Assembly (NCBI RefSeq): GCF_000518865.1
Contig: NZ_JAEK01000032.1
Span: forward strand, 1-55,675
DNA from: Bacillus sp. J37
GTDB lineage: Bacteria > Bacillota > Bacilli > Bacillales > Bacillaceae
Length of the DNA: 55,675 bases
Direction of reading: 5' to 3'
A program made the translations under genes and the position numbers. The notes below the pieces were generated by a model. That model worked only from the letters and a program-made list of their open reading frames with translations. It made no database searches and had not been told where the DNA came from. Numbering within the stretch: the first letter of the stretch is position 1; every line of letters begins with the position of its first letter. Of this stretch, positions 1-55,675 are shown piece by piece.

Positions 1-180
1 TGCCCAATTCACTAGTTTTTGAAAGCCATGCATTCGATTTTCAAAGATCAAGCGTTTCCCGAACTCGATGCCTCGATCATCTTGGGCACGTGCTACGTGT
101 TTGTCTTTGGCTATATCAATGCCGACAATGAGAGTTGAAGGTGTAATTTGAGAGATTTTGTGATTTTGTGTATAATTCAT
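1..180 (-). CDS. IS110-family transposase, N-terminal fragment (cut by window edge)
   Basis: The 60 codons present begin at an ATG (178-180) preceded by a good AGGAGG-like ribosome binding site. The protein start carries GIDIAKDKH followed by a region like the RuvC-type DEDD catalytic domain of IS110 transposases, where the first aspartate of GID is the first catalytic residue. The rest of the gene lies outside the window. About 105 bases separate the start codon from the apparent element edge near 285-300. This short upstream stretch contains a perfect 10-bp palindrome, GCTGATCAGC, at 220-229. The IS110 assignment rests on the N-terminal motif only. The gene reads towards the window edge, so it may be intact in the genome. 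Confidence 0.8.
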   Translation of the reverse strand, partial: MNYTQNHKISQITPSTLIVGIDIAKDKHVARAQDDRGIEFGKRLIFENRMHGFQKLVNWA

Positions 181-295
181 TTTGAGTCCTCCTTGGTTAC
201 TTAATTAAGGGTCCTTAGTGCTGATCAGCTGCGGACACCTCGTACTATACCAAGAGGGCTCTTTTTGTTTCAATCCTCAAATTTCTTCATTACAG
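1..295 (-). mobile_element. IS110-type insertion sequence, partial; inner edge near 285-300
   Basis: The element holds the transposase start and about 105 bases of upstream non-coding DNA. The inner boundary is placed where the similarity of the neighbouring ABC1 kinase gene to its family stops. IS110 elements lack conventional terminal inverted repeats, so the exact edge cannot be read from one end alone. The other end is outside the window. Confidence 0.65.
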
Positions 296-928
296 GAATG
301 GCTCCTTAAAATATATAAGTGATTTAATTTCCAATTGAAAATCAAGTTCTTGTTCAATCACCTGCTTTAATTCTTTGAACAACACGTTAAATTGAATAAA
401 TCCTTTTGGGACTGGCACAAAGTGATCAGCAAACCAAATGATGATTCTTAAAGTACGAAAGTCAGTTTGAATAATGGATTGTATGTGAGGTCGCTGTACT
501 TTAATCGCAACCGTTGTTCCATTCTTCAATACTCCTTTATATACCTCTCCAATTGACGCGGAAGCGATCGAATGTTGATCAATGGATTGTAAATGGTAGT
601 CAAGTCTTTCACCCCATTCATTTTCCAATTGGTTTTTTATCTCATCCCAGTTTGAAGGAGGGACCTTATCAGTTAAATCTTGAATTTGACTGATAAAAGC
701 ATGTGGAAGCAAATCTGAACGAATACTCAATATTTGCCCAATTTTGATTAGTAGCCCCTCTACCTCAAATAATGTTTTTCGAAACTTCTTACCAATCTCA
801 AGCCATAATTTTTCCCACTCAGAATCAGATTTTTTCCTTAATTTATACCAGTAGATTTTGAGAAAAATGGAGAAAAATAATGTTAAAACTTTGTAGATTC
901 TTTTCCATTTACTTTTCACTGCCATCAC
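290..928 (-). pseudogene. ABC1/UbiB (AarF)-type atypical kinase, truncated by IS110
   Basis: The 212-residue product carries N-terminal landmarks of the ABC1/ADCK/UbiB kinase-like family: LIKIGQILSIRSDLLP (the KxGQ region), ASIGEVYKG (alanine-rich nucleotide loop) and VAIKVQRP (lysine). Family members are usually about 500-560 residues, so more than half of the kinase domain, including its catalytic loop and metal site, is missing. Similarity runs to about ELDFQLEIKSLIYFKE and then the frame stops within a few codons, next to the IS110 edge. In bacteria the family is linked to isoprenoid quinone biosynthesis or membrane lipid handling. The fragment is unlikely to be active. Start ATG at 928 (MMAVKSKW); the second ATG is equally possible. 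Confidence 0.75.
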
Positions 929-1144
929 AATACCTCTTTTAGTTTTAATGACGAACGGATAGATGATTCATTATCAATGATTATTCAAATTATACCATTT
1001 TTTACTAACTCGTACCTTCATTTATCTTTTATAGAATGATAACCTTTTCATTAGAAATTAACATTGGAATCCAAAACAAATGTCTTTTCAAATTGCTGAA
1101 AAAGGATTAAGATAGGTCTATGAATTGGCAAAGGGGTGAGATCA

Positions 1145-1501
1145 TTGAGACATCGTTTGCTATTTAAATCATTATTTTTGCTATTGATCTTCATAACTAG
1201 CATACATCTCGTTTCAATGTCGCAGGTACATCATCCTATTAGTCTAGGCAAAGTCATTGCCGTAGAAAATGAAGCAGCAACTGGATTTGCTTTACTTGAA
1301 GAAGATCAAAAACATTTCGATTTATATGGCATTTTTCCGGAAATTGCATACACAGTCCTAATCGCAATAGCATTATTGCTTTATAGCTATTTTACTACTT
1401 GGAATCAACGAATAAGGCAATTTTTGTATGCTGTCTATTATCAATCTTCTTACTTTGATAAAGATCGTTTATATCAATCTTCCTATACAAAATCAGTCTA
1501 A
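1145..1501 (+). CDS. Small membrane protein of unknown function
   Basis: I do not recognise this gene. I place the start at TTG 1145 because AAAGGGG lies eight bases upstream; an in-frame GTG at 1136 overlaps that ribosome binding site. The 118-residue product has a hydrophobic N-terminal segment (about residues 5-24, signal peptide or anchor), a polar central part and a second hydrophobic stretch (about 66-84, beginning near IAYTVLIAIALLLYSYF). The tail is tyrosine- and serine-rich. It is followed after 18 bases by another tiny membrane-protein gene with its own ribosome binding site, and the pair ends at a strong hairpin, so they probably form a two-gene operon. The N-terminal context could be a secreted or membrane-anchored protein. 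Confidence 0.6.
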   Translation: MRHRLLFKSLFLLLIFITSIHLVSMSQVHHPISLGKVIAVENEAATGFALLEEDQKHFDLYGIFPEIAYTVLIAIALLLYSYFTTWNQRIRQFLYAVYYQSSYFDKDRLYQSSYTKSV

Positions 1502-1519
1502 AAATTGGAGGTTATATAA

Positions 1520-1639
1520 ATGATGTTTATTATAAGAATGTTACCGATCGTGTTGTTTTCAGTTACAGCCTTAAGTCTTTTTACGTACCAAGGTATTGAA
1601 ATTGTTCACGCATTTTCAGACTATTTCCAAAAAAAATAA
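1520..1639 (+). CDS. Very small membrane peptide (39 aa)
   Basis: The ATG at 1520 is preceded by TTGGAGG at a good distance. The 39-residue product starts MMFIIRMLPIVLFSV, a single hydrophobic helix, and ends FQKK, so a one-pass membrane peptide is likely. It lies 18 bases after the upstream membrane-protein gene and just before the terminator shared with parC. I do not recognise a family. Good initiation signals and position in an operon support it as a real gene. Confidence 0.55.
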   Translation: MMFIIRMLPIVLFSVTALSLFTYQGIEIVHAFSDYFQKK

Positions 1640-1646
1640 TAAAAAT

Positions 1647-1681
1647 AAGGGCTGATCCACTATTTTATGGATCAGCCCTTT
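1647..1681. terminator. Bidirectional intrinsic terminator between small ORFs and parC
   Basis: A 13-bp perfect stem (AAGGGCTGATCCA and its complement, 1647-1659 with 1668-1680) has an 8-base loop and is flanked by A-rich and T-rich tracts. It can end transcription from the plus-strand small ORFs and from minus-strand parC. Confidence 0.85.
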
Positions 1682-1687
1682 TGATTT

Positions 1688-4126
1688 TTATCTACCTGTT
1701 TCCTCTTTCACTTCTATCCATGTTTCCTTTACAGACCCGGCATCTTGTTCATCAATCACGAACGAACCGTTACTATATCGATCATTCGCTCTTAATGAAG
1801 AGACATCAACACTTTCGATAACACCTTTTTCTGTTTCAAGGAAAAATTCCTCATTTTTATATACAATCTCAGCACCGACAACTCGGTGTGGATTATTTTT
1901 AAGTTCTCTTAACATGATAAGTCCACGTTTTGCTCTTGAAGACTTTTCAAAGTCATTTATTGACATTTTTTTCACTGCTCCTCTTTGGGTGGCAATGACT
2001 AAAAATGCCTTTGTATCCCGTTTTAACATACTTCCGCCAACAACATAATCATCCTGCTTTAAGTTAATCCCTTTTACACCTGCCGCACGAGGTCCAACGA
2101 TATTCACTTCTTCTTCTGCAAACCATAATCCATAACCAAGATGTGTAACTATAAACAGATCTTCCTTGCCTGTTGTCAGATGAACATCCACCAGGATGTC
2201 ATCACCTTTGAGATTTACAGCAACAAGAGGTTTAGAATATCTCTGTGCTTTATATACGCAAAGCTCAGATTTTTTCACCATACCTGATTTTGTCACAAAC
2301 GTAACGAAGAGTGGTTCCTCAAAGTTTTTAACTGGGATCGCCTTGATAATTTCTTCATCGCGTTCAATAGGAATAATATTCGCAATATGTTGTCCAAGGT
2401 CCTTCCATCGTATATCAGGCAGTTCGTGTACCGGACAGTACAGGTAATTCCCTTTATTTGTAAACAACAGCACAACATCTGTTGTATTAATGTCAATTTT
2501 AGAAAGTAAACGGTCTTTTTCTTTCATCCCAAAATCTTGACCATTTGATGCTGCATAAGATCTTTGGCTAGTTCGTTTCACATAACCGTCTTTAGTAATG
2601 GTTACGATCACATCTTCAGATGCCACCATGACTTCAAGGTTTATCTTTATTTCTTCAATTTCTGCTTGAATGACCGAGCGACGATCATCAGCATATGTTT
2701 TCTTCACTCTTTTTAGATCATTTTTAATGACTTTAAGAAGTACCTTCTCATCATTAAGAATATTAATTAATTCTTGAATTTTTTTAGCCAGCTCTTCTGC
2801 TTCGTTTCTTAACGCTGTTATATCTGTATTAGTTAAACGATATAATTGTAATGAAACGATTGCTTCTGCTTGTGGTTCTGAAAATTGATATTTTTTTATT
2901 AAATTATCCTTTGCATCTCTTTTATCCTTTGAAGCACGGATTGTCGCAATCACTTCATCTAAAATAGATAAAGCCTTAATTAACCCTTCGACAATGTGCT
3001 GTCTTTCTTGTGCTTTGCGCAGCTCATATTTTGAGCGATTTGTCACAACTTCCTTCTGGTGACCGATATAGGCATCAAGAATGGAAGGTAGGCTCATCAA
3101 CATTGGACGGCGGTTATGGATTGCGACCATATTGAAGTTATACGTTATTTGCAAATCACTGTTTTTATATAAATAATTAAGAACTCCAGCTGCATTGCCA
3201 TCCTTTTTTAACTCAATGACAATTCGTAACCCGGTACGATCTGTCTCATCACGTACTTCGGCAATTCCTTCGACCTTACGTTCAATTCTAAATTCATCGA
3301 TTCGCTTAACTAGATTTGCTTTATTCACTTCAAATGGAATTTCAGTGATCGTAATTTGCTGTTTCCCACCGCGAATCTCTTCTATTTCCGCTTTACCACG
3401 AACAATGATTTTTCCTTTACCTGTTTCATAGGCCTTCTTTATCCCGTCAACACCTTGAATAATCCCACCAGTTGGAAAATCCGGACCTTTAATTACCGTC
3501 ATTAATTCATCAACTGTACATTCAGGTTTATCCATTCTTTTGATGACGGCATCAATTACTTCTCCTAAATGATGTGGGGGTATATCTGTTGCATAACCAG
3601 CAGATATTCCCGTCGAGCCATTGACTAATAGATTTGGAAACATAGCTGGAAGAACTAGAGGTTCCTTACTTGTATCATCAAAGTTTGGAACAAATTCAAC
3701 TGTTTCTTTTTCTATGTCACGTAACAATTCTGAAGCAATCGCTGATAATCTTGCTTCTGTATAACGCATTGCAGCAGGTGGATCACCGTCAATACTCCCA
3801 TTATTTCCATGCATTTGAATCTGTAAATTTCTTACTTTCCAGTCCTGGCTCATTCGAACCATGGCTTCATAAACAGATGAATCACCATGTGGATGGTAAT
3901 TACCAATAACATTCCCAACTGTTTTGGCTGATTTACGGTAATTTTTATCATTTGTATTCCCGTCAACATGCATAGCATATAAAATTCTTCGTTGTACAGG
4001 CTTTAATCCATCACGCGCATCTGGTAATGCACGATCTTGAATAATGTACTTACTATAACGTCCAAAACGGTCACCAAGCACATCTTCAAGAGGTAAATCG
4101 CGATATACTTCTACTGAATTGTTCAT
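1688..4126 (-). CDS. parC: DNA topoisomerase IV subunit A
   Basis: ParC is the breakage-reunion subunit of topoisomerase IV, which decatenates replicated chromosomes together with ParE. The 812-residue length fits Gram-positive ParC/GrlA. The winged-helix region holds HPHGDSSVYEAM with Ser83 and Glu87, the wild-type (quinolone-susceptible) residues of the determining region, and RYTEARLS with catalytic Tyr122. The C-terminal part has the repeated beta-pinwheel blades of GyrA/ParC. ParE ends four bases before the start; the ribosome binding site AGGAGG lies inside the last codons of parE, so the two are translationally coupled. ParC rather than GyrA is chosen because of the adjacent parE and the match to the parE-parC-plsY neighbourhood of Bacillus. 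Confidence 0.96.
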   Translation of the reverse strand: MNNSVEVYRDLPLEDVLGDRFGRYSKYIIQDRALPDARDGLKPVQRRILYAMHVDGNTNDKNYRKSAKTVGNVIGNYHPHGDSSVYEAMVRMSQDWKVRNLQIQMHGNNGSIDGDPPAAMRYTEARLSAIASELLRDIEKETVEFVPNFDDTSKEPLVLPAMFPNLLVNGSTGISAGYATDIPPHHLGEVIDAVIKRMDKPECTVDELMTVIKGPDFPTGGIIQGVDGIKKAYETGKGKIIVRGKAEIEEIRGGKQQITITEIPFEVNKANLVKRIDEFRIERKVEGIAEVRDETDRTGLRIVIELKKDGNAAGVLNYLYKNSDLQITYNFNMVAIHNRRPMLMSLPSILDAYIGHQKEVVTNRSKYELRKAQERQHIVEGLIKALSILDEVIATIRASKDKRDAKDNLIKKYQFSEPQAEAIVSLQLYRLTNTDITALRNEAEELAKKIQELINILNDEKVLLKVIKNDLKRVKKTYADDRRSVIQAEIEEIKINLEVMVASEDVIVTITKDGYVKRTSQRSYAASNGQDFGMKEKDRLLSKIDINTTDVVLLFTNKGNYLYCPVHELPDIRWKDLGQHIANIIPIERDEEIIKAIPVKNFEEPLFVTFVTKSGMVKKSELCVYKAQRYSKPLVAVNLKGDDILVDVHLTTGKEDLFIVTHLGYGLWFAEEEVNIVGPRAAGVKGINLKQDDYVVGGSMLKRDTKAFLVIATQRGAVKKMSINDFEKSSRAKRGLIMLRELKNNPHRVVGAEIVYKNEEFFLETEKGVIESVDVSSLRANDRYSNGSFVIDEQDAGSVKETWIEVKEETGR

Positions 4127-4129
4127 TGC

Positions 4130-6097
4130 CTATACCTCCTCTGCAACCGATAAATGCTCATTTTCTAATATATTTGTTTCTTCATCAAGACCGAATGCAA
4201 CATTGCTTTCAATCCATTTTCTACGTGGTTCAACTTTATCACCCATAAGTGTTGTGACACGCCTTTCAGCACGAGCTGCATCATCAATTTTGACACGAAT
4301 AAGCGTTCTTGATTCGGGGTTCATTGTTGTTTCCCAAAGCTGGTCTGCATTCATTTCACCAAGACCTTTATAGCGTTGAATCATATAACCTTTTCCTACC
4401 TTAGAGATGGCATCACTTAGCTCATCATCAGACCATGCGTACTCAATAACTTCCTTTTTGCCTGAACCTTTACTTACCTTGTATAAAGGCGGCAGGGCAA
4501 TAAATACTTTTCCATTTTCAATTAGAGGTTTCATATAGCGATAGAAGAATGTTAATAACAGCACTTGAATATGAGCACCATCTGTATCTGCATCAGTCAT
4601 AATAATGACTTTATCATAATTAATATCTTCTACAGTAAACTCTGCTCCAACACCTGCTCCAATTGCATGAATAATCGTATTAATTTCTTCATTCTTAAAA
4701 ATATCCGCTAATTTAGCTTTTTCTGTATTGATAACTTTCCCTCTTAAAGGAAGTACTGCTTGGAACCTTCTGTCCCTACCTTGTTTTGCAGAACCTCCTG
4801 CAGAATCACCCTCAACAAGATATAGTTCGTTTTTTAATGGATTACGTGATTGGGCAGGTGTAAGTTTACCGCTCAATGTCGTTTCAGAACGCTTTCGTTT
4901 TTTACCGCTCCGTGCTTCCTCACGTGCTTTTCTGGCAGCCTCTCTAGCTTGAAACGCTTTAATCGCTTTTTTCACAAGAAGTGTGCCTGCGTCAGGATTT
5001 TCTTCTAAAAAGTAAGAAAGGTTTTCAGAAACAATGGCATCAACTGCTGATCTTGCTTCACTTGTCCCAAGCTTACCTTTCGTCTGACCTTCAAATTGTA
5101 ATAACTCTTCAGGAATTCTTACTGATACAATCGCTGATAAACCTTCGCGAATATCAGAACCCTCTAAATTTTTATCTTTCTCTTTAAGTAATCCCGTTTT
5201 TCTTGCATATTCATTAAAGGCTCTTGTCATTGCTGTTTTAGAACCTGCTTCATGGGTTCCGCCATCTTTTGTCCGAACATTATTAACGAATGATAAAATA
5301 TTTTCTGAGTACCCATCATTGAATTGAAAAGCAAAATCAACTTCAATGCCATTTTGCTCACCTTCAAATGAAACTACCGGGTGTAGGGCATCTTTTTCTT
5401 CATTTAAGTATGTGACAAATGCTTCAATTCCGGTTTCGTAATGGTATACCTCTGATTGATCGTGTCGCTCATCAATTAATTCAATTTTAAACCCTTTCAA
5501 AAGAAAAGCAGATTCGCGAAGACGTTCACTTAATGTTTCAAAGTTATAGGTTGTCGTACTAAACATTATTGGATCAGGTTTAAAATGAATCTTTGTACCT
5601 GTTTTGTTCGTTTTTCCTTTTTTCTCTAAAGTTGTCACAGGCTTTCCGCCGTTTTCAAAGCGTTGTTCATAAATAAAACCATCGCGTTGAATAGTGACAA
5701 CCAGCCATTCTGAGAGAGCATTAACAACTGATGCACCAACTCCATGTAAACCGCCACTTGTTTTATATCCACCTTGCCCGAACTTTCCTCCTGCATGAAG
5801 AACCGTTAAGATGACTTCAGGTGTTGGTTTTCCAAGTTTGTGCATACCAATCGGCATACCTCTACCCTTATCTTGAACAGAAATACTGTTATCTTTATGT
5901 ATTTTGACTATTATATGATCCCCATGTCCTGCTAAAGCCTCGTCCACAGAGTTATCAACGATTTCGTAAACGAGATGATGCAAACCCCGGCTATCTGTAC
6001 TACCAATGTACATACCAGGTCGTTTTCTTACAGCCTCAAGACCTTCGAGGACCTGAATCGCATCATCATTATAATCAAACTGTTGCTTCTTTCCCAA
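4130..6097 (-). CDS. parE: DNA topoisomerase IV subunit B
   Basis: ParE is the ATPase subunit of topoisomerase IV. Its 655 residues contain the N-terminal GHKL ATPase domain (EIVDNSVDEALAG; GRGMPIG; GGLHGVGASVVNALS), the transducer domain, the Toprim motif EGDSAGG and acidic DADTDGAH, and the C-terminal YKGLGEMN motif. The length equals that of Bacillus ParE and is far shorter than proteobacterial GyrB. Translation begins at TTG (6095-6097) preceded by GAAAGGGG. It is the first gene of the parE-parC operon. Divergent antisense frames inside it are shadows. Confidence 0.96.
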   Translation of the reverse strand: MGKKQQFDYNDDAIQVLEGLEAVRKRPGMYIGSTDSRGLHHLVYEIVDNSVDEALAGHGDHIIVKIHKDNSISVQDKGRGMPIGMHKLGKPTPEVILTVLHAGGKFGQGGYKTSGGLHGVGASVVNALSEWLVVTIQRDGFIYEQRFENGGKPVTTLEKKGKTNKTGTKIHFKPDPIMFSTTTYNFETLSERLRESAFLLKGFKIELIDERHDQSEVYHYETGIEAFVTYLNEEKDALHPVVSFEGEQNGIEVDFAFQFNDGYSENILSFVNNVRTKDGGTHEAGSKTAMTRAFNEYARKTGLLKEKDKNLEGSDIREGLSAIVSVRIPEELLQFEGQTKGKLGTSEARSAVDAIVSENLSYFLEENPDAGTLLVKKAIKAFQAREAARKAREEARSGKKRKRSETTLSGKLTPAQSRNPLKNELYLVEGDSAGGSAKQGRDRRFQAVLPLRGKVINTEKAKLADIFKNEEINTIIHAIGAGVGAEFTVEDINYDKVIIMTDADTDGAHIQVLLLTFFYRYMKPLIENGKVFIALPPLYKVSKGSGKKEVIEYAWSDDELSDAISKVGKGYMIQRYKGLGEMNADQLWETTMNPESRTLIRVKIDDAARAERRVTTLMGDKVEPRRKWIESNVAFGLDEETNILENEHLSVAEEV

Positions 6098-6317
6098 GCG
6101 ACTAAACCCCTTTCAGTGACAAACAATTAAATCTTTTTCACAATAGAACGCATGTTTTAGTATTTTATACAATAATTTGCAGATCGACAACCCCCACAAA
6201 TGAAGAGAAAATCAAGTAAAAGTTTTCTAACATTATTATCTTACCACTTACCTCATATCCATGCTTAATTGTATATGGTAATTTGGTTTTAGGAAACAAT
6301 ATTCGCATAATAAAATA

Positions 6318-6344
6318 AAAATCCTTGTTTTTACAAGGATTTTC
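6318..6344 (-). terminator. Intrinsic terminator after yneT
   Basis: AAATCCTTG pairs with CAAGGATTT across a short loop and is followed on the minus strand by TTTTATTTT. It follows the yneT stop at 6365 by about 20 bases. Confidence 0.8.
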
Positions 6345-6364
6345 TTCAAAAAAGAACAAGTAAA

Positions 6365-6778
6365 TTACTTTGTCATAGCATGCTCAACCTTTATACAACG
6401 ATTCATGATAACGGTTTTATGATTGTCTATCAGCAATTGATAGGCTTCTTCATTTTCTAATCCGAGCTGTGCCCAGTATACATCTGCATCAATTTTCAAA
6501 AACTCCTGGGCAACTTCCAACAAATGTTCTGAGCGGCGAAACACATTGACAATATCAACATGCCCTTTTATATCACTTAATGAAGCTACTGCCTTTTGAC
6601 CTAATACTTCGTCTACAGTAGGATTTACAGGAATAATCTCATATCCTGCATTCTGCATCGCCTTACTTACCATGTATGATGTACGCTCAGGATTATTAGA
6701 CAGACCAACAACTGCTATTGTTTTACTGTTCTTTAAAATTTGTCCAATTTCTTCTCTTGTTGGATTTTCAATCGGCAT
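6365..6778 (-). CDS. yneT: CoA-binding (Rossmann) domain protein, YneT-type
   Basis: The 137-residue protein is a single CoA-binding domain of the succinyl-CoA-synthetase alpha type: TIAVVGLSNNPERTSYMV near the start, then EIIPVNPTV, DIVNVFRR and MNRCIKVEH near the end. Its biochemical role is unknown; the family binds CoA or a similar nucleotide. I start at ATG 6778 (MPIENPTREE) because AAAGGAG lies just upstream and the length then fits YneT; the open frame extends a further 17 codons upstream without a better signal. It lies divergently from plsY, the same arrangement as in B. subtilis. Confidence 0.85.
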   Translation of the reverse strand: MPIENPTREEIGQILKNSKTIAVVGLSNNPERTSYMVSKAMQNAGYEIIPVNPTVDEVLGQKAVASLSDIKGHVDIVNVFRRSEHLLEVAQEFLKIDADVYWAQLGLENEEAYQLLIDNHKTVIMNRCIKVEHAMTK

Positions 6779-7016
6779 TTTCCCATCTCCTTTTCCTCTA
6801 TCATAACAATTTAGAAACTTGGCAAACAATGATTTTGCCTTCGACTACAGGAAGTTTTGCTTCCTTTTGTATGGAATTGAAACTTAACTCTTATACTATG
6901 TACGACGTTTGAATATTACTTATAACATGAGAGTTTTTATCTTTTTTTATTCTCTCGTAGTGTTTTTATCAATTATCATGATAGAATATAAAAAGAATAT
7001 GCAAAGGAGTACATAT

Positions 7017-7601
7017 ATGATTGAAGCATTTATTTTTATTTTAGCTTATTTATTAGGTTCCATTCCATCCGGCCTTATAGTAGGCAAGCTTGGGTATGGA
7101 ATTGACATACGTGAACATGGGAGCGGAAATTTAGGTGGAACGAATACGTTTCGAACATTGGGAATTAAAGCAGGATTACTTGTTACAGGTGCTGATATAT
7201 TAAAAGGAACACTTGCTGCTGCTTTACCTTTATTATTCGGTTTAGAACACTTGCATCCTTTATTAGTTGGGATCTTTGCCGTTGTTGGCCATACATATCC
7301 AATTTTCGCGAAATTTAGAGGAGGAAAAGCAGTTGCCACTTCCGGCGGTGTACTTTTATGTTATGTACCGTTATTATTTATAACGATGTTAGCCTTCTTT
7401 TTTATTGTTCTTTATATCTCAAAATATGTTTCACTTTCATCTATGCTCGCTGGAGTTTATGGAATCATTTACAGCTTATTTACAAAAGATATTCCACTTA
7501 TCATTGTTATAACGTTGTTAACTTCATTTGTTGTCTATCGCCATCGTGCAAATATTAAACGAATTATCGATAAGACAGAGCCGAAAGTAAAGTGGCTATA
7601 A
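7017..7601 (+). CDS. plsY: Glycerol-3-phosphate acyltransferase PlsY
   Basis: PlsY transfers an acyl group from acyl phosphate to sn-glycerol 3-phosphate, the first step of phospholipid synthesis, in the cytoplasmic membrane. The 194-residue protein has several hydrophobic segments and the conserved blocks [58 protein letters not shown] and RHRANIKR. The start is ATG 7017 behind AAAGGAG; the longer open frame from 6909 has no ribosome binding site and adds a non-family N-terminus. It is a single gene followed by a strong terminator. Confidence 0.95.
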
Positions 7602-7657
7602 AAAGAAGATAAAGTAAACAGGATACTATTTCTGTTTTACTCATCTTCTTTTTTATT
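7601..7657 (+). terminator. Terminator after plsY
   Basis: AAAAGAAGAT pairs with ATCTTCTTTT around an inner GTAAAACAG-like stem (GTAAACAG...CTGTTTTAC), followed by a T run. It begins at the plsY stop. Confidence 0.75.
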
Positions 7658-7739
7658 TTCGTTATGTTCATCATTAGCCCTAACAGCACATCTATATTAT
7701 AATTAAGATAAGTTTATAAAACATAAGGAGTGTTCGGAT

Positions 7740-8027
7740 TTGAAAATTACCATTGATAACAAAGCAGCAGATTGGTATATAAATGAATTACAACTTGAAG
7801 AGGGTGACACTGTTCAGTTTTTTGTTAGATATGGTGGATGTAGTAATGTACAAAAAGGATTTTCACTTGGAGTTGTGAAACAAAACCCTGAAGAAATAGG
7901 ATCCAGTGTAGAAAGTAATGGAATTACGTTTTTTGTTGAAAATCGTGATTTATGGTATTTTGATCAACATGATTTACATGTTGATTTAGATGAAGATGCT
8001 GAGGAACCTGTATTTCAATATCAATAA
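7740..8027 (+). CDS. yneR: HesB/IscA-like fold protein, YneR-type
   Basis: The 95-residue protein resembles the HesB/YadR/IscA-like (iron-sulfur biosynthesis domain) family of Firmicutes represented by B. subtilis YneR: FFVRYGGCSNVQKGFSLGV and the late VENRDLWYF. Only one cysteine is present, in GGCS, so the three-cysteine cluster-assembly signature of true A-type carriers is absent and the iron-sulfur role is doubtful. The start is TTG 7740 with TAAGGAGTG upstream. It lies between plsY and yneQ as in B. subtilis and ends at a bidirectional terminator. Confidence 0.8.
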   Translation: MKITIDNKAADWYINELQLEEGDTVQFFVRYGGCSNVQKGFSLGVVKQNPEEIGSSVESNGITFFVENRDLWYFDQHDLHVDLDEDAEEPVFQYQ

Positions 8028-8063
8028 TTCAGTGCATTGAAAAGAAATTCTAAAAAGTAAACA

Positions 8064-8113
8064 TGAGGGGGAAATTTCACGCGTTCTATATACTAATGAA
8101 ATTCTCCCCTCTT
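8064..8113. terminator. Bidirectional terminator between yneR and yneQ
   Basis: GAGGGGGAAATTTC pairs with GAAATTCTCCCCTC (one base mismatch or bulge) with a 20-base loop. It serves the convergent genes yneR (plus) and yneQ (minus). Confidence 0.7.
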
Positions 8114-8122
8114 GTTATATTT

Positions 8123-8422
8123 TTACAATTTAAATCGTTTAATTTGGTCTTCTAAACCGTATTCTTTTAATATAGACATTTGTATGTTACCCATTAAATC
8201 GAAGTGTGGATATTGTTTATAATGGTGAATCCATTCTCTCTTTAATCCGTATCGAGTTCCCCAATGGGCTAATTTGTCAATATCCTTGCAGCCAACCTTC
8301 GTTACACAATGACTATTAGGAAACCGGTCATCTAACCAAAAATGAGTTAAAAATGCGATATTTCCATGATCAATTTCATGTTTCCATCTATGTAATTCCT
8401 TTCGGGAAATGCCAAATGCCAT
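8123..8422 (-). CDS. yneQ: Conserved protein YneQ-type, unknown function
   Basis: The 99-residue protein (MAFGISRKELHRWK; FWLDDRFP; LKREWIHHYKQYPHFDLMG) is soluble, rich in His and Trp, with no membrane segment. It matches what I recall of YneQ in length and position. The start codon directly follows the stop of the thioesterase gene (8423), so the two are co-transcribed and probably translationally coupled. No function is known to me. Confidence 0.75.
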   Translation of the reverse strand: MAFGISRKELHRWKHEIDHGNIAFLTHFWLDDRFPNSHCVTKVGCKDIDKLAHWGTRYGLKREWIHHYKQYPHFDLMGNIQMSILKEYGLEDQIKRFKL

Positions 8423-8839
8423 TTATTTTTTCGCCTTCTCATAAGCTTCGTGCCACTCTGGGAACATCTTTTTGAATTTAACTGGTCTAAATGTTTCTTT
8501 GTTCACACAAACATGACTGGATTTTGCTTGAACAGCAAGGTCACCGCCTGGCGAAAAAATTTCATATCCATACACACTTTTTATCCCATTATATTCTTCA
8601 ATCCAGGTGTTGATTGTAGCTGTTTCACCGTAACGCATTGGCTTTTTATAAGAAATATCAAGGTCAATAACAGGTGATATGATTCCCTGCTCTTCCATTC
8701 CAGCATAAGAAAACCCCAGATCTTGTATAAGTTTTGTCCTGCCAACTTCCATCCACACTAGGTAATTTGCATGGTATACAACACCCATTTGATCTGTTTC
8801 AGCATATCGAACTTCAATCTCAGCTTTAGATATATGCAT
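8423..8839 (-). CDS. yneP: Acyl-CoA thioesterase, 4HBT hot-dog family, YneP-type
   Basis: This is a hot-dog fold thioesterase of about 138 residues, the normal length. The N-terminal VRYAETDQMGVVYHANYL carries the family's active-site aspartate (YAETDQMG region), followed by YLVWMEVGRTKL. It probably hydrolyses a short acyl-CoA or hydroxybenzoyl-CoA-like thioester in the cytoplasm; the natural substrate is unknown. I start at ATG 8839 (MHISKAEIEV) because CAAGGAGAG lies just before it; the open frame extends 19 codons further without a signal. It is the first gene of a yneP-yneQ pair. Confidence 0.88.
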   Translation of the reverse strand: MHISKAEIEVRYAETDQMGVVYHANYLVWMEVGRTKLIQDLGFSYAGMEEQGIISPVIDLDISYKKPMRYGETATINTWIEEYNGIKSVYGYEIFSPGGDLAVQAKSSHVCVNKETFRPVKFKKMFPEWHEAYEKAKK

Positions 8840-8982
8840 CTTTCTTCTCTCCTTGTTTCGTAATCCTATCATCAATACTTCAAACAATGATAACATAAAG
8901 TTTTTTTGGGGGCTAAAGAAAACTGCCGATTGGTGAGACTATATGATAAAGCGTAATGCGTAGTTTTTTTAAGAAAGAATAA

Positions 8983-9014
8983 AAAATAAACCAGGCTGTA
9001 TAAGCCCGGTTTAT
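8983..9014 (-). terminator. Terminator after tlp
   Basis: GATAAACCGGGCTT pairs with AGCCTGGTTTAT on the minus strand around a GTAT-type loop and is followed by TTTTTT. It directly follows the tlp stop. Confidence 0.85.
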
Positions 9015-9260
9015 CTATTGATCATAACGATAGCCATTTTCGCGCGCTTGTGCTTCATCCTTAATTTCATTGCGCATTGCATTGATACTTTCCTCACGGC
9101 GAAGGTTTTTAGCTTCAATGCGTTCACGCTCTTCAGAATTAGCAAATGCAATAGAATCCTGCGCTTCTTCAATATTTTCTATTGTGTTTTGTACCATGCT
9201 CTGCAGCTTTTCAACGTTATCAGAACGATCATCAGGATTTGGTTTTGTATGTTTTGTCAT
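9015..9260 (-). CDS. tlp: Small acid-soluble spore protein, thioredoxin-like Tlp
   Basis: The 81-residue product (PNPDDRSDNVEKLQSMVQNT; EEAQDSIAFANSEERERI; ARENGYRYDQ) is the spore-core protein Tlp of Bacillus. It is hydrophilic and helical with no cysteine, as is normal for Tlp despite the name. In B. subtilis it is made in the forespore under sigma-G. It follows sspN on the same strand and ends at a terminator. Confidence 0.93.
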   Translation of the reverse strand: MTKHTKPNPDDRSDNVEKLQSMVQNTIENIEEAQDSIAFANSEERERIEAKNLRREESINAMRNEIKDEAQARENGYRYDQ

Positions 9261-9383
9261 CGTGTATCCTTCCTCTCATTGTGGATTTTCACCTAAAATC
9301 AATGAAACAATGTTAGTCTGCATGTTTGAAGAAGATTTTAAACACGTTTTTATATTTAATAGTAAGAATTGATTTACCTGAAA

Positions 9384-9527
9384 TTACTCGCCTTTTGTTT
9401 GAATCACTTGAGCATGTTTCCCTGATGTATCCTGCATTTGTTTCCCTTTATTATTACCGAAACCGCGTGATTTTGTCCCTATATGGCTTGGAGTAAAGTG
9501 ATTCTGTTGATTATTATGATTTGCCAT
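9384..9527 (-). CDS. sspN: Small acid-soluble spore protein N
   Basis: The ATG at 9527 follows GGGGGCGATAAC. The 47-residue product begins MANHNNQQNHFTPSHIGTKS, continues RGFGNNKGKQM and ends QVIQTKGE, the SspN pattern and length. It is a minor spore-core protein, forespore expressed in B. subtilis, where it forms an operon with tlp; here it sits 123 bases upstream of tlp on the same strand. Confidence 0.9.
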   Translation of the reverse strand: MANHNNQQNHFTPSHIGTKSRGFGNNKGKQMQDTSGKHAQVIQTKGE

Positions 9528-9590
9528 TGTTATCGCCCCCTCAACAAATAGAATACCCTGCGGAAGAGAAACAATTACTAGAAAAGCCTG

Positions 9591-9728
9591 TTAAAATGAA
9601 TCCAGCCTTTTTAGAATACGTTGCTCCCAACGTTCCTCCAATAAATCAAGTGCTTGTTGATCCTGTAATAATTGTTGCTTATTTTCCTTAACTAACTCTT
9701 CAAATGATTTTTTTCTCGTCTTTCTCAT
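9591..9728 (-). CDS. FbpB-family small basic protein
   Basis: The ATG at 9728 lies behind GGAGGTGAGAGGCAAC. The 45-residue product starts MRKTRKKSFEELVKENKQ, a lysine/arginine-rich head followed by an amphipathic helix with the SFEELVKENKQ motif of FbpB-family small basic proteins. In B. subtilis FbpB is Fur-regulated and helps the iron-sparing response with the small RNA FsrA. Many Bacillaceae carry extra paralogues next to sspN, and no Fur box is visible here, so the iron link is not supported for this copy. Confidence 0.75.
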   Translation of the reverse strand: MRKTRKKSFEELVKENKQQLLQDQQALDLLEERWEQRILKRLDSF

Positions 9729-9821
9729 GTTGCCTCTCACCTCCGACATATTTAATAAAAGGATACCCAATTTTCTGACATTTAAATCAATTATGTGAAA
9801 AGTTTCATCTATTGGAAAAAG

Positions 9822-9850
9822 TTAAAAACCGACCCTATGTGGCTCGGTTT
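9822..9850 (-). terminator. Terminator after the ResA-like gene
   Basis: AACCGAG pairs with a CTCGGTT-like arm across CCACATAGGG and is followed on the minus strand by TTTTTAAC. It overlaps the last codon of the thioredoxin-like gene. Confidence 0.75.
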
Positions 9851-10358
9851 AAAGGTTATTAAGAAATTTATTCATTTGATCATATGTTAAGGCTCCAACA
9901 AATTTTGTTTGAATAACTCCTTCTTCATCTACAAAATAAGATGTTGGGTATGAAAGTACTTCGAACTGATTATTGATTTGTCCCTTTTTATCTAATAAGA
10001 CAGGAAAAGTCAACCCAAGTTCACTTACAAATTTATTCACTGTATCTATACTGCTTTCGGAACTGGTAAGGTTTACCGCTAATACAACTACATCACCATT
10101 ATGATCATCCTGAATTTTTTGCATATCAGGCATCTCTGACCGGCATGGCGGACACCATGTAGCCCAAAAATTGATTATGACCTTTTTCCCTTTTAAACTT
10201 GATAAACTCATGCTGTCTCCACTAAGAGTTTCTAATTCAAAATCAGGTGCAGCGCTGCCTTCAGACACACCTATTTTTGGAGAATTTGGATTGATTGCAA
10301 AATAAATCGCATATCCTATTAGAAAAACTAAAATAGAAACTGCCAAAACCTTTTTCAT
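9849..10358 (-). CDS. yneN: Membrane-anchored thiol-disulfide oxidoreductase, ResA/TlpA-like (YneN-type)
   Basis: The 169-residue protein has an N-terminal signal anchor (residues 3-21) and an extracytoplasmic thioredoxin fold with FWATWCPPCRSEMP; the active pair is Cys69-Pro-Pro-Cys72. The later cis-proline region is YPTSYFVDEEG. Family members reduce disulfides outside the cell, in cytochrome c maturation or spore cortex synthesis. It lies downstream of a membrane-protein gene with an 11-base gap, so the pair is probably an operon, and sits next to citB like B. subtilis YneN. Its true partner protein is unknown. Confidence 0.88.
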   Translation of the reverse strand: MKKVLAVSILVFLIGYAIYFAINPNSPKIGVSEGSAAPDFELETLSGDSMSLSSLKGKKVIINFWATWCPPCRSEMPDMQKIQDDHNGDVVVLAVNLTSSESSIDTVNKFVSELGLTFPVLLDKKGQINNQFEVLSYPTSYFVDEEGVIQTKFVGALTYDQMNKFLNNL

Positions 10359-10369
10359 TTATTTACCTC

Positions 10370-10813
10370 CTAAAGAAAAGACAACACAACAAACTTGATT
10401 AATTGAAATACTACCGTAAAACTTAAAATGACGATCAACAACGCTTTGATAAATTCCTTAACATGTATGTGTTCTTTTCGCATTTTCCAAATTAAGAATA
10501 GGACACTTGCTAAAAGCCCAAGGTAAAATCCATCTTGACCACCGGTAAAGAATAACCATCGGGTTGTTAATAAAAGCTGTGGTTCAAATAAAACAATACT
10601 GAATTTATATGTAATAAAAAGAATAAACCAAAAGGTAAAATATTGCCGCTTAAAAAAAGACTTAATTTTTGAATCAGAAATAAAAGCATCTAAAATAAAA
10701 TATGTAGCTATGACTGAACATAGGTAAATCAGCAGGATATATTGGATTGTAAACGGTCCAAGTTGAATGGCATCGTACATACAAAAATTAGGTCCTTTCA
10801 AGTAGTAGTACAT
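10370..10813 (-). CDS. Polytopic membrane protein, distant Lgt-like
   Basis: The product is about 147 residues with four or five hydrophobic segments. The stretch QLGPFTIQYILLIYL near the N-terminus and the GGQDGFYLGLLASVLFLIWK stretch recall the first helix and the GG-containing loop of prolipoprotein diacylglyceryl transferase (Lgt), but it is about half the length of Lgt. Two starts are plausible: ATG 10813 behind GATGAGG, and ATG 10780 (MYDAIQLG) behind AAAGGA with a 12-base spacing; the second agrees better with the Lgt-like start. It is the first gene of a pair with the ResA-like protein, which suggests a joint role in extracytoplasmic redox. The Lgt relation is weak. Confidence 0.6.
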   Translation of the reverse strand: MYYYLKGPNFCMYDAIQLGPFTIQYILLIYLCSVIATYFILDAFISDSKIKSFFKRQYFTFWFILFITYKFSIVLFEPQLLLTTRWLFFTGGQDGFYLGLLASVLFLIWKMRKEHIHVKEFIKALLIVILSFTVVFQLIKFVVLSFL

Positions 10814-10965
10814 AGTAGTACCTCATCTCTCATTTAAGCATGGTTTTATTAAAAGGACAATGGAAACGCATTAGAATTCTCATTTTAGACATAATGTGAA
10901 TAAGAGACGTGTTTTTTTATAACATTAACTCAACAGAGAAGGAAATTCGACACCTGAAGACACAA

Positions 10966-11000
10966 CAAAAAAAGGAACGATTCATCCCGTTCCCTTTTTA
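10966..11000 (-). terminator. Terminator after citB
   Basis: AAAAAGGGAACG-type arm on the minus strand pairs with CGTTCCTTTTTTT across about seven bases and ends in a T run. It follows the citB stop at 11005. Confidence 0.75.
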
Positions 11001-11004
11001 TTAA

Positions 11005-13731
11005 TTATGCTTTTAATTTATCACGCAATACCATTTGAAGGATTCCGCCATGACGATAGTAATCAATTTCAACTTCACTATCAAATCGAACTAATACTTC
11101 AAATGTTGTTTTGTTTCCTGCTTCATCAGTAGCTGTAACGTTCACGAAATCACGTGGTTTTACTGTTTCATCGATTTCAACTTCAATTGTTTCCTTACCA
11201 GTTAAACCTAGTGTTTCTGCACTGTCTCCATCTTTAAATTGAAGAGGAAGTACACCCATTAATACAAGGTTACTACGGTGAATACGCTCGAAGCTTTGAG
11301 CAATAACTGTTTTTATTCCAAGAAGGTTTGTACCTTTTGCAGCCCAGTCACGTGAGCTTCCCATTCCGTAATCATTACCAGCTAATACAACAAGACCAGT
11401 TCCATCTTGTTTGTAATCCATGCATGCATCATAGATTGATTTAACTTCACCAGTTGGCCAGTAAGTTGTATAACCACCTTCTGTGCCTGGAGCAATTTGG
11501 TTTTTGATACGGATATTTGCAAACGTACCTCTCATCATAACTTCGTGGTTACCACGACGAGATCCATAAGAGTTAAACTCTCTTGGTGTTACCCCGTTTT
11601 CTTGCAGATAACGTCCAGCAGGCGTATCTTTACCAATTGAACCTGCAGGTGAAATATGATCAGTTGTAACAGAATCACCGAATTTAGCAACAACTCGTAG
11701 GTCTTTTAGCGTTTCTACTTTACCCGGTTCTGCTTCTAAGCCTTCAAAGAATGGTGGGTTTTGAATGTATGTTGATGACTCGTCCCATACATATAATGCT
11801 TCATCAGTTGTTTCAATTTCATTCCAACGAGCATTATCATCAAATACTTGCTGATACTCTTTTCTAAATAGCTCCGGAGTTACCGTTTTGTTGACAACTT
11901 CATTAATTTCATTCGTAGTTGGCCAGATGTCTTTGAAGAATACATCTTTGCCATCTTTGTCCTTACCTAGTGAATCACTTTGTAAATCAATATCAACAGT
12001 ACCTGCTAATGCATAAGCAACAACTAGTGGCGGTGAAGCCAAGTAGTTACCCTTTACAAGTGGATGGATACGACCTTCAAAGTTACGGTTACCAGATAAT
12101 ACAGATGTTACTAATAAATCGTTAGCCGCTACTGCTTCTTCGATTTCATCTGCAAGAGGACCTGAGTTTCCAATACAAGTTGTACATCCATACCCTACAA
12201 GGTTGAAACCAAGTTGCTCAAGGTGTGGAAGTAATCCTGAGTTTTCAAGGTATCCAGTAACAACCTTAGATCCTGGAGCTAAAGATGTTTTTACGTATTT
12301 AGGTACTTCCAAGCCTAGTTCTGTTGCTTTTTTCGCAACAAGACCTGCTGCCACTAGTACGTATGGGTTAGATGTATTTGTACAACTAGTGATTGCTGCA
12401 ATAGCAATTGCACCAGTCTTCATGTTCGTTTCTTCACCATTTTTGAATTTAACAGTGATTTCTTTGTTAATTTCAGTCGCTTCTAAACCAAAGCCTTGGT
12501 TTCCAGCTGGAGCAACTAAATGTTCATGGAATTTATCCTTCATCATTGAAAGCGGAATTAAATCCTGTGGACGCTTTGGACCAGAAAGGTTTGCTTCAAT
12601 TTCAGTAAGATCAATTTCAACAACTTTTGTGAAGATTGGATCTTCATTTTCAGGTGTGAAGAATAATCCATTCGCTTTACAATATTCTCCAACCACTTGA
12701 ATTTGTTCTTCATCACGACCCGTTAAGCGCATGTAATTAAGAGCTTCTTCATCAACTGGGAAGAAACCGCAAGTTGCTCCATATTCAGGTGCCATGTTTG
12801 CGATAGTTGCACGATCTGCAAGTGGTAGTTGTGCTACTCCAGGACCGAAGAACTCAACGAATTTACCAACAACACCTTGTTGACGTAATACTTGAGTCAC
12901 TTTTAATGCTAAGTCAGTAGCAGTCGTTCCATTTGGTAACTCACCTGTTAATTTAACTCCGATTACTTCAGGCACAGGAAAATAAGATGGTTGTCCTAGC
13001 ATTCCAGCTTCCGCCTCGATACCGCCAACACCCCATCCAAGGACACCAATACCATTGATCATTGTTGTATGAGAATCAGTACCAACCAATGAATCCGGGA
13101 AAGCCTCAAATTCACCATCTTCGTTTTGTACTGCATGAACAACATTTGCCAAGTACTCCAAGTTTACTTGGTGAACAATACCGGTTGCCGGTGGTACAGC
13201 ACGATAGTTATCAAATGATTTTTTTGCCCAGCTTAAAAATTTGTAACGCTCGGCATTACGTTCAAATTCAAGATCCATATTGAATTGAAGTGCGTCAGGA
13301 GTTCCAGCTCGATCAACCTGTACAGAGTGGTCAATAACCAGGTCAACTGGAATTTCCGGGTTAATTTTATCAGGATCTCCACCCATATCTGCCATTGCTT
13401 TACGTAAAGACGCTAAGTCAACAACAGCTGGAACACCTGTGAAGTCTTGTAAAATAACACGTGATGGTTTAAAAGGAACATCAATTTCTTTTAGATCGTT
13501 CGTTCCCCATTTTGCTAAGTTTTCAACATGTTCTTTTGTAATAACTCTGCCATCTACTTGGCGCAGAACTGATTCTAAAAGAACTTTCACAGAATATGGC
13601 AGACGTGAAACGTTACCAATTCCCGCATCTTCTAGTGCTTGTAATGAATAGTAGTTGTACTTCTTTCCGTTTACCGTAAAGTTTTTACGGGCTTGGAAAG
13701 CATCTTGTTTCGTAGTCACTTGATTAGTCAT
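11005..13731 (-). CDS. citB: Aconitate hydratase (aconitase)
   Basis: Aconitase interconverts citrate and isocitrate in the TCA cycle and, in B. subtilis, also binds RNA when iron is short. The 908 residues match the IRP1/AcnA type. The three cluster-binding cysteines lie in SCTNTSNP and [12 protein letters not shown]; the N-terminal [12 protein letters not shown] and C-terminal domain 4 ([28 protein letters not shown]) are complete. The start ATG follows AAGGGGGAG. It is monocistronic, with a long upstream region that carries a CcpC-type dyad. Confidence 0.97.
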
Positions 13732-13839
13732 AAATTCTCCCCCTTAAAAAGATCAAGGATCGACATGTGTCGAAGGATGTTACCCCATTTTTAATTACTT
13801 TTCACAATTTAATCTTAATACAACTAGTAACATAAGTAA

Positions 13840-13855
13840 ATAACAATGATGTTAT
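13840..13855. promoter_or_regulatory. Second inverted repeat upstream of citB
   Basis: ATAACA and TGTTAT are perfect 6-bp arms around ATGA. It lies nine bases from the CcpC-like dyad, towards citB, and could be a second operator half-site. Confidence 0.35.
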
Positions 13856-13863
13856 CGATATGT

Positions 13864-13878
13864 ATAAGGTTTCCTTAT
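13864..13878. promoter_or_regulatory. Candidate CcpC operator of citB
   Basis: ATAAGG-TTT-CCTTAT is a perfect dyad that fits the ATAA-N7-TTAT pattern known for CcpC, the citrate-responsive repressor of citB in B. subtilis. It lies about 130 bases upstream of the citB start. The transcription start is not determined. Confidence 0.55.
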
Positions 13879-14046
13879 GAAAGCGTACTAGTTTTACTTT
13901 TCTACTATACCAAATTTTGAAGTAAAAAGGATAAAAAACTTTTCATTTTTTTCTAAATTTTTTCATTTATTTAGAATTCATCTCTTTTGGATTGTTTCCG
14001 ATGAATTGAGACAAGCTAATTTTTAAGGCGGGAGGTGATTGCATAA

Positions 14047-14196
14047 ATGGCTAAACGTAAAGCAAACCACGTAAGAATGGGTATGAATGATGCTAGTGCA
14101 CAGGGTATTGGTACAGGATACAATGAGGAGTTACAAAATGAACCACTAACTGCTGCTCAAAAACAGAACAATAAGAAACGCAAAAAAAACCAATAA
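14047..14196 (+). CDS. sspO: Small acid-soluble spore protein O
   Basis: The ATG at 14047 follows GGGAGGTGATTGCATAA. The 49-residue product begins [20 protein letters not shown] and ends in a lysine-rich tail (KKRKKNQ), the SspO (CotK) pattern. It is a minor spore protein. In B. subtilis sspO and sspP lie together next to citB; here they are separated by an inserted minus-strand gene. Confidence 0.93.
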
Positions 14197-14215
14197 TTAT
14201 TCTTTCATATGACAA

Positions 14216-14239
14216 AAAACGACGGAGCCCCGTCGTTTT
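14216..14239. terminator. Bidirectional terminator between sspO and the convergent small gene
   Basis: AAAACGACGG pairs perfectly with CCGTCGTTTT around a four-base loop, with A and T tracts on either side. Confidence 0.85.
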
Positions 14240-14245
14240 ACTTAG

Positions 14246-14512
14246 TTATTCTGATTGATTAACATCGTGGACAATTTGTTCAAGGTCACGTTGATATTGT
14301 TCTAACCGTTCCCTTTGTGTTTCAGATGCATTTTCCAAGGCATTATTAATTTGTTGATATGCTTCGTTCACTTCTTCTGTCAGATGTTTCAGTTGATGTC
14401 CGTAATCAGCAGAATCTTTAACAATATTATTATAAGCATCAAAGGCTTGTGTGGCTCCTTGCTGCGCTGCTTGGAATGATTGTTGGTTATTTTTATTATA
14501 AGGCATTATCAT
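14246..14512 (-). CDS. Gln/Asn-rich helical small protein, unknown
   Basis: The 88-residue product (from ATG 14512, or 86 from ATG 14506) starts MPYNKNNQQSFQAAQQG and continues as one long amphipathic helix ending ERLEQYQRDLEQIVHDVNQSE. GAAAGGA lies just upstream. It has no cysteine or membrane segment. I do not recognise the family with certainty. Its position between sspO and sspP, and a composition like that of small spore proteins, suggest a spore or sporulation role, but this is context only. The open frame extends ten codons upstream without a ribosome binding site. Confidence 0.65.
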   Translation of the reverse strand: MIMPYNKNNQQSFQAAQQGATQAFDAYNNIVKDSADYGHQLKHLTEEVNEAYQQINNALENASETQRERLEQYQRDLEQIVHDVNQSE

Positions 14513-14635
14513 CACTTTCCTTTCATCTTCTATTAGAACCATATATTAGGATGTGCATTTATTAAAAATTTTATTCATTCTTCACATCGCATGTTTTTTC
14601 ATTTTTGACTCATCCTATTAGTAGGAGGGATGAAA

Positions 14636-14782
14636 ATGACCAACAAAAATACAAGTAAAGATATGCGTAAAAATGCGCCTAAAGGGAACAATCCTGGTCA
14701 ACCGGAACCATTGGATGGTTCAAAGAAAGTGAAAAATGCAAATCACACTCGTCAAAAGAACAATCAGGGTCATGATATGTAG
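14636..14782 (+). CDS. sspP: Small acid-soluble spore protein P
   Basis: The 48-residue product begins [20 protein letters not shown] and ends KNNQGHDM, nearly the sequence I recall for B. subtilis SspP (CotL), same length. AGGAGGGATGAAA precedes the ATG at 14636; an in-frame ATG two codons upstream overlaps the ribosome binding site. It is a minor spore protein. The remnant IS1182-type element begins only a few bases after its stop, so the element's end hairpin now serves as its terminator. Confidence 0.94.
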
Positions 14783-14793
14783 AGAATAAAAGA

Positions 14794-14842
14794 GGCTGAC
14801 TCAAAAGTCTAGTTTTTAGACCTTTGGGTTAGCCCTTTTTTA
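14794..14842 (+). terminator. IS-end hairpin acting as sspP terminator
   Basis: GGCTGAC-CAAAAGTCTA folds back on TAGACCTTTGGGTTAGCC and is followed by TTTTTT, twelve bases after sspP. Confidence 0.7.
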
Positions 14843-14873
14843 GTCTCTTTTTACATAAGCGTAAAAACCGGGA

Positions 14874-14998
14874 CATTCTATTGCGCTCCAGACACTTGCT
14901 GTCCGCAGGGAGGAACCTGAGCCTCCTCTCCTGCGCCTGCGGGGTCTCAGCCTTTCCTCTACTTCCCCCATGAGTCAAGTGTCCTCCGCTCTATTCCA
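14874..14998. repeat. GC-rich imperfect palindromic repeat, about 125 bp
   Basis: The edges are imperfect inverted copies (CTATTGCGCTCCAGACACTTG at the left without its last base, and CAAGTGTCCTCCGCTCTATT at the right). The interior carries GTCCGCAGGGAGG and CCTGCGCCTGCGGGG, far more GC-rich than its surroundings. I recall very similar TCAAGTGTCCTCCGCTC units scattered through Bacillaceae genomes, so this is probably a dispersed non-coding repeat inserted in the IS remnant. A short open frame across it (from 14970) is not a gene. Confidence 0.6.
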
Positions 14999-15169
14999 CT
15001 ATCTATCTAAAATGGTAGCCAGTGTAACAACCATACGAAAACAAACAACCTTTTTTAAAAACATAATTAAGCAAAAAAATCTCCTTATTTTGTATAATGA
15101 AGTTACTACATCACCTTATACAAGTAAGGATTCGAGTATGAAACCACAAAAACGTCTAATAATGAATCT

Positions 15170-15489
15170 GGTCAATTAAAAGAGAGTATTCTTGTTTTAA
15201 ATGTACCAGATGCCCATTCCAACCAATTTGTGCAAAAGGGAAAGATCAAAAAACAATTACAATATCTCTAGATAATCAGAGACAAAGAAAAGAGATTCGT
15301 GAACGTCTTCAGAGCGAAGAAGGTCGGAAATTATATAGTCAACGAAAATGTGATGTGGAAATTGTATTTAGACAGTTAAAACACAATCAGCAGTTCAGAC
15401 GCTTTTCAATGCGTGGCCTCCCAAAAAATACGGTTGAATGGGGCTTCTTTGCGTTGCACATAACTGCAAAAAAATGCAGAACGCGATAA
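15170..15489 (+). pseudogene. IS1182-family transposase, C-terminal remnant
   Basis: A frame from about 15186 reads SCFKCTRCPFQPICAKGKDQ, then SEEGRKLYSQRKCDVEIVF, RQLKHNQQFRRFSMRGL and VEWGFFAL before the stop at 15489. This is the C-terminal DDE region of IS1182-type transposases (CxxCxxxxxC cluster followed by ExxF..LKHN..FRRF..RG), including the catalytic glutamate. Upstream, matching pieces appear in other frames (NESGQLK), so there are frameshifts as well as loss of the N-terminal part. It cannot encode an active enzyme. Confidence 0.75.
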
Positions 15490-15596
15490 AAAGAAATAAA
15501 GAAAGTGAGGTGAACGGATACCAATAAATGGGAGGGATAACCCTTTCTATTGGGGAAATCCACTATTTGATTCTTTTTAAAAACAAATAAGAAAAA

Positions 15597-15643
15597 GGTG
15601 CTCAAAAGGTCGTCAATCATCGACCTTTTGAGTCACCCTCTTT
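15597..15643. terminator. Right-end IS hairpin
   Basis: GGTG-CTCAAAAGGTCG pairs with CGACCTTTTGAG-CACC around an eight-base loop, followed by TTTTTTT. It isolates cotM from upstream transcription. Confidence 0.7.
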
Positions 15644-15763
15644 TTTTATTCACATTTTCTTCAATTGATGGCTAAGTCTTCACCAATACCAGATTTTTTG
15701 AATATTGTAAATGTTAAAGGGATCTAGTTTTACTAGAGAAAAAGTCGTTGGGGGTCAATTAAA

Positions 15764-16156
15764 ATGAACAAAAAAAAATGTTCAAATCCTATGGACATTC
15801 ATGGTATTGAGGAATGGATGTCTCAGTTTTTTACAGATCCATTTACTAGTTTACTAGACGAACAAACATTTCGTCTCGATTTATTTGAAACAGGTGAAGA
15901 GTTTATTGTGGAAGCAGAACTTGGGGAAGCAATTTCAACTGAAATGGTCAACTTAACTGTGAATAGGGAACATCTTTATATCACCGTCTTAGATGACAAT
16001 CAAGGAGAACATGAGAGAAAAAGAACGGTTGTCCTTCCTTTTTCAATTGAAAGGAAAAAAATAACTGCGTCCCTCACTAATGGTATATTAGAAATTAAAA
16101 TATCAAAATCCACTCCTTCCAGTCAATCATCTCCATTTATCATCATTAACGGATAG
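15764..16156 (+). CDS. cotM: Hsp20/alpha-crystallin-like outer spore coat protein, CotM-type
   Basis: The 130-residue product has the alpha-crystallin fold of small heat-shock proteins: DLFETGEEFIVEAELGE, LYITVLDD, RTVVLPFSIERKKITASLTN and GILEIKISK, the last being the GxLxIxI pattern. Its length equals CotM and it follows sspP as in B. subtilis, where CotM is an outer-coat protein made under sigma-K. The start follows TTGGGGGTCAATTAAA. A general small heat-shock protein is the alternative, but synteny favours CotM. Confidence 0.82.
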   Translation: MNKKKCSNPMDIHGIEEWMSQFFTDPFTSLLDEQTFRLDLFETGEEFIVEAELGEAISTEMVNLTVNREHLYITVLDDNQGEHERKRTVVLPFSIERKKITASLTNGILEIKISKSTPSSQSSPFIIING

Positions 16157-16194
16157 AAATAGTAATCGCTTCCAATATTTTACTGAACGTATAA

Positions 16195-16230
16195 AAGACT
16201 CTCCGATCATTAATGGAGAGCCTTCTTATC
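16195..16230 (+). terminator. Terminator after cotM
   Basis: GACTCTCC pairs with GGAGAGCC (one mismatch) across ten bases, followed by TTCTT. Confidence 0.65.
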
Positions 16231-16238
16231 AAATTCTT

Positions 16239-16382
16239 TCATGAATCATTTCCCTCGCCTTGTCTTTCCTCCTGATTTTGGACACTTATTGATATATGTT
16301 TAAGATCTAAATTTCCGCATTTCATACATGGCTGCTCCTGATCATGTAATAACATACATTTTGAGCAATAATATTTTATCAT
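16239..16382 (-). CDS. Small zinc-ribbon protein (47 aa)
   Basis: The 47-residue product contains two CxxC pairs, YYCSKC and PCMKCGN, spaced as in a zinc ribbon. The start ATG at 16382 (MIKYYCSKC) has AAAAGGGG upstream; the longer open frame adds 18 codons. It follows a 72-residue gene whose stop is at 16433, and both probably follow the upstream sensor kinase in one transcript. Function unknown: a nucleic-acid or protein-binding adaptor is possible. Confidence 0.65.
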   Translation of the reverse strand: MIKYYCSKCMLLHDQEQPCMKCGNLDLKHISISVQNQEERQGEGNDS

Positions 16383-16432
16383 CAGGAAATTCCCCTTTTT
16401 CAATAAATATATGTGAAAAAGGAGTATTTGTT

Positions 16433-16651
16433 TCATTCTTCTATTAAATGTTCATAACTATTTTGATACACTTTATCTAAAGAATCAATTTTGTAAATAA
16501 AGAATTCGTGGTCTGAATATTCATCAAGTTTATTCACTATAATATATTTATCTCTAGCATTTTTAGCTTTTTCAAAAGATGTAAAGATTCCAAGAATATT
16601 TGAGCTTTCTCCACATTCAGAACAACCCAGGTCTAAAACGACGTAATACAT
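16433..16651 (-). CDS. Small conserved protein of unknown function (72 aa)
   Basis: The product starts MYYVVLDLGCSECGESSNIL and continues GIFTSFEKAKNARDKY, HEFFIYKIDSLD. It has one CxxC and an alpha/beta look like small proteins that begin with a YVV strand and have a 'T-S-x-E-K-A' helix. AGAGGTGAAATGCA precedes the start. It lies 28 bases after the sensor kinase stop (16680), on the same strand, so it may be co-transcribed with it. I do not recognise a characterised homologue. Confidence 0.6.
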   Translation of the reverse strand: MYYVVLDLGCSECGESSNILGIFTSFEKAKNARDKYIIVNKLDEYSDHEFFIYKIDSLDKVYQNSYEHLIEE

Positions 16652-16679
16652 TGCATTTCACCTCTGATTTTAAACTTCA

Positions 16680-18098
16680 TTACATGGGAAGTGTAACAGA
16701 TACGACGGTTCCTTGACCAACAATTGAATCGATCTCGATTCTTCCCTGATGATTTTCAATAATTTGAAAGCTAGTCATCAGACCAAAGCCTGTTCCTTTT
16801 TCTTTGATTGAATAATAAGGTTCACCAATGTTTTTTAGGCGTTCATTTGGAATTCCACGTCCATTATCTTTCACTTTGACTTTGATGATGCCATCGTTTG
16901 CAGACAAGTTTATATATACCGTACCTTTTTCTTCGAGTGCATCTAAACCATTTTGAATGATTTGATAAAAAACCTGCTTAAGCTGATTTTTGTCCCCCCT
17001 CACAAGTGGGTTAGCTGCTACATTTTCATACTTTATTTCTTTATTAACTAAAATGGCTTGTGTATTTAAAAGAGTGATCACTTGGTTGATTAATTCATCT
17101 ATATTGAGTGCTTCGTTTTTTTCTTGCTGAGGTCTTGCCATCGTTAGAAACTCCGAAATGATTTCCTCCACCCGATTCAATTCATCTCGAACAATCTTCA
17201 TATACTCTTCATTACATTCTTTCGTTTGAGAGAATAACTGGATAAAGCCTTTTATTGATGTTAACGGGTTTCGAATTTCATGTGCCACAGCAGCTGCAAG
17301 CTGTCCAACAACTGCCAATTTTTCAGACTTTTGTAACAGCTTGTCCTTCTCTAATCTACTTGTAATATCACGGGATATAGAGATCAAGCCGGTTATTTCA
17401 CCAGTTTTTTCATCTGCTATAGAACGGATACTTGATTCCACCCAAATATATGTATCATTTTTATGTTTAAATCGATAAGTGATAAGAATAGGATGATGAT
17501 TTTCCAGTAAGGACATATGTTTCTTTTGAACATAGGGAATGTCTTCCGGATGTATATAAAGATATGGAACATCTCCTGTTAGTTCATCAGTATCATAACC
17601 CAGTATTTGGGTAATGGATGGTGAACTGTACAAAAATCTTCCATCTGGTAAATACAAATTGATGATATCAGAAGAGTTATCAGCTAACAATTTATACTTC
17701 TGTTCATTATCAGTTAACACTCGTTCCAGATTTTTTTGTTCAGTTATATCATATATTTGAGCTAAAAAATTTTTTTTTTGAGAATCTGGATCTTCTATCG
17801 AGGTAACGTTTAAGGATCCCCAAATAATTTCACCGGATTTGTGAAAATATCGTTTTTCCATCTGATAGGATGGACGTTTTCCGGTAAAAACTTCATGATA
17901 TAACTGCATATCAAGTTGATAATCTTCCGGATGAGATATTTCTTTTAACGTTACTTCATTCCATTCTTCTTTTGAATATCCAATAAATTGAAAAAAGGCT
18001 TCATTTGCCACATTATCCTTGAAATTATATTCAAATATCATTTGCGGAATTCTAGATTGAAAAAAAACTTTTTCTAAAATTGATGATTTTAATCTCAT
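16680..18098 (-). CDS. PAS-domain sensor histidine kinase, sporulation-kinase-like
   Basis: The protein has no membrane segment. Counting from an alternative GTG start at 18116, two PAS/PAC units cover about residues 12-128 and 136-255, followed by HisKA with AAAVAHEIRNPLTSIKGF (phospho-accepting His279) and a HATPase_c domain with NGLDALEEKG, KDNGRGIP and KGTGFGLM. This soluble multi-PAS layout and the LAAAVAHEIRNPLTSIKGF block are typical of Bacillus sporulation kinases (KinA/KinE group), which phosphorylate Spo0F. No response regulator gene is adjacent, which fits such a phosphorelay kinase. I prefer ATG 18098 because GGA lies six bases upstream; the start is uncertain. Confidence 0.85.
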   Translation of the reverse strand: MRLKSSILEKVFFQSRIPQMIFEYNFKDNVANEAFFQFIGYSKEEWNEVTLKEISHPEDYQLDMQLYHEVFTGKRPSYQMEKRYFHKSGEIIWGSLNVTSIEDPDSQKKNFLAQIYDITEQKNLERVLTDNEQKYKLLADNSSDIINLYLPDGRFLYSSPSITQILGYDTDELTGDVPYLYIHPEDIPYVQKKHMSLLENHHPILITYRFKHKNDTYIWVESSIRSIADEKTGEITGLISISRDITSRLEKDKLLQKSEKLAVVGQLAAAVAHEIRNPLTSIKGFIQLFSQTKECNEEYMKIVRDELNRVEEIISEFLTMARPQQEKNEALNIDELINQVITLLNTQAILVNKEIKYENVAANPLVRGDKNQLKQVFYQIIQNGLDALEEKGTVYINLSANDGIIKVKVKDNGRGIPNERLKNIGEPYYSIKEKGTGFGLMTSFQIIENHQGRIEIDSIVGQGTVVSVTLPM

Positions 18099-18271
18099 AT
18101 TACATCCGACCTTCACTTACTATTAATTGTAAATTTATTTCCACTGAGACTACTATATCAATTTTCTGATAGAATAACCATGTATTTTGTACGATATCTT
18201 AAAACTGGACTATTCTCCTAATGGCTAATAGGAAGGATGATATGAATGGGGCATAATACAAATAAACAAGA

Positions 18272-18303
18272 AAAGTTGACACCCGCTATAGGTTGTCAAC
18301 TTT
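18272..18303 (-). terminator. Terminator after the GH2 gene
   Basis: AAAGTTGACA and TGTCAACTTT are perfect arms (18272-18303) and the minus strand continues with TTTTCTTGTTT. It follows the GH2 stop at 18317. Confidence 0.75.
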
Positions 18304-18316
18304 ATAATCACACTAA

Positions 18317-21300
18317 TTATTCATCAAACCGGAACCAACCAAAATCAAAATGACACCCCGGCAAAAATATAAATGTCACTTTTTGTTTACCTGAGATCTT
18401 TTTTAAATCAAAGACTTTTTGTTCCAACTTTTCTGATTTAGTGAATTCGATGATTTGTTTCGTTTCCCCTTCTTCACCTGCAAAAGAAATTTGAATTGTA
18501 TTTTTATCATGATGGGATCGACCGTAGATGGTCAATTTTGTTGTTCCTTCACCAGTAAAATGCATATCATCAAACTCAAGAGATACATTGTTTCCAATAC
18601 CATCTACACTGTTTTCTTTCATCGTAAAAGTATCGCCATATATATGATCACATTCAGTCGCCATAATCTTTTCAGTCGCTTTGTTCTTTTTCTCAAATGT
18701 AAAACCTTTTATGTGCACCTTTTGATTGAACACAAAGCATATTGATGAAATTCCATGAAGGCGCTTGGATAATCGATATGTTTCCTCTTGATAAACATTC
18801 CATTTTGAAGGTTTTTGGTAAATAACATCTGCAAGTAATTGACTGCCGTCTTCATCCGGCATACCTTCCCAAATTTGGAGCGGGTATTGTTCACTTGATA
18901 AAGCAAAAATAGGAATTATTATCGTATCAGAGCCGAAAGAGCCAAAATCGATCTCCCGAAATCCTACCTGTGTTTCTCCATCCCTACTGGTTGCCACACC
19001 TCGTTCGTTTCCATTTGTCACTTCACCTTTGCTATATTCATACAGTCCTGCTGAAATAAATTCATAAGGGTCTTTATATGCCTTCCCAAGTCCCTCTGCC
19101 TTAAATTCCAATTGAGAAATGAGCCTGATCTTATCGCTGCCATTTTTACTTGTACACCGAATCCGAAATTCTCCATCTCCTAGAGCGGTAACTAACGCTT
19201 TCGTACCATTACCTGTAACTTTTGCAATATTTGATTTAATACCTGATTCATTTACAACGCTCCATTCAACATCTTGATATGTTGCGTTAAGAGGATAAAT
19301 ATTTGCATATACTTCCATTTCAGTTATACTTTCATTAAATAACTGACCGGACTCACTAATTAACTCGATTTTCCGTACAGGTATTTCATCTTTGTTTCCC
19401 AAGACAATTGGCATTCCATGATTTTTTGCATTTGCTGTAATACCTTGTAAAGATCCATTTTGAATAGAGATTGACTCAATTTCAATTGATTGAGAATCTA
19501 ATCCATTTGAAGAAACTTCGATTATAATCTTCCCTGGTTCTAGTGTCGATGCAATTATGGCCATTAATTTGCCACTAAATAATCTCCTGCTAATTCCTTT
19601 ATACTGATCATAATCTGTACTATCACCATTATCCAATCCAACTAATCTTCCTGCACCTGAAACACGTATATCCACACGATTTGACGCATCTTCAACAGGA
19701 TTACCCTGTTCATCATCCAATGTGATTTCTACAAAAAGTAGATCTGTCCCGTTTGCTAGTACGTTTTCCTTATCAGGCAGCAGGGAAATGTACTTTGCAT
19801 CACCAAACGACCTTCGTACATCCATGGCAATTTCTTTCCCTGTTTCATCATAGGCAATTGCTTTTAATTCGCCTTCTTCGTAAGGAATCTTCCACCACCC
19901 AACAAGGTTCTCACCTTTTTCTTGGTCAATATCGTGTGTACCAATCTTACGACCATTAAGTTGTAATTCAATTTTCGGTGCATTGGAACAAACACGAACA
20001 TCAACCATTTGCCCTTTATTAAAATTCCAATATGGAAAAATATGTACCATAGGTGCTGTTTTATAATTTGTCCATGCTGATTGGTAGATATAAAACGAGT
20101 CTTTCTTAAAAGTAGCTGTGTCAATCTGACCAAAATACGAGTTTTTGGTGTGATAGGGTGTAGGTTCTCCTATATAATCGAAACCTGTCCATATAAATTG
20201 TCCGAGTGAAAATGGTGTATCCCTTTCTGCCAAAATACAAGCTTCAGCGGACTTAGCTCCCCAACTTGTTGAACTATTTCCAAGTGCTGAACATTGCTCA
20301 TCATCATCTGCGAGAATTGATTTTTCAAAAGGGAAATGATAGATTCCCCTGCTCTGTACAACGGATGCCGTTTCACTGCCATAGATTACCCAATCAGGAT
20401 GTTCTTCGTGATGTTTTTGATAGTATTTTTCAGCATAATTATAGCCTGCTATCTTCACGATATCTGCACATTTTTGGGCATTTTCCCAAGGCATATAATT
20501 CGATCCAATCGTTACGCTTGCATTTTGCTTCGGATCAAATTCTTTCACATACTGGATTAACAATTTAGTAATTTCCTGACCTCTTTCATCCGCATGAGTA
20601 TCATAAATCTCATTTCCAATACTCCACATTAGTAAGCTTGGATGATTTCTGTCTCTCATTACCCAGCTTTTCACATCATGATATGCCCATTTCTTAAAGA
20701 ATCTGGCATAATCATAGGGAGTTTTTGGCCGCTCCCACATATCAAAAGCTTCCGTCACGATAAGAAATCCCATTTCATCAGCTAATTCCATCAATTCTTT
20801 AGCAGGCATATTGTGTGCTGTACGGATAGCATTAACACCCATTTCTTTCAAAATATCGAGTCTTCTTTTTAAAGCTGTTTTATGAAAAGCAGCTCCTAGT
20901 GCTCCTAAATCATGGTGTTCACATACTCCATTTAATTTCATCTTTTTACCATTAAGTTTTAACCCGTTGCTTGGATCTAAATAAATTTCTCTAAAACCAA
21001 TTTTTTGTGTAATTGTTTCAATTTCTTGATAACTGCCTTTCCTCTTATCCACCAAAAACAACTGCGTTTTTAGTTCATAAAGATAGGGAGTATCTGTGTT
21101 CCAGAGAATTGGATTTTCAACTTCTAAAACTTGTTGGTTAATTGAAGTGGAATAATCTGAACTTATCTCTTCTTTAGTGATGGCAATAACGTGATCATCA
21201 TCAAGAAGAACATGGGAAATAACAACATCATGATCATGGTTGATTTCAGTTTCCACCTCTATTTGCCAGCTATGTTCTTTCTTTTTAGTAGATATATAGA

Positions 21301-21748
21301 TTCCATCTGTTACTATATGGTTTTTGTCTCTTGTCTTTAACCATACATTTCGATATATACCGGCTCCTGAGTACCACCGACTGTTTGGACTTTGATGAAC
21401 TACTTTTACCAAAATTTCATTTTCGCCATCCACTAATTCATCAGTAATATCATGTTCGAAAGAAGAATAACCATATTTCCATTCACCTACATATTGATTA
21501 TTTACATAAAGAGATGAATCCATATAGACTCCATCAAAGGCTAATAGAACTTGCTGCTCTTCTTTCTTTAATGTGAATTTTTTCCGGTACCATCCAATAC
21601 TGTTTTCATATAAATTTAATGTATTAAAAATTAACCAATCATGAGGAATATCAATTGACTCAAAGCTTAATGAAGATGGATCATAAGGACTGTCTAAACT
21701 GGTTTTGGCAAATTCCCATCCATCATTAAAAAGTTCCTTTTTATTCAT
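18317..21748 (-). CDS. Glycoside hydrolase family 2, multidomain (beta-galactosidase/beta-glucuronidase-like)
   Basis: The 1143-residue enzyme has the GH2 sugar-binding jelly roll (about 1-140), an immunoglobulin-like domain (about 145-255) and the TIM barrel (about 260-570). The acid/base is Glu380 in SIGNEIYDTH and the nucleophile Glu459 in YGSETAS. Then come a DUF4982-like region, two bacterial Ig-like stretches (about 670-870) and a C-terminal carbohydrate-binding-like region (about 900-1143). No signal peptide is present, so it acts on imported oligosaccharides. Substrate cannot be read from the sequence; the setting with uxuA and GH67 suggests a uronic acid- or galactose-capped xylan fragment. 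Third gene of the uxuA-gntR-GH2 unit. Confidence 0.85.
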   Translation of the reverse strand: MNKKELFNDGWEFAKTSLDSPYDPSSLSFESIDIPHDWLIFNTLNLYENSIGWYRKKFTLKKEEQQVLLAFDGVYMDSSLYVNNQYVGEWKYGYSSFEHDITDELVDGENEILVKVVHQSPNSRWYSGAGIYRNVWLKTRDKNHIVTDGIYISTKKKEHSWQIEVETEINHDHDVVISHVLLDDDHVIAITKEEISSDYSTSINQQVLEVENPILWNTDTPYLYELKTQLFLVDKRKGSYQEIETITQKIGFREIYLDPSNGLKLNGKKMKLNGVCEHHDLGALGAAFHKTALKRRLDILKEMGVNAIRTAHNMPAKELMELADEMGFLIVTEAFDMWERPKTPYDYARFFKKWAYHDVKSWVMRDRNHPSLLMWSIGNEIYDTHADERGQEITKLLIQYVKEFDPKQNASVTIGSNYMPWENAQKCADIVKIAGYNYAEKYYQKHHEEHPDWVIYGSETASVVQSRGIYHFPFEKSILADDDEQCSALGNSSTSWGAKSAEACILAERDTPFSLGQFIWTGFDYIGEPTPYHTKNSYFGQIDTATFKKDSFYIYQSAWTNYKTAPMVHIFPYWNFNKGQMVDVRVCSNAPKIELQLNGRKIGTHDIDQEKGENLVGWWKIPYEEGELKAIAYDETGKEIAMDVRRSFGDAKYISLLPDKENVLANGTDLLFVEITLDDEQGNPVEDASNRVDIRVSGAGRLVGLDNGDSTDYDQYKGISRRLFSGKLMAIIASTLEPGKIIIEVSSNGLDSQSIEIESISIQNGSLQGITANAKNHGMPIVLGNKDEIPVRKIELISESGQLFNESITEMEVYANIYPLNATYQDVEWSVVNESGIKSNIAKVTGNGTKALVTALGDGEFRIRCTSKNGSDKIRLISQLEFKAEGLGKAYKDPYEFISAGLYEYSKGEVTNGNERGVATSRDGETQVGFREIDFGSFGSDTIIIPIFALSSEQYPLQIWEGMPDEDGSQLLADVIYQKPSKWNVYQEETYRLSKRLHGISSICFVFNQKVHIKGFTFEKKNKATEKIMATECDHIYGDTFTMKENSVDGIGNNVSLEFDDMHFTGEGTTKLTIYGRSHHDKNTIQISFAGEEGETKQIIEFTKSEKLEQKVFDLKKISGKQKVTFIFLPGCHFDFGWFRFDE

Positions 21749-21833
21749 ATCATTTACTCACTTTCTATATTATTCGTTCCAATAGAAAACTGATGAAGAT
21801 TGTAAAGGTTAGCATGTTATAAAAATAAAAAGG

Positions 21834-22511
21834 CTATTTAAAATAATTCGGATATGACCTTTTTAAATATTCTTTGTCAAGAACTGCTTGCATTAAATGC
21901 TCTTGCATCAACTGTTCTGCTTTATCAGGATTTTTCTCTTTTATTCCTTCAAAAATTTCTTTATGTTGTAAATAAATTGTATACCAGTTAAAGTCAGTCG
22001 CTAATCTCAACATACGACTTCTATTAAAATGAACATTCATTTGTTGGATAACTAGCCATGTATTATATTTTTGACAACCGATAAAAATAGTCTTATGGTA
22101 ATCCTCATCCAGCTCAAACATTTTTCGGTAATCCTGCTGTTCAATACAAACCTTTTGCATGCTGAGATTCATTTCTAGGGTAATTAGTTTATCTTGAGGA
22201 AATGTTTCACAAGCTAATCGAATGACAGCTCTTTCTAAATGCTCCCTCATAAATCTTGCTTCTTCCACTAAATTTAAGTCGATTAAGGAGACAAACGTTC
22301 CTCTTTGAGGAAAAACGTTTAATAGCCCCTCTCTCGAAAGTCGTAAAAAACTTTCCCGTACCGGAGTACGACTTACATTGAATTTTTCAGACATCTCCTT
22401 CTCTGAAATACTTGTACCTGGTGCGAGTTGTAAATTTAATATTTGTGATTTTAGTTCTTCATACACTTGATTGCTTGTTGTTGAAGATCTCTGTTTATGA
22501 TTTATATACAT
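21834..22511 (-). CDS. GntR-family (FadR/FCD subfamily) transcriptional regulator
   Basis: The 225-residue protein has a GntR winged helix at about 10-75 (APGTSISEKEMSEKFNVSRT, PVRESFLRLSREGLL) and an alpha-helical FCD effector domain with the metal-binding pattern of acidic and histidine residues (ELDEDYHKTIF; HKEIFEGIKEKN; EHLMQAVL). Regulators of this type control uronate and gluconate genes (UxuR/ExuR analogues). It lies 61 bases after uxuA and before the GH2 gene, so it is probably autoregulated through the operator at 23731. Three identical operators in this locus are its likely targets; the ligand is probably fructuronate, mannonate or another uronate intermediate (inference). Confidence 0.88.
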   Translation of the reverse strand: MYINHKQRSSTTSNQVYEELKSQILNLQLAPGTSISEKEMSEKFNVSRTPVRESFLRLSREGLLNVFPQRGTFVSLIDLNLVEEARFMREHLERAVIRLACETFPQDKLITLEMNLSMQKVCIEQQDYRKMFELDEDYHKTIFIGCQKYNTWLVIQQMNVHFNRSRMLRLATDFNWYTIYLQHKEIFEGIKEKNPDKAEQLMQEHLMQAVLDKEYLKRSYPNYFK

Positions 22512-22572
22512 TTAGTACTCTCCAATCATCTAATGTAACAGTTTTCTATTAATCTATTAAGAAGTTCTTACC

Positions 22573-23679
22573 TTATAAATATAAGGTCCCGCGTTTTTTA
22601 TTCTTTTGTGCTTTGACTTTTTCTAAGCTGTCCCAAATTCCAAGCAGATACATAATACCTAGTGCACGATCGTATAAGCCGTATCCCGGTCGAGCTTGTT
22701 CTCCCCAAATCATCCTTCCATGATCTGGTCTCACATATCCTTTAAAGTTTGTATCATGTAAAGCTTTAACAATTTCATAAATATCTAAGGATCCGTCACT
22801 GCTTCGATGGGAGCTTTCAGTGAAATCACCGTTTTCTTCGATCTTCACATTTCGTATATGTGCAAACGGTATCCTGTTTATGCTTGAAAAATACCGCATG
22901 ATCGCGGGAATATCATTATTAGGATTTGCACCAAGTGAACCAGAACATAATGTTAATCCGTTCGAAGGACTATCCACAAGATTGACAATCCTCTTTAAAT
23001 TCTGAAAATTCGTCACGATTCTTGGTAATCCAAAAATTGACCATGGAGGATCATCAGGATGAATCGCCATCTTTATATCATGTTCCTCAGCCACAGGAAT
23101 TACTTTCTCTAAAAAGTATTGCAGGTGTTCAAATAAATCTTCTTCTGTTACATCTTTATATAATTCAAATGCTCTTTTAATTTTTCTAATTCTTTCAGGC
23201 TCCCAACCTGGTAGTGAAAATCCATTTGCAGAGTTTTCAACATTTTTTATTAAAACTTCAGGATCTACACGTTCAATCTTTTCCTTTTCATAAGCAAGTA
23301 CTGTTGATCCGTCTGGTAACACTTTGGCCAGATCAGATCTAATCCAATCAAAGACAGGCATAAAGTTATAACAAATGACCTTTATTCCAGCTTGTGCTAA
23401 ATGACGAATTGTTTGTTGATAATTTTCTATATAATGATCACGAGTTGGTAATCCCAGTTTAATATCTTCATGTACATTTACACTCTCAATGATATCAAGG
23501 TTTAAGCCTTTTGCATGTACCTCTTTCTTTAAATCGAGAATTCTCTCCAACGGCCACACTTCTCCAGCGGCTATATCATGCAGTCCACCAACGATGCCAT
23601 CCATTCCCGGAATTTGTTTTATTTGATCAAGGGTAACACTATCATCTTGACTCCCAAACCAACGAAACGTCATTTTCAT
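22573..23679 (-). CDS. uxuA: Mannonate dehydratase
   Basis: UxuA dehydrates D-mannonate to 2-keto-3-deoxy-D-gluconate with Mn/Fe. The 368 residues start MKMTFRWFGSQDDSVTL and include GIKVICYNFMPVFDW, IKMAIHPDDPPWSIFGLPRI, TLCSGSLGANPNND, HIRNV and GYVRPDHGRMIWGE, with the metal-binding Cys and His residues of the family. AGGAGG precedes the ATG. It is the first gene of the unit transcribed from the operator-bearing promoter at 23722-23749. Confidence 0.95.
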   Translation of the reverse strand: MKMTFRWFGSQDDSVTLDQIKQIPGMDGIVGGLHDIAAGEVWPLERILDLKKEVHAKGLNLDIIESVNVHEDIKLGLPTRDHYIENYQQTIRHLAQAGIKVICYNFMPVFDWIRSDLAKVLPDGSTVLAYEKEKIERVDPEVLIKNVENSANGFSLPGWEPERIRKIKRAFELYKDVTEEDLFEHLQYFLEKVIPVAEEHDIKMAIHPDDPPWSIFGLPRIVTNFQNLKRIVNLVDSPSNGLTLCSGSLGANPNNDIPAIMRYFSSINRIPFAHIRNVKIEENGDFTESSHRSSDGSLDIYEIVKALHDTNFKGYVRPDHGRMIWGEQARPGYGLYDRALGIMYLLGIWDSLEKVKAQKNKKRGTLYL

Positions 23680-23721
23680 TTTTCTGCCTCCTTGTATACT
23701 TACTAAAGCGGATTTATATGT

Positions 23722-23749
23722 ATACTATTCATACTAGTATGGTAGTTGA
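23722..23749 (-). promoter_or_regulatory. uxuA promoter with operator in the spacer
   Basis: On the minus strand a -35-like TCAACT (23744-23749) and -10-like TAGTAT (23722-23727) are 16 bases apart. The spacer is filled by the complement of ATACTAGTATGGTAGT (23731-23746), which contains the palindrome ATACTAGTAT. The same 16-mer in the same register occurs at 29141 and 31695. Confidence 0.7.
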
Positions 23750-23771
23750 GTTATTATACGTATGAAACTGA

Positions 23772-24572
23772 TTATTTAGCATGAATTAAATTTTCATTAT
23801 TAGATAGAAATGTTGTCTGTATCGCAGGAAAAAAGGACTTGAGTTTTACTGCTAAGTATTCCATCCCGGGTTCTTCGCTTGCAGCATGACCAATCATGAT
23901 TAAGACCTTTTTCTTCCCTTGTACTCCTGCGTCACGTATATATTCCGGTGTTTCCCATTCTTGACCTTCTCCAGTGATAATCAAGTCCACCTTATCTTTT
24001 TCGAATAATGGGATGGCTGTTTCTCCACCTCCTCGAAAGCCAACTGTAAGTCCAATCCTAGTGCATTCAAGGCTTAAATCTCCTACGACTCGAGCAAAAG
24101 GAATCGAAAGCTTTTCTTTCACATACGCAACGATTTTTTCCCCTGACATAGGTGGAATAACCAGAATAGATGATGTGTGATTATGTCTCTCTACATAACC
24201 GTTCCACTCTAATTTTTGAATAAGCCCTTCTGTTATTAGATCAGGCGTGTATTTGTGAACATAGTCATGAAATCGGTAAATAGCGATTCCTGAGTTTTTA
24301 ATTAGTTCAAGTTTTTCAGCATATACTCTATTATTTTTTAAAACTTCATCGTTTTGAGTATGACTGTAAAATATTCCTTCATGTGTTATTATCATGTTTG
24401 CACCAATTCTTTTAGCATGTTCTATAGCAAAATGTGATGCGACGAATGTTACTAGTATTCCACTTACCTCATCATCACCATTTCCAAACAGGAGAGAGTC
24501 TACTGTTGATTTAATATTCTCAACAGGAGATTCTAATTGTTTCACAACATCTCTTACTTTTAACCCCATCAT
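23772..24572 (-). CDS. Nif3-like dinuclear-metal protein (GTP cyclohydrolase I type 2 homologue)
   Basis: The 266-residue protein shows the Nif3/NGG1p-interacting-factor pattern: an early GILVTFVASHFAIEHAKR, ANMIITHEGIFYSH in place of the usual HHP motif, a central VGFRGGGETAIPL, then LIITGEGQEWE and a late MIGHAASEEPGM (the GHxxSE metal motif). The family forms hexameric toroids with two metals; its enzymatic role is unsettled. It is the last gene of the ABC importer operon, 30 bases after the YesL-like gene. Placement in a uronate-oligosaccharide operon is unusual. Start ATG 24572 or the next ATG, behind GTGAGGCG. Confidence 0.8.
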   Translation of the reverse strand: MMGLKVRDVVKQLESPVENIKSTVDSLLFGNGDDEVSGILVTFVASHFAIEHAKRIGANMIITHEGIFYSHTQNDEVLKNNRVYAEKLELIKNSGIAIYRFHDYVHKYTPDLITEGLIQKLEWNGYVERHNHTSSILVIPPMSGEKIVAYVKEKLSIPFARVVGDLSLECTRIGLTVGFRGGGETAIPLFEKDKVDLIITGEGQEWETPEYIRDAGVQGKKKVLIMIGHAASEEPGMEYLAVKLKSFFPAIQTTFLSNNENLIHAK

Positions 24573-24602
24573 GTTCGCCTCACATTTTTGTTATTTTATT
24601 AA

Positions 24603-25316
24603 CTACTCCAGTTGTTGATCTGTATGTTTTGGACTCGTTTTCAGAAAGTTCATTTCAATATCTGAAAGCATTTCTTTTGTATTAAGGGCCAAGAGGAAAA
24701 AGACAATGCTTGATACGAAAAGAATTAAAAAGTCAGTTGTAATTGTCGTAATAAATGCTAGGATAAATAGGATCAACATATTTCCTACTGTGTTTTTCAC
24801 CTTCATAAAACTGTAATAAACAGATAGCTTCCATATATCTCTTATTCTAAATTTAAAGCGCGCACTAATTGCTACAGCATTTAATATCAACATAGTCCAT
24901 AAGACGATCAGAACGAAAATCACTATAGATAAAATTTGATTTAATTCTGTTGGTGTTTGGCGAAGATACTGTAAATCAACGATTAAAATAAAGTAAACCA
25001 AAAGAATTGGGAACCAGATGGATAAAATATCTTTTACATTCTTTTTAAATCCGTAGAAAAAGTCATGTGTTGGAGAAAGCTCTTTCGTTCTCACAAGTTT
25101 TTCCATAGAATAGTATAAAGCCGCTACAGCTGGACCTGTGGGGATTAGAGCTAAAAAGTACAGGAGAATGTTTGAAAATGAAGGTTCTAATGTCATAAAG
25201 AAAAAAATAAACAGACCGTTAGTTAAGACAAAATAAAGATTTGTTAAAAGAAAAGCATAAACATAATTAGTAAATGTATATAAAATCCCTTGACCAAATT
25301 GATTCTTTTCTTCCAT
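24603..25316 (-). CDS. YesL-family (DUF624) membrane protein
   Basis: The 237-residue protein has about six hydrophobic segments and the start MEEKNQFGQGILYTFTNYVY typical of YesL/DUF624. Members are regularly encoded with LplA/B/C-type oligosaccharide importers in Bacillus and Paenibacillus, but their role is not known; a transporter accessory function is the usual guess. It lies downstream of the solute-binding lipoprotein gene, separated from it by a perfect 17-bp hairpin (25342-25379) that probably tunes expression. Confidence 0.85.
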   Translation of the reverse strand: MEEKNQFGQGILYTFTNYVYAFLLTNLYFVLTNGLFIFFFMTLEPSFSNILLYFLALIPTGPAVAALYYSMEKLVRTKELSPTHDFFYGFKKNVKDILSIWFPILLVYFILIVDLQYLRQTPTELNQILSIVIFVLIVLWTMLILNAVAISARFKFRIRDIWKLSVYYSFMKVKNTVGNMLILFILAFITTITTDFLILFVSSIVFFLLALNTKEMLSDIEMNFLKTSPKHTDQQLE

Positions 25317-25341
25317 TATTTTCCACCTGCTTTTTAGTAGT

Positions 25342-25379
25342 GGTTAACTAAACGTGAGATGACTCACGTTTAGTTAACC
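25342..25379 (-). promoter_or_regulatory. Perfect intercistronic hairpin after the binding-protein gene
   Basis: GGTTAACTAAACGTGAG pairs with its full complement across a four-base loop. On the minus strand it is followed by ACTACTAAAAAG rather than a T run, so it is more likely an mRNA 3'-end stabiliser that favours the binding-protein transcript than a full terminator. Confidence 0.6.
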
Positions 25380-25390
25380 TCTTTATTAGA

Positions 25391-27019
25391 TTATTTATTA
25401 GCGTCTTTATACGTTTTATTTGCTAGATCTACGTATTGTTGCAAACCTTGACCCTCTAATTCTTTTACAAATGCATCGAATTCACTTAAATCACGTTCAC
25501 CTAAGATAAATTTCAATGTATTTTGGTCAGTAAAATCTTTTAATGGCGTGCTTAATAATGTTACTTGTTCTCTGTCTTCAACTGTGTAAGGAATTGGCGG
25601 CTCTGCAGGAACAGTTGTTTTCCTATTTGCCATATCCTCTTGGAACTTAATCTCCTCTTCACTCATCATAGAACGAAGAAGTTCAGTTGTTCCTCCGTAA
25701 GCAAATACGCCTCCTGAGAAACCATAATCGATACGTAAGTCTTTCGTTCCAGCAGGGTTTAAGCCATTATAATTAACCTCTTCAACAAGAGTTCTCGTTC
25801 CATCTTCAGCTTTTGTAAATGTCGTGCCTTCAACTCCCCATTTAGTAAACTCCTGACCTTCATCACTATAATATAACCAATCAATGAATTGCAGGATTGC
25901 TTCAAAGTATTCACTTTCTTTAGCTTTAGAAGAAATCATGACCCCATTTTCCAATCTTGAACCGCCCATTAAATCTCCGGCAGGTCCACCAGGAACAGTT
26001 ATTTTCGCAATTGAATAATTTCCTTCACCTAACGTTTTGTCCATATCAGTTCGATGTTGGACAACCGTTTGTGAGTTACCATTAATGATAAATGACTTGC
26101 CTGTTACAAACTTCTGAACAGCCTGATCATCTTCTTGAGTAAAGCTTTCTTTATCCAATAGACCTTCTTCAACTAATTTATTAAAATAAGTTAGCAATTC
26201 TTTATACTCATCAGTTGTTGCTGTTGGTACGAATTCATCCTTAGATTCGTCATATGTTAAACCATTTCCAAAACCCCATCCAGCTTTTGTACCAAAGTTA
26301 ACTGCTGCGATATTTAGAGTACTATTGAAAGTAAATCGATCAGAGAAAGGTGTAACATCAGGATATAATTCCTTTAATTGTTTCATCGCTGTATATAATT
26401 CATCCCATGTTTTAGGAATCGCAATATTATGCTTTTCAAAAATATCCGTTCTCACAATTAATGTATAATCTGGCCAAACAGCTTCATGTAAACCAGGTAA
26501 AACATAAAATTTTCCATCCTTCTGACGAAGTCCTTTTAACTCATCTTCAAGTTGCCATTTCTCCACTTTTTCCTTAAAGTGAGGCATTTTATCCATGTAA
26601 TCACTTACAGGTAATGCAGCACCAGAAGCAACAAATGGCGCTTCTTCACCTGGATAAGTTTTTGGAATAATTAGCGGTGCATCACCAGAACTAATTAAAA
26701 GACTACGTTTTTGAGGATAATCACTCAAAGGAACAATTGTTGGTTTTAATGTTACATTCGTTGTTTCTTTAATATGATCCCATAATAGCCAGTCTTCCTT
26801 GTATGGATATGTAGGTTGATCCATGTAAAGAATTGAAAGATCAAATGCTTCACTAGATTTAAACGTATCGCCTACACTATAGGATTCCATTGCTCCTTTT
26901 TGATTTACGTTCTTCTCCTCGGAACTAGATGTTTCATTGTTTGAACACCCAGCAACAACAAGTGCTGATAAAGCCAATACACTAAATGTAGACTTTAACC
27001 CTTTTAGACCTTTCCCCAT
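25391..27019 (-). CDS. ABC importer solute-binding lipoprotein, LplA/YtcQ-type
   Basis: The 542-residue precursor has a lipobox LVVAGC with Cys25 as the lipidated residue, after a hydrophobic signal. The mature part is an oligosaccharide-binding protein of the large family 1 type found with LplB/LplC permeases (DTFKSSEAFDLSILYMDQPT; DGKFYVLPGLHE). It captures the oligosaccharide outside the cell; context suggests aldouronic acids such as methylglucuronoxylotriose (inference). GGGAGGAAAAGAA precedes the ATG. It is third in the operon lplB-lplC-lplA-yesL-nif3. Confidence 0.9.
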   Translation of the reverse strand: MGKGLKGLKSTFSVLALSALVVAGCSNNETSSSEEKNVNQKGAMESYSVGDTFKSSEAFDLSILYMDQPTYPYKEDWLLWDHIKETTNVTLKPTIVPLSDYPQKRSLLISSGDAPLIIPKTYPGEEAPFVASGAALPVSDYMDKMPHFKEKVEKWQLEDELKGLRQKDGKFYVLPGLHEAVWPDYTLIVRTDIFEKHNIAIPKTWDELYTAMKQLKELYPDVTPFSDRFTFNSTLNIAAVNFGTKAGWGFGNGLTYDESKDEFVPTATTDEYKELLTYFNKLVEEGLLDKESFTQEDDQAVQKFVTGKSFIINGNSQTVVQHRTDMDKTLGEGNYSIAKITVPGGPAGDLMGGSRLENGVMISSKAKESEYFEAILQFIDWLYYSDEGQEFTKWGVEGTTFTKAEDGTRTLVEEVNYNGLNPAGTKDLRIDYGFSGGVFAYGGTTELLRSMMSEEEIKFQEDMANRKTTVPAEPPIPYTVEDREQVTLLSTPLKDFTDQNTLKFILGERDLSEFDAFVKELEGQGLQQYVDLANKTYKDANK

Positions 27020-27087
27020 TTCTTTTCCTCCCTTTTTTGGTTTAGTGATTTAAACATAAGCGTTTTTATCTACTTAGGCGATAAGAC

Positions 27088-27128
27088 GCTCATTAAAAGA
27101 AAGATAACCCCTTCTCTTAATGAGAGCC
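27088..27128 (-). promoter_or_regulatory. Intercistronic hairpin before the binding-protein gene
   Basis: GCTCTCATTAAGAG and TTTTAATGAGC form an imperfect stem of about 10 bp around a 15-base loop in the 157-base gap between the permease stop and the binding-protein start. No strong T run follows. It may protect the mRNA end. A cre-like GTAAACGCTTTTGTA lies at 27161-27175. Confidence 0.35.
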
Positions 27129-27176
27129 TCATTGCTACTAAGCAAACAATGAAGCTTTTAGTAAACGCTTTTGTAT

Positions 27177-28046
27177 TTACTTAACAGAACCGAGCATTAC
27201 TCCCGATACAAAGTATTTTTGTACAAATGGATAGATTGTTAAGATCGGTAAAATTGTTAAGACCATCGTAACGGATTTAATGTTTGCCGAAATTTGAGTT
27301 AAATTATCGGCAGAAGATGCACCGGCAGATGTTGCTCCAGTCACACCTGCTATCATATTTCTCAAGTACATCGTCACAGGGAATAACTCTTTTTGATCTA
27401 AGTATAAGAATGCTGGAAACCAAGAGTTCCAATGTCCTACTGCATAAAACAAAATCATGGTTGCGATAACTGCCTTACTGAGGGGCAGAACAATTTTCAA
27501 TAAAATTCCATACGTATTTAATCCATCAATTGAAGCCGCTTCTTCTAATTCTTCTGGCATATTTTCAAAGAATGACTTCATAATTAACATGTTATAAACA
27601 CTGATCGCACCTGGAATGACGATTGCCCAGATTGAGTTACCAAATCCTAAACTATTGATTAATACATAGTTAGGTACTAACCCTCCATTAAAAAACATGG
27701 TAAATACGGCGAAAAATGTTAAAAACTTTCTTCCTACTAAACGTTTCTTTGATAATGCATAAGCAAAGATTGTTGTAAGAAACATAGAAATCGCTGTTCC
27801 TACAACTGTATATACAACTGTATTTTTATAATTGATCCAAAACATACTATCTTGTGCAATTGTCTTGTATGTGTCTATATTAAATCCTCTAGGGAAAAGT
27901 GTAACTTTTCCTGCATTGATATAGGCCTCACTACTAAATGATTGAGCGATTACATTTAAAAAAGGGTAAAGTGTACAAAAAACGATGATGATTAATATTG
28001 ATACATTAAAAACTTTGAATATTTTATATTGTTTTGACTCTTTCAT
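27177..28046 (-). CDS. ABC importer permease, LplC/YtcP-type
   Basis: The 289-residue protein has six transmembrane segments and the permease EAA loop EELEEAASIDGLNTYGILLKIVLPLS, read here in pieces: EELEEAASIDG and ILLKIVLPLSK. It belongs to the carbohydrate uptake transporter 1 permease family. GGGGTTGATAAA precedes the start, 12 bases after the partner permease. It forms the membrane channel with the LplB-type subunit; no ATPase gene is adjacent. Confidence 0.92.
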   Translation of the reverse strand: MKESKQYKIFKVFNVSILIIIVFCTLYPFLNVIAQSFSSEAYINAGKVTLFPRGFNIDTYKTIAQDSMFWINYKNTVVYTVVGTAISMFLTTIFAYALSKKRLVGRKFLTFFAVFTMFFNGGLVPNYVLINSLGFGNSIWAIVIPGAISVYNMLIMKSFFENMPEELEEAASIDGLNTYGILLKIVLPLSKAVIATMILFYAVGHWNSWFPAFLYLDQKELFPVTMYLRNMIAGVTGATSAGASSADNLTQISANIKSVTMVLTILPILTIYPFVQKYFVSGVMLGSVK

Positions 28047-28058
28047 TTTATCAACCCC

Positions 28059-29021
28059 CTACCACAAGCTTCTTTCGGTTAATTTTCTAGAAATTCCATT
28101 AGCTGATAATACTAAGACCAAGCCAATAATAGATTCAAATAACCCGATCGCAGTTGCATAACTAAAATTACTAGATTCCAAACCAACTCGATATAAATAT
28201 GTTGAGATAACATCTGATGTTTGATAAGTTAATGGGTTATATAAAAGTAAGATTTTTTCAAAGCCTACTGCCATGAAGCTCCCGATATTTAGAATAAGTA
28301 AAACAACAATTGTTGGGAGAATTCCTGGTATTGTAATATGAAGAGTTTGTTTCCAGCGATTTGCACCATCTATTTTGGCAGCCTCATATAATGATTCATC
28401 TATTGTTGTTAATGCTGCTAAGTACAAAATGGCTCCCCATCCCATCGTTTGCCATATCTCTGAAGTTACATAAATAGTTCTAAACCATTCTGCTTGTTGA
28501 ATAAAGTTAATCTTTTCACCCGTGAAAAACTCTACAATCGAATTGATCGTACCATTAACAGCTGTTAATTGAAGAATCATTCCTGCTACAATAACGATTG
28601 ATAAAAAGTGAGGTAAATACGATGCCGTTTGGACAAACTTCTTGAATTTTTTCGCTTTAATTTCATTAAGCAATAAGGCAAAAATGATCGGCATCGGAAA
28701 ACAAATAATAAGTGTTAACCCACCAAGCATAAGGGTATTTTTAAACACATTCCAAAACGTTGGATCATTGATAAACATCTTAAAATAATGGAGTCCTACC
28801 CAAGATTCCCCGTATATTTTACCTCCAGGCATAAATCGTCTAAATGCAATAATATTCCCAAACATAGGTCCATATTTAAATATGATTAAGTAAATGATGG
28901 GTAGAACTAGCAAAGAGTACAGTTGCCAATCTCTACGTAAGATCGTTCCCAAAACAGCTAATTTACTTCTTTTGATAATAATATTTGATTCCCCACCGGT
29001 TTCGACTTTAATTTCAGCCAT
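28059..29021 (-). CDS. ABC importer permease, LplB/YteP-type
   Basis: This 320-residue membrane protein is the second permease. EAA-loop motif YEAAKIDGANRWKQTLHITI is clear and the N-terminus (DWQLYSLLVLPIIYLIIFKY; YGPMFGNIIAFRRF) is typical of LplB/YteP. I place the start at ATG 29021 (MAEIKVETG) behind GGGGGGATT; the open frame extends 12 codons upstream. It is the first gene of the importer operon and lies about 105 bases downstream of an operator-bearing promoter, with a cre-like site in the leader. Confidence 0.92.
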   Translation of the reverse strand: MAEIKVETGGESNIIIKRSKLAVLGTILRRDWQLYSLLVLPIIYLIIFKYGPMFGNIIAFRRFMPGGKIYGESWVGLHYFKMFINDPTFWNVFKNTLMLGGLTLIICFPMPIIFALLLNEIKAKKFKKFVQTASYLPHFLSIVIVAGMILQLTAVNGTINSIVEFFTGEKINFIQQAEWFRTIYVTSEIWQTMGWGAILYLAALTTIDESLYEAAKIDGANRWKQTLHITIPGILPTIVVLLILNIGSFMAVGFEKILLLYNPLTYQTSDVISTYLYRVGLESSNFSYATAIGLFESIIGLVLVLSANGISRKLTERSLW

Positions 29022-29074
29022 AATAATCCCCCCACTCTTTTCATAAAATAAGTACACTCGAAAACCACATAACT

Positions 29075-29088
29075 TTGAAGCGCTTACA
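29075..29088 (-). promoter_or_regulatory. Candidate CcpA cre site in the importer leader
   Basis: TTGAAGCGCTTACA agrees with the cre pattern TGWAANCGNTNWCA at 12 of 14 positions. It lies about 40 bases downstream of the predicted transcription start, where CcpA acts as a roadblock. Confidence 0.5.
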
Positions 29089-29131
29089 AATAATTCGATC
29101 GTTTTATATGTTTCTGTGTGAGCACAAATGA

Positions 29132-29159
29132 ATATTAATAATACTAGTATGGTAGTAAA
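29132..29159 (-). promoter_or_regulatory. Importer-operon promoter with operator in the spacer
   Basis: On the minus strand -35-like TTTACT (29154-29159) and -10 TAATAT (29132-29137) are separated by 16 bases. The spacer holds the complement of ATACTAGTATGGTAGT (29141-29156), identical to the uxuA and dehydrogenase promoters. Confidence 0.7.
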
Positions 29160-29370
29160 ATTAAATAGATAAATGTGAAAATTTATTAATTATTTACGCA
29201 AATATTTATTTTTCATCATAATGAATGATATATTTACAACCAAAATGTTTATTGGGGAAATAAAACTAGTTGGAGCAGGTGTTTTATACGACATTCAGTA
29301 AATAAAAAATATGATATTACTGTCCTGCCCCATCCATTTGGTTTTATTAATTTTTTCTACTATTTAATTA

Positions 29371-30465
29371 CTAGATTTGTATTTCTTCTTCATTTGAGAT
29401 ATTTATCGCGTTAAGTTGTGCAAGCAAGCATAACTCAGCAGCTTTAAATGTATGCTCTTGAGTCATGGCAATCTCTGTTCCATTTAAGCAGTCTAAAATA
29501 AGTGATCCGAAATATGGAAATCCAACTTTACCATTTACATTAAAATGTTTTTCTCCAACTTCATTGACTAAATACAAGTGACTACCGCTTTTTTCTCTTG
29601 CAATATCAACATATTTTCTTAATTCTATATAGCCTTCTGTACCTAAGATGAGTGTTCTTCCATCACCCCAAGTACTTAGACCAGCTGGAGTTAACCAATC
29701 AACCCGGAAATAACCTGTTGCTCCATTATCAGCAATCAAATTAGCATCTCCAAAATCTTCAAGCTCAGGATATGTTGAATGTTTATAGTTTCCTACTTTA
29801 CTATGGACCACTCTTGCGTCTTTAGCTCCTGTATAAAATAAAAACTGTTCAATTTGATGACTTCCGATGTCACATAAAATTCCGCCATAATATTCTTTTT
29901 TGAAGAACCAATCCGGCCGATGATCTGGATTAGTACGATGTGGACCAGTACCCATCACTTGAACAACATTTCCAATTGCACCTTGCTCAATAAGCTGCCC
30001 TGCAAATATTGCACTTTCATTATGAAGACGTTCACTATAATAGACAGCCCAAATGAGTCCAGTTTCTTTCACTTTATCTTTGGCAGCTTGTAATTGTGTT
30101 AATGTTGTAAAGGGCGCTTTGTCAGTAAAATAGTGCTTACCCGCATCCATAGCTCTTAAGCCTAATTCGCATCGTTTAGATGTTATTGCCGCACCGGCAA
30201 CTAATTGAACAGAAGGATCTTGAAGAACTTCATCCTCAGATGCAGCAACCTTCACGTCTGGAAAAATTTCACGAAATCTGTCCACCTTTTTTTTATCAGG
30301 GTCATACACCCATTTTAGTTCAGCACCCGCCTCTATTAAGCCATTGCACATTCCATAAATGTGTCCATGATCTAGTCCAATAGCAGCAAAAGCAAACTCA
30401 CCTTCTTGAACAACAGGATCATATTTACCTATTGGCGCATAATTCATGCCATCATGTGTTTGCAT
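29371..30465 (-). CDS. Gfo/Idh/MocA-family oxidoreductase (second of a pair)
   Basis: The 364-residue protein has an N-terminal NAD(P)-binding Rossmann part (AFAAIGLDHGHIYGMCNGLI instead of a classical GxGxxG start) and the alpha/beta substrate domain (GKHYFTDKAPFTTL with the family's catalytic-type lysine region; GGILCDIGSHQIEQFLFYTG). The start is ATG 30465 (MQTHDGMNY) behind CAAGGAGG; the open frame adds seven codons upstream. It follows the other dehydrogenase by 24 bases, so they form an operon. Substrate unknown; context suggests a sugar or sugar acid, perhaps 4-O-methylglucuronate derivatives (inference). Confidence 0.83.
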   Translation of the reverse strand: MQTHDGMNYAPIGKYDPVVQEGEFAFAAIGLDHGHIYGMCNGLIEAGAELKWVYDPDKKKVDRFREIFPDVKVAASEDEVLQDPSVQLVAGAAITSKRCELGLRAMDAGKHYFTDKAPFTTLTQLQAAKDKVKETGLIWAVYYSERLHNESAIFAGQLIEQGAIGNVVQVMGTGPHRTNPDHRPDWFFKKEYYGGILCDIGSHQIEQFLFYTGAKDARVVHSKVGNYKHSTYPELEDFGDANLIADNGATGYFRVDWLTPAGLSTWGDGRTLILGTEGYIELRKYVDIAREKSGSHLYLVNEVGEKHFNVNGKVGFPYFGSLILDCLNGTEIAMTQEHTFKAAELCLLAQLNAINISNEEEIQI

Positions 30466-30489
30466 AATATCCTCCTTGACTCGCATTAT

Positions 30490-31650
30490 TTACTCGTATT
30501 TGCCACCTGTTGTAATTTTTGTATCAGAGAAATTTTCAATGCTCGTTGTTTTCTCATAAAAGTGCTTAACATGTGCAAGTATTCCTTCACGTGTATAATA
30601 AGGATCATCTACTGATAGAGGTAATGTTACGCGAACACCTTCATTTGCAGACTTGTAAATGGCTGTAATGAGCTCTAATGTATTACGTCCTTGAATACCA
30701 TCAACAAGTAAACACTCTTGGCCATTGATGGCTTCTAAGAACTGATTAATTTGTCCAGTGTGGCCTTCATATTCAAGTAATGGACATTCATCCCAAAATT
30801 GTTGAATCTTCGTTTCGATGTCAGTATCACTTTCTTCGTATGGAAATCCATTCGCTCGAGCCTTCTGCGCTTTTACCTTCCATGGAACAGAAACTCTTGC
30901 TTTTTCCCCTTGAAAAATAAGCTGCTGTTCTTCACCATGATGGACAACAGAACTCGTCACTTGTGCTAATCCTCCATCTTCATACTGTAAAATGGCAACT
31001 GACAGATCTTCAACCTCTGCATTATCATGTAATGTATTTGAAGTAATAGCTACGATTTCTTTCGGCATTCCCATCATCCATTGCAACATATCAATATGAT
31101 GAACAGCATGATTTAACGTGCAGCCTCCACCTTCTTTTTCCCAAGTGCCTCTCCACCATAAATCATAGTAACTATGACCTCTCCACCAATAGGAATCGAT
31201 TTGTGCATGAGCTATTTTCCCAATTAATTTCTGGTTCAGTACATGACTTAAATTCATAATAGGATTCATAAAACGATTTTGAGCAACAACAGATAGTAGT
31301 TTACTGCTTTCCTTAGCTGCCATAATCATTTCGTCACATTCTTTTAATGAGGAGGCCATTGGTTTTTCAACCAAAACATGTTTACCCGCTCGAAGAAAGT
31401 CAACAGCTAGATTTCTATGAGTAAAAGGTGGTGTACATATTGAAACAGCATCAATTGTAGGATCGTCCAATAGTTCACTGTAATCGCTAACAATTTTACA
31501 ATTTAAAGAAAAGCTTTCAGCAAGTGTCCTCGCTTTTTCAGGGTAGATATCTGCTAATGCAACGATTTTACATTTTTCCGATAAAGTAGAATACGCTTTA
31601 ACATGGGCAGAAGCTATTCCACCGGCACCGATAATGGCGATATTAATCAA
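30490..31650 (-). CDS. Gfo/Idh/MocA-family oxidoreductase (first of a pair)
   Basis: The 386-residue protein begins MINIAIIGAGGIASAHVKAY, a textbook Rossmann NAD(P)-binding start, followed by CTPPFTHRNLAVDFLRAGKH, then VEKPMASSLKECDEM with the conserved EKP lysine, and HAVHHIDMLQWMMG in the substrate domain. It acts on a cyclic sugar or polyol with NAD(P). The start codon is TTG (31648-31650) behind AAAGGAAATGG. Its promoter carries the operator at 31695-31710. The exact substrate cannot be deduced. Confidence 0.88.
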   Translation of the reverse strand: MINIAIIGAGGIASAHVKAYSTLSEKCKIVALADIYPEKARTLAESFSLNCKIVSDYSELLDDPTIDAVSICTPPFTHRNLAVDFLRAGKHVLVEKPMASSLKECDEMIMAAKESSKLLSVVAQNRFMNPIMNLSHVLNQKLIGKIAHAQIDSYWWRGHSYYDLWWRGTWEKEGGGCTLNHAVHHIDMLQWMMGMPKEIVAITSNTLHDNAEVEDLSVAILQYEDGGLAQVTSSVVHHGEEQQLIFQGEKARVSVPWKVKAQKARANGFPYEESDTDIETKIQQFWDECPLLEYEGHTGQINQFLEAINGQECLLVDGIQGRNTLELITAIYKSANEGVRVTLPLSVDDPYYTREGILAHVKHFYEKTTSIENFSDTKITTGGKYE

Positions 31651-31685
31651 GGGACCATTTCCTTTCCTAGTAGAAGATTAATAAT

Positions 31686-31713
31686 ATCCTAGTAATACTA
31701 GTATGGTAGTGAA
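31686..31713 (-). promoter_or_regulatory. Dehydrogenase-operon promoter with operator in the spacer
   Basis: On the minus strand -35-like TTCACT (31708-31713) and -10-like TAGGAT (31686-31691) flank a 16-base spacer holding the complement of ATACTAGTATGGTAGT (31695-31710). Confidence 0.68.
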
Positions 31714-31744
31714 ATTATAAAAAATGTTATGTCATTTCAAAATA

Positions 31745-33835
31745 TTAGTAAATGAGGCGATTCTGGTCATCCTGGATACCGGAATGTCTAAAGAAATACG
31801 TATTGATACGATCTCTCCACTCAATTGCATTTTCTAATTGCATGTTAAATCGATCTAAAACATTTTTATAGCGGTAGGAATCTATTTTCTGTTCAAGCTG
31901 CTTCCACTTTTGCATCATATCTTGAACCTGTTCAACACCTAAGAAGTGTGTATCGTAAATATGTTGAATAACTGTCTTACCCGATTTTAATTGATGACGA
32001 TAAGGAACATGATGGAAAAATAATAATAAATTATCCGGACATGTTTCAATTGAATCATACAGACTGGAATTTTCAGGATAATATTGTGAAGTATACCCAG
32101 TTCCATCTTTTATCGTTCGATTTACTCCTGTTCCAAAGCAATCTGAAAAATGATACGTTCCCCACAATGAGTATTCATACCCTTCAATATTTGGTCCATA
32201 GTGATGACCTGGATTAATCATCCAGCCAACCCCAAGCGGTGCCGTATAATTCTCATAAATCTCCCAAGAATGAAGGAGCATATTCGTAATAGTTGAAACA
32301 ACTTCTTCATCATGGCCAAATGTAATACGAACCCACTCATTCGCAATTTCCTCAGATGTTAATTCGGTATTCCAAATTAAACGGCCATAGCCAAAAAAGT
32401 TTGCTTGAGCAAGTGTATTTCCTGTCCAGTTCATATCATTTCCTATATTAGAAACAGCTGTGATACCACTATATGTTAGGTCAAACTGTGATCCATCTAC
32501 AATCGATTTGATTGTGGTTCCTTCTCCCTTTGCATACGTGTCAAAGTCCAAAACTTCCTTCCATTGTGGAACAAGGAAGCATAAATCTTTTTGTTGTCCT
32601 GTATATTCTTGTGCCACTTGAAATTCAAGGACATGGTTTGTGTTTTGCAAGGCACCAAATAATGGGGAAACAGGTTCTCTAACTTGGAAATCCATTGGAC
32701 CATTTTTAATCTGAAGAATAACATTATCCATAAACTCTCCGTCTAATGGTTTAAAATGATCATATGCCGCTCTTGCACGATCTGTTTTTCGATCACGCCA
32801 ATCTTGAAGACAGTTGTAAACAAAACATCTCCAGAAAACAAGACCGCCAAATGGCTCAAGTGCTTTAGCCAGCATATTTGCCCCATCTGCATGTGTACGA
32901 TTATATGTAAAAGGACCGGGACGATGTTCTGAATCCGCTTTCACAATAAACCCGCCAAAATCAGGTATATGTTGATAAATTTCTTTTGTTTTCTCGACCC
33001 ACCATTGCTGTACATCTTTATCCAAAGGATCTGCTGTTGGAAGATTACCAATTTCCATTGTACTCGCATAATTAACACTTAAATATGTTGTAATGCCATA
33101 ACATCTCATAATATCCGCAATTTCTGCAACACTTGGCAGCATTTCTTTTGTTATAAGATTAGTCTCCACTTTATGCACGTTTACATTATTAATGGATAAA
33201 CTGTTAATTCCGACTGAAGATAACAATCTAGCATAGTCCTTGGTTCTATTTCTATCATGTGTAAATTCATAGTCCTTATAGAAAATGGAATCTCCAGAAT
33301 ATCCCCGCTCAATACTACCGTCCATATTATCCCAATGATTAATCATTCGAATTTGATTAGACGGATTTTCTATAATGGCTAATTCGTTAAGGTTTTCTCG
33401 CATTTGCATAAGTCTTAAGAGGTGAAATGCTCCATATAACACACCTTTATCCTGTTTTCCGATTATCGCAATTGAATGATGGTTTTTGTATGTAATCGTT
33501 TGAATCATGTAGCTGTCTTCTTGTAAATGATCTAAAACTGTTGTATTAATACCATAATCTTTTAAATGGTTATTTTCATAAGTTGCTAAAACAATTGATG
33601 GTTTTTCTAGTGGGACTGCATGTACTGATGGAGGGTGTATCATAGAAGTAATACCTTGTACCAGCTCTTCTTTAGCTGCCTGAATGATTTGTGAATGATC
33701 TAAAAAGATGAGAGTTTCGCAATATGTCTGATAATGTTCTGTTATTGAACTGTCAAGCTTATTATATTGCAGCCAACAATGATACGCTGCTTCCAAAGTT
33801 TGTTCTTTGATTTGGATATTAGTGGAATTATTCAA
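31745..33835 (-). CDS. aguA: Alpha-glucuronidase, GH67
   Basis: GH67 enzymes remove (4-O-methyl)glucuronic acid from the non-reducing end of short xylo-oligosaccharides. The 696-residue protein is full length: an N-terminal beta domain, then the TIM barrel with [15 protein letters not shown] (acid region), [16 protein letters not shown] (catalytic aspartate in PMDF) and QEYTGQ (catalytic glutamate), and the C-terminal helical domain with [14 protein letters not shown]. No signal peptide, so it acts inside the cell on imported aldouronates. It lies 71 bases downstream of xylA on the same strand and is probably expressed from the xylA promoter. Confidence 0.95.
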
Positions 33836-33859
33836 AGAATTACCCCTTTCCTTTTAATT

Positions 33860-33889
33860 GAGGATGACTCTATAGGCAGAGTCATCCTC
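33860..33889 (-). promoter_or_regulatory. Perfect hairpin between xylA and the GH67 gene
   Basis: GAGGATGACTCT and AGAGTCATCCTC are perfect 12-bp arms with a six-base loop. On the minus strand no T run follows, so xylA transcripts can read through; it may stabilise a xylA 3' end or lower the output of the GH67 gene. Confidence 0.6.
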
Positions 33890-33906
33890 CTTTTTATAAA
33901 AAGAAT

Positions 33907-35238
33907 TTAAACCGTTACATTTGCCAATGTTTCAATAATATATTGGTTTACCGTTGCTTTTAAACGCTCTTGTCTACCTGAAGCATTTTTAATTTCTGTT
34001 AATTGTAGAGCATATTCTTCAAGCTTGCGAAGGTTTGTTTTTCCTTCAACAATCTCTAGTCCAATCCCTTGTGTATAGCTGCTATATCTTTCTTCAATGA
34101 AGCTATCAAGAACTTTATCTTGGATTAATTTGTTCGCAACTTTTGTACCGATTGCAAATGTATCCATTCCGGCAATATGTGCATGGAAAAGATCTTCAGC
34201 TTCAAATGAACCCCTTCTTACTTTTGCATCGAAGTTTAATCCACCTTTTCCTAATCCATCATTTTTAAGAATCTCATACATTGCTAATGTTGTAGAATAT
34301 AAATCTGTCGGGAATTCATCCGTATCCCAGCCAAGTAGAGTATCACCTTGGTTTGCATCAACAGATCCAAGCATATTGTTTTCGCGTGCAACACGTAATT
34401 CGTGTTCAAATGTATGACCTGCAAGTGTAGCATGGTTTGCTTCAATATTAAATTTAAAATGGTCTGTAAGATCATATTTTTGCAAGAAAGCTAACCCAGT
34501 CGCAACATCAAAATCATATTGGTGTTTAGTAGGTTCTTTTGGTTTTGGTTCAATTAGGAATGGTGCATCAAAACCGATTTCTTTAGCATAGTCAACTGCC
34601 ATATGGAAGAACCGTGCAAGATTATCTAATTCTAATCCCATGTTTGTATTAAGAAGTGTTTCATAACCTTCACGACCACCCCAGAATACATAGTTTTCAG
34701 CACCTAGCTCTTTACCAACTTCAAGCGCTTTTTTTACCTTTGCCGCTGAGTAAGCGTAAACATCAGCATTATTAGAAGTAGCAGCACCATGAACATAACG
34801 TGGGTTTGTAAACATGTTCGCTGTATTCCAGAGTAACTTTGTTTTGCTTGTTTTCATATATTCTTTAATCATCGCAACAATAACATCTTGATTTTTATTT
34901 GTTTCTGCTAATGTTGCTCCTTCTGGTGCAATATCCACATCATGGAAACAGAAGAATGGTACATTTAGCTTTTCGAAAAATTCAAATGCAGCTTCAACAC
35001 GTGCTTTTGCTAAATCTAAACCTTGCAAGTGATTCCATGGGCGAATAGCTGTTCCTACACCGAACGGATCGGAACCGTCAGCAGTAAATGTATGCCAGTA
35101 TGCAACTGAAAAGCGGAGTAAATCCTCCATTTTCTTTCCGTTAATGACTTCCTCAGGATTATAGTATTTAAAAGCTAGAGGGTTTGCAGAACCAGGTCCT
35201 TCATATTTAATTTGGTTAACGTTTTCAAAATAAGCCAT
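33907..35238 (-). CDS. xylA: Xylose isomerase
   Basis: XylA converts D-xylose to D-xylulose in the cytoplasm with two divalent metals. The 443-residue group II enzyme shows [11 protein letters not shown] (catalytic His and Asp), [31 protein letters not shown] and [15 protein letters not shown], then [20 protein letters not shown] with metal ligands. GGGAGGCAAAAAAAC precedes the start. No xylulokinase gene follows here, unlike the usual xylAB pair; GH67 follows instead. Control by a XylR-type operator and a cre site is visible upstream. Confidence 0.97.
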
Positions 35239-35284
35239 GTTTTTTTGCCTCCCGATTAACTAAACTTAAAAACTCCCAAACTAC

Positions 35285-35298
35285 TGTTAACGCTTTCA
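35285..35298 (-). promoter_or_regulatory. CcpA cre site in the xylA leader
   Basis: TGAAAGCGTTAACA matches the cre pattern TGWAANCGNTNWCA at every fixed position. It lies between the xylA promoter and start codon, about 75-85 bases downstream of the predicted transcription start. Confidence 0.75.
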
Positions 35299-35377
35299 AT
35301 ACTAGAGCATTAACATACAACAATTATCTTTTTGGTTGTCTTTTAATATAAGTTTTACTTTTGTTCCTTACACCAAT

Positions 35378-35419
35378 ATAGTACCATCTCCAAATTAGTT
35401 TGTCTATTGAATAAACTAA
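35378..35419 (-). promoter_or_regulatory. xylA promoter with XylR-type operator
   Basis: On the minus strand -35 TAGACA (35401-35406) and -10 TACTAT (35378-35383) have a 17-base spacer. A dyad TTAGTTTGT-N7-ATAAACTAA (35395-35419, plus-strand reading) overlaps the -35 box. It resembles the XylR operators of B. subtilis and B. megaterium, which have TTAGTTTGT-type arms. No xylR gene is in the window. Confidence 0.7.
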
Positions 35420-35503
35420 GTTTTTTTATTTTTTTTCAATCCTCGTCAATTATCTACAATACATATTAGGAATTTTTGCTAAAATCATAGAATAACACTT
35501 ACG

Positions 35504-36349
35504 TTAGACCCCTGAATAAGCCATAAATCCACCATCAACCGGTACACTTATTCCTGTAACAAAACTACTTGAGTTCTCATCGATTAACCATAATAATGTA
35601 CCTAATAAGTCTTTTGGATCTCCCAATCTTCTCATAGGCGTGTGTGCTAGTATTTTTTTCGTTCGGTCAGTATAGCTGCCATCCTCGTTTTTTAATAATT
35701 TTTCATTTTGTTTTGTTAAGAAAAATCCCGGTGCAATTGCATTTACACGAATACCTGTCTCTGCCATATGGACCGCAAGCCACTTTGTGAAGTTCTCAAT
35801 TCCGGATTTTGCTGCACTATATGCAGGTACCTTTGTCATAGGGCTTGGTGCACTCATTGATGAAATATTAATGATCGTTCCTTTTGTTTCAATCATTCTC
35901 TTTGTAAATACTTGAGTCGGAATTAATGTGCCGATAATATTCAGGTTAAAAACAGACTGAAAACCCTCTGTCGTAAGGTCAAAGAAAGTCGTAATGTCTT
36001 TATTTTCTAAATCTGACATCTCAAAGATTTCCTTCGTTGTTACCCCCTTCGGATGGTTCCCCCCGGCTCCATTTATTAATACATGGTAGTCACCGTATAC
36101 CTCAAAGATTTTTTGCTCTGCTTTTTTTACACTTTCTATATTAAGGACGTCACACTCGATAGCTAGTGCATCTCCACCGGCTTCAATAATTTCATTCACA
36201 ACTACCAAACCTTTTTCATATGTACGATTTAAAATAGCGACCTTCATTCCTTGTCGAGCTAATTCAATAGCCATACGACCGCAAAGAACTCCTCCGCCAC
36301 CTGTAATAACTGCAACTTTACCTTTTAAATCTTCATATATTGGTAACAT
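35504..36349 (-). CDS. uxuB: SDR dehydrogenase, probable D-mannonate oxidoreductase (fructuronate reductase)
   Basis: The 281-residue protein is a classical short-chain dehydrogenase: [20 protein letters not shown] (nucleotide loop), NGAGG, and YSAAKSGIE with the Tyr and Lys pair, then a late [18 protein letters not shown]. It resembles the YjmF-type SDR that reduces D-fructuronate to D-mannonate in Bacillus, rather than the longer enterobacterial UxuB. I start at ATG 36349 (MLPIYEDL) because AAGGAG lies eight bases upstream; an in-frame GTG three codons earlier is too close to it. It supplies the substrate of UxuA. Substrate assignment rests on context and the SDR type. Confidence 0.8.
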
Positions 36350-36390
36350 TTTCTCCACTCCTTTTAAAAATCAAAGTACATATTATGTAA

Positions 36391-36405
36391 TGTTTAACGC
36401 TTACA
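36391..36405 (-). promoter_or_regulatory. Partial cre-like site upstream of the SDR gene
   Basis: The minus-strand TGTAAGCGTTAAACA resembles cre but needs a one-base insertion in its right half. It lies 42 bases upstream of the SDR start. Confidence 0.35.
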
Positions 36406-36545
36406 TTTTTGATCATACAAATCATTATCCCGTTTATTCGTAATGCGCCTCTTTGTTTAACCATTAACCTAAGTATATGTCAACTTTTTCAATTTTCCAA
36501 TAGGAAAAGTTATGATATTGAAAATATAATATTAACGATTATATA

Positions 36546-36576
36546 AAAAAACAGGTGAAAAGATTCACCTGTTTTT
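36546..36576 (-). terminator. Terminator after glutamine synthetase
   Basis: AAAACAGGTG pairs with CACCTGTTTT around about eight bases and is followed by a T run on the minus strand. Confidence 0.85.
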
Positions 36577-36588
36577 GAAAATTTAAAA

Positions 36589-37953
36589 TTAGAATTTAGA
36601 TTGATAGTTATCAATTTCCCATGAATGCACGGCTGTACGATAGCTATCCCATTCTGCTTTTTTAGCAGATACGTATTCGCCATATACGTGCTCACCTAAT
36701 GTTTTACGGCCAATTTCGCCATTTTGGAATTCAGCAATTGATTTTTCAAGGCTACCTGGAAGATTCTCAATTCCAAGTTCTTCGCGACGCTCTTCTGTCA
36801 TGTGGAAGATATCTTCATTAATAGAGGCTGGAGCTTTTAAGCCTTTTTCAATTCCTTCAAGACCAGCAGATGCGATAATCGCAAATGTTAGGTACGGATT
36901 TGCAGATGGATCTGGACAACGAAGCTCAACACGAGTTGCCATACCTTTTTTAGCCGGGATACGAATTAGTGCTGAACGGTTTGATGCAGACCATGCGATA
37001 TAGCAAGGTGCTTCATATCCGGGAACTAAACGCTTATAAGAGTTTACTAATGGATTTGTTACAGCAACAATGTTTTTCGCATTGTCTACTAAACCTGCGA
37101 TGAATGAATATGCTTCATCTGATAATTGTAACTCATCTGCTTCATTATAGAATGCATTTTCTCCATCTTTGAAGAAAGACATATTTACGTGCATTCCAGA
37201 ACCGTTAATTCCGAAAACTGGTTTTGGCATAAATGTAGCATGTAAGCCGAATTTTTGGGCAATTGTTTTAACAACCCATTTATAAGTAGTAGATAAATCT
37301 GCTGCACCTAAAGCGTCAGCATATTTAAAGTTAATTTCGTGTTGACCTTCAGCAACTTCATGGTGAGAAGCTTCGATTGTGAAGCCCATTGCTTTTAATG
37401 CACGGTAAATTTCTAATCGTACACGCTCACCTAAATCTTTTGGTGATGGCTCAAAATAACCGCCATTATCATCTAATTGTTGAGTCGGGTTACCGTCTGC
37501 ATCTGTTTTAAATAGGAAGAACTCTAATTCCGGACCAACCGAGATTGTATAACCTTTATCAGCTGCACGCTCTACTGTCTTTTTTAAAACATTACGAGTA
37601 TCACCCTCGAAAAGTGTTCCATCAGGGTTCACAGCTGAACAAAGGAAACGCGCTTCAGAATATCCTTCTTCAACAGACCAAGGTAATACTGCAAATGTTG
37701 TAAGATCAGGTTGTAAGTATAGATCTGACTTGTTAATTGGAGAGAAACCTTTTACAGAAGAACCGTCAAACATTTGTTTCCCTGCAACAACATCATCGAA
37801 TTGCTCTACAGTAACAGTCACGCTTTTTAAAATACCCTCTATATCTACAAATTGTAGATGGATAAGCTCTACACTTTTAGAGCTGATAATTTCTTTAATT
37901 TGTGCAAGAATTTCCGTATCATTTTTCCCTTTTGAAATAACCGCTTCACTCAT
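36589..37953 (-). CDS. glnA: Glutamine synthetase, type I (GlnA paralogue)
   Basis: Glutamine synthetase joins glutamate and ammonia using ATP. The 454 residues include GPELEFFLF, ASHHEVAEGQHEINF, INGSGMHVNMSFF, RSALIRIPAKKGM and VELRCPDPSANPYL, all the metal- and substrate-binding blocks. It is about 10 residues longer at the N-terminus than B. subtilis GlnA. The usual glnR partner is absent and no clear GlnR/TnrA box (TGTNAN7TNACA) is seen upstream, so this may be a second copy. I start at ATG 37953 behind GAGAGGTTATC; the open frame extends 25 codons further. Confidence 0.93.
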   Translation of the reverse strand: MSEAVISKGKNDTEILAQIKEIISSKSVELIHLQFVDIEGILKSVTVTVEQFDDVVAGKQMFDGSSVKGFSPINKSDLYLQPDLTTFAVLPWSVEEGYSEARFLCSAVNPDGTLFEGDTRNVLKKTVERAADKGYTISVGPELEFFLFKTDADGNPTQQLDDNGGYFEPSPKDLGERVRLEIYRALKAMGFTIEASHHEVAEGQHEINFKYADALGAADLSTTYKWVVKTIAQKFGLHATFMPKPVFGINGSGMHVNMSFFKDGENAFYNEADELQLSDEAYSFIAGLVDNAKNIVAVTNPLVNSYKRLVPGYEAPCYIAWSASNRSALIRIPAKKGMATRVELRCPDPSANPYLTFAIIASAGLEGIEKGLKAPASINEDIFHMTEERREELGIENLPGSLEKSIAEFQNGEIGRKTLGEHVYGEYVSAKKAEWDSYRTAVHSWEIDNYQSKF

Positions 37954-37999
37954 GTTAGATAACCTCTCATTTCTATGTCGTTTTTTATAACATGAGTTT

Positions 38000-38028
38000 A
38001 TTATATTTAAAGATTGTAAATTTGACAA
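38000..38028 (-). promoter_or_regulatory. Sigma-A promoter of glutamine synthetase
   Basis: On the minus strand TTGTCA (38023-38028), a 17-base spacer and TATAAT (38000-38005). Confidence 0.8.
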
Positions 38029-38236
38029 GTGTTTTTCTATTAAATTTTCTGTATTTTTATAATATTTTTATAGAAAACGGTTACATTCATCTCGCTTTTA
38101 GATAGATTGCTACATTTATCATTCATTAGCAAATATCTGTAAAAGAAATGATGTATTTTATTCATATTTATACAGTGAATTTTATATCTTACACTCACTG
38201 ATTTTTTGAAAGTATTTATTCTGAACAATAATTAGA

Positions 38237-38258
38237 AAAACTTGGCCTGTCGCCAAGT
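38237..38258 (-). terminator. Second hairpin terminator downstream of the PepSY genes
   Basis: ACTTGGC and GCCAAGT arms on the minus strand are followed by TTTTCT. It lies about 110 bases beyond the PepSY stop, behind the first terminator. Confidence 0.6.
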
Positions 38259-38330
38259 CCTAATAACGAAAGTCTTCGTTTTTCTTATACGATCATCCAT
38301 AAAATTTATATACATTTTGATAGTACAAAA

Positions 38331-38359
38331 AAAGAACCTTTCAAAAACAAGGTTCTTTT
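38331..38359 (-). terminator. Terminator after the PepSY gene
   Basis: AAAAGAACCT pairs with AGGTTCTTTT across about nine bases, followed by TTTTTT on the minus strand. Confidence 0.8.
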
Positions 38360-38370
38360 ACTCGTTAACA

Positions 38371-38892
38371 TTAATCATCCTGATCATCAAGTTCTAACTC
38401 AAGAATCTCTTTTGTTTCAGCATCAATCGTTATTTCCGCTTCTCCTGAGGAAGTTTTAAACTCCATATCATATACGTATCTGCCATCATCTTCATCTAAT
38501 TCAATTTCATGAAGTTCGCCATCAATTTTTGTTTTAGCTATTTCAATTGCTTCCTTTTCTGTAATTATTGTTTTATTTGATATGTTATTTGAATTGACAT
38601 CATCGTCGTCATCGACTTTTTCATCGACTCTGTGAATTTTAGCTGTTGTTGCATCAATGTATAGTTCATAATCCTTTTGATCTTTGTCAATCTCAACTTC
38701 ATAGACAGGCTGACCGTTCTGATTTTCCAGTTCCACACTTTCAATCACTCCATCAACCTTCTTTAAGGCTGCCTCTTTTGCTTTATCGATCCCTATTGTT
38801 TCATAATTTTCTTGTGCGTAGCTGTGATTAATTGCCACTGCACCACCTAATACGACTACCGCTGCTAATGAGATTGTCATCAATTTCTTCAT
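38371..38892 (-). CDS. PepSY-domain secreted protein, YkoJ-like
   Basis: The 173-residue precursor has a signal peptide (MKKLMTISLAAVVVLGGAVA). Two PepSY units follow: GIDKAKEAALKKVDG...VYEVEID and TEKEAIEIAKTKIDG...VYDMEF, with an acidic linker and an Asp-rich tail. PepSY domains are thought to inhibit peptidases or bind peptides or metals at the envelope. The gene is the last of a four-gene set (regulator, kinase, PepSY, PepSY) that matches the ykoG-ykoH-ykoI-ykoJ arrangement I recall in B. subtilis. It ends at a terminator. Confidence 0.8.
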   Translation of the reverse strand: MKKLMTISLAAVVVLGGAVAINHSYAQENYETIGIDKAKEAALKKVDGVIESVELENQNGQPVYEVEIDKDQKDYELYIDATTAKIHRVDEKVDDDDDVNSNNISNKTIITEKEAIEIAKTKIDGELHEIELDEDDGRYVYDMEFKTSSGEAEITIDAETKEILELELDDQDD

Positions 38893-39003
38893 TTCTTTAT
38901 TCCTCCTTGATTGTTATGTTTCTTACATACTTAACTTTAACCAACCAATATGAGAGGAAACGGAAAGGAAGATTAAAAATTGATGAGAAAACTCTTAGAT
39001 TTC

Positions 39004-39723
39004 TTAAGAATCGTCTTCATCATCTTCCTGTTCTTCCCAAGTAACCGTAATCGCCTGTTTTTTATAGGCATCTATTTGAATAGTTGCTTCTCGATCATCA
39101 TCGGTTTCAATTTCAATTAAATAGTAAGGTGCTTGACCGTTACTTTCAATAAAATCAACGTCATCCACTTCGCCATTCACTTCTTCTAAAGCCAAATGTA
39201 TGGCTTCTTTTTCAGATAAAAGTCTCTGAGACGTTTTCGTTGAATTTGTAACATCTCCTGTATAAGGATCGATGGTTAGTGTGTGTTCTTCATTTTCTCT
39301 TTGCACGATGGCCTGATAATAAGAAGATGACGCAGATTGGATTAGTTCAATTGATTTAATCGTACCCTGAGATGAAATTTTTGATTTCACTTCTTCTTCA
39401 GTTAAAGGATTTTCATTATTTATATTGGGTTTTTGTTCACTATTTTTTTCTTGTTGGGTGATAGAAACAACCTCTCCACTCGTAGCATGAATGACAATAA
39501 GATATGTTCCTGTTTCTGCTTTCAAGACAAAATGATACTCGTTATCTTTTTTCGTTGTTTCAATAATTTCACCCGTATATTTATCTAAAGCCCTTTCTTT
39601 CGCTTCTCCTTCTGTTAAAGCTTGAGCTTCTGATGCCTGACCCCATAGTTGAACTGTAGCTAGAAGAACCACTCCGACAATGGCAATACATCCTATAGTC
39701 ATCAACCATTTCCTTCTATTCAT
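39004..39723 (-). CDS. PepSY-domain membrane-anchored protein, YkoI-like
   Basis: The 239-residue protein has an N-terminal signal anchor (WLMTIGCIAIVGVVLLATVQ) and three PepSY-like repeats: TEGEAKERALDKYTGEI, TEEEVKSKISSQGTI and SEKEAIHLALEEVNGEV, each followed by beta strands. The tail is very acidic (EEQEDDEDDS). It follows the kinase gene and precedes the shorter PepSY gene. A role as the sensed or regulated envelope partner of the two-component system is plausible from context only. Confidence 0.8.
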   Translation of the reverse strand: MNRRKWLMTIGCIAIVGVVLLATVQLWGQASEAQALTEGEAKERALDKYTGEIIETTKKDNEYHFVLKAETGTYLIVIHATSGEVVSITQQEKNSEQKPNINNENPLTEEEVKSKISSQGTIKSIELIQSASSSYYQAIVQRENEEHTLTIDPYTGDVTNSTKTSQRLLSEKEAIHLALEEVNGEVDDVDFIESNGQAPYYLIEIETDDDREATIQIDAYKKQAITVTWEEQEDDEDDS

Positions 39724-39811
39724 ATTTCACCTCCATTTTTATAAGGTTTAGTATAAGATAGAAATATGAGAATTTGCTGAGAAGGAAGAACATGCTTTTC
39801 GAGTTATTTTT

Positions 39812-41152
39812 CTAAAAGGTTAGTGTTACAGTTGTCCCTATTCCTTCGACACTTTCGACATGGATGTGAATATTTAAAGCTTCTGCGATTTCCTTGGCCA
39901 TAGAGAGTCCTAACCCACTTCCTCCTTGCTTTCGAGTTCGAGCTTTATCAACCCGATAAAAACGGTCAAAGATTTTAGGTAAATCATTTTCAGGAATACC
40001 AATTCCTCTGTCTGCTATTCGGATTAATGGTCTCTCCCCGTTTTTCTCAATATAAATAGAAATGTTCTCTTCACTATACTTTTTCGCATTGTCTAGAAAA
40101 ATAAAAAGCAATTGCTTTAATTTTTGAGTATCTGTTACTGTATAAATCACTTCATCGCTACTTACTTCCACTGTTCTGTGATATGCATTTTGAAATATTT
40201 TAGCTGATTCCTTCACTAGCTCTGTCATATTTACTTCTGTTTTATCAATATTCCATTTTTCGTCATGTTTAGCCAAAAGAAGGAGCTGTTCGATCATGTC
40301 ACTCATTCTAACAGCCTCAGAATGAATGGCCTCAATCGACTCATCCATTACTTCCGGACGTTGTTTCCCTCTTCTCTTCATTAAATCTGCATAGCTTTCA
40401 ATAATCGTTAAAGGTGTTTTCAGTTCATGAGAGGCATTTGATACAAATTGCTCCTGCTTTTTAAAGTTCGTTTGCAAAAGATCGATCATTTTATTAAAGG
40501 TAATTCCCATCTCTACAAGCTCATCTTTCGACTTTTCTACAAGTTGTATTTGTTTGAATTGTCCACTTTCCTGAATATCCTTCATGGTTTCAGTCATTGT
40601 TTTGATCGGTCGGGTGATTAAATTACTTAAGAAATGTGTTGATAAGAGAACAGGAATAACAGAAATAATAGTAGTTGCAACTAAAACAATTCTTAAAACA
40701 GATAGAATCTCATTTGTTGTAGTTATACTTTTTGTTACTTGCAGATTGACAATACTTCCATCTGTCCAAATAATTGGACTTGAAGCGAAAGCATATTGTT
40801 TATTCTCAAATGTAATGATTTCGCTCTTTTCTCCTGCAAAATATGTTTCTTGCATATTATCTAATGTTTTTTCAGAAGGTGAAGCAATCTTTGCAACTGA
40901 TTTACCCTCAACTGACAATACATGAATCATTCCATCAACAGGTAAATATGCGCGCAGCAATTGGTTGGGATCTACTTGCTTTATTCCTTCACTAACATCA
41001 TTTGATATCTTCTCTGTTTCCGCTTTTATTTGTTCTAGCTCTTTTTCAATCATCATGTTGTTAAACACCATATAAATTGATGTGTTCATTACAAGAATAA
41101 GCAAAATAAATAAAAAGGCTGTATATAAGTTTATTTTATTTCGAAGCTTCAT
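39812..41152 (-). CDS. Membrane sensor histidine kinase, YkoH-like
   Basis: The 446-residue protein has two transmembrane segments (about 10-31 and 150-173) around an extracellular sensor of about 120 residues, a HAMP linker, HisKA with SHELKTPLTIIESYADLM (phospho-accepting histidine) and HATPase_c with DNAKKYSEE, RIADRGIGIP and GGSGLGLSM. It pairs with the upstream response regulator: their stop and start overlap as ATGA (41149-41152). The signal is unknown; the PepSY neighbours suggest envelope or peptide stress. It is complete and of normal length. Confidence 0.92.
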   Translation of the reverse strand: MKLRNKINLYTAFLFILLILVMNTSIYMVFNNMMIEKELEQIKAETEKISNDVSEGIKQVDPNQLLRAYLPVDGMIHVLSVEGKSVAKIASPSEKTLDNMQETYFAGEKSEIITFENKQYAFASSPIIWTDGSIVNLQVTKSITTTNEILSVLRIVLVATTIISVIPVLLSTHFLSNLITRPIKTMTETMKDIQESGQFKQIQLVEKSKDELVEMGITFNKMIDLLQTNFKKQEQFVSNASHELKTPLTIIESYADLMKRRGKQRPEVMDESIEAIHSEAVRMSDMIEQLLLLAKHDEKWNIDKTEVNMTELVKESAKIFQNAYHRTVEVSSDEVIYTVTDTQKLKQLLFIFLDNAKKYSEENISIYIEKNGERPLIRIADRGIGIPENDLPKIFDRFYRVDKARTRKQGGSGLGLSMAKEIAEALNIHIHVESVEGIGTTVTLTF

Positions 41153-41856
41153 TTTGCTTCCTTTAAGACGTAGCCAACACCACGTACTGTATGTATCAAT
41201 GGATAATCAAATGGAAAGTCAATTTTCTTACGTATGTAGCGGATATAAACATCAACAACATTTGTATCACCAAAATAGTCATATCCCCAAACCGCTTCTA
41301 GTATTTGTTCACGGTTTAGAACCTGCCTTTTGTTTCTTAGGAGAAATAGAAGTAAATCAAATTCCTTAGGTGTTAATTCTATTTCATGTTCACCTCTTAG
41401 CACTTCACGTGTTTTTTCATTCACCTTTAATTCTCCGGCAATGAACCAGTCATCAAGATCCATTTGTTCATTTTGTTGAGCTGGTCTGGAACTCATTCGC
41501 AATACAGCGCGAATTCTCGCAAGTAGTTCCTCCATTTGAAAAGGCTTTGTAATATAATCATTTGCTCCTAAATCCAAGCCTGAAACTTTATCTTCAACAG
41601 ATCCTTTCGCTGTGAGCAAAATAACAGGGGTATACGGATCTTTCACCCGGATTCGGCGAAGAAGCTCGATTCCGCTTAATCCGGGTAACATCACATCTAA
41701 TAAAATTAAATCAAAGCTTCCTTTTCGATAAACTTCCAATGCGGTAACTCCGTCCATCGCTTTTTCAATTATATACCCTTCATAGCCTAGCTCCAGTTCA
41801 AGCAATCTTACTATTTTCTCCTCATCTTCAACAATTAAAATTGATTCTTTGTTCAT
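41149..41856 (-). CDS. OmpR-family response regulator, YkoG-like
   Basis: The 235-residue protein has a receiver domain (ILIVEDEEKIVRLLELELG; phospho-acceptor Asp in LILLDVMLPG; LLTAKGSVEDK) and a C-terminal winged helix (LTPKEFDLLLFLLRN; VDVYIRYIRKKID; IHTVRGVGYVL). It is the DNA-binding partner of the following kinase. Start ATG 41856 (MNKESILIVE) has AAAGGAGG upstream; the open frame adds 19 codons without a signal. First gene of the four-gene set. Confidence 0.93.
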   Translation of the reverse strand: MNKESILIVEDEEKIVRLLELELGYEGYIIEKAMDGVTALEVYRKGSFDLILLDVMLPGLSGIELLRRIRVKDPYTPVILLTAKGSVEDKVSGLDLGANDYITKPFQMEELLARIRAVLRMSSRPAQQNEQMDLDDWFIAGELKVNEKTREVLRGEHEIELTPKEFDLLLFLLRNKRQVLNREQILEAVWGYDYFGDTNVVDVYIRYIRKKIDFPFDYPLIHTVRGVGYVLKEAK

Positions 41857-42053
41857 TAGAACCTCCTTTAATCTTTTCATTTTATCCCTCTTATAAGCTT
41901 CCTTCCTCATCATATCAAATAGCAGTAGCCATTTTCTATTTTGAGGCGTTCAACCATCCGCAATTTTTTTACATTAAAGCACTTCTTTTGACTTTCGATT
42001 TACCAATATGTAAGATAAGAGCGCAAATTACATATTGAAAGGGGCCACAAAAA

Positions 42054-42773
42054 ATGGCGCAATCTTTAAAAGGTAAAGTTGCTCTTGTTACTGGAGCAGG
42101 GAAAGGAATTGGACGTGCAACTGCAATTGCCCTTGCTCACGAAGGAGTAAATGTAGGGTTATTAGCACGAACAGAACAAGATTTAGTGGAAGTAGCGAAG
42201 GAAATTGAAGCTCTTGGAGTGAAAACGGCCTATGCTACTGCAGATGTTTCTTCTATCGAAGAAGTAAATGCTGCTGTTGAAAAACTAAAAACTTCTCTTG
42301 GTCCAGTCGACATTCTTATCAACAATGCCGGCATTGGGAAATTCGGGAAATTCCTTGAACTTGAACCAGAAGAATGGAAGAAGATAATCGATATTAATTT
42401 ATTGGGTGTTTATTATGTTACCCGTGCTGTATTACCTCAATTAATTGACAAAAATGGCGGAGATATTATTAATATTTCTTCAACCGCAGGTCAAAAAGGA
42501 GCTCCTGTGACGAGTGCTTACAGTGCTTCAAAATTCGGTTTATTAGGACTTACCGAATCGCTTGCCTTGGAAGTTCGCAAGCATAATATTCGCGTAACAG
42601 CTCTTACTCCAAGTACTGTCGCAACTGAGTTAGCTTATAAAGAAAACCTTACAGATGGTAATCCGGAAAAAGTGATGCAGCCGGAAGATCTTGCAGAGTA
42701 TATGGTTGCTCAACTTAAACTTCATCCTAGAATCTTTATTAAATCTGCTGGACTTTGGTCAACAAATCCGTAA
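42054..42773 (+). CDS. SDR-family oxidoreductase, 3-ketoacyl-ACP reductase-like (YoxD-type)
   Basis: The 239-residue short-chain dehydrogenase has [20 protein letters not shown], the NNAGIGKFG motif, the catalytic Ser and the [11 protein letters not shown]yr-Lys pair. It is close to FabG-like reductases annotated YoxD in Bacillus, which are not the essential FabG. GAAAGGGGCC precedes the ATG. It is monocistronic, ending in a strong hairpin. The substrate is unknown. Confidence 0.85.
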
Positions 42774-42786
42774 CGTATAAATTATG

Positions 42787-42826
42787 AATGGGCTGCCCAA
42801 TTATTAATAGGGCAGCCCATATTTTC
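42787..42826 (+). terminator. Terminator after the SDR gene
   Basis: ATGGGCTGCCC pairs perfectly with GGGCAGCCCAT around about twelve bases and is followed by ATTTTCT. Confidence 0.85.
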
Positions 42827-43002
42827 TACTTTTTTGATCTTCTTAACCAACTCCATGAAATGAATATTATTCCATATTTGATAAAATCAAGAGTTCGTGT
42901 AAAATTAAACATATTATCCATATATTTTTATCTAGATTCTTCATTTATCAATGCTTTTTATTTACACCACACATTGTTTTTCATACTATTAAGGAGGTAT
43001 GA

Positions 43003-43554
43003 ATGTTGAAAAAAGCTTTAATTAACATTGATTACACCTATGATTTTGTTGCAGAAGATGGTGCACTTACCTGTGGGAAGCCCGGTCAAGATATCGAAAG
43101 GGAAATCTCAGCTATTACAAAAGAATTTATTAAAAAAGATGAGTTTGTTGTCTTTGCCATAGATCTTCATGAAAAAGAGGATCATTTCCATCCTGAGACA
43201 GCATTATTTCCACCACATAATATCCGTGATACAAAAGGAAGAAATTTATATGGAGAGCTTCAAGAGCTATACAAAAGCAACCAAGAAAAAAGCAATGTAC
43301 TATGGATGGATAAAACACGTTATAGTGCTTTCGCCGGAACAAATTTAGAAATAAAATTAAAAGAACGCGGTATTACAGAGCTGCACCTCGTTGGAGTTTG
43401 CACAGACATATGTGTTTTACATACTGCTGTGGATGCATACAATAAAGGGTTTTCCATTGTCATATATAAAGACGCTGTTGCGAGTTTTAATGAAGCAGGT
43501 CATGAGTGGGCTTTGCAACATTTTTCTTCATGCTTAAATGCTAAAGTGATTTAA
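43003..43554 (+). CDS. pncA: Nicotinamidase (isochorismatase-fold)
   Basis: PncA hydrolyses nicotinamide to nicotinate in NAD salvage. The 183-residue protein has the catalytic Asp in NIDYTYDFV, metal-binding DLHEKEDHFHPE, a lysine (WMDKTRYSAFAG) and catalytic Cys in VGVCTDICVLHTA. Length and motifs match YueJ-type nicotinamidase, and the next gene is nicotinate phosphoribosyltransferase, which fixes the role among isochorismatase-like hydrolases. AAGGAGGTATGA precedes the start. Confidence 0.9.
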   Translation: MLKKALINIDYTYDFVAEDGALTCGKPGQDIEREISAITKEFIKKDEFVVFAIDLHEKEDHFHPETALFPPHNIRDTKGRNLYGELQELYKSNQEKSNVLWMDKTRYSAFAGTNLEIKLKERGITELHLVGVCTDICVLHTAVDAYNKGFSIVIYKDAVASFNEAGHEWALQHFSSCLNAKVI

Positions 43555-43571
43555 CATCATGCTTAAATACG

Positions 43572-43611
43572 TATTTAATGAACAGATGGTCCCTCCATTA
43601 TTCATTAAATA
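43572..43611. promoter_or_regulatory. Perfect inverted repeat between pncA and pncB
   Basis: TATTTAATGAA and TTCATTAAATA are perfect 11-bp arms with an 18-base centre, itself partly paired (GATGG/CCATT). It lies 17 bases after pncA and 50 before pncB. No T run follows, so an operator or mRNA-stabilising hairpin is likelier than a terminator. Confidence 0.45.
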
Positions 43612-43660
43612 GTGACCACTACGATCTATGTGAAAAATTGAACGAACTTGGAGGAATAAA

Positions 43661-45142
43661 ATGAACACACATTACGAAGATGATAGTCTAGCTCTTCATA
43701 CAGACCTTTATCAAATTAATATGGCTGAATCGTATTGGGAAGATTCCATCCATGATCGAAAGGCAGTATTTGAAGTGTTTTTTCGAAAACTGCCATTTGG
43801 AAATGGCTATGGAGTTTTTGCAGGGCTTGAAAGAATCATCCAATATCTTGAGAAATTTCAATTCTCAACTAGTGACATTGAGTATTTACGTGAAGAATTA
43901 GGTTATAAAGATGATTTTTTACATTACTTAAGTACCCTTCGATTTACTGGAAATGTTTATTCAGTACAAGAAGGGGAAATGGTATTTGGAAATGAACCTA
44001 TTATCCGAATTGAAGCCCCTTTAGCCGAAGCACAATTAGTGGAAACAGCCATTTTAAATATCGTCAATTATCAGACGCTCATTGCAACAAAAGCAGCTAG
44101 AATCAAGCAAGTCGTTGGTGATGATACGGTTATGGAATTCGGTACTCGCCGCGCACACGAATTAGATGCTGCTATTTGGGGAACCAGAGCAGCATATATT
44201 GGCGGATTCCATGCAACATCTAATGTAAGAGCAGGAAAGCTGTTTAATATCCCTGTTTCAGGTACACATGCTCATGCTTTTGTTCAAGCATACAAAGATG
44301 AATATGTCGCTTTTCATAAGTATGCACGCCGTCACAAAGAATGTGTGTTCCTTGTAGATACATATGATACATTAAAATCTGGTGTTCCGAATGCAATTAA
44401 AGTAGCAAAAGAATTAGGAGATAAGATTGAATTTAGAGGAATACGTCTAGATAGCGGAGATCTTGCTTACTTATCTAAGGAAGCGAGAAAAATGCTCGAC
44501 CAAGCAGGTTTCCATGATACAAAAATCATTGCTTCAAATGATCTGGATGAATCTACCATTATCAACCTAAAATCACAAGGTGCCAAAATTGACATTTGGG
44601 GTATTGGAACAAAACTGATCACTGCTTTTGATCAACCTGCACTCGGTGCTGTCTATAAGCTGGCTTCAATCGAAGATGAAAATGGTGAAATGATCGATAC
44701 GATCAAAATTAGTGGAAATCCTGAAAAAGTATCAACACCAGGCTTAAAAAAGATTTATCGGATCATTAATACGCTAAACCACAAATCTGAGGGTGACTAT
44801 ATTACTTTAGAGCATGAAGATCCTGAAAGTGAAGAGAAATTAAAGATGTTCCACCCTATTCATACGTTTGTAAGTAAATTCGTTACAAACTTTGAAGCCA
44901 AAGAATTACATCATCTTATTTTTGAGAACGGATCACTTGTATATGACTCCCCTACCCTACAGGATATGCAAAATTACACAAGGGCAAACTTAGAGTTATT
45001 ATGGGATGAATATAAGCGTGCCCTACATCCCGAGGAATACCCGGTTGACTTAAGTCAGGAATGCTGGGAAAACAAAATGAGAAACATTGAAGAAGTAAGA
45101 CAAAAAGTATCCGAAATGATCAAAAACAATAGGAAATTCTAA
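43661..45142 (+). CDS. pncB: Nicotinate phosphoribosyltransferase
   Basis: PncB makes nicotinate mononucleotide from nicotinate and PRPP with ATP. The 493-residue protein has [12 protein letters not shown] at the N-terminus, [25 protein letters not shown] (catalytic histidine region), [15 protein letters not shown] and [17 protein letters not shown]. It belongs to the longer Firmicutes type (YueK). TTGGAGGAATAAA precedes the start. It lies downstream of pncA and 25 bases before nadE, forming a complete salvage route from nicotinamide to NAD with only nicotinate-nucleotide adenylyltransferase elsewhere. Confidence 0.95.
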
Positions 45143-45167
45143 AATAACTTCAATTGGAGGCGTAAAA

Positions 45168-45989
45168 ATGAGTTTACAAAAAAGAATTATGAGTGAACTA
45201 CATGTAAAAGAAACGATAAATCCAAAGGAAGAAATCAAAGCACGTGTAACGTTTCTAAAAGAATACTTGAAATCAACTGGTGCTAAAGGCTTTGTTCTTG
45301 GCATTAGTGGCGGCCAGGACTCTACTTTGGCAGGTCGTTTGGCTCAAATTGCAGTTGAAGAATTACGCAGTGAAGGATATCAAGCAACTTTCACAGCTGT
45401 AAGACTTCCATACGGTGTTCAACAGGATGAAGATGATGCACAATTAGCCCTTTCTTTTATTAATCCAGATAAAAGTGTTGCTTTTGACATATCAAATAGT
45501 GTCGATGCATTTGCCAATGATTACGAAAAAACAATGGATGAACCGCTCTCAGACTTTAACAAAGGTAATGTAAAAGCACGAACAAGAATGATTACTCAAT
45601 ATGCGATTGGCGGACAGGAAGGCTTGTTAGTTATTGGTACAGACCATGCTGCAGAGGCGGTTACAGGATTTTTCACAAAATATGGTGACGGTGGTGCAGA
45701 CTTATTACCACTAACAGGCTTAACAAAGCGTCAAGGTAAACGTCTGCTTCGAGAATTAGATGCGCCTGAACGATTATATCTCAAAATACCAACTGCTGAT
45801 CTATTGGACAACACTCCCCTGCAAGCAGACGAAACAGAGCTTGGTATTACATATGACCAATTAGATGACTACTTGGAAGGGAAACAAGTCGATTCCGAAG
45901 TAGCTGAAAAAATCGAAAAACGCTACCTGATTTCACAACATAAGCGAGAAGTACCGGCCTCTATGTTTGATGGATGGTGGAAAAAATAA
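45168..45989 (+). CDS. nadE: NH3-dependent NAD+ synthetase
   Basis: NadE amidates deamido-NAD to NAD using ATP and ammonia. The 273 residues match the short ammonia-dependent enzyme with no glutaminase domain. The PP-loop [24 protein letters not shown] and [20 protein letters not shown] motifs are present. TTGGAGGCGTAAAA precedes the start. Last gene of the pncB-nadE unit, with a terminator 15 bases after the stop. Confidence 0.96.
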
Positions 45990-46003
45990 ATAAAAACAAT
46001 ACA

Positions 46004-46037
46004 AAAATACTCAAGATGCATTTTCTCTTGAGTATTT
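46004..46037 (+). terminator. Terminator after nadE
   Basis: AAATACTCAAG pairs with CTTGAGTATTT around a loop of about ten bases. Confidence 0.75.
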
Positions 46038-46142
46038 GCGTTTTAAAAGACAATGTTAGAATGTAAAACAAATAAATTGACGATGTTAAGAAAAGAGCCA
46101 ATAATGTTTATATGATCTAATCAAGTTACGTCAGGAGAGAAC

Positions 46143-46652
46143 ATGATGACAAACATTGAAGAAAAAACATGTAAAGAATCCCTTGTTATTAAAACCAGTA
46201 GAGTATTTCCATTAGATACAAATAACCATAATACATTGTTTGGCGGCAAATTAATGAGCTATATCGATGATGTTGCCTCGATTTCAGCAGCCATGCATTC
46301 AAGATGTGAGGTTGTAACAGCCTCGACAGATTCTGTTGATTTCTTAATTCCTATCCGCCAAAGTGACTCTGTTAGTTTAAAATCCTATGTCTCGTCAGTT
46401 GGCCGTTCATCTATGGAGGTTTTTGTTAAAGTCATTGCAGAAGATTTAAAAACAGGAGAACGAAAGCTTGCAGCTACCTCTTTCATAACTTTTGTGGCAC
46501 TAAATGACCAAGGCAAACCCCAGCAAGTTCCAAGAGTCATTCCGGAATCAGATGAAGAAATCATGCTTTTTAATACCGCAAAACAGCGCAGAAATGTCCG
46601 AAAAGAACGTCGTGAACATAGTGAAGCTTTCGCTAATGTTGTGACATTATAG
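46143..46652 (+). CDS. Acyl-CoA thioesterase, YkhA/YciA-type hot-dog
   Basis: The 169-residue protein has the single hot-dog thioesterase domain with NNHNTLFGGKLMSYIDDVAS (the catalytic Asn and Asp/Glu region) and AATSFITFVALND. It resembles B. subtilis YkhA, an acyl-CoA thioester hydrolase of unknown physiological substrate. TCAGGAGAGAAC precedes the start. Not related in sequence to the yneP-type thioesterase in this window. Monocistronic. Confidence 0.88.
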   Translation: MMTNIEEKTCKESLVIKTSRVFPLDTNNHNTLFGGKLMSYIDDVASISAAMHSRCEVVTASTDSVDFLIPIRQSDSVSLKSYVSSVGRSSMEVFVKVIAEDLKTGERKLAATSFITFVALNDQGKPQQVPRVIPESDEEIMLFNTAKQRRNVRKERREHSEAFANVVTL

Positions 46653-46667
46653 ATCTTACGTCAAAAA

Positions 46668-46700
46668 AAAGAATGCATCCAATTGTTGGATGCATTTTAA
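46668..46700. terminator. Bidirectional terminator between the thioesterase gene and katA
   Basis: AATGCATCC pairs with GGATGCATT around AATTGTT-type loop, with A and T tracts on its two sides. Confidence 0.8.
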
Positions 46701-46748
46701 CATGAGAATAATTGAGAATAGTTGAGAATTGAAAATTAGTTTAAATCA

Positions 46749-48203
46749 TTATTTTATTTCAGCTGGAACAGCTAAGCCTAAACCTTCAGCTACACGAGTT
46801 CCGTATTCTGGATCTGCTTTGTAGAAGTGACCGATTTGACGTAATTTAATTTCGTCTCGTTCAACTGGTTTCATTGCGCCAACAATGTTACTCACTAAGT
46901 GTGCACGTTGTTCTTCAGTCATAAGACGATACAAGTCACCAGCTTGAGTATAGTGATCATTATGATCATATGCTACACTTTCAGCTACTCCTGATACCGG
47001 ATAGGCCGCTTGTTTATTTTCTGGTGTTTCAGTTGGACCTCCAAAGCTGTTCGGCTCATAGTATACTGATTTTCCACCATTATCATCAAAGCGCATTTGA
47101 CCATCACGTTGGTAGTTTTTCACTTCATTTCTTGCACGGTTAATTGGAAGTGCCTGGTGGTTCGCACCTACGCGGTAACGATGTGCATCATGATATGCGA
47201 AAAGTCGTCCTTGAAGCATTTTATCTGGTGATACATCTATACCAGGAACTAATGTACCAGGTGAGAATGTTGCTTGCTCAACTTCCGCAAAGTAGTTTTC
47301 CGGGTTACGATCCAACACCATACGACCAACTTCAATTAATGGATAATCTTTTTGAGACCAAACTTTTGTTACATCGAATGGATCCCATTTATAAGTATTC
47401 GCATCTTCCAAAGGCATAATCTGCACATATAATTTCCATGCAGGGAAATCACCTTTTTCAATTGCATTAAATAAGTCTTCTGTATGATAATCTGGATTTT
47501 CACCAGCAATTTGTGCTGCCACTTCAGGAGATATGTTTTTAACTCCTTGTTCTGTTTTGAAGTGATATTTAATCCACACTCCATCACCTTCCGCATTTGT
47601 CCACTTAAATGTATGACTTCCAAATCCATGCATATGTCGTAATGTCGCTGGAATTCCACGATCAGACATTAAAATTGTTACTTGATGTAAAGACTCTGGA
47701 GACAATGACCAGAAATCCCATACGGCATTAGGGTTTTTTAAGTGTGTTTGTGGATCACGTTTTTGCGTATGAATGAAATCAGGGAATTTAATCGCATCAC
47801 GAATAAAGAATACCGGTGTATTGTTACCTACGATATCATAGTTTCCTTCTTCCGTATAAAACTTAACCGCAAATCCACGTGGGTCGCGAACTGTATCTGC
47901 TGAACCATTTTCACCTGCAACTGTTGAAAAACGAATAAATAATGGTGTACGTTTTCCTACTTCAGAGAAGAGATTTGCTTTCGTGTATTTTGTCACATCA
48001 TTTGTTACTTCAAAAAACCCGTGTGCTCCTGCACCTTTCGCATGAACCACACGCTCAGGAACACGTTCTCTGTTAAAATGTGCAAGCTTTTCTAAAAGGT
48101 GTACATCTTGCAATAATGTTGGGCCACGATTTCCTGCTGTAATTGAGTTCTGGTTGTCCCCTACTGGAGCACCCCAGCTTGTAGTTAGTCTGTTATTAGT
48201 CAT
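46749..48203 (-). CDS. katA: Vegetative catalase KatA
   Basis: This haem catalase destroys hydrogen peroxide. The 484-residue small-subunit enzyme shows the active-site [18 protein letters not shown] and [14 protein letters not shown] (catalytic histidine), [19 protein letters not shown] and the proximal-tyrosine motif [14 protein letters not shown]. Start [20 protein letters not shown] is typical of Bacillus KatA. The upstream region has a perfect PerR box followed by a sigma-A promoter, so peroxide induction through PerR is expected. Confidence 0.97.
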
Positions 48204-48240
48204 TTAAGAATCACCTCATATTTTGTTTGGCTATGAATCA

Positions 48241-48268
48241 ATAATAACATGTCTCAATTAAAAATCAA
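48241..48268 (-). promoter_or_regulatory. Sigma-A promoter of katA
   Basis: On the minus strand TTGATT (48263-48268), a 16-base spacer and TATTAT (48241-48246). Confidence 0.6.
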
Positions 48269-48275
48269 TACTTTT

Positions 48276-48290
48276 TTATAATAATTATAA
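48276..48290. promoter_or_regulatory. PerR operator (Per box) of katA
   Basis: TTATAATAATTATAA is identical to the Per-box consensus TTATAATNATTATAA. It lies directly upstream of the katA -35 box. Confidence 0.9.
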
Positions 48291-48505
48291 TTTAATAGTT
48301 AAAATTATATTTAATCTATTATTAAAACACGTCTAAAACACTTAACTTCTCTATATTATTTAGATAAGAAAAGAATTATGACAACTAAATTCATTCATTA
48401 TATACTCAATTAATATTTATCAATTATCATTTACTTTTACAAAAATATCCATATACTTTAATGAAATGACCTACATTAATGTATACGAATAAACAGACGT
48501 TTTTG

Positions 48506-48528
48506 TTTACATAATAATGTTATGTAAA
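48506..48528. promoter_or_regulatory. Perfect inverted repeat upstream of the UPF0316 gene
   Basis: TTTACATAA and TTATGTAAA are perfect 9-bp arms around TAATG, inside wider ACGTTTT...AAAACGT symmetry. It looks like an operator; its regulator is unknown. Confidence 0.5.
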
Positions 48529-48695
48529 ACGTTTCTCTTTGGCAATTTTGGGTAAACAATTAAATAACATATTTCCCCTTCGTTACCAACATTTCAATTT
48601 TACATAAGACAATAGAATTTTTATAAACTATATATGAAAATCAACTAAATATGTTATGCTTTGCCTATATCTTTGCAGAAAGGAATTTGCGAACT

Positions 48696-49256
48696 ATGCT
48701 TTTACAGGCTCTACTTATTTTCGCCCTTCAACTAATTTATGTTCCTGTTCTTACTATTAGGACAATTCTACTTGTAAAAAGTCAAACAAAATCAGCTGCA
48801 GGTGTTGGATTATTAGAAGGAATCATTTATATTGTTAGTTTAATTTTTGTGTTTCAGGATTTATCAAACATCTACAATATCATTGCCTATGTGGTTGGTT
48901 TTAGTGTTGGTTTACTTCTAGGTGGAGCCTTAGAACGCAAACTGGCAATAGGTTTTATTACTTATCAGGCTAATATTCTCGCTAAAAATATGGATTTAGT
49001 TAATGCGTTACGTACTGCAGGATTCGGTGTAACAGTATTTGAAGGTGAAGGAATTAATACAGCAAGATTCCGTCTTGATATCGTTGCTAAACGTTCCCGT
49101 GAAAAAGAACTGCTTCAAATCATTGACCATTTTGAACCAAAAGCATTTTTATTGTCATATGAGCTTCGTTCATTTAAAGGCGGTTACCTGACAAAATCAA
49201 TGAAAAAGAGGGCCGTTTCGTTTTTTAAAAAGAAAAAAGCCGAGGAAAATAACTAA
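48696..49256 (+). CDS. UPF0316 (DUF5698/DUF2179) membrane protein, YebE-type
   Basis: The 186-residue protein has three hydrophobic segments (starting [59 protein letters not shown]) followed by a cytoplasmic DUF2179 alpha/beta domain ([40 protein letters not shown]). This is the UPF0316/YebE layout. DUF2179 domains are suspected ligand- or nucleotide-binding regulators, but no function is established. I start at ATG 48696 behind AAAGGA; the open frame from 48651 adds 15 codons without a signal. A terminator follows. Confidence 0.85.
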
Positions 49257-49287
49257 ATTAGTTAGAGTAAATAAATAAGCGAACATT

Positions 49288-49326
49288 AAAAGGAGTGATT
49301 ATCATTAGATAAATCACTCTTTTTAT
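49288..49326 (+). terminator. Terminator after the UPF0316 gene
   Basis: GAGTGATT pairs with AATCACTC around about eleven bases and is followed by TTTTTAT. Confidence 0.75.
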
Positions 49327-49371
49327 ATTTCATTAGATTTTTCTTACTGCAATTATCGGATTCAAACTGTA

Positions 49372-49398
49372 ACACTCCACGATAACCTACATACCAAT
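49372..49398 (+). promoter_or_regulatory. Possible sigma-K-type promoter of the coiled-coil gene
   Basis: AC (49372-49373), 16 bases, then CATACCAAT (49390-49398). The sigma-K pattern is AC-N16-CATANNNTA; the last two bases (AT) differ. Weaker than the two sigma-K-like sites nearby. Confidence 0.4.
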
Positions 49399-49446
49399 GT
49401 AAGGATGATTTATTCTAAAAAAGTTGATAAAGGAGCGCTCACCATC

Positions 49447-49830
49447 ATGTATTCATATCCTTTTGCTTATCAAAACGAGCCTGTATCGCAATTCCCTTAT
49501 GGAGGACATCAAATGTATTATCCAACTTATTATGATCAGTTTCAACCAATGGAACAACGTCAACCTAACCTTGAAAGAAGAGTATCAACTCTCGAACGAC
49601 AATCTGAACGTCAAACAAGAGAACTCACAAGGCAAAATGAAGAAATAAAACGTTTAAATGAAGAAAACCGCAGAATGAACCGTGAGATAAGCCGGCTAAA
49701 TGAGCAAGTTGTTCGAGTTAATAATCGTGTCGAACAACATACCCGCCGTCTTAACCGACTTAACCAAAGATTGCGTGCGGTAGAAACCAAGTTTAGCCTG
49801 CCTTTTTCTCCAGATGAAGGTGGATTCTAG
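49447..49830 (+). CDS. Coiled-coil protein with aromatic head, probable spore surface protein
   Basis: The 127-residue product has a Tyr/Pro/Gln-rich head (MYSYPFAYQNEPVSQFPYGG; MYYPTYYDQF) and then a continuous coiled coil from about residue 38 to 110 in which R, E and N recur in heptads (RLNEENRRMNREISRLNEQV). There is no signal peptide or cysteine. Heads of this sort are common in Bacillus coat proteins. The start is ATG 49447 behind AAAGGAGCGCTC; the open frame extends 14 codons earlier. It is convergent with the adjacent peptide gene. I do not recognise a named homologue. Confidence 0.7.
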   Translation: MYSYPFAYQNEPVSQFPYGGHQMYYPTYYDQFQPMEQRQPNLERRVSTLERQSERQTRELTRQNEEIKRLNEENRRMNREISRLNEQVVRVNNRVEQHTRRLNRLNQRLRAVETKFSLPFSPDEGGF

Positions 49831-49852
49831 AAAGTTTGGTATTAATTATCCT

Positions 49853-49878
49853 GATAGGGTGGATTTCACCCTATTTTT
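49853..49878 (+). terminator. Terminator after the coiled-coil gene
   Basis: ATAGGGTG pairs with CACCCTAT around a GATTT loop (49854-49874) and is followed by TTTTTATTTTT. Confidence 0.8.
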
Positions 49879-49941
49879 ATTTTTCATAAGTTAGTCAATA
49901 TTATAAAAAAGAAACTTTAAATAAATTAAAGTCTAATAAGG

Positions 49942-50082
49942 TTATTTAATTCTTTTAAAACAACAAGCACCTCTAGCTCCTCTGCTTTTAATAGTAACTT
50001 TTTTCGCAGTCTTTTTAATGCGATTTATGATTACGGGTGATTTATTATTACTCCCTCCATTATTACTACTGTAAGTACTCAA
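49942..50082 (-). CDS. Small basic peptide with Cys-Cys pair (46 aa)
   Basis: The gene begins at TTG (50080-50082) preceded by GGAGGG with a seven-base spacing. An in-frame ATG at 50097 would place that ribosome binding site inside the gene, so TTG is preferred. The 46-residue product has a Ser/Asn/Gly-rich head (STYSSNNGGSNNKSPV), a Lys/Arg-rich middle (NRIKKTAKKVTIKSRG) and ends GARGACCFKRIK. It has no membrane segment. A near-perfect sigma-K-type promoter lies 30 bases upstream. It follows the JAMM peptidase gene. I do not recognise it; a spore-surface or cross-linked peptide is the best guess. Confidence 0.65.
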   Translation of the reverse strand: MSTYSSNNGGSNNKSPVIINRIKKTAKKVTIKSRGARGACCFKRIK

Positions 50083-50111
50083 ATAATATCCCTCCATAAA
50101 ATAAATTTCTC

Positions 50112-50138
50112 TATATTATAAACAAGTGATAATCTTGT
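50112..50138 (-). promoter_or_regulatory. Sigma-K-like promoter of the small basic peptide
   Basis: Read on the minus strand: AC (50137-50138), exactly 16 bases, then TATAATATA (50112-50120), which matches CATANNNTA except for its first base. It lies in the gap just after the JAMM peptidase stop. Confidence 0.6.
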
Positions 50139-50146
50139 GGTTTGGA

Positions 50147-50554
50147 CTAATTGACAATTAATGTTGTTTCAAAAAAGCTTTTATTTACTATTTCATAACA
50201 TTTTATAACTGGCTTTTTTTTCTTTAATGAAATGATAATCATTTTCACATCATGATATGGATGATTAATTAAATCAAATTCAGATGGAATTGGAGATGTT
50301 TTGGGGTGTGAATGATAAATACCTAAAACATTCTCACCTTTATTGAAAATTTCATCAAATACATTTTGAACTTTTTCATTACTGACAAAATACCTGTTAA
50401 GTGACTTTGATTCATTTTTCAACTTCCATATAGAGCTGACTATATCATTTACTCCTGAGACAATTCCGCAGGCTTCGTACGGTTGTTCTGAACAACAGTG
50501 GTCTATTATCTTTTCATAATCATTTTGTTTCAAAGTTAACTTGTTGTTACTCAT
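50147..50554 (-). CDS. JAMM/MPN+ metallopeptidase (Mov34/PAD-1 type)
   Basis: The 135-residue protein is a stand-alone JAB1/MPN+ domain. It has the upstream glutamate (EACGIVSG, Glu27) and an exact zinc motif HxHx7SxxD in YHSHPKTSPIPSEFD (His81, His83, Ser91, Asp94), so it should be an active isopeptidase or peptidase. In eukaryotes the fold removes ubiquitin; bacterial members act on sulfur-carrier proteins, or as toxins or phage proteins. No ubiquitin-like partner is encoded nearby. Start ATG 50554 has CAAAGGAG upstream and overlaps the end of the coiled-coil gene by 8 bases, so the two are coupled. A natural target may be a neighbour. Confidence 0.88.
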   Translation of the reverse strand: MSNNKLTLKQNDYEKIIDHCCSEQPYEACGIVSGVNDIVSSIWKLKNESKSLNRYFVSNEKVQNVFDEIFNKGENVLGIYHSHPKTSPIPSEFDLINHPYHDVKMIIISLKKKKPVIKCYEIVNKSFFETTLIVN

Positions 50555-51434
50555 CAACTTTACTCCTTTGTATGGATGATATGGATTTTACGTCACCCTT
50601 TAACACTTTAGAGCTAAGTTCATTAATTGAAGGATCATTTGGAGTCTCAGAGAATATTTTTGGCTTTTCTTCATTTGTTTTGTTTCGAGTACTTATAAGC
50701 AACTCACTTTCTGCTTCTTTCAGATCTTTGTTCTTCCCTTTGTTTTGATCAATTAATTCAATTTTTTGTGGTTTCGGACTAGTAGGTGGTAAGAAACTAG
50801 CTTTTTGTGTTCTTTTAGATACACCTTGATAAAAGTTTGATATATCTTTTCCGAAGGGTACAGATAACTCAGGTAATATATTCTGGTAGGAAGTTGATGA
50901 TGATTTAATTATTTTTTGTAATTGCTGATAGCTTGTCGGTTGTATTTTATTCTTTGCTTGGGGTATTTGTTTCTGGGGTACAATATTTGATTTAAGAACT
51001 TCACCTTTTAGTTTGATTAGTTCATTCTTCAAATCCAGCAATTCTTTTTTTTCTTGTGTGATGGAGGATAATAACGTTTCCTCATTACGTATCAACGAAT
51101 CCATTTTTGCCATTAATTCATCCATGTTCAAACTATTCACTTTATCTGTTAAACCCTTAACTTTTTGCTTTACATTTTCTATAGATAAATTCATTGATTT
51201 AATTTCTTCCTTAAGCGCCGTTATCTGTTGAGATATATTCGTTATTTTAATAGTATGTTGGTCTCTGTTTCTTTCCATAACATCCTCTAATTCTAATATT
51301 TGCTTCATTAAATCGTAACACTCATTTTTCATAATTAGATAATCTTCAACAACATTACCAGATTTCATTGTTTCTAACGTTTGTTTATAAACAATGTACT
51401 TCTTCTTTAATCCCTCAATATCATCTTGTTTCAT
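50547..51434 (-). CDS. Long coiled-coil protein with disordered C-terminus
   Basis: The 295-residue protein has no signal peptide or membrane span. Residues about 25-150 form coiled coil (QTLETMKSGNV; QQITALKEEIKSMNLSIENV; LLDLKNELIKLKGEV). From about 150 on it is Pro/Ser/Lys-rich and probably disordered (VPQKQIPQAKNKIQPTS; SFLPPTSPKPQKI). GGAGATTGTTAGA precedes the ATG. Its stop overlaps the start of the JAMM peptidase. The architecture is like scaffold proteins of the spore coat or exosporium, but no homologue is recognised. It is divergent from the cysteine-rich protein gene. Confidence 0.7.
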   Translation of the reverse strand: MKQDDIEGLKKKYIVYKQTLETMKSGNVVEDYLIMKNECYDLMKQILELEDVMERNRDQHTIKITNISQQITALKEEIKSMNLSIENVKQKVKGLTDKVNSLNMDELMAKMDSLIRNEETLLSSITQEKKELLDLKNELIKLKGEVLKSNIVPQKQIPQAKNKIQPTSYQQLQKIIKSSSTSYQNILPELSVPFGKDISNFYQGVSKRTQKASFLPPTSPKPQKIELIDQNKGKNKDLKEAESELLISTRNKTNEEKPKIFSETPNDPSINELSSKVLKGDVKSISSIQRSKVDE

Positions 51435-51512
51435 TCTAACAATCTCCTTTCATTATTATCTAAAATGAATCTGGACAATTACACAATTTAACAATTAGAC
51501 AGATATATTAGA

Positions 51513-51539
51513 ACCATTTTTACTACTAAACATATGCTA
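51513..51539 (+). promoter_or_regulatory. Sigma-K promoter of the cysteine-rich protein gene
   Basis: AC (51513-51514), exactly 16 bases, then CATATGCTA (51531-51539), a perfect match to AC-N16-CATANNNTA. Transcription would start near 51546, after the in-frame ATG at 51534 and before the start at 51582. Confidence 0.75.
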
Positions 51540-51581
51540 CAAATGAATAGAAATTATCCTAATTCGGAGGTGTTTGCAAAT

Positions 51582-52217
51582 ATGCAAGCAAAAAACTTAA
51601 CAGGAGGCCAGGAGCTCCTTTGTATTAATACTGAGAAGGTATATGACTGGATTCTTAATGAAGCTTCGTTTGATTTAACGATCGCTGATGAAGATCTACC
51701 TGTAATCGGTGAAGATGGAATTACTTGTGATGATCTTACTGGTCCTGTCACATGTGAAGTAACTGCAGTAGGTACTGAAGTTCTAAATCGCGAAGATAGA
51801 GAATTTGTTATTGACGGAGCATTAGTTACTCTTCAGTTAGTAACTATTCGCAAAAACTTCACGGTTACTTTCTTCTTCCCAACGTTATTAGGTACTGGTG
51901 AAGCATCTTTTGATTTCTCTCGCTGTGAACAAGTCGTATTATGTGCACCAGAAGGAACTGCAGTTGAGGTAACTTATCCTGAATTAGATTGCTTTATCTG
52001 TACGTTCGAATGTGATGACCTTGCAGATACATTTGATGCAACTGTTACTGTACGTCTATGCCAAAGCATTCAGTCAACATTCCCTGTTACACTTGAAATT
52101 GTTGCTGATTTCTGTCAACCAAGAGATATTCTACCTACTCCTGCTTGCCCAACTCCAACATTACCACCACAATGTCCTGTACTATTCCCGGATAATGATG
52201 GTGCTGACGAGGATTAA
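51582..52217 (+). CDS. Cysteine-rich beta-strand protein, probable spore outer-layer protein
   Basis: The 211-residue product has about twelve cysteines scattered through a beta-rich sequence (ELLCINTEKVYDWILNE; GITCDDLTGPVTCEV; LDCFICTFECDD; RLCQSI) and ends with a Pro/Cys tail (PTPACPTPTLPPQCPVL) and an acidic finish (DNDGADED). No signal peptide. I start at ATG 51582 (MQAKNLTGG) because CGGAGGTG lies just upstream and the sigma-K promoter would begin transcription after the earlier ATG. The KVYDWI segment recalls surface proteins of spores in Bacillaceae, but I cannot place it in a named family. Self-assembly through disulfides is possible. Confidence 0.65.
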   Translation: MQAKNLTGGQELLCINTEKVYDWILNEASFDLTIADEDLPVIGEDGITCDDLTGPVTCEVTAVGTEVLNREDREFVIDGALVTLQLVTIRKNFTVTFFFPTLLGTGEASFDFSRCEQVVLCAPEGTAVEVTYPELDCFICTFECDDLADTFDATVTVRLCQSIQSTFPVTLEIVADFCQPRDILPTPACPTPTLPPQCPVLFPDNDGADED

Positions 52218-52227
52218 TTCTGCATAG

Positions 52228-52267
52228 AATTAGAGAGAGGAGACACTCCTCTCTCTAATTTTTTTTA
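52228..52267 (+). terminator. Strong terminator after the cysteine-rich gene
   Basis: AATTAGAGAGAGGAG pairs perfectly with CTCCTCTCTCTAATT around ACA and is followed by TTTTTT. Confidence 0.9.
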
Positions 52268-52281
52268 AGGAGTGTAAGTTT

Positions 52282-52836
52282 ATGGAGAAAAACAAAGAAT
52301 TGATCGTTCTTCAGGAAAAAATTAGGAAAATTGAACAACAAACTTCTTTTTACTTAAAAGAAATAAAGAATTTACTCTCAAGCAACCCAACAGGAAATGA
52401 ACTAAATATAATTAGTTATTTTACATATACAACGAATCTCTCACATGATAAAGATCTAGAACATATGATGATTGGCACTTACCATATCCATAACTTAGGG
52501 AAAAAAACGATAACAAATCCATATATATGTTTAAAACTCTCTTCAAATTCACCGTTTCAATTTTCCGGAAAATATATAAATAAAAATTCCAATCTGTCAA
52601 TGAAACTAAATGATGCCTGGGAACGATTGAATAATCAATCAGATAAAGAGGAATATTGGCTTAAACCACTAGGAGAAGAATCATTAGCTCCATCACAGAT
52701 CATCTCTTTTCCTAATTTTCAAGTGAAATGGCACTCGAATAAACCATATTCTGGTAGTATTACAGGGTTTACCTATTTTGATGAAAAGAAAGAAGGTATA
52801 CCCTCTATTAATCAAATAAGTGTAAGTGGAAATTAA
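52282..52836 (+). CDS. Unknown protein with coiled-coil head and beta domain
   Basis: The 184-residue product starts with a short coiled coil (ELIVLQEKIRKIEQQTSFYL) and continues with a beta-rich domain (YHIHNLGKKTITNPYICLKL; FPNFQVKWHSNKPYSGSITG) with no cysteine or signal peptide. AAGGAGTGTAAGTTT precedes the ATG. It starts just after a strong terminator of the cysteine-rich gene, so it needs its own promoter or readthrough. It is followed after 17 bases by a 103-residue gene. I do not recognise a family; the beta part resembles Ig-like accessory domains. Confidence 0.6.
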   Translation: MEKNKELIVLQEKIRKIEQQTSFYLKEIKNLLSSNPTGNELNIISYFTYTTNLSHDKDLEHMMIGTYHIHNLGKKTITNPYICLKLSSNSPFQFSGKYINKNSNLSMKLNDAWERLNNQSDKEEYWLKPLGEESLAPSQIISFPNFQVKWHSNKPYSGSITGFTYFDEKKEGIPSINQISVSGN

Positions 52837-52853
52837 GTGTGAGGTGAAGAAAT

Positions 52854-53165
52854 ATGAGTTCTGATGAGAAATTAGATCCTGAACTTGTGTTAAAGAAATT
52901 AACTCATAAGCTAATAAAAGATAAGCTTGAACAATTAAAAAGTAAAAACAAAGATGATCACAGTTTTATCTATTTAGAGAGCAATACGTTAAGTATGTTA
53001 CTTATGTATCTCTTAAATAACACCGAAAAGCAAAAAACTGATAATTCAACCGCAACAGACGAAAATGACTTTTCCTCAATTGAGTTAATTAAAGAATTGG
53101 ACACATTAATTATAAAGAATAAAAAAGAATTTGAAGATATTATTGATCAGTTAAAAGATAAATAA
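52854..53165 (+). CDS. Small helical acidic/basic protein of unknown function (103 aa)
   Basis: The 103-residue protein is hydrophilic and alpha-helical (SSDEKLDPELVLKKLTHKL; ESNTLSMLLMYLLNNTEKQK; TLIIKNKKEFEDIIDQLKDK). It has no cysteine or signal peptide. GTGAGGTGAAGAAAT precedes the ATG and it lies 17 bases after the previous gene, so the two form an operon. Its stop is nine bases before the IS21 left end; the gene is not obviously truncated. Unknown function. Confidence 0.6.
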   Translation: MSSDEKLDPELVLKKLTHKLIKDKLEQLKSKNKDDHSFIYLESNTLSMLLMYLLNNTEKQKTDNSTATDENDFSSIELIKELDTLIIKNKKEFEDIIDQLKDK

Positions 53166-53309
53166 TATCTTCCTGTGACTGCTAGAATAAAGTGTACAGT
53201 TTTTGCTTGATAAGATGAAACGCTTATTTACCCAAATATACCAGCAAAAAATATCAACCTATCACTGTAAAATGATCATAGTTCATACTTGCAGTGGAGG
53301 TTAGCGAAG

Positions 53310-54872
53310 GTGGATAAGTGGGAAATGTACATGGAGATAAAGCAATTATTAAAGCAAGGATTTAGTCAGACAAAGATAGCTGAAAAGTTAGGGGTTTCTC
53401 GAACAACTGTTTACAGGCACTTAAAGAGATCTCCTTCGGAGATGGCGGAATGGGTTGATTCTCTTCAGTATAAAAAGAAAAAATTAGATCCATATAAAGA
53501 ACTGATTTTATCTTGGTTGAGAATGCATCCGGATATGTCAGCAGCACAAATTTATGATTGGCTTTTAGAGAAATATAAAGATCTAACTGTTGGAGAAAGT
53601 ACAGTAAGAACATATGTAAAAGCATTAAGAGAAGAATACAAAATAAATAAGGAAACATCTCCTCGAATGTATGAGGCAATTCCTGATCCCCCAATGGGAG
53701 AACAAATGCAAGTAGATTTTGGTCATACGAGACAAAAAACTGTTGATAATAAGGAAGCCAAACTCAACTTTATAGCTTTTGTCTTATCACATTCTAGACA
53801 AAAGTATAAAGAGTGGTTGGATAGACCATTTACAACACGGGATGTTATACAAGCCCATGAGAACGCGTTTAAATGGTATGGAGGAATGACCAATGAGATC
53901 GTTTATGACCAAGATAGTTTAATTGTTGTTAGCGAAAATGGTGGAGATCTAATTTTAACTAAAGAATTTCAGCAGTATAGAGAATCCAGAGGAATAAACC
54001 TTCGGGTTTGTAGAAAAGCTGACCCTGAGAGTAAGGGAAGAATAGAAAATGTAGTTGGATTTATCAAACAAAACTATGCCAAACATAGAGTGTTTCATAA
54101 CATCGACTCTTGGAATGAGCAAGGATGGGAATGGCTGAACAGAACGGGTAACTATAAAATACACAATACAACAAAAAAGAGACCATTCGAAGTGTTCCTC
54201 CTGGAAAAGCAACACTTAAAACCAGTCTCCCAAAATATAGATATTCAAAATAACTATGAGATAAGTATAGCAAGATGTGTTCATAAGGACAATACTATTC
54301 GTTACCAATCTAATCGGTACTCTCTTCCACTTGGAACTTATAACAAATATGAAAAAGTATGTATCAAGGAAACGGAGACTAAAGAATTAGTTATTTATAT
54401 ACCTGATACTGGCGAAATTATTGCAAAACATTCAATTCCCGAAGGGAAAGGGATGTTAATAAAAGATAAAAAACATAGTAGGGATCGTACAAAAGGTGTT
54501 GGAGCATTCATTAATACAGTGGCTGAGAGATTTGAAGATAAAGAACTAGCCTTTAAATATTTAGAGAAGGTTAGGGAAAAAAATCCTCGTTACATTAAAG
54601 ACCAGTTGCAAATCATCTTGCGCGAAACAAAAGGTATCGATAACGAAGTACTGACTAAAGCGTTAGCAGAGTGTTTAAAAAGGAAATTATACAGTGCAAC
54701 TGATTTTGGCGATATCATTGCATATGTGAAACGTCAGCGCCAGGTACATGAAACAGTTATTGATAAAAAGAAAGAAGTTAAGACTTTGAACAGGCTATCA
54801 GAATGGGTTTTAGAAACAGAAGCATACAAAAGAAAAGTAGATACTTACACGGTTTTAATGGAGGTTGAATAG
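53310..54872 (+). CDS. istA: IS21-family transposase IstA
   Basis: IstA is the DDE transposase of IS21. The 520-residue protein has an N-terminal helix-turn-helix (KQGFSQTKIAEKLGVSRTTV), the catalytic core with VDFGHTRQK and IVYDQDSLI (first and second acidic positions), and SKGRIENVVGFIKQNY with the third (glutamate). I start at GTG 53310 (MDKWEMYMEI) behind TGGAGGTTAGCGAAG; the longer open frame from TTG 53289 would include the ribosome binding site. Length is normal and no stop or frameshift is seen. Confidence 0.93.
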   Translation: MDKWEMYMEIKQLLKQGFSQTKIAEKLGVSRTTVYRHLKRSPSEMAEWVDSLQYKKKKLDPYKELILSWLRMHPDMSAAQIYDWLLEKYKDLTVGESTVRTYVKALREEYKINKETSPRMYEAIPDPPMGEQMQVDFGHTRQKTVDNKEAKLNFIAFVLSHSRQKYKEWLDRPFTTRDVIQAHENAFKWYGGMTNEIVYDQDSLIVVSENGGDLILTKEFQQYRESRGINLRVCRKADPESKGRIENVVGFIKQNYAKHRVFHNIDSWNEQGWEWLNRTGNYKIHNTTKKRPFEVFLLEKQHLKPVSQNIDIQNNYEISIARCVHKDNTIRYQSNRYSLPLGTYNKYEKVCIKETETKELVIYIPDTGEIIAKHSIPEGKGMLIKDKKHSRDRTKGVGAFINTVAERFEDKELAFKYLEKVREKNPRYIKDQLQIILRETKGIDNEVLTKALAECLKRKLYSATDFGDIIAYVKRQRQVHETVIDKKKEVKTLNRLSEWVLETEAYKRKVDTYTVLMEVE

Positions 54873-54874
54873 CG

Positions 54875-55639
54875 ATGAGCCAAATCCAACAATTACAAGA
54901 CATAATGAAAGGGTTAAGACTCGTTGAAACTGCCAAGCATCTCCCCCATTTGATCAGAGAAGCTGAGCAAAAAGACCTTTCATTTACTCAATTCCTGTTA
55001 GATGTCACTTCTTATGAGCAAACTCGAAGAGAAGAAAAGCAACTAAACAACCGATTAAAGTGGGCAACTTTCCCTTTCAGCAAAACACTTGAGGAGTTTA
55101 ATTTAAAAGAACAAAAGTCTTTAAGCAACAAACAACTAAATAGATTAAAAGATTTAACTTGGATAGAACAGCTGTACAATTTGATTTTATTAGGGCCACC
55201 AGGTGTAGGTAAAACTCACCTGGCCGTAGGCCTAGGAATAGAGGCTATTAACCAAGGGTATAAAGCGATATTCACATCAATGGGAGATTTAATTCATAAC
55301 CTGAAAACAGAAGAAATCACACGAAAGTCAAAAGCAAGAATGAAAAGAATTAGAGAGGCTGATTTAGTCATAATAGATGACTTAATGTTTATGGCAATGG
55401 ATCAACAAGAAGCTAATATGTTCTTTCATTTAATTAATGACTTGTATAATCAGTCTTCCATTATCTTGACCTCTAATAAGGCACCAAAAGAATGGGGAGA
55501 ATTATTGGGTGATCAAGCTATAACAACAGCAATTCTAGATAGGATTCTTCACCGAGTAGAAATCATTCATTTAAATGAAGATAGTTATCGTATGAAGCAT
55601 CGTTCTACCATATTTGGGGAACAAAGTGTTTCAAAATAA
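54875..55639 (+). CDS. istB: IS21-family helper ATPase IstB
   Basis: IstB is the AAA+ ATPase that aids IstA in target capture. The 254-residue protein has the Walker A motif LLGPPGVGKTHLAVGLG, Walker B LVIIDDLMFM and sensor residues ILTSNKAPKEWG, after an N-terminal helical IstA-binding part. It begins two bases after the istA stop, so translation is coupled. It is intact; the stop lies 36 bases inside the right end. Confidence 0.95.
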   Translation: MSQIQQLQDIMKGLRLVETAKHLPHLIREAEQKDLSFTQFLLDVTSYEQTRREEKQLNNRLKWATFPFSKTLEEFNLKEQKSLSNKQLNRLKDLTWIEQLYNLILLGPPGVGKTHLAVGLGIEAINQGYKAIFTSMGDLIHNLKTEEITRKSKARMKRIREADLVIIDDLMFMAMDQQEANMFFHLINDLYNQSSIILTSNKAPKEWGELLGDQAITTAILDRILHRVEIIHLNEDSYRMKHRSTIFGEQSVSK

Positions 55640-55675
55640 CGAGCAAAAATTGTTTCATTCTACTTGACGGTCACA

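Follow-up and report, generated by a model that had tools for sequence, protein, structure and literature searches.

What does a JAMM peptidase act upon when its gene stands beside a spore coat gene? The question is raised by a locus of Bacillus sp. J37 in the 55,675-nucleotide stretch of DNA analysed here (the window; contig NZ_JAEK01000032.1), in which an earlier note had read three consecutive minus-strand genes as one module of scaffold, JAMM enzyme and Cys-Cys peptide that may act at the spore surface. The three genes are indeed there. The first gene of the operon (51434-50547, minus strand) encodes a coiled-coil/disordered scaffold of 295 residues. The second, for a JAMM/MPN+ metallopeptidase of 135 residues (50147..50554, minus strand), begins with an ATG at 50554 that overlaps the final 8 nt of the scaffold gene and has its stop at 50147. 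The third (49942..50082, minus strand) encodes a basic peptide of 46 residues with a C-terminal Cys-Cys (GACCFKRIK); GGAGGG precedes its TTG start at 50082, and its C-terminal end reads GARGACCFKRIK. Relatives of the peptide in two other loci (L025 and L026) have Leu at the position of this TTG, and thus probably use a TTG start there too. Divergent from these genes is one for a morphogenetic spore coat protein of the BMQ_0737 family (51582..52217, plus strand), followed by genes for two partner families, C1 (184 residues; 52282..52836, plus strand; without a Pfam match) and C5 (103 residues; 52854..53165, plus strand). Beyond the module lies an IS21-type element (IstA/IstB; 53289..55639, plus strand; IstB_IS21, E 1.3e-69), with which the contig ends. 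In relatives this position is held by C3, a long gene for a coiled-coil coat protein; the single match to C3 in this genome is on another contig (G000:C59), which would fit an element placed between C5 and C3. At the other end, a coiled-coil protein of 141 residues (49405-49830, plus strand) faces the peptide gene, and L025 and L026 have it next to their modules too.

Active site and predicted fold of the JAMM protein

By its residues and its predicted fold, the window protein is a JAMM/MPN+ metallopeptidase. It matches Pfam Prok-JAB (E 1.8e-17), and the full catalytic set that the earlier note had read as intact, the upstream Glu and the HxHx7SxxD stretch (HSHPKTSPIPSEFD; 50273..50314, minus strand), is present as E27, H81, H83, S91 and D94, all invariant in a 21-row alignment. 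Among 78 close relatives the Glu is found in 78 and the other four residues in 77, the one gapped row being L070, where the JAMM frame is broken. An AlphaFold model built from a 10-row alignment (pLDDT 89.6) has the MPN fold; its best PDB match is Pyrococcus furiosus JAMM1 (PfJAMM1; 5ld9/5lda, TM 0.84-0.85), which was solved with SAMP2. The sequence closest to the family profile in the PDB is 2kks, DSY2949 of Desulfitobacterium hafniense (E 3.6e-30). The desampylase model gives 61.7 bits, below its cut-off of 130, and the CBASS Cap3 model 15.5 bits, below its cut-off of 200; PADLOC returns JAB-family matches of 42 bits at best.

Distribution and genomic neighbourhood

JAMM matches are found in 13 of 150 related genomes (a count that includes the window genome), in 52 of 397 genomes of the order and, with distant ones counted, in 124 of 348 genomes of the class. 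These counts are uneven, as a single family (f28) supplies 12 of the 52 genomes of the order scan and several genera give many genomes. The close set comprises 78 loci, with L003 and L004 omitted as the same places as L140 and L141; from the class scan, 20 of the 30 high-scoring matches in new genomes were analysed, together with 20 lower-scoring ones. A gene of the BMQ_0737 family lies within 10 kb of the JAMM gene in 76 of the 78 close loci, drawn from about 25 families, at a median distance of 2.2 kb between midpoints, versus none of the 20 lower-scoring loci. The two close loci without it are L070, with its broken JAMM frame, and L151, on a contig of 3.2 kb. A C1 gene is present in 63 of the 78. 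The spore-surface setting proposed for the enzyme is thus borne out by its neighbours, and a role there is strongly supported, as far as gene neighbourhoods can speak for function. The converse does not hold: 192 of the 397 genomes have a BMQ gene and 52 a JAMM gene, and most BMQ genomes are without a JAMM. In one genus (g1), none of the 16 genomes that lack JAMM showed a BMQ gene either.

The lower-scoring JAMM loci have other company. By eye, many include genes for NAPRT, DUF72, NifU-like/Suf or ThiF proteins, and four such neighbour genes were confirmed by Pfam. In about half of the 20 (L161-L165, L167-L170 and L176) a second type of JAMM lies beside NAPRT, often with DUF72; both were confirmed by Pfam in L164 and recognized by eye in the others. 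This neighbourhood links a JAMM with NAD salvage. In a one-clade test on the JAMM tree, no branch fully separates the high-scoring from the low-scoring tier, and the best division, with a support of 0.95, misplaces L160, L172 and L179. L160 groups with the JAMMs of loci with long BMQ proteins and sits on a contig of 7.4 kb that lacks its flank, and hence may be a truncated member of that group. A phage origin of the enzyme was considered and set aside: the viral scan yielded 56 loci with distant JAMMs only, all at most 33% identical.

The outer-coat module with and without the JAMM gene

The window coat protein scores 198.5 bits against the NCBIfam BMQ_0737 model (NF052457; cut-off 71). A fold search with it gave nothing at an E value of 0.001 or below, and it has no sequence relative in the PDB. 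An identity as a SPOCS/DUF3794 protein, given in the UniRef names of some relatives, was rejected, as Pfam finds no such match in five BMQ proteins. The gene is preceded by an exact sigma-K-type site (ACCATTTTTACTACTAAACATATGCTA; 51513..51539, plus strand), as judged by the sigma-K consensus. Sites of this type stand before 56 of 94 genes of the BMQ family, where shuffles would give 2.2. The coat gene thus has a promoter pattern of late mother-cell (sigma-K) type. To the earlier note the flanking promoters looked sigma-K dependent; this stands for the BMQ side, but not for the scaffold side, where the window has no exact match and 3 of 21 scaffold genes have one (0.5 expected). Upstream of the JAMM gene such sites occur in 4 of 30 loci with short BMQ proteins, the window type (4.3 expected), and in 18 of 46 loci with long ones (5.2 expected); eight f28 loci have a common site 1.1-1.3 kb upstream of the JAMM gene.

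The small peptide recurs along with the enzyme. Its profile matches ORFs in 11 further related loci, with the ORF midpoint 327-422 nt past that of the JAMM gene, and judging by these positions its recurrence downstream of the JAMM gene is more than chance; their tails read GGCC, where the window peptide has GACC. More broadly, a basic ORF of 25-90 residues that has CC or CxC close to the C-terminal end and a charge of at least +4 adjoins the JAMM gene in 68 of the 78 close loci, and a Cys-tailed peptide lies farther off in three more. The same rule is satisfied in 1 of the 20 lower-scoring loci and by 34 of 1023 control ORFs; among the 25 of these that were listed, none resembles the peptide family. 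Where adjacent, the peptide lies upstream of the JAMM gene in all 44 loci with long BMQ proteins and downstream in all 24 with short ones. In the searches run, the peptide proved to be conserved, viral contigs gave distant JAMMs only, and ThiF or ThiS was near the JAMM gene in two of the 57 genomes covered.

The closed three-gene module of the earlier note does not survive this comparison, for much of the same set flanks BMQ genes in genomes that have no JAMM. A Cys-tailed peptide (here with a charge of at least +7, anywhere in the stretch) is found in 17 of 20 such loci; this rule is matched in 67 of 76 close JAMM loci and, by junk-looking ORFs, in 3 of 19 lower-scoring ones. In 11 of 14 mapped loci without JAMM, the divergent BMQ gene is separated from the peptide by a coiled-coil-like gene; of the others, L192 and L197 differ and in L182 the peptide is not drawn. 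The window scaffold itself is found in 6 of 150 genomes, its own included, and scaffold-family genes in 18 of the 78 close JAMM loci, whereas other coiled-coil genes occupy its position in JAMM-less loci. The presence of the peptide and the coiled coil beside BMQ without JAMM points to a common module of peptide, coiled coil, BMQ and usually C1, and on this comparative evidence the JAMM gene looks like an optional insert into it. The coiled-coil proteins of the module (seen in L027, L029-L031, L036 and L180-L199) have short C-terminal tails that differ from lineage to lineage (SFFSFFQRGK, NPFK, SWFF and others), perhaps an attachment signal. In L039 (of genome G137, which has no JAMM match), L045 and L066 a second partial module of peptide and second BMQ gene adjoins the first, with a short scaffold in L039 and L066.

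An N-terminal motif in the coat protein

What differs between loci with and without JAMM is a short tag near the N-terminus of the BMQ protein, [I/L]-x-G-[S/G/A]-Q, which in the window is LTGGQ (51597..51611, plus strand). The coat gene probably starts at 51582 (MQAKNLTGGQ), as judged from the sigma-K site, the ribosome site and relatives. In the wider form [I/L]-x-G-x-Q, the motif is present in 73 of 75 scored loci with JAMM (72 with strict I/L, L065 having FTGGQ) and in 85 of their 96 scored BMQ proteins (83 strict), as against 2 of 68 distinct loci without JAMM from 67 genomes. The former count leaves out the 3 of 78 loci without a scorable BMQ protein (L070, L151 and L154), and the latter excludes the duplicate L189/L239, L206 and the repeat L258. 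The JAMM-less total combines first sets, with the motif in 4 of 55 proteins and 2 of 47 loci, and a further set of 23 genomes (G154 among them already in the earlier sets) that was expected beforehand to be motif-free; none of its 24 scored loci has the N-terminal motif, 16 of them being of the long BMQ type and one having a loose match, FFGEQ, near residue 29. Rows in which the core pattern was missing were omitted: 3 of 99 from JAMM loci, 6 of 61 from JAMM-less genomes, five in the further set, and 1 of 13 proteins at other loci of JAMM genomes. The two JAMM loci without the motif (L043 and L067, genus g67) have LTGGQ-bearing BMQ copies elsewhere in their genomes (L214 and L215), and the two JAMM-less genomes with it (G137 and G245) belong to genera with JAMM-bearing sisters. 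JAMM genomes also contain BMQ copies that lack the motif, 11 of the 96 copies at the JAMM locus and 7 of the 12 at other sampled loci. Outside this protein the tag is rare: 79 of 1492 ORFs of JAMM loci have it within their first 22 residues, 76 of them BMQ-like, and 6 of 669 ORFs of JAMM-less loci, 3 of them BMQ-like.

Within the motif, the first residue is Ile in 61 and Leu in 22 of 85 proteins, and the Gly falls at residue 6-14 by the start chosen in the analysis. The residue after it is Ser in 28, Gly in 23 and Ala in 12 (63 of 85 together); R, Q, C, K, N, Y and F occur there too. Codon choice in the motif is free, with all four codons for Gly and both for Gln represented, which indicates that the protein is the conserved entity. 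In the predicted model of the window BMQ protein, taken from an upstream ATG so that the motif is L22-Q26, residues 1-24 have pLDDT below 50, and the first strand begins at Q26. On the BMQ core tree the JAMM gene changes state only about 7 times, so that the large contrast per locus is partly one of shared ancestry. With one protein per locus, six independent pairs give about 4 in which the motif goes with JAMM, 0 against and about 2 without difference (median p 0.125); when every protein is included, the 11 pairs divide into 3.5 with, none against and 7.5 without difference (median p 0.25). The association is therefore consistent in direction and not significant in this tree test.

A candidate leader cut and its alternatives

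Since the N-terminal motif is the feature that distinguishes loci with JAMM from those without, the likeliest substrate of the enzyme would be the N-terminus of the BMQ protein rather than the scaffold or the peptide. Ubiquitin ends in L73-R74-G75-G76 (LRGG), and the sequences LTGG-Q, IRGS-Q and LRGA-Q of the coat proteins resemble this tail. JAMM proteases are described as cutting linear bonds behind Gly-containing tails in the accessible text of two papers: CsRpn11 cuts a linear bond exactly after Gly-Gly (PMC6043591), DRJAMM cleaves MoaD-MoaE and leaves a C-terminal Gly (PMC8832034), and for HvJAMM1 the diglycine is dispensable in linear fusions (PMC6043591, PMC8832034). Given such linear cuts and the ubiquitin-like look of the motif, the JAMM enzyme may clip the BMQ leader, at LTGGQ in the window, either after the invariant Gly or, in the manner of LRGG, after the next residue; as the sequences stand, a variable residue after the Gly would be unusual at P1. 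Such a cut would license the assembly of the outermost coat layer or set its timing, with the scaffold and peptide as structural partners. That the enzyme is an optional part of the outer-coat module and matures BMQ_0737 in this way, by a leader cut at [I/L]-x-G-[S/G/A]-Q, is a proposition on which we are evenly balanced. The more general idea, in which a ubiquitin-free JAMM recognizes an LRGG-like tail at the front of a coat protein and cuts it to license outermost-layer assembly, a leader-peptide maturation in sporulating bacteria, is plausible and stands a little short of an even chance.

The motif might instead be a docking or assembly signal unrelated to cleavage, with the JAMM acting elsewhere in the layer and both being inherited together. 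The few JAMM changes on the tree, with a sign test that is not significant, and the retention of the tag in two JAMM-less genomes would suit this, but the tag lies in a poorly ordered tail, behind leaders of variable length and with an invariant Gly, as JAMM sites do, and it is absent from the 16 long BMQ proteins of the further JAMM-less genomes; we consider such a docking role unlikely. A cut of the co-encoded peptide between Gly and Cys, by which the Cys pair would be taken off or uncovered and disulfide cross-linking in the outer coat thereby controlled, appears rather improbable. It was initially favoured. For it speak the position of the peptide gene beside the JAMM gene, a Gly before the first Cys in 58 of 68 peptides, and QbsD and Mec+, JAMMs that act at Gly-Gly-Cys. 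It was demoted because the same kind of peptide is found in the JAMM-less BMQ loci, in some with an identical GGCGC tail, and because the Gly is missing in 10 of 68, the window having Ala (GACC).

The overlap of the JAMM start with the scaffold gene, the scaffold-family genes in close loci and other coiled-coil-like proteins seen by eye beside the JAMM in several mapped loci are what speaks for the earlier note's view, trimming or cross-link editing by the enzyme, when applied to the scaffold. This is improbable in the face of related scaffolds without JAMM in G109 and G137, and of coiled-coil genes holding the same position in JAMM-less loci. Scaffold length, read by eye as a sign of JAMM processing, was discarded too, G137 having a 360-residue scaffold without JAMM. 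Finally, the enzyme could serve a ubiquitin-like or sulfur-carrier protein encoded elsewhere, as its PfJAMM1-like fold and its desampylase match below the cut-off might hint. This we regard as very improbable: among the 57 genomes covered, out of 77 with JAMM, ThiF or ThiS lies within 12 kb of the JAMM gene in two (G014 and G261, distances by eye) and not in the window genome; G192 has neither ThiF nor ThiS at the thresholds used; and such genes or Suf genes instead accompany some of the lower-scoring JAMMs.

Relation to known systems and implications

The leader cut, if it takes place, would set a known enzyme class to work in another context. The window JAMM shares its whole-domain fold and catalytic residues with PfJAMM1, one of the stand-alone archaeal JAMMs, which in the accessible accounts cut linear bonds after a Gly-containing tail. 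It differs in having no ubiquitin-like partner found nearby and in its linkage with a spore coat gene, and its candidate target is an N-terminal leader rather than the C-terminus of a ubiquitin-like protein (Ubl). With QbsD, Mec+ and CBASS Cap3 it has the JAMM chemistry in common; those enzymes accompany Ubl/E1-type partners. DSY2949, which is listed as uncharacterized, is likened to it by its sequence. To our knowledge, the assembly and locking of the outermost spore layer are poorly understood outside B. subtilis and B. cereus. The coat protein is likened through its family model to BMQ_0737 of Bacillus (Priestia) megaterium, which the accessible text of PMC4656864 describes as an outermost spore protein; the JAMM occurs in only part of this family's genomes. 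We found no report of a JAMM in a spore-coat setting in the open-licence literature on JAMMs, BMQ_0737 and coat metalloproteases: in the survey of JAB proteins by Iyer 2006 (PMC1779556), the accessible main text has no word beginning with spore or sporulation, and the accessible portions of PMC10659427 and PMC4674009 do not mention JAMM.

What emerges is a known enzyme class in a new setting, together with a new partner and a candidate site. The analysis names an enzyme and a substrate, both as candidates, and a site of five residues that occurs in about 25 families of the class. If the proposal is true, it would make this a JAMM that works without any ubiquitin-like partner, and the recognition of a ubiquitin tail would have been reused for the maturation of a leader in sporulating bacteria.
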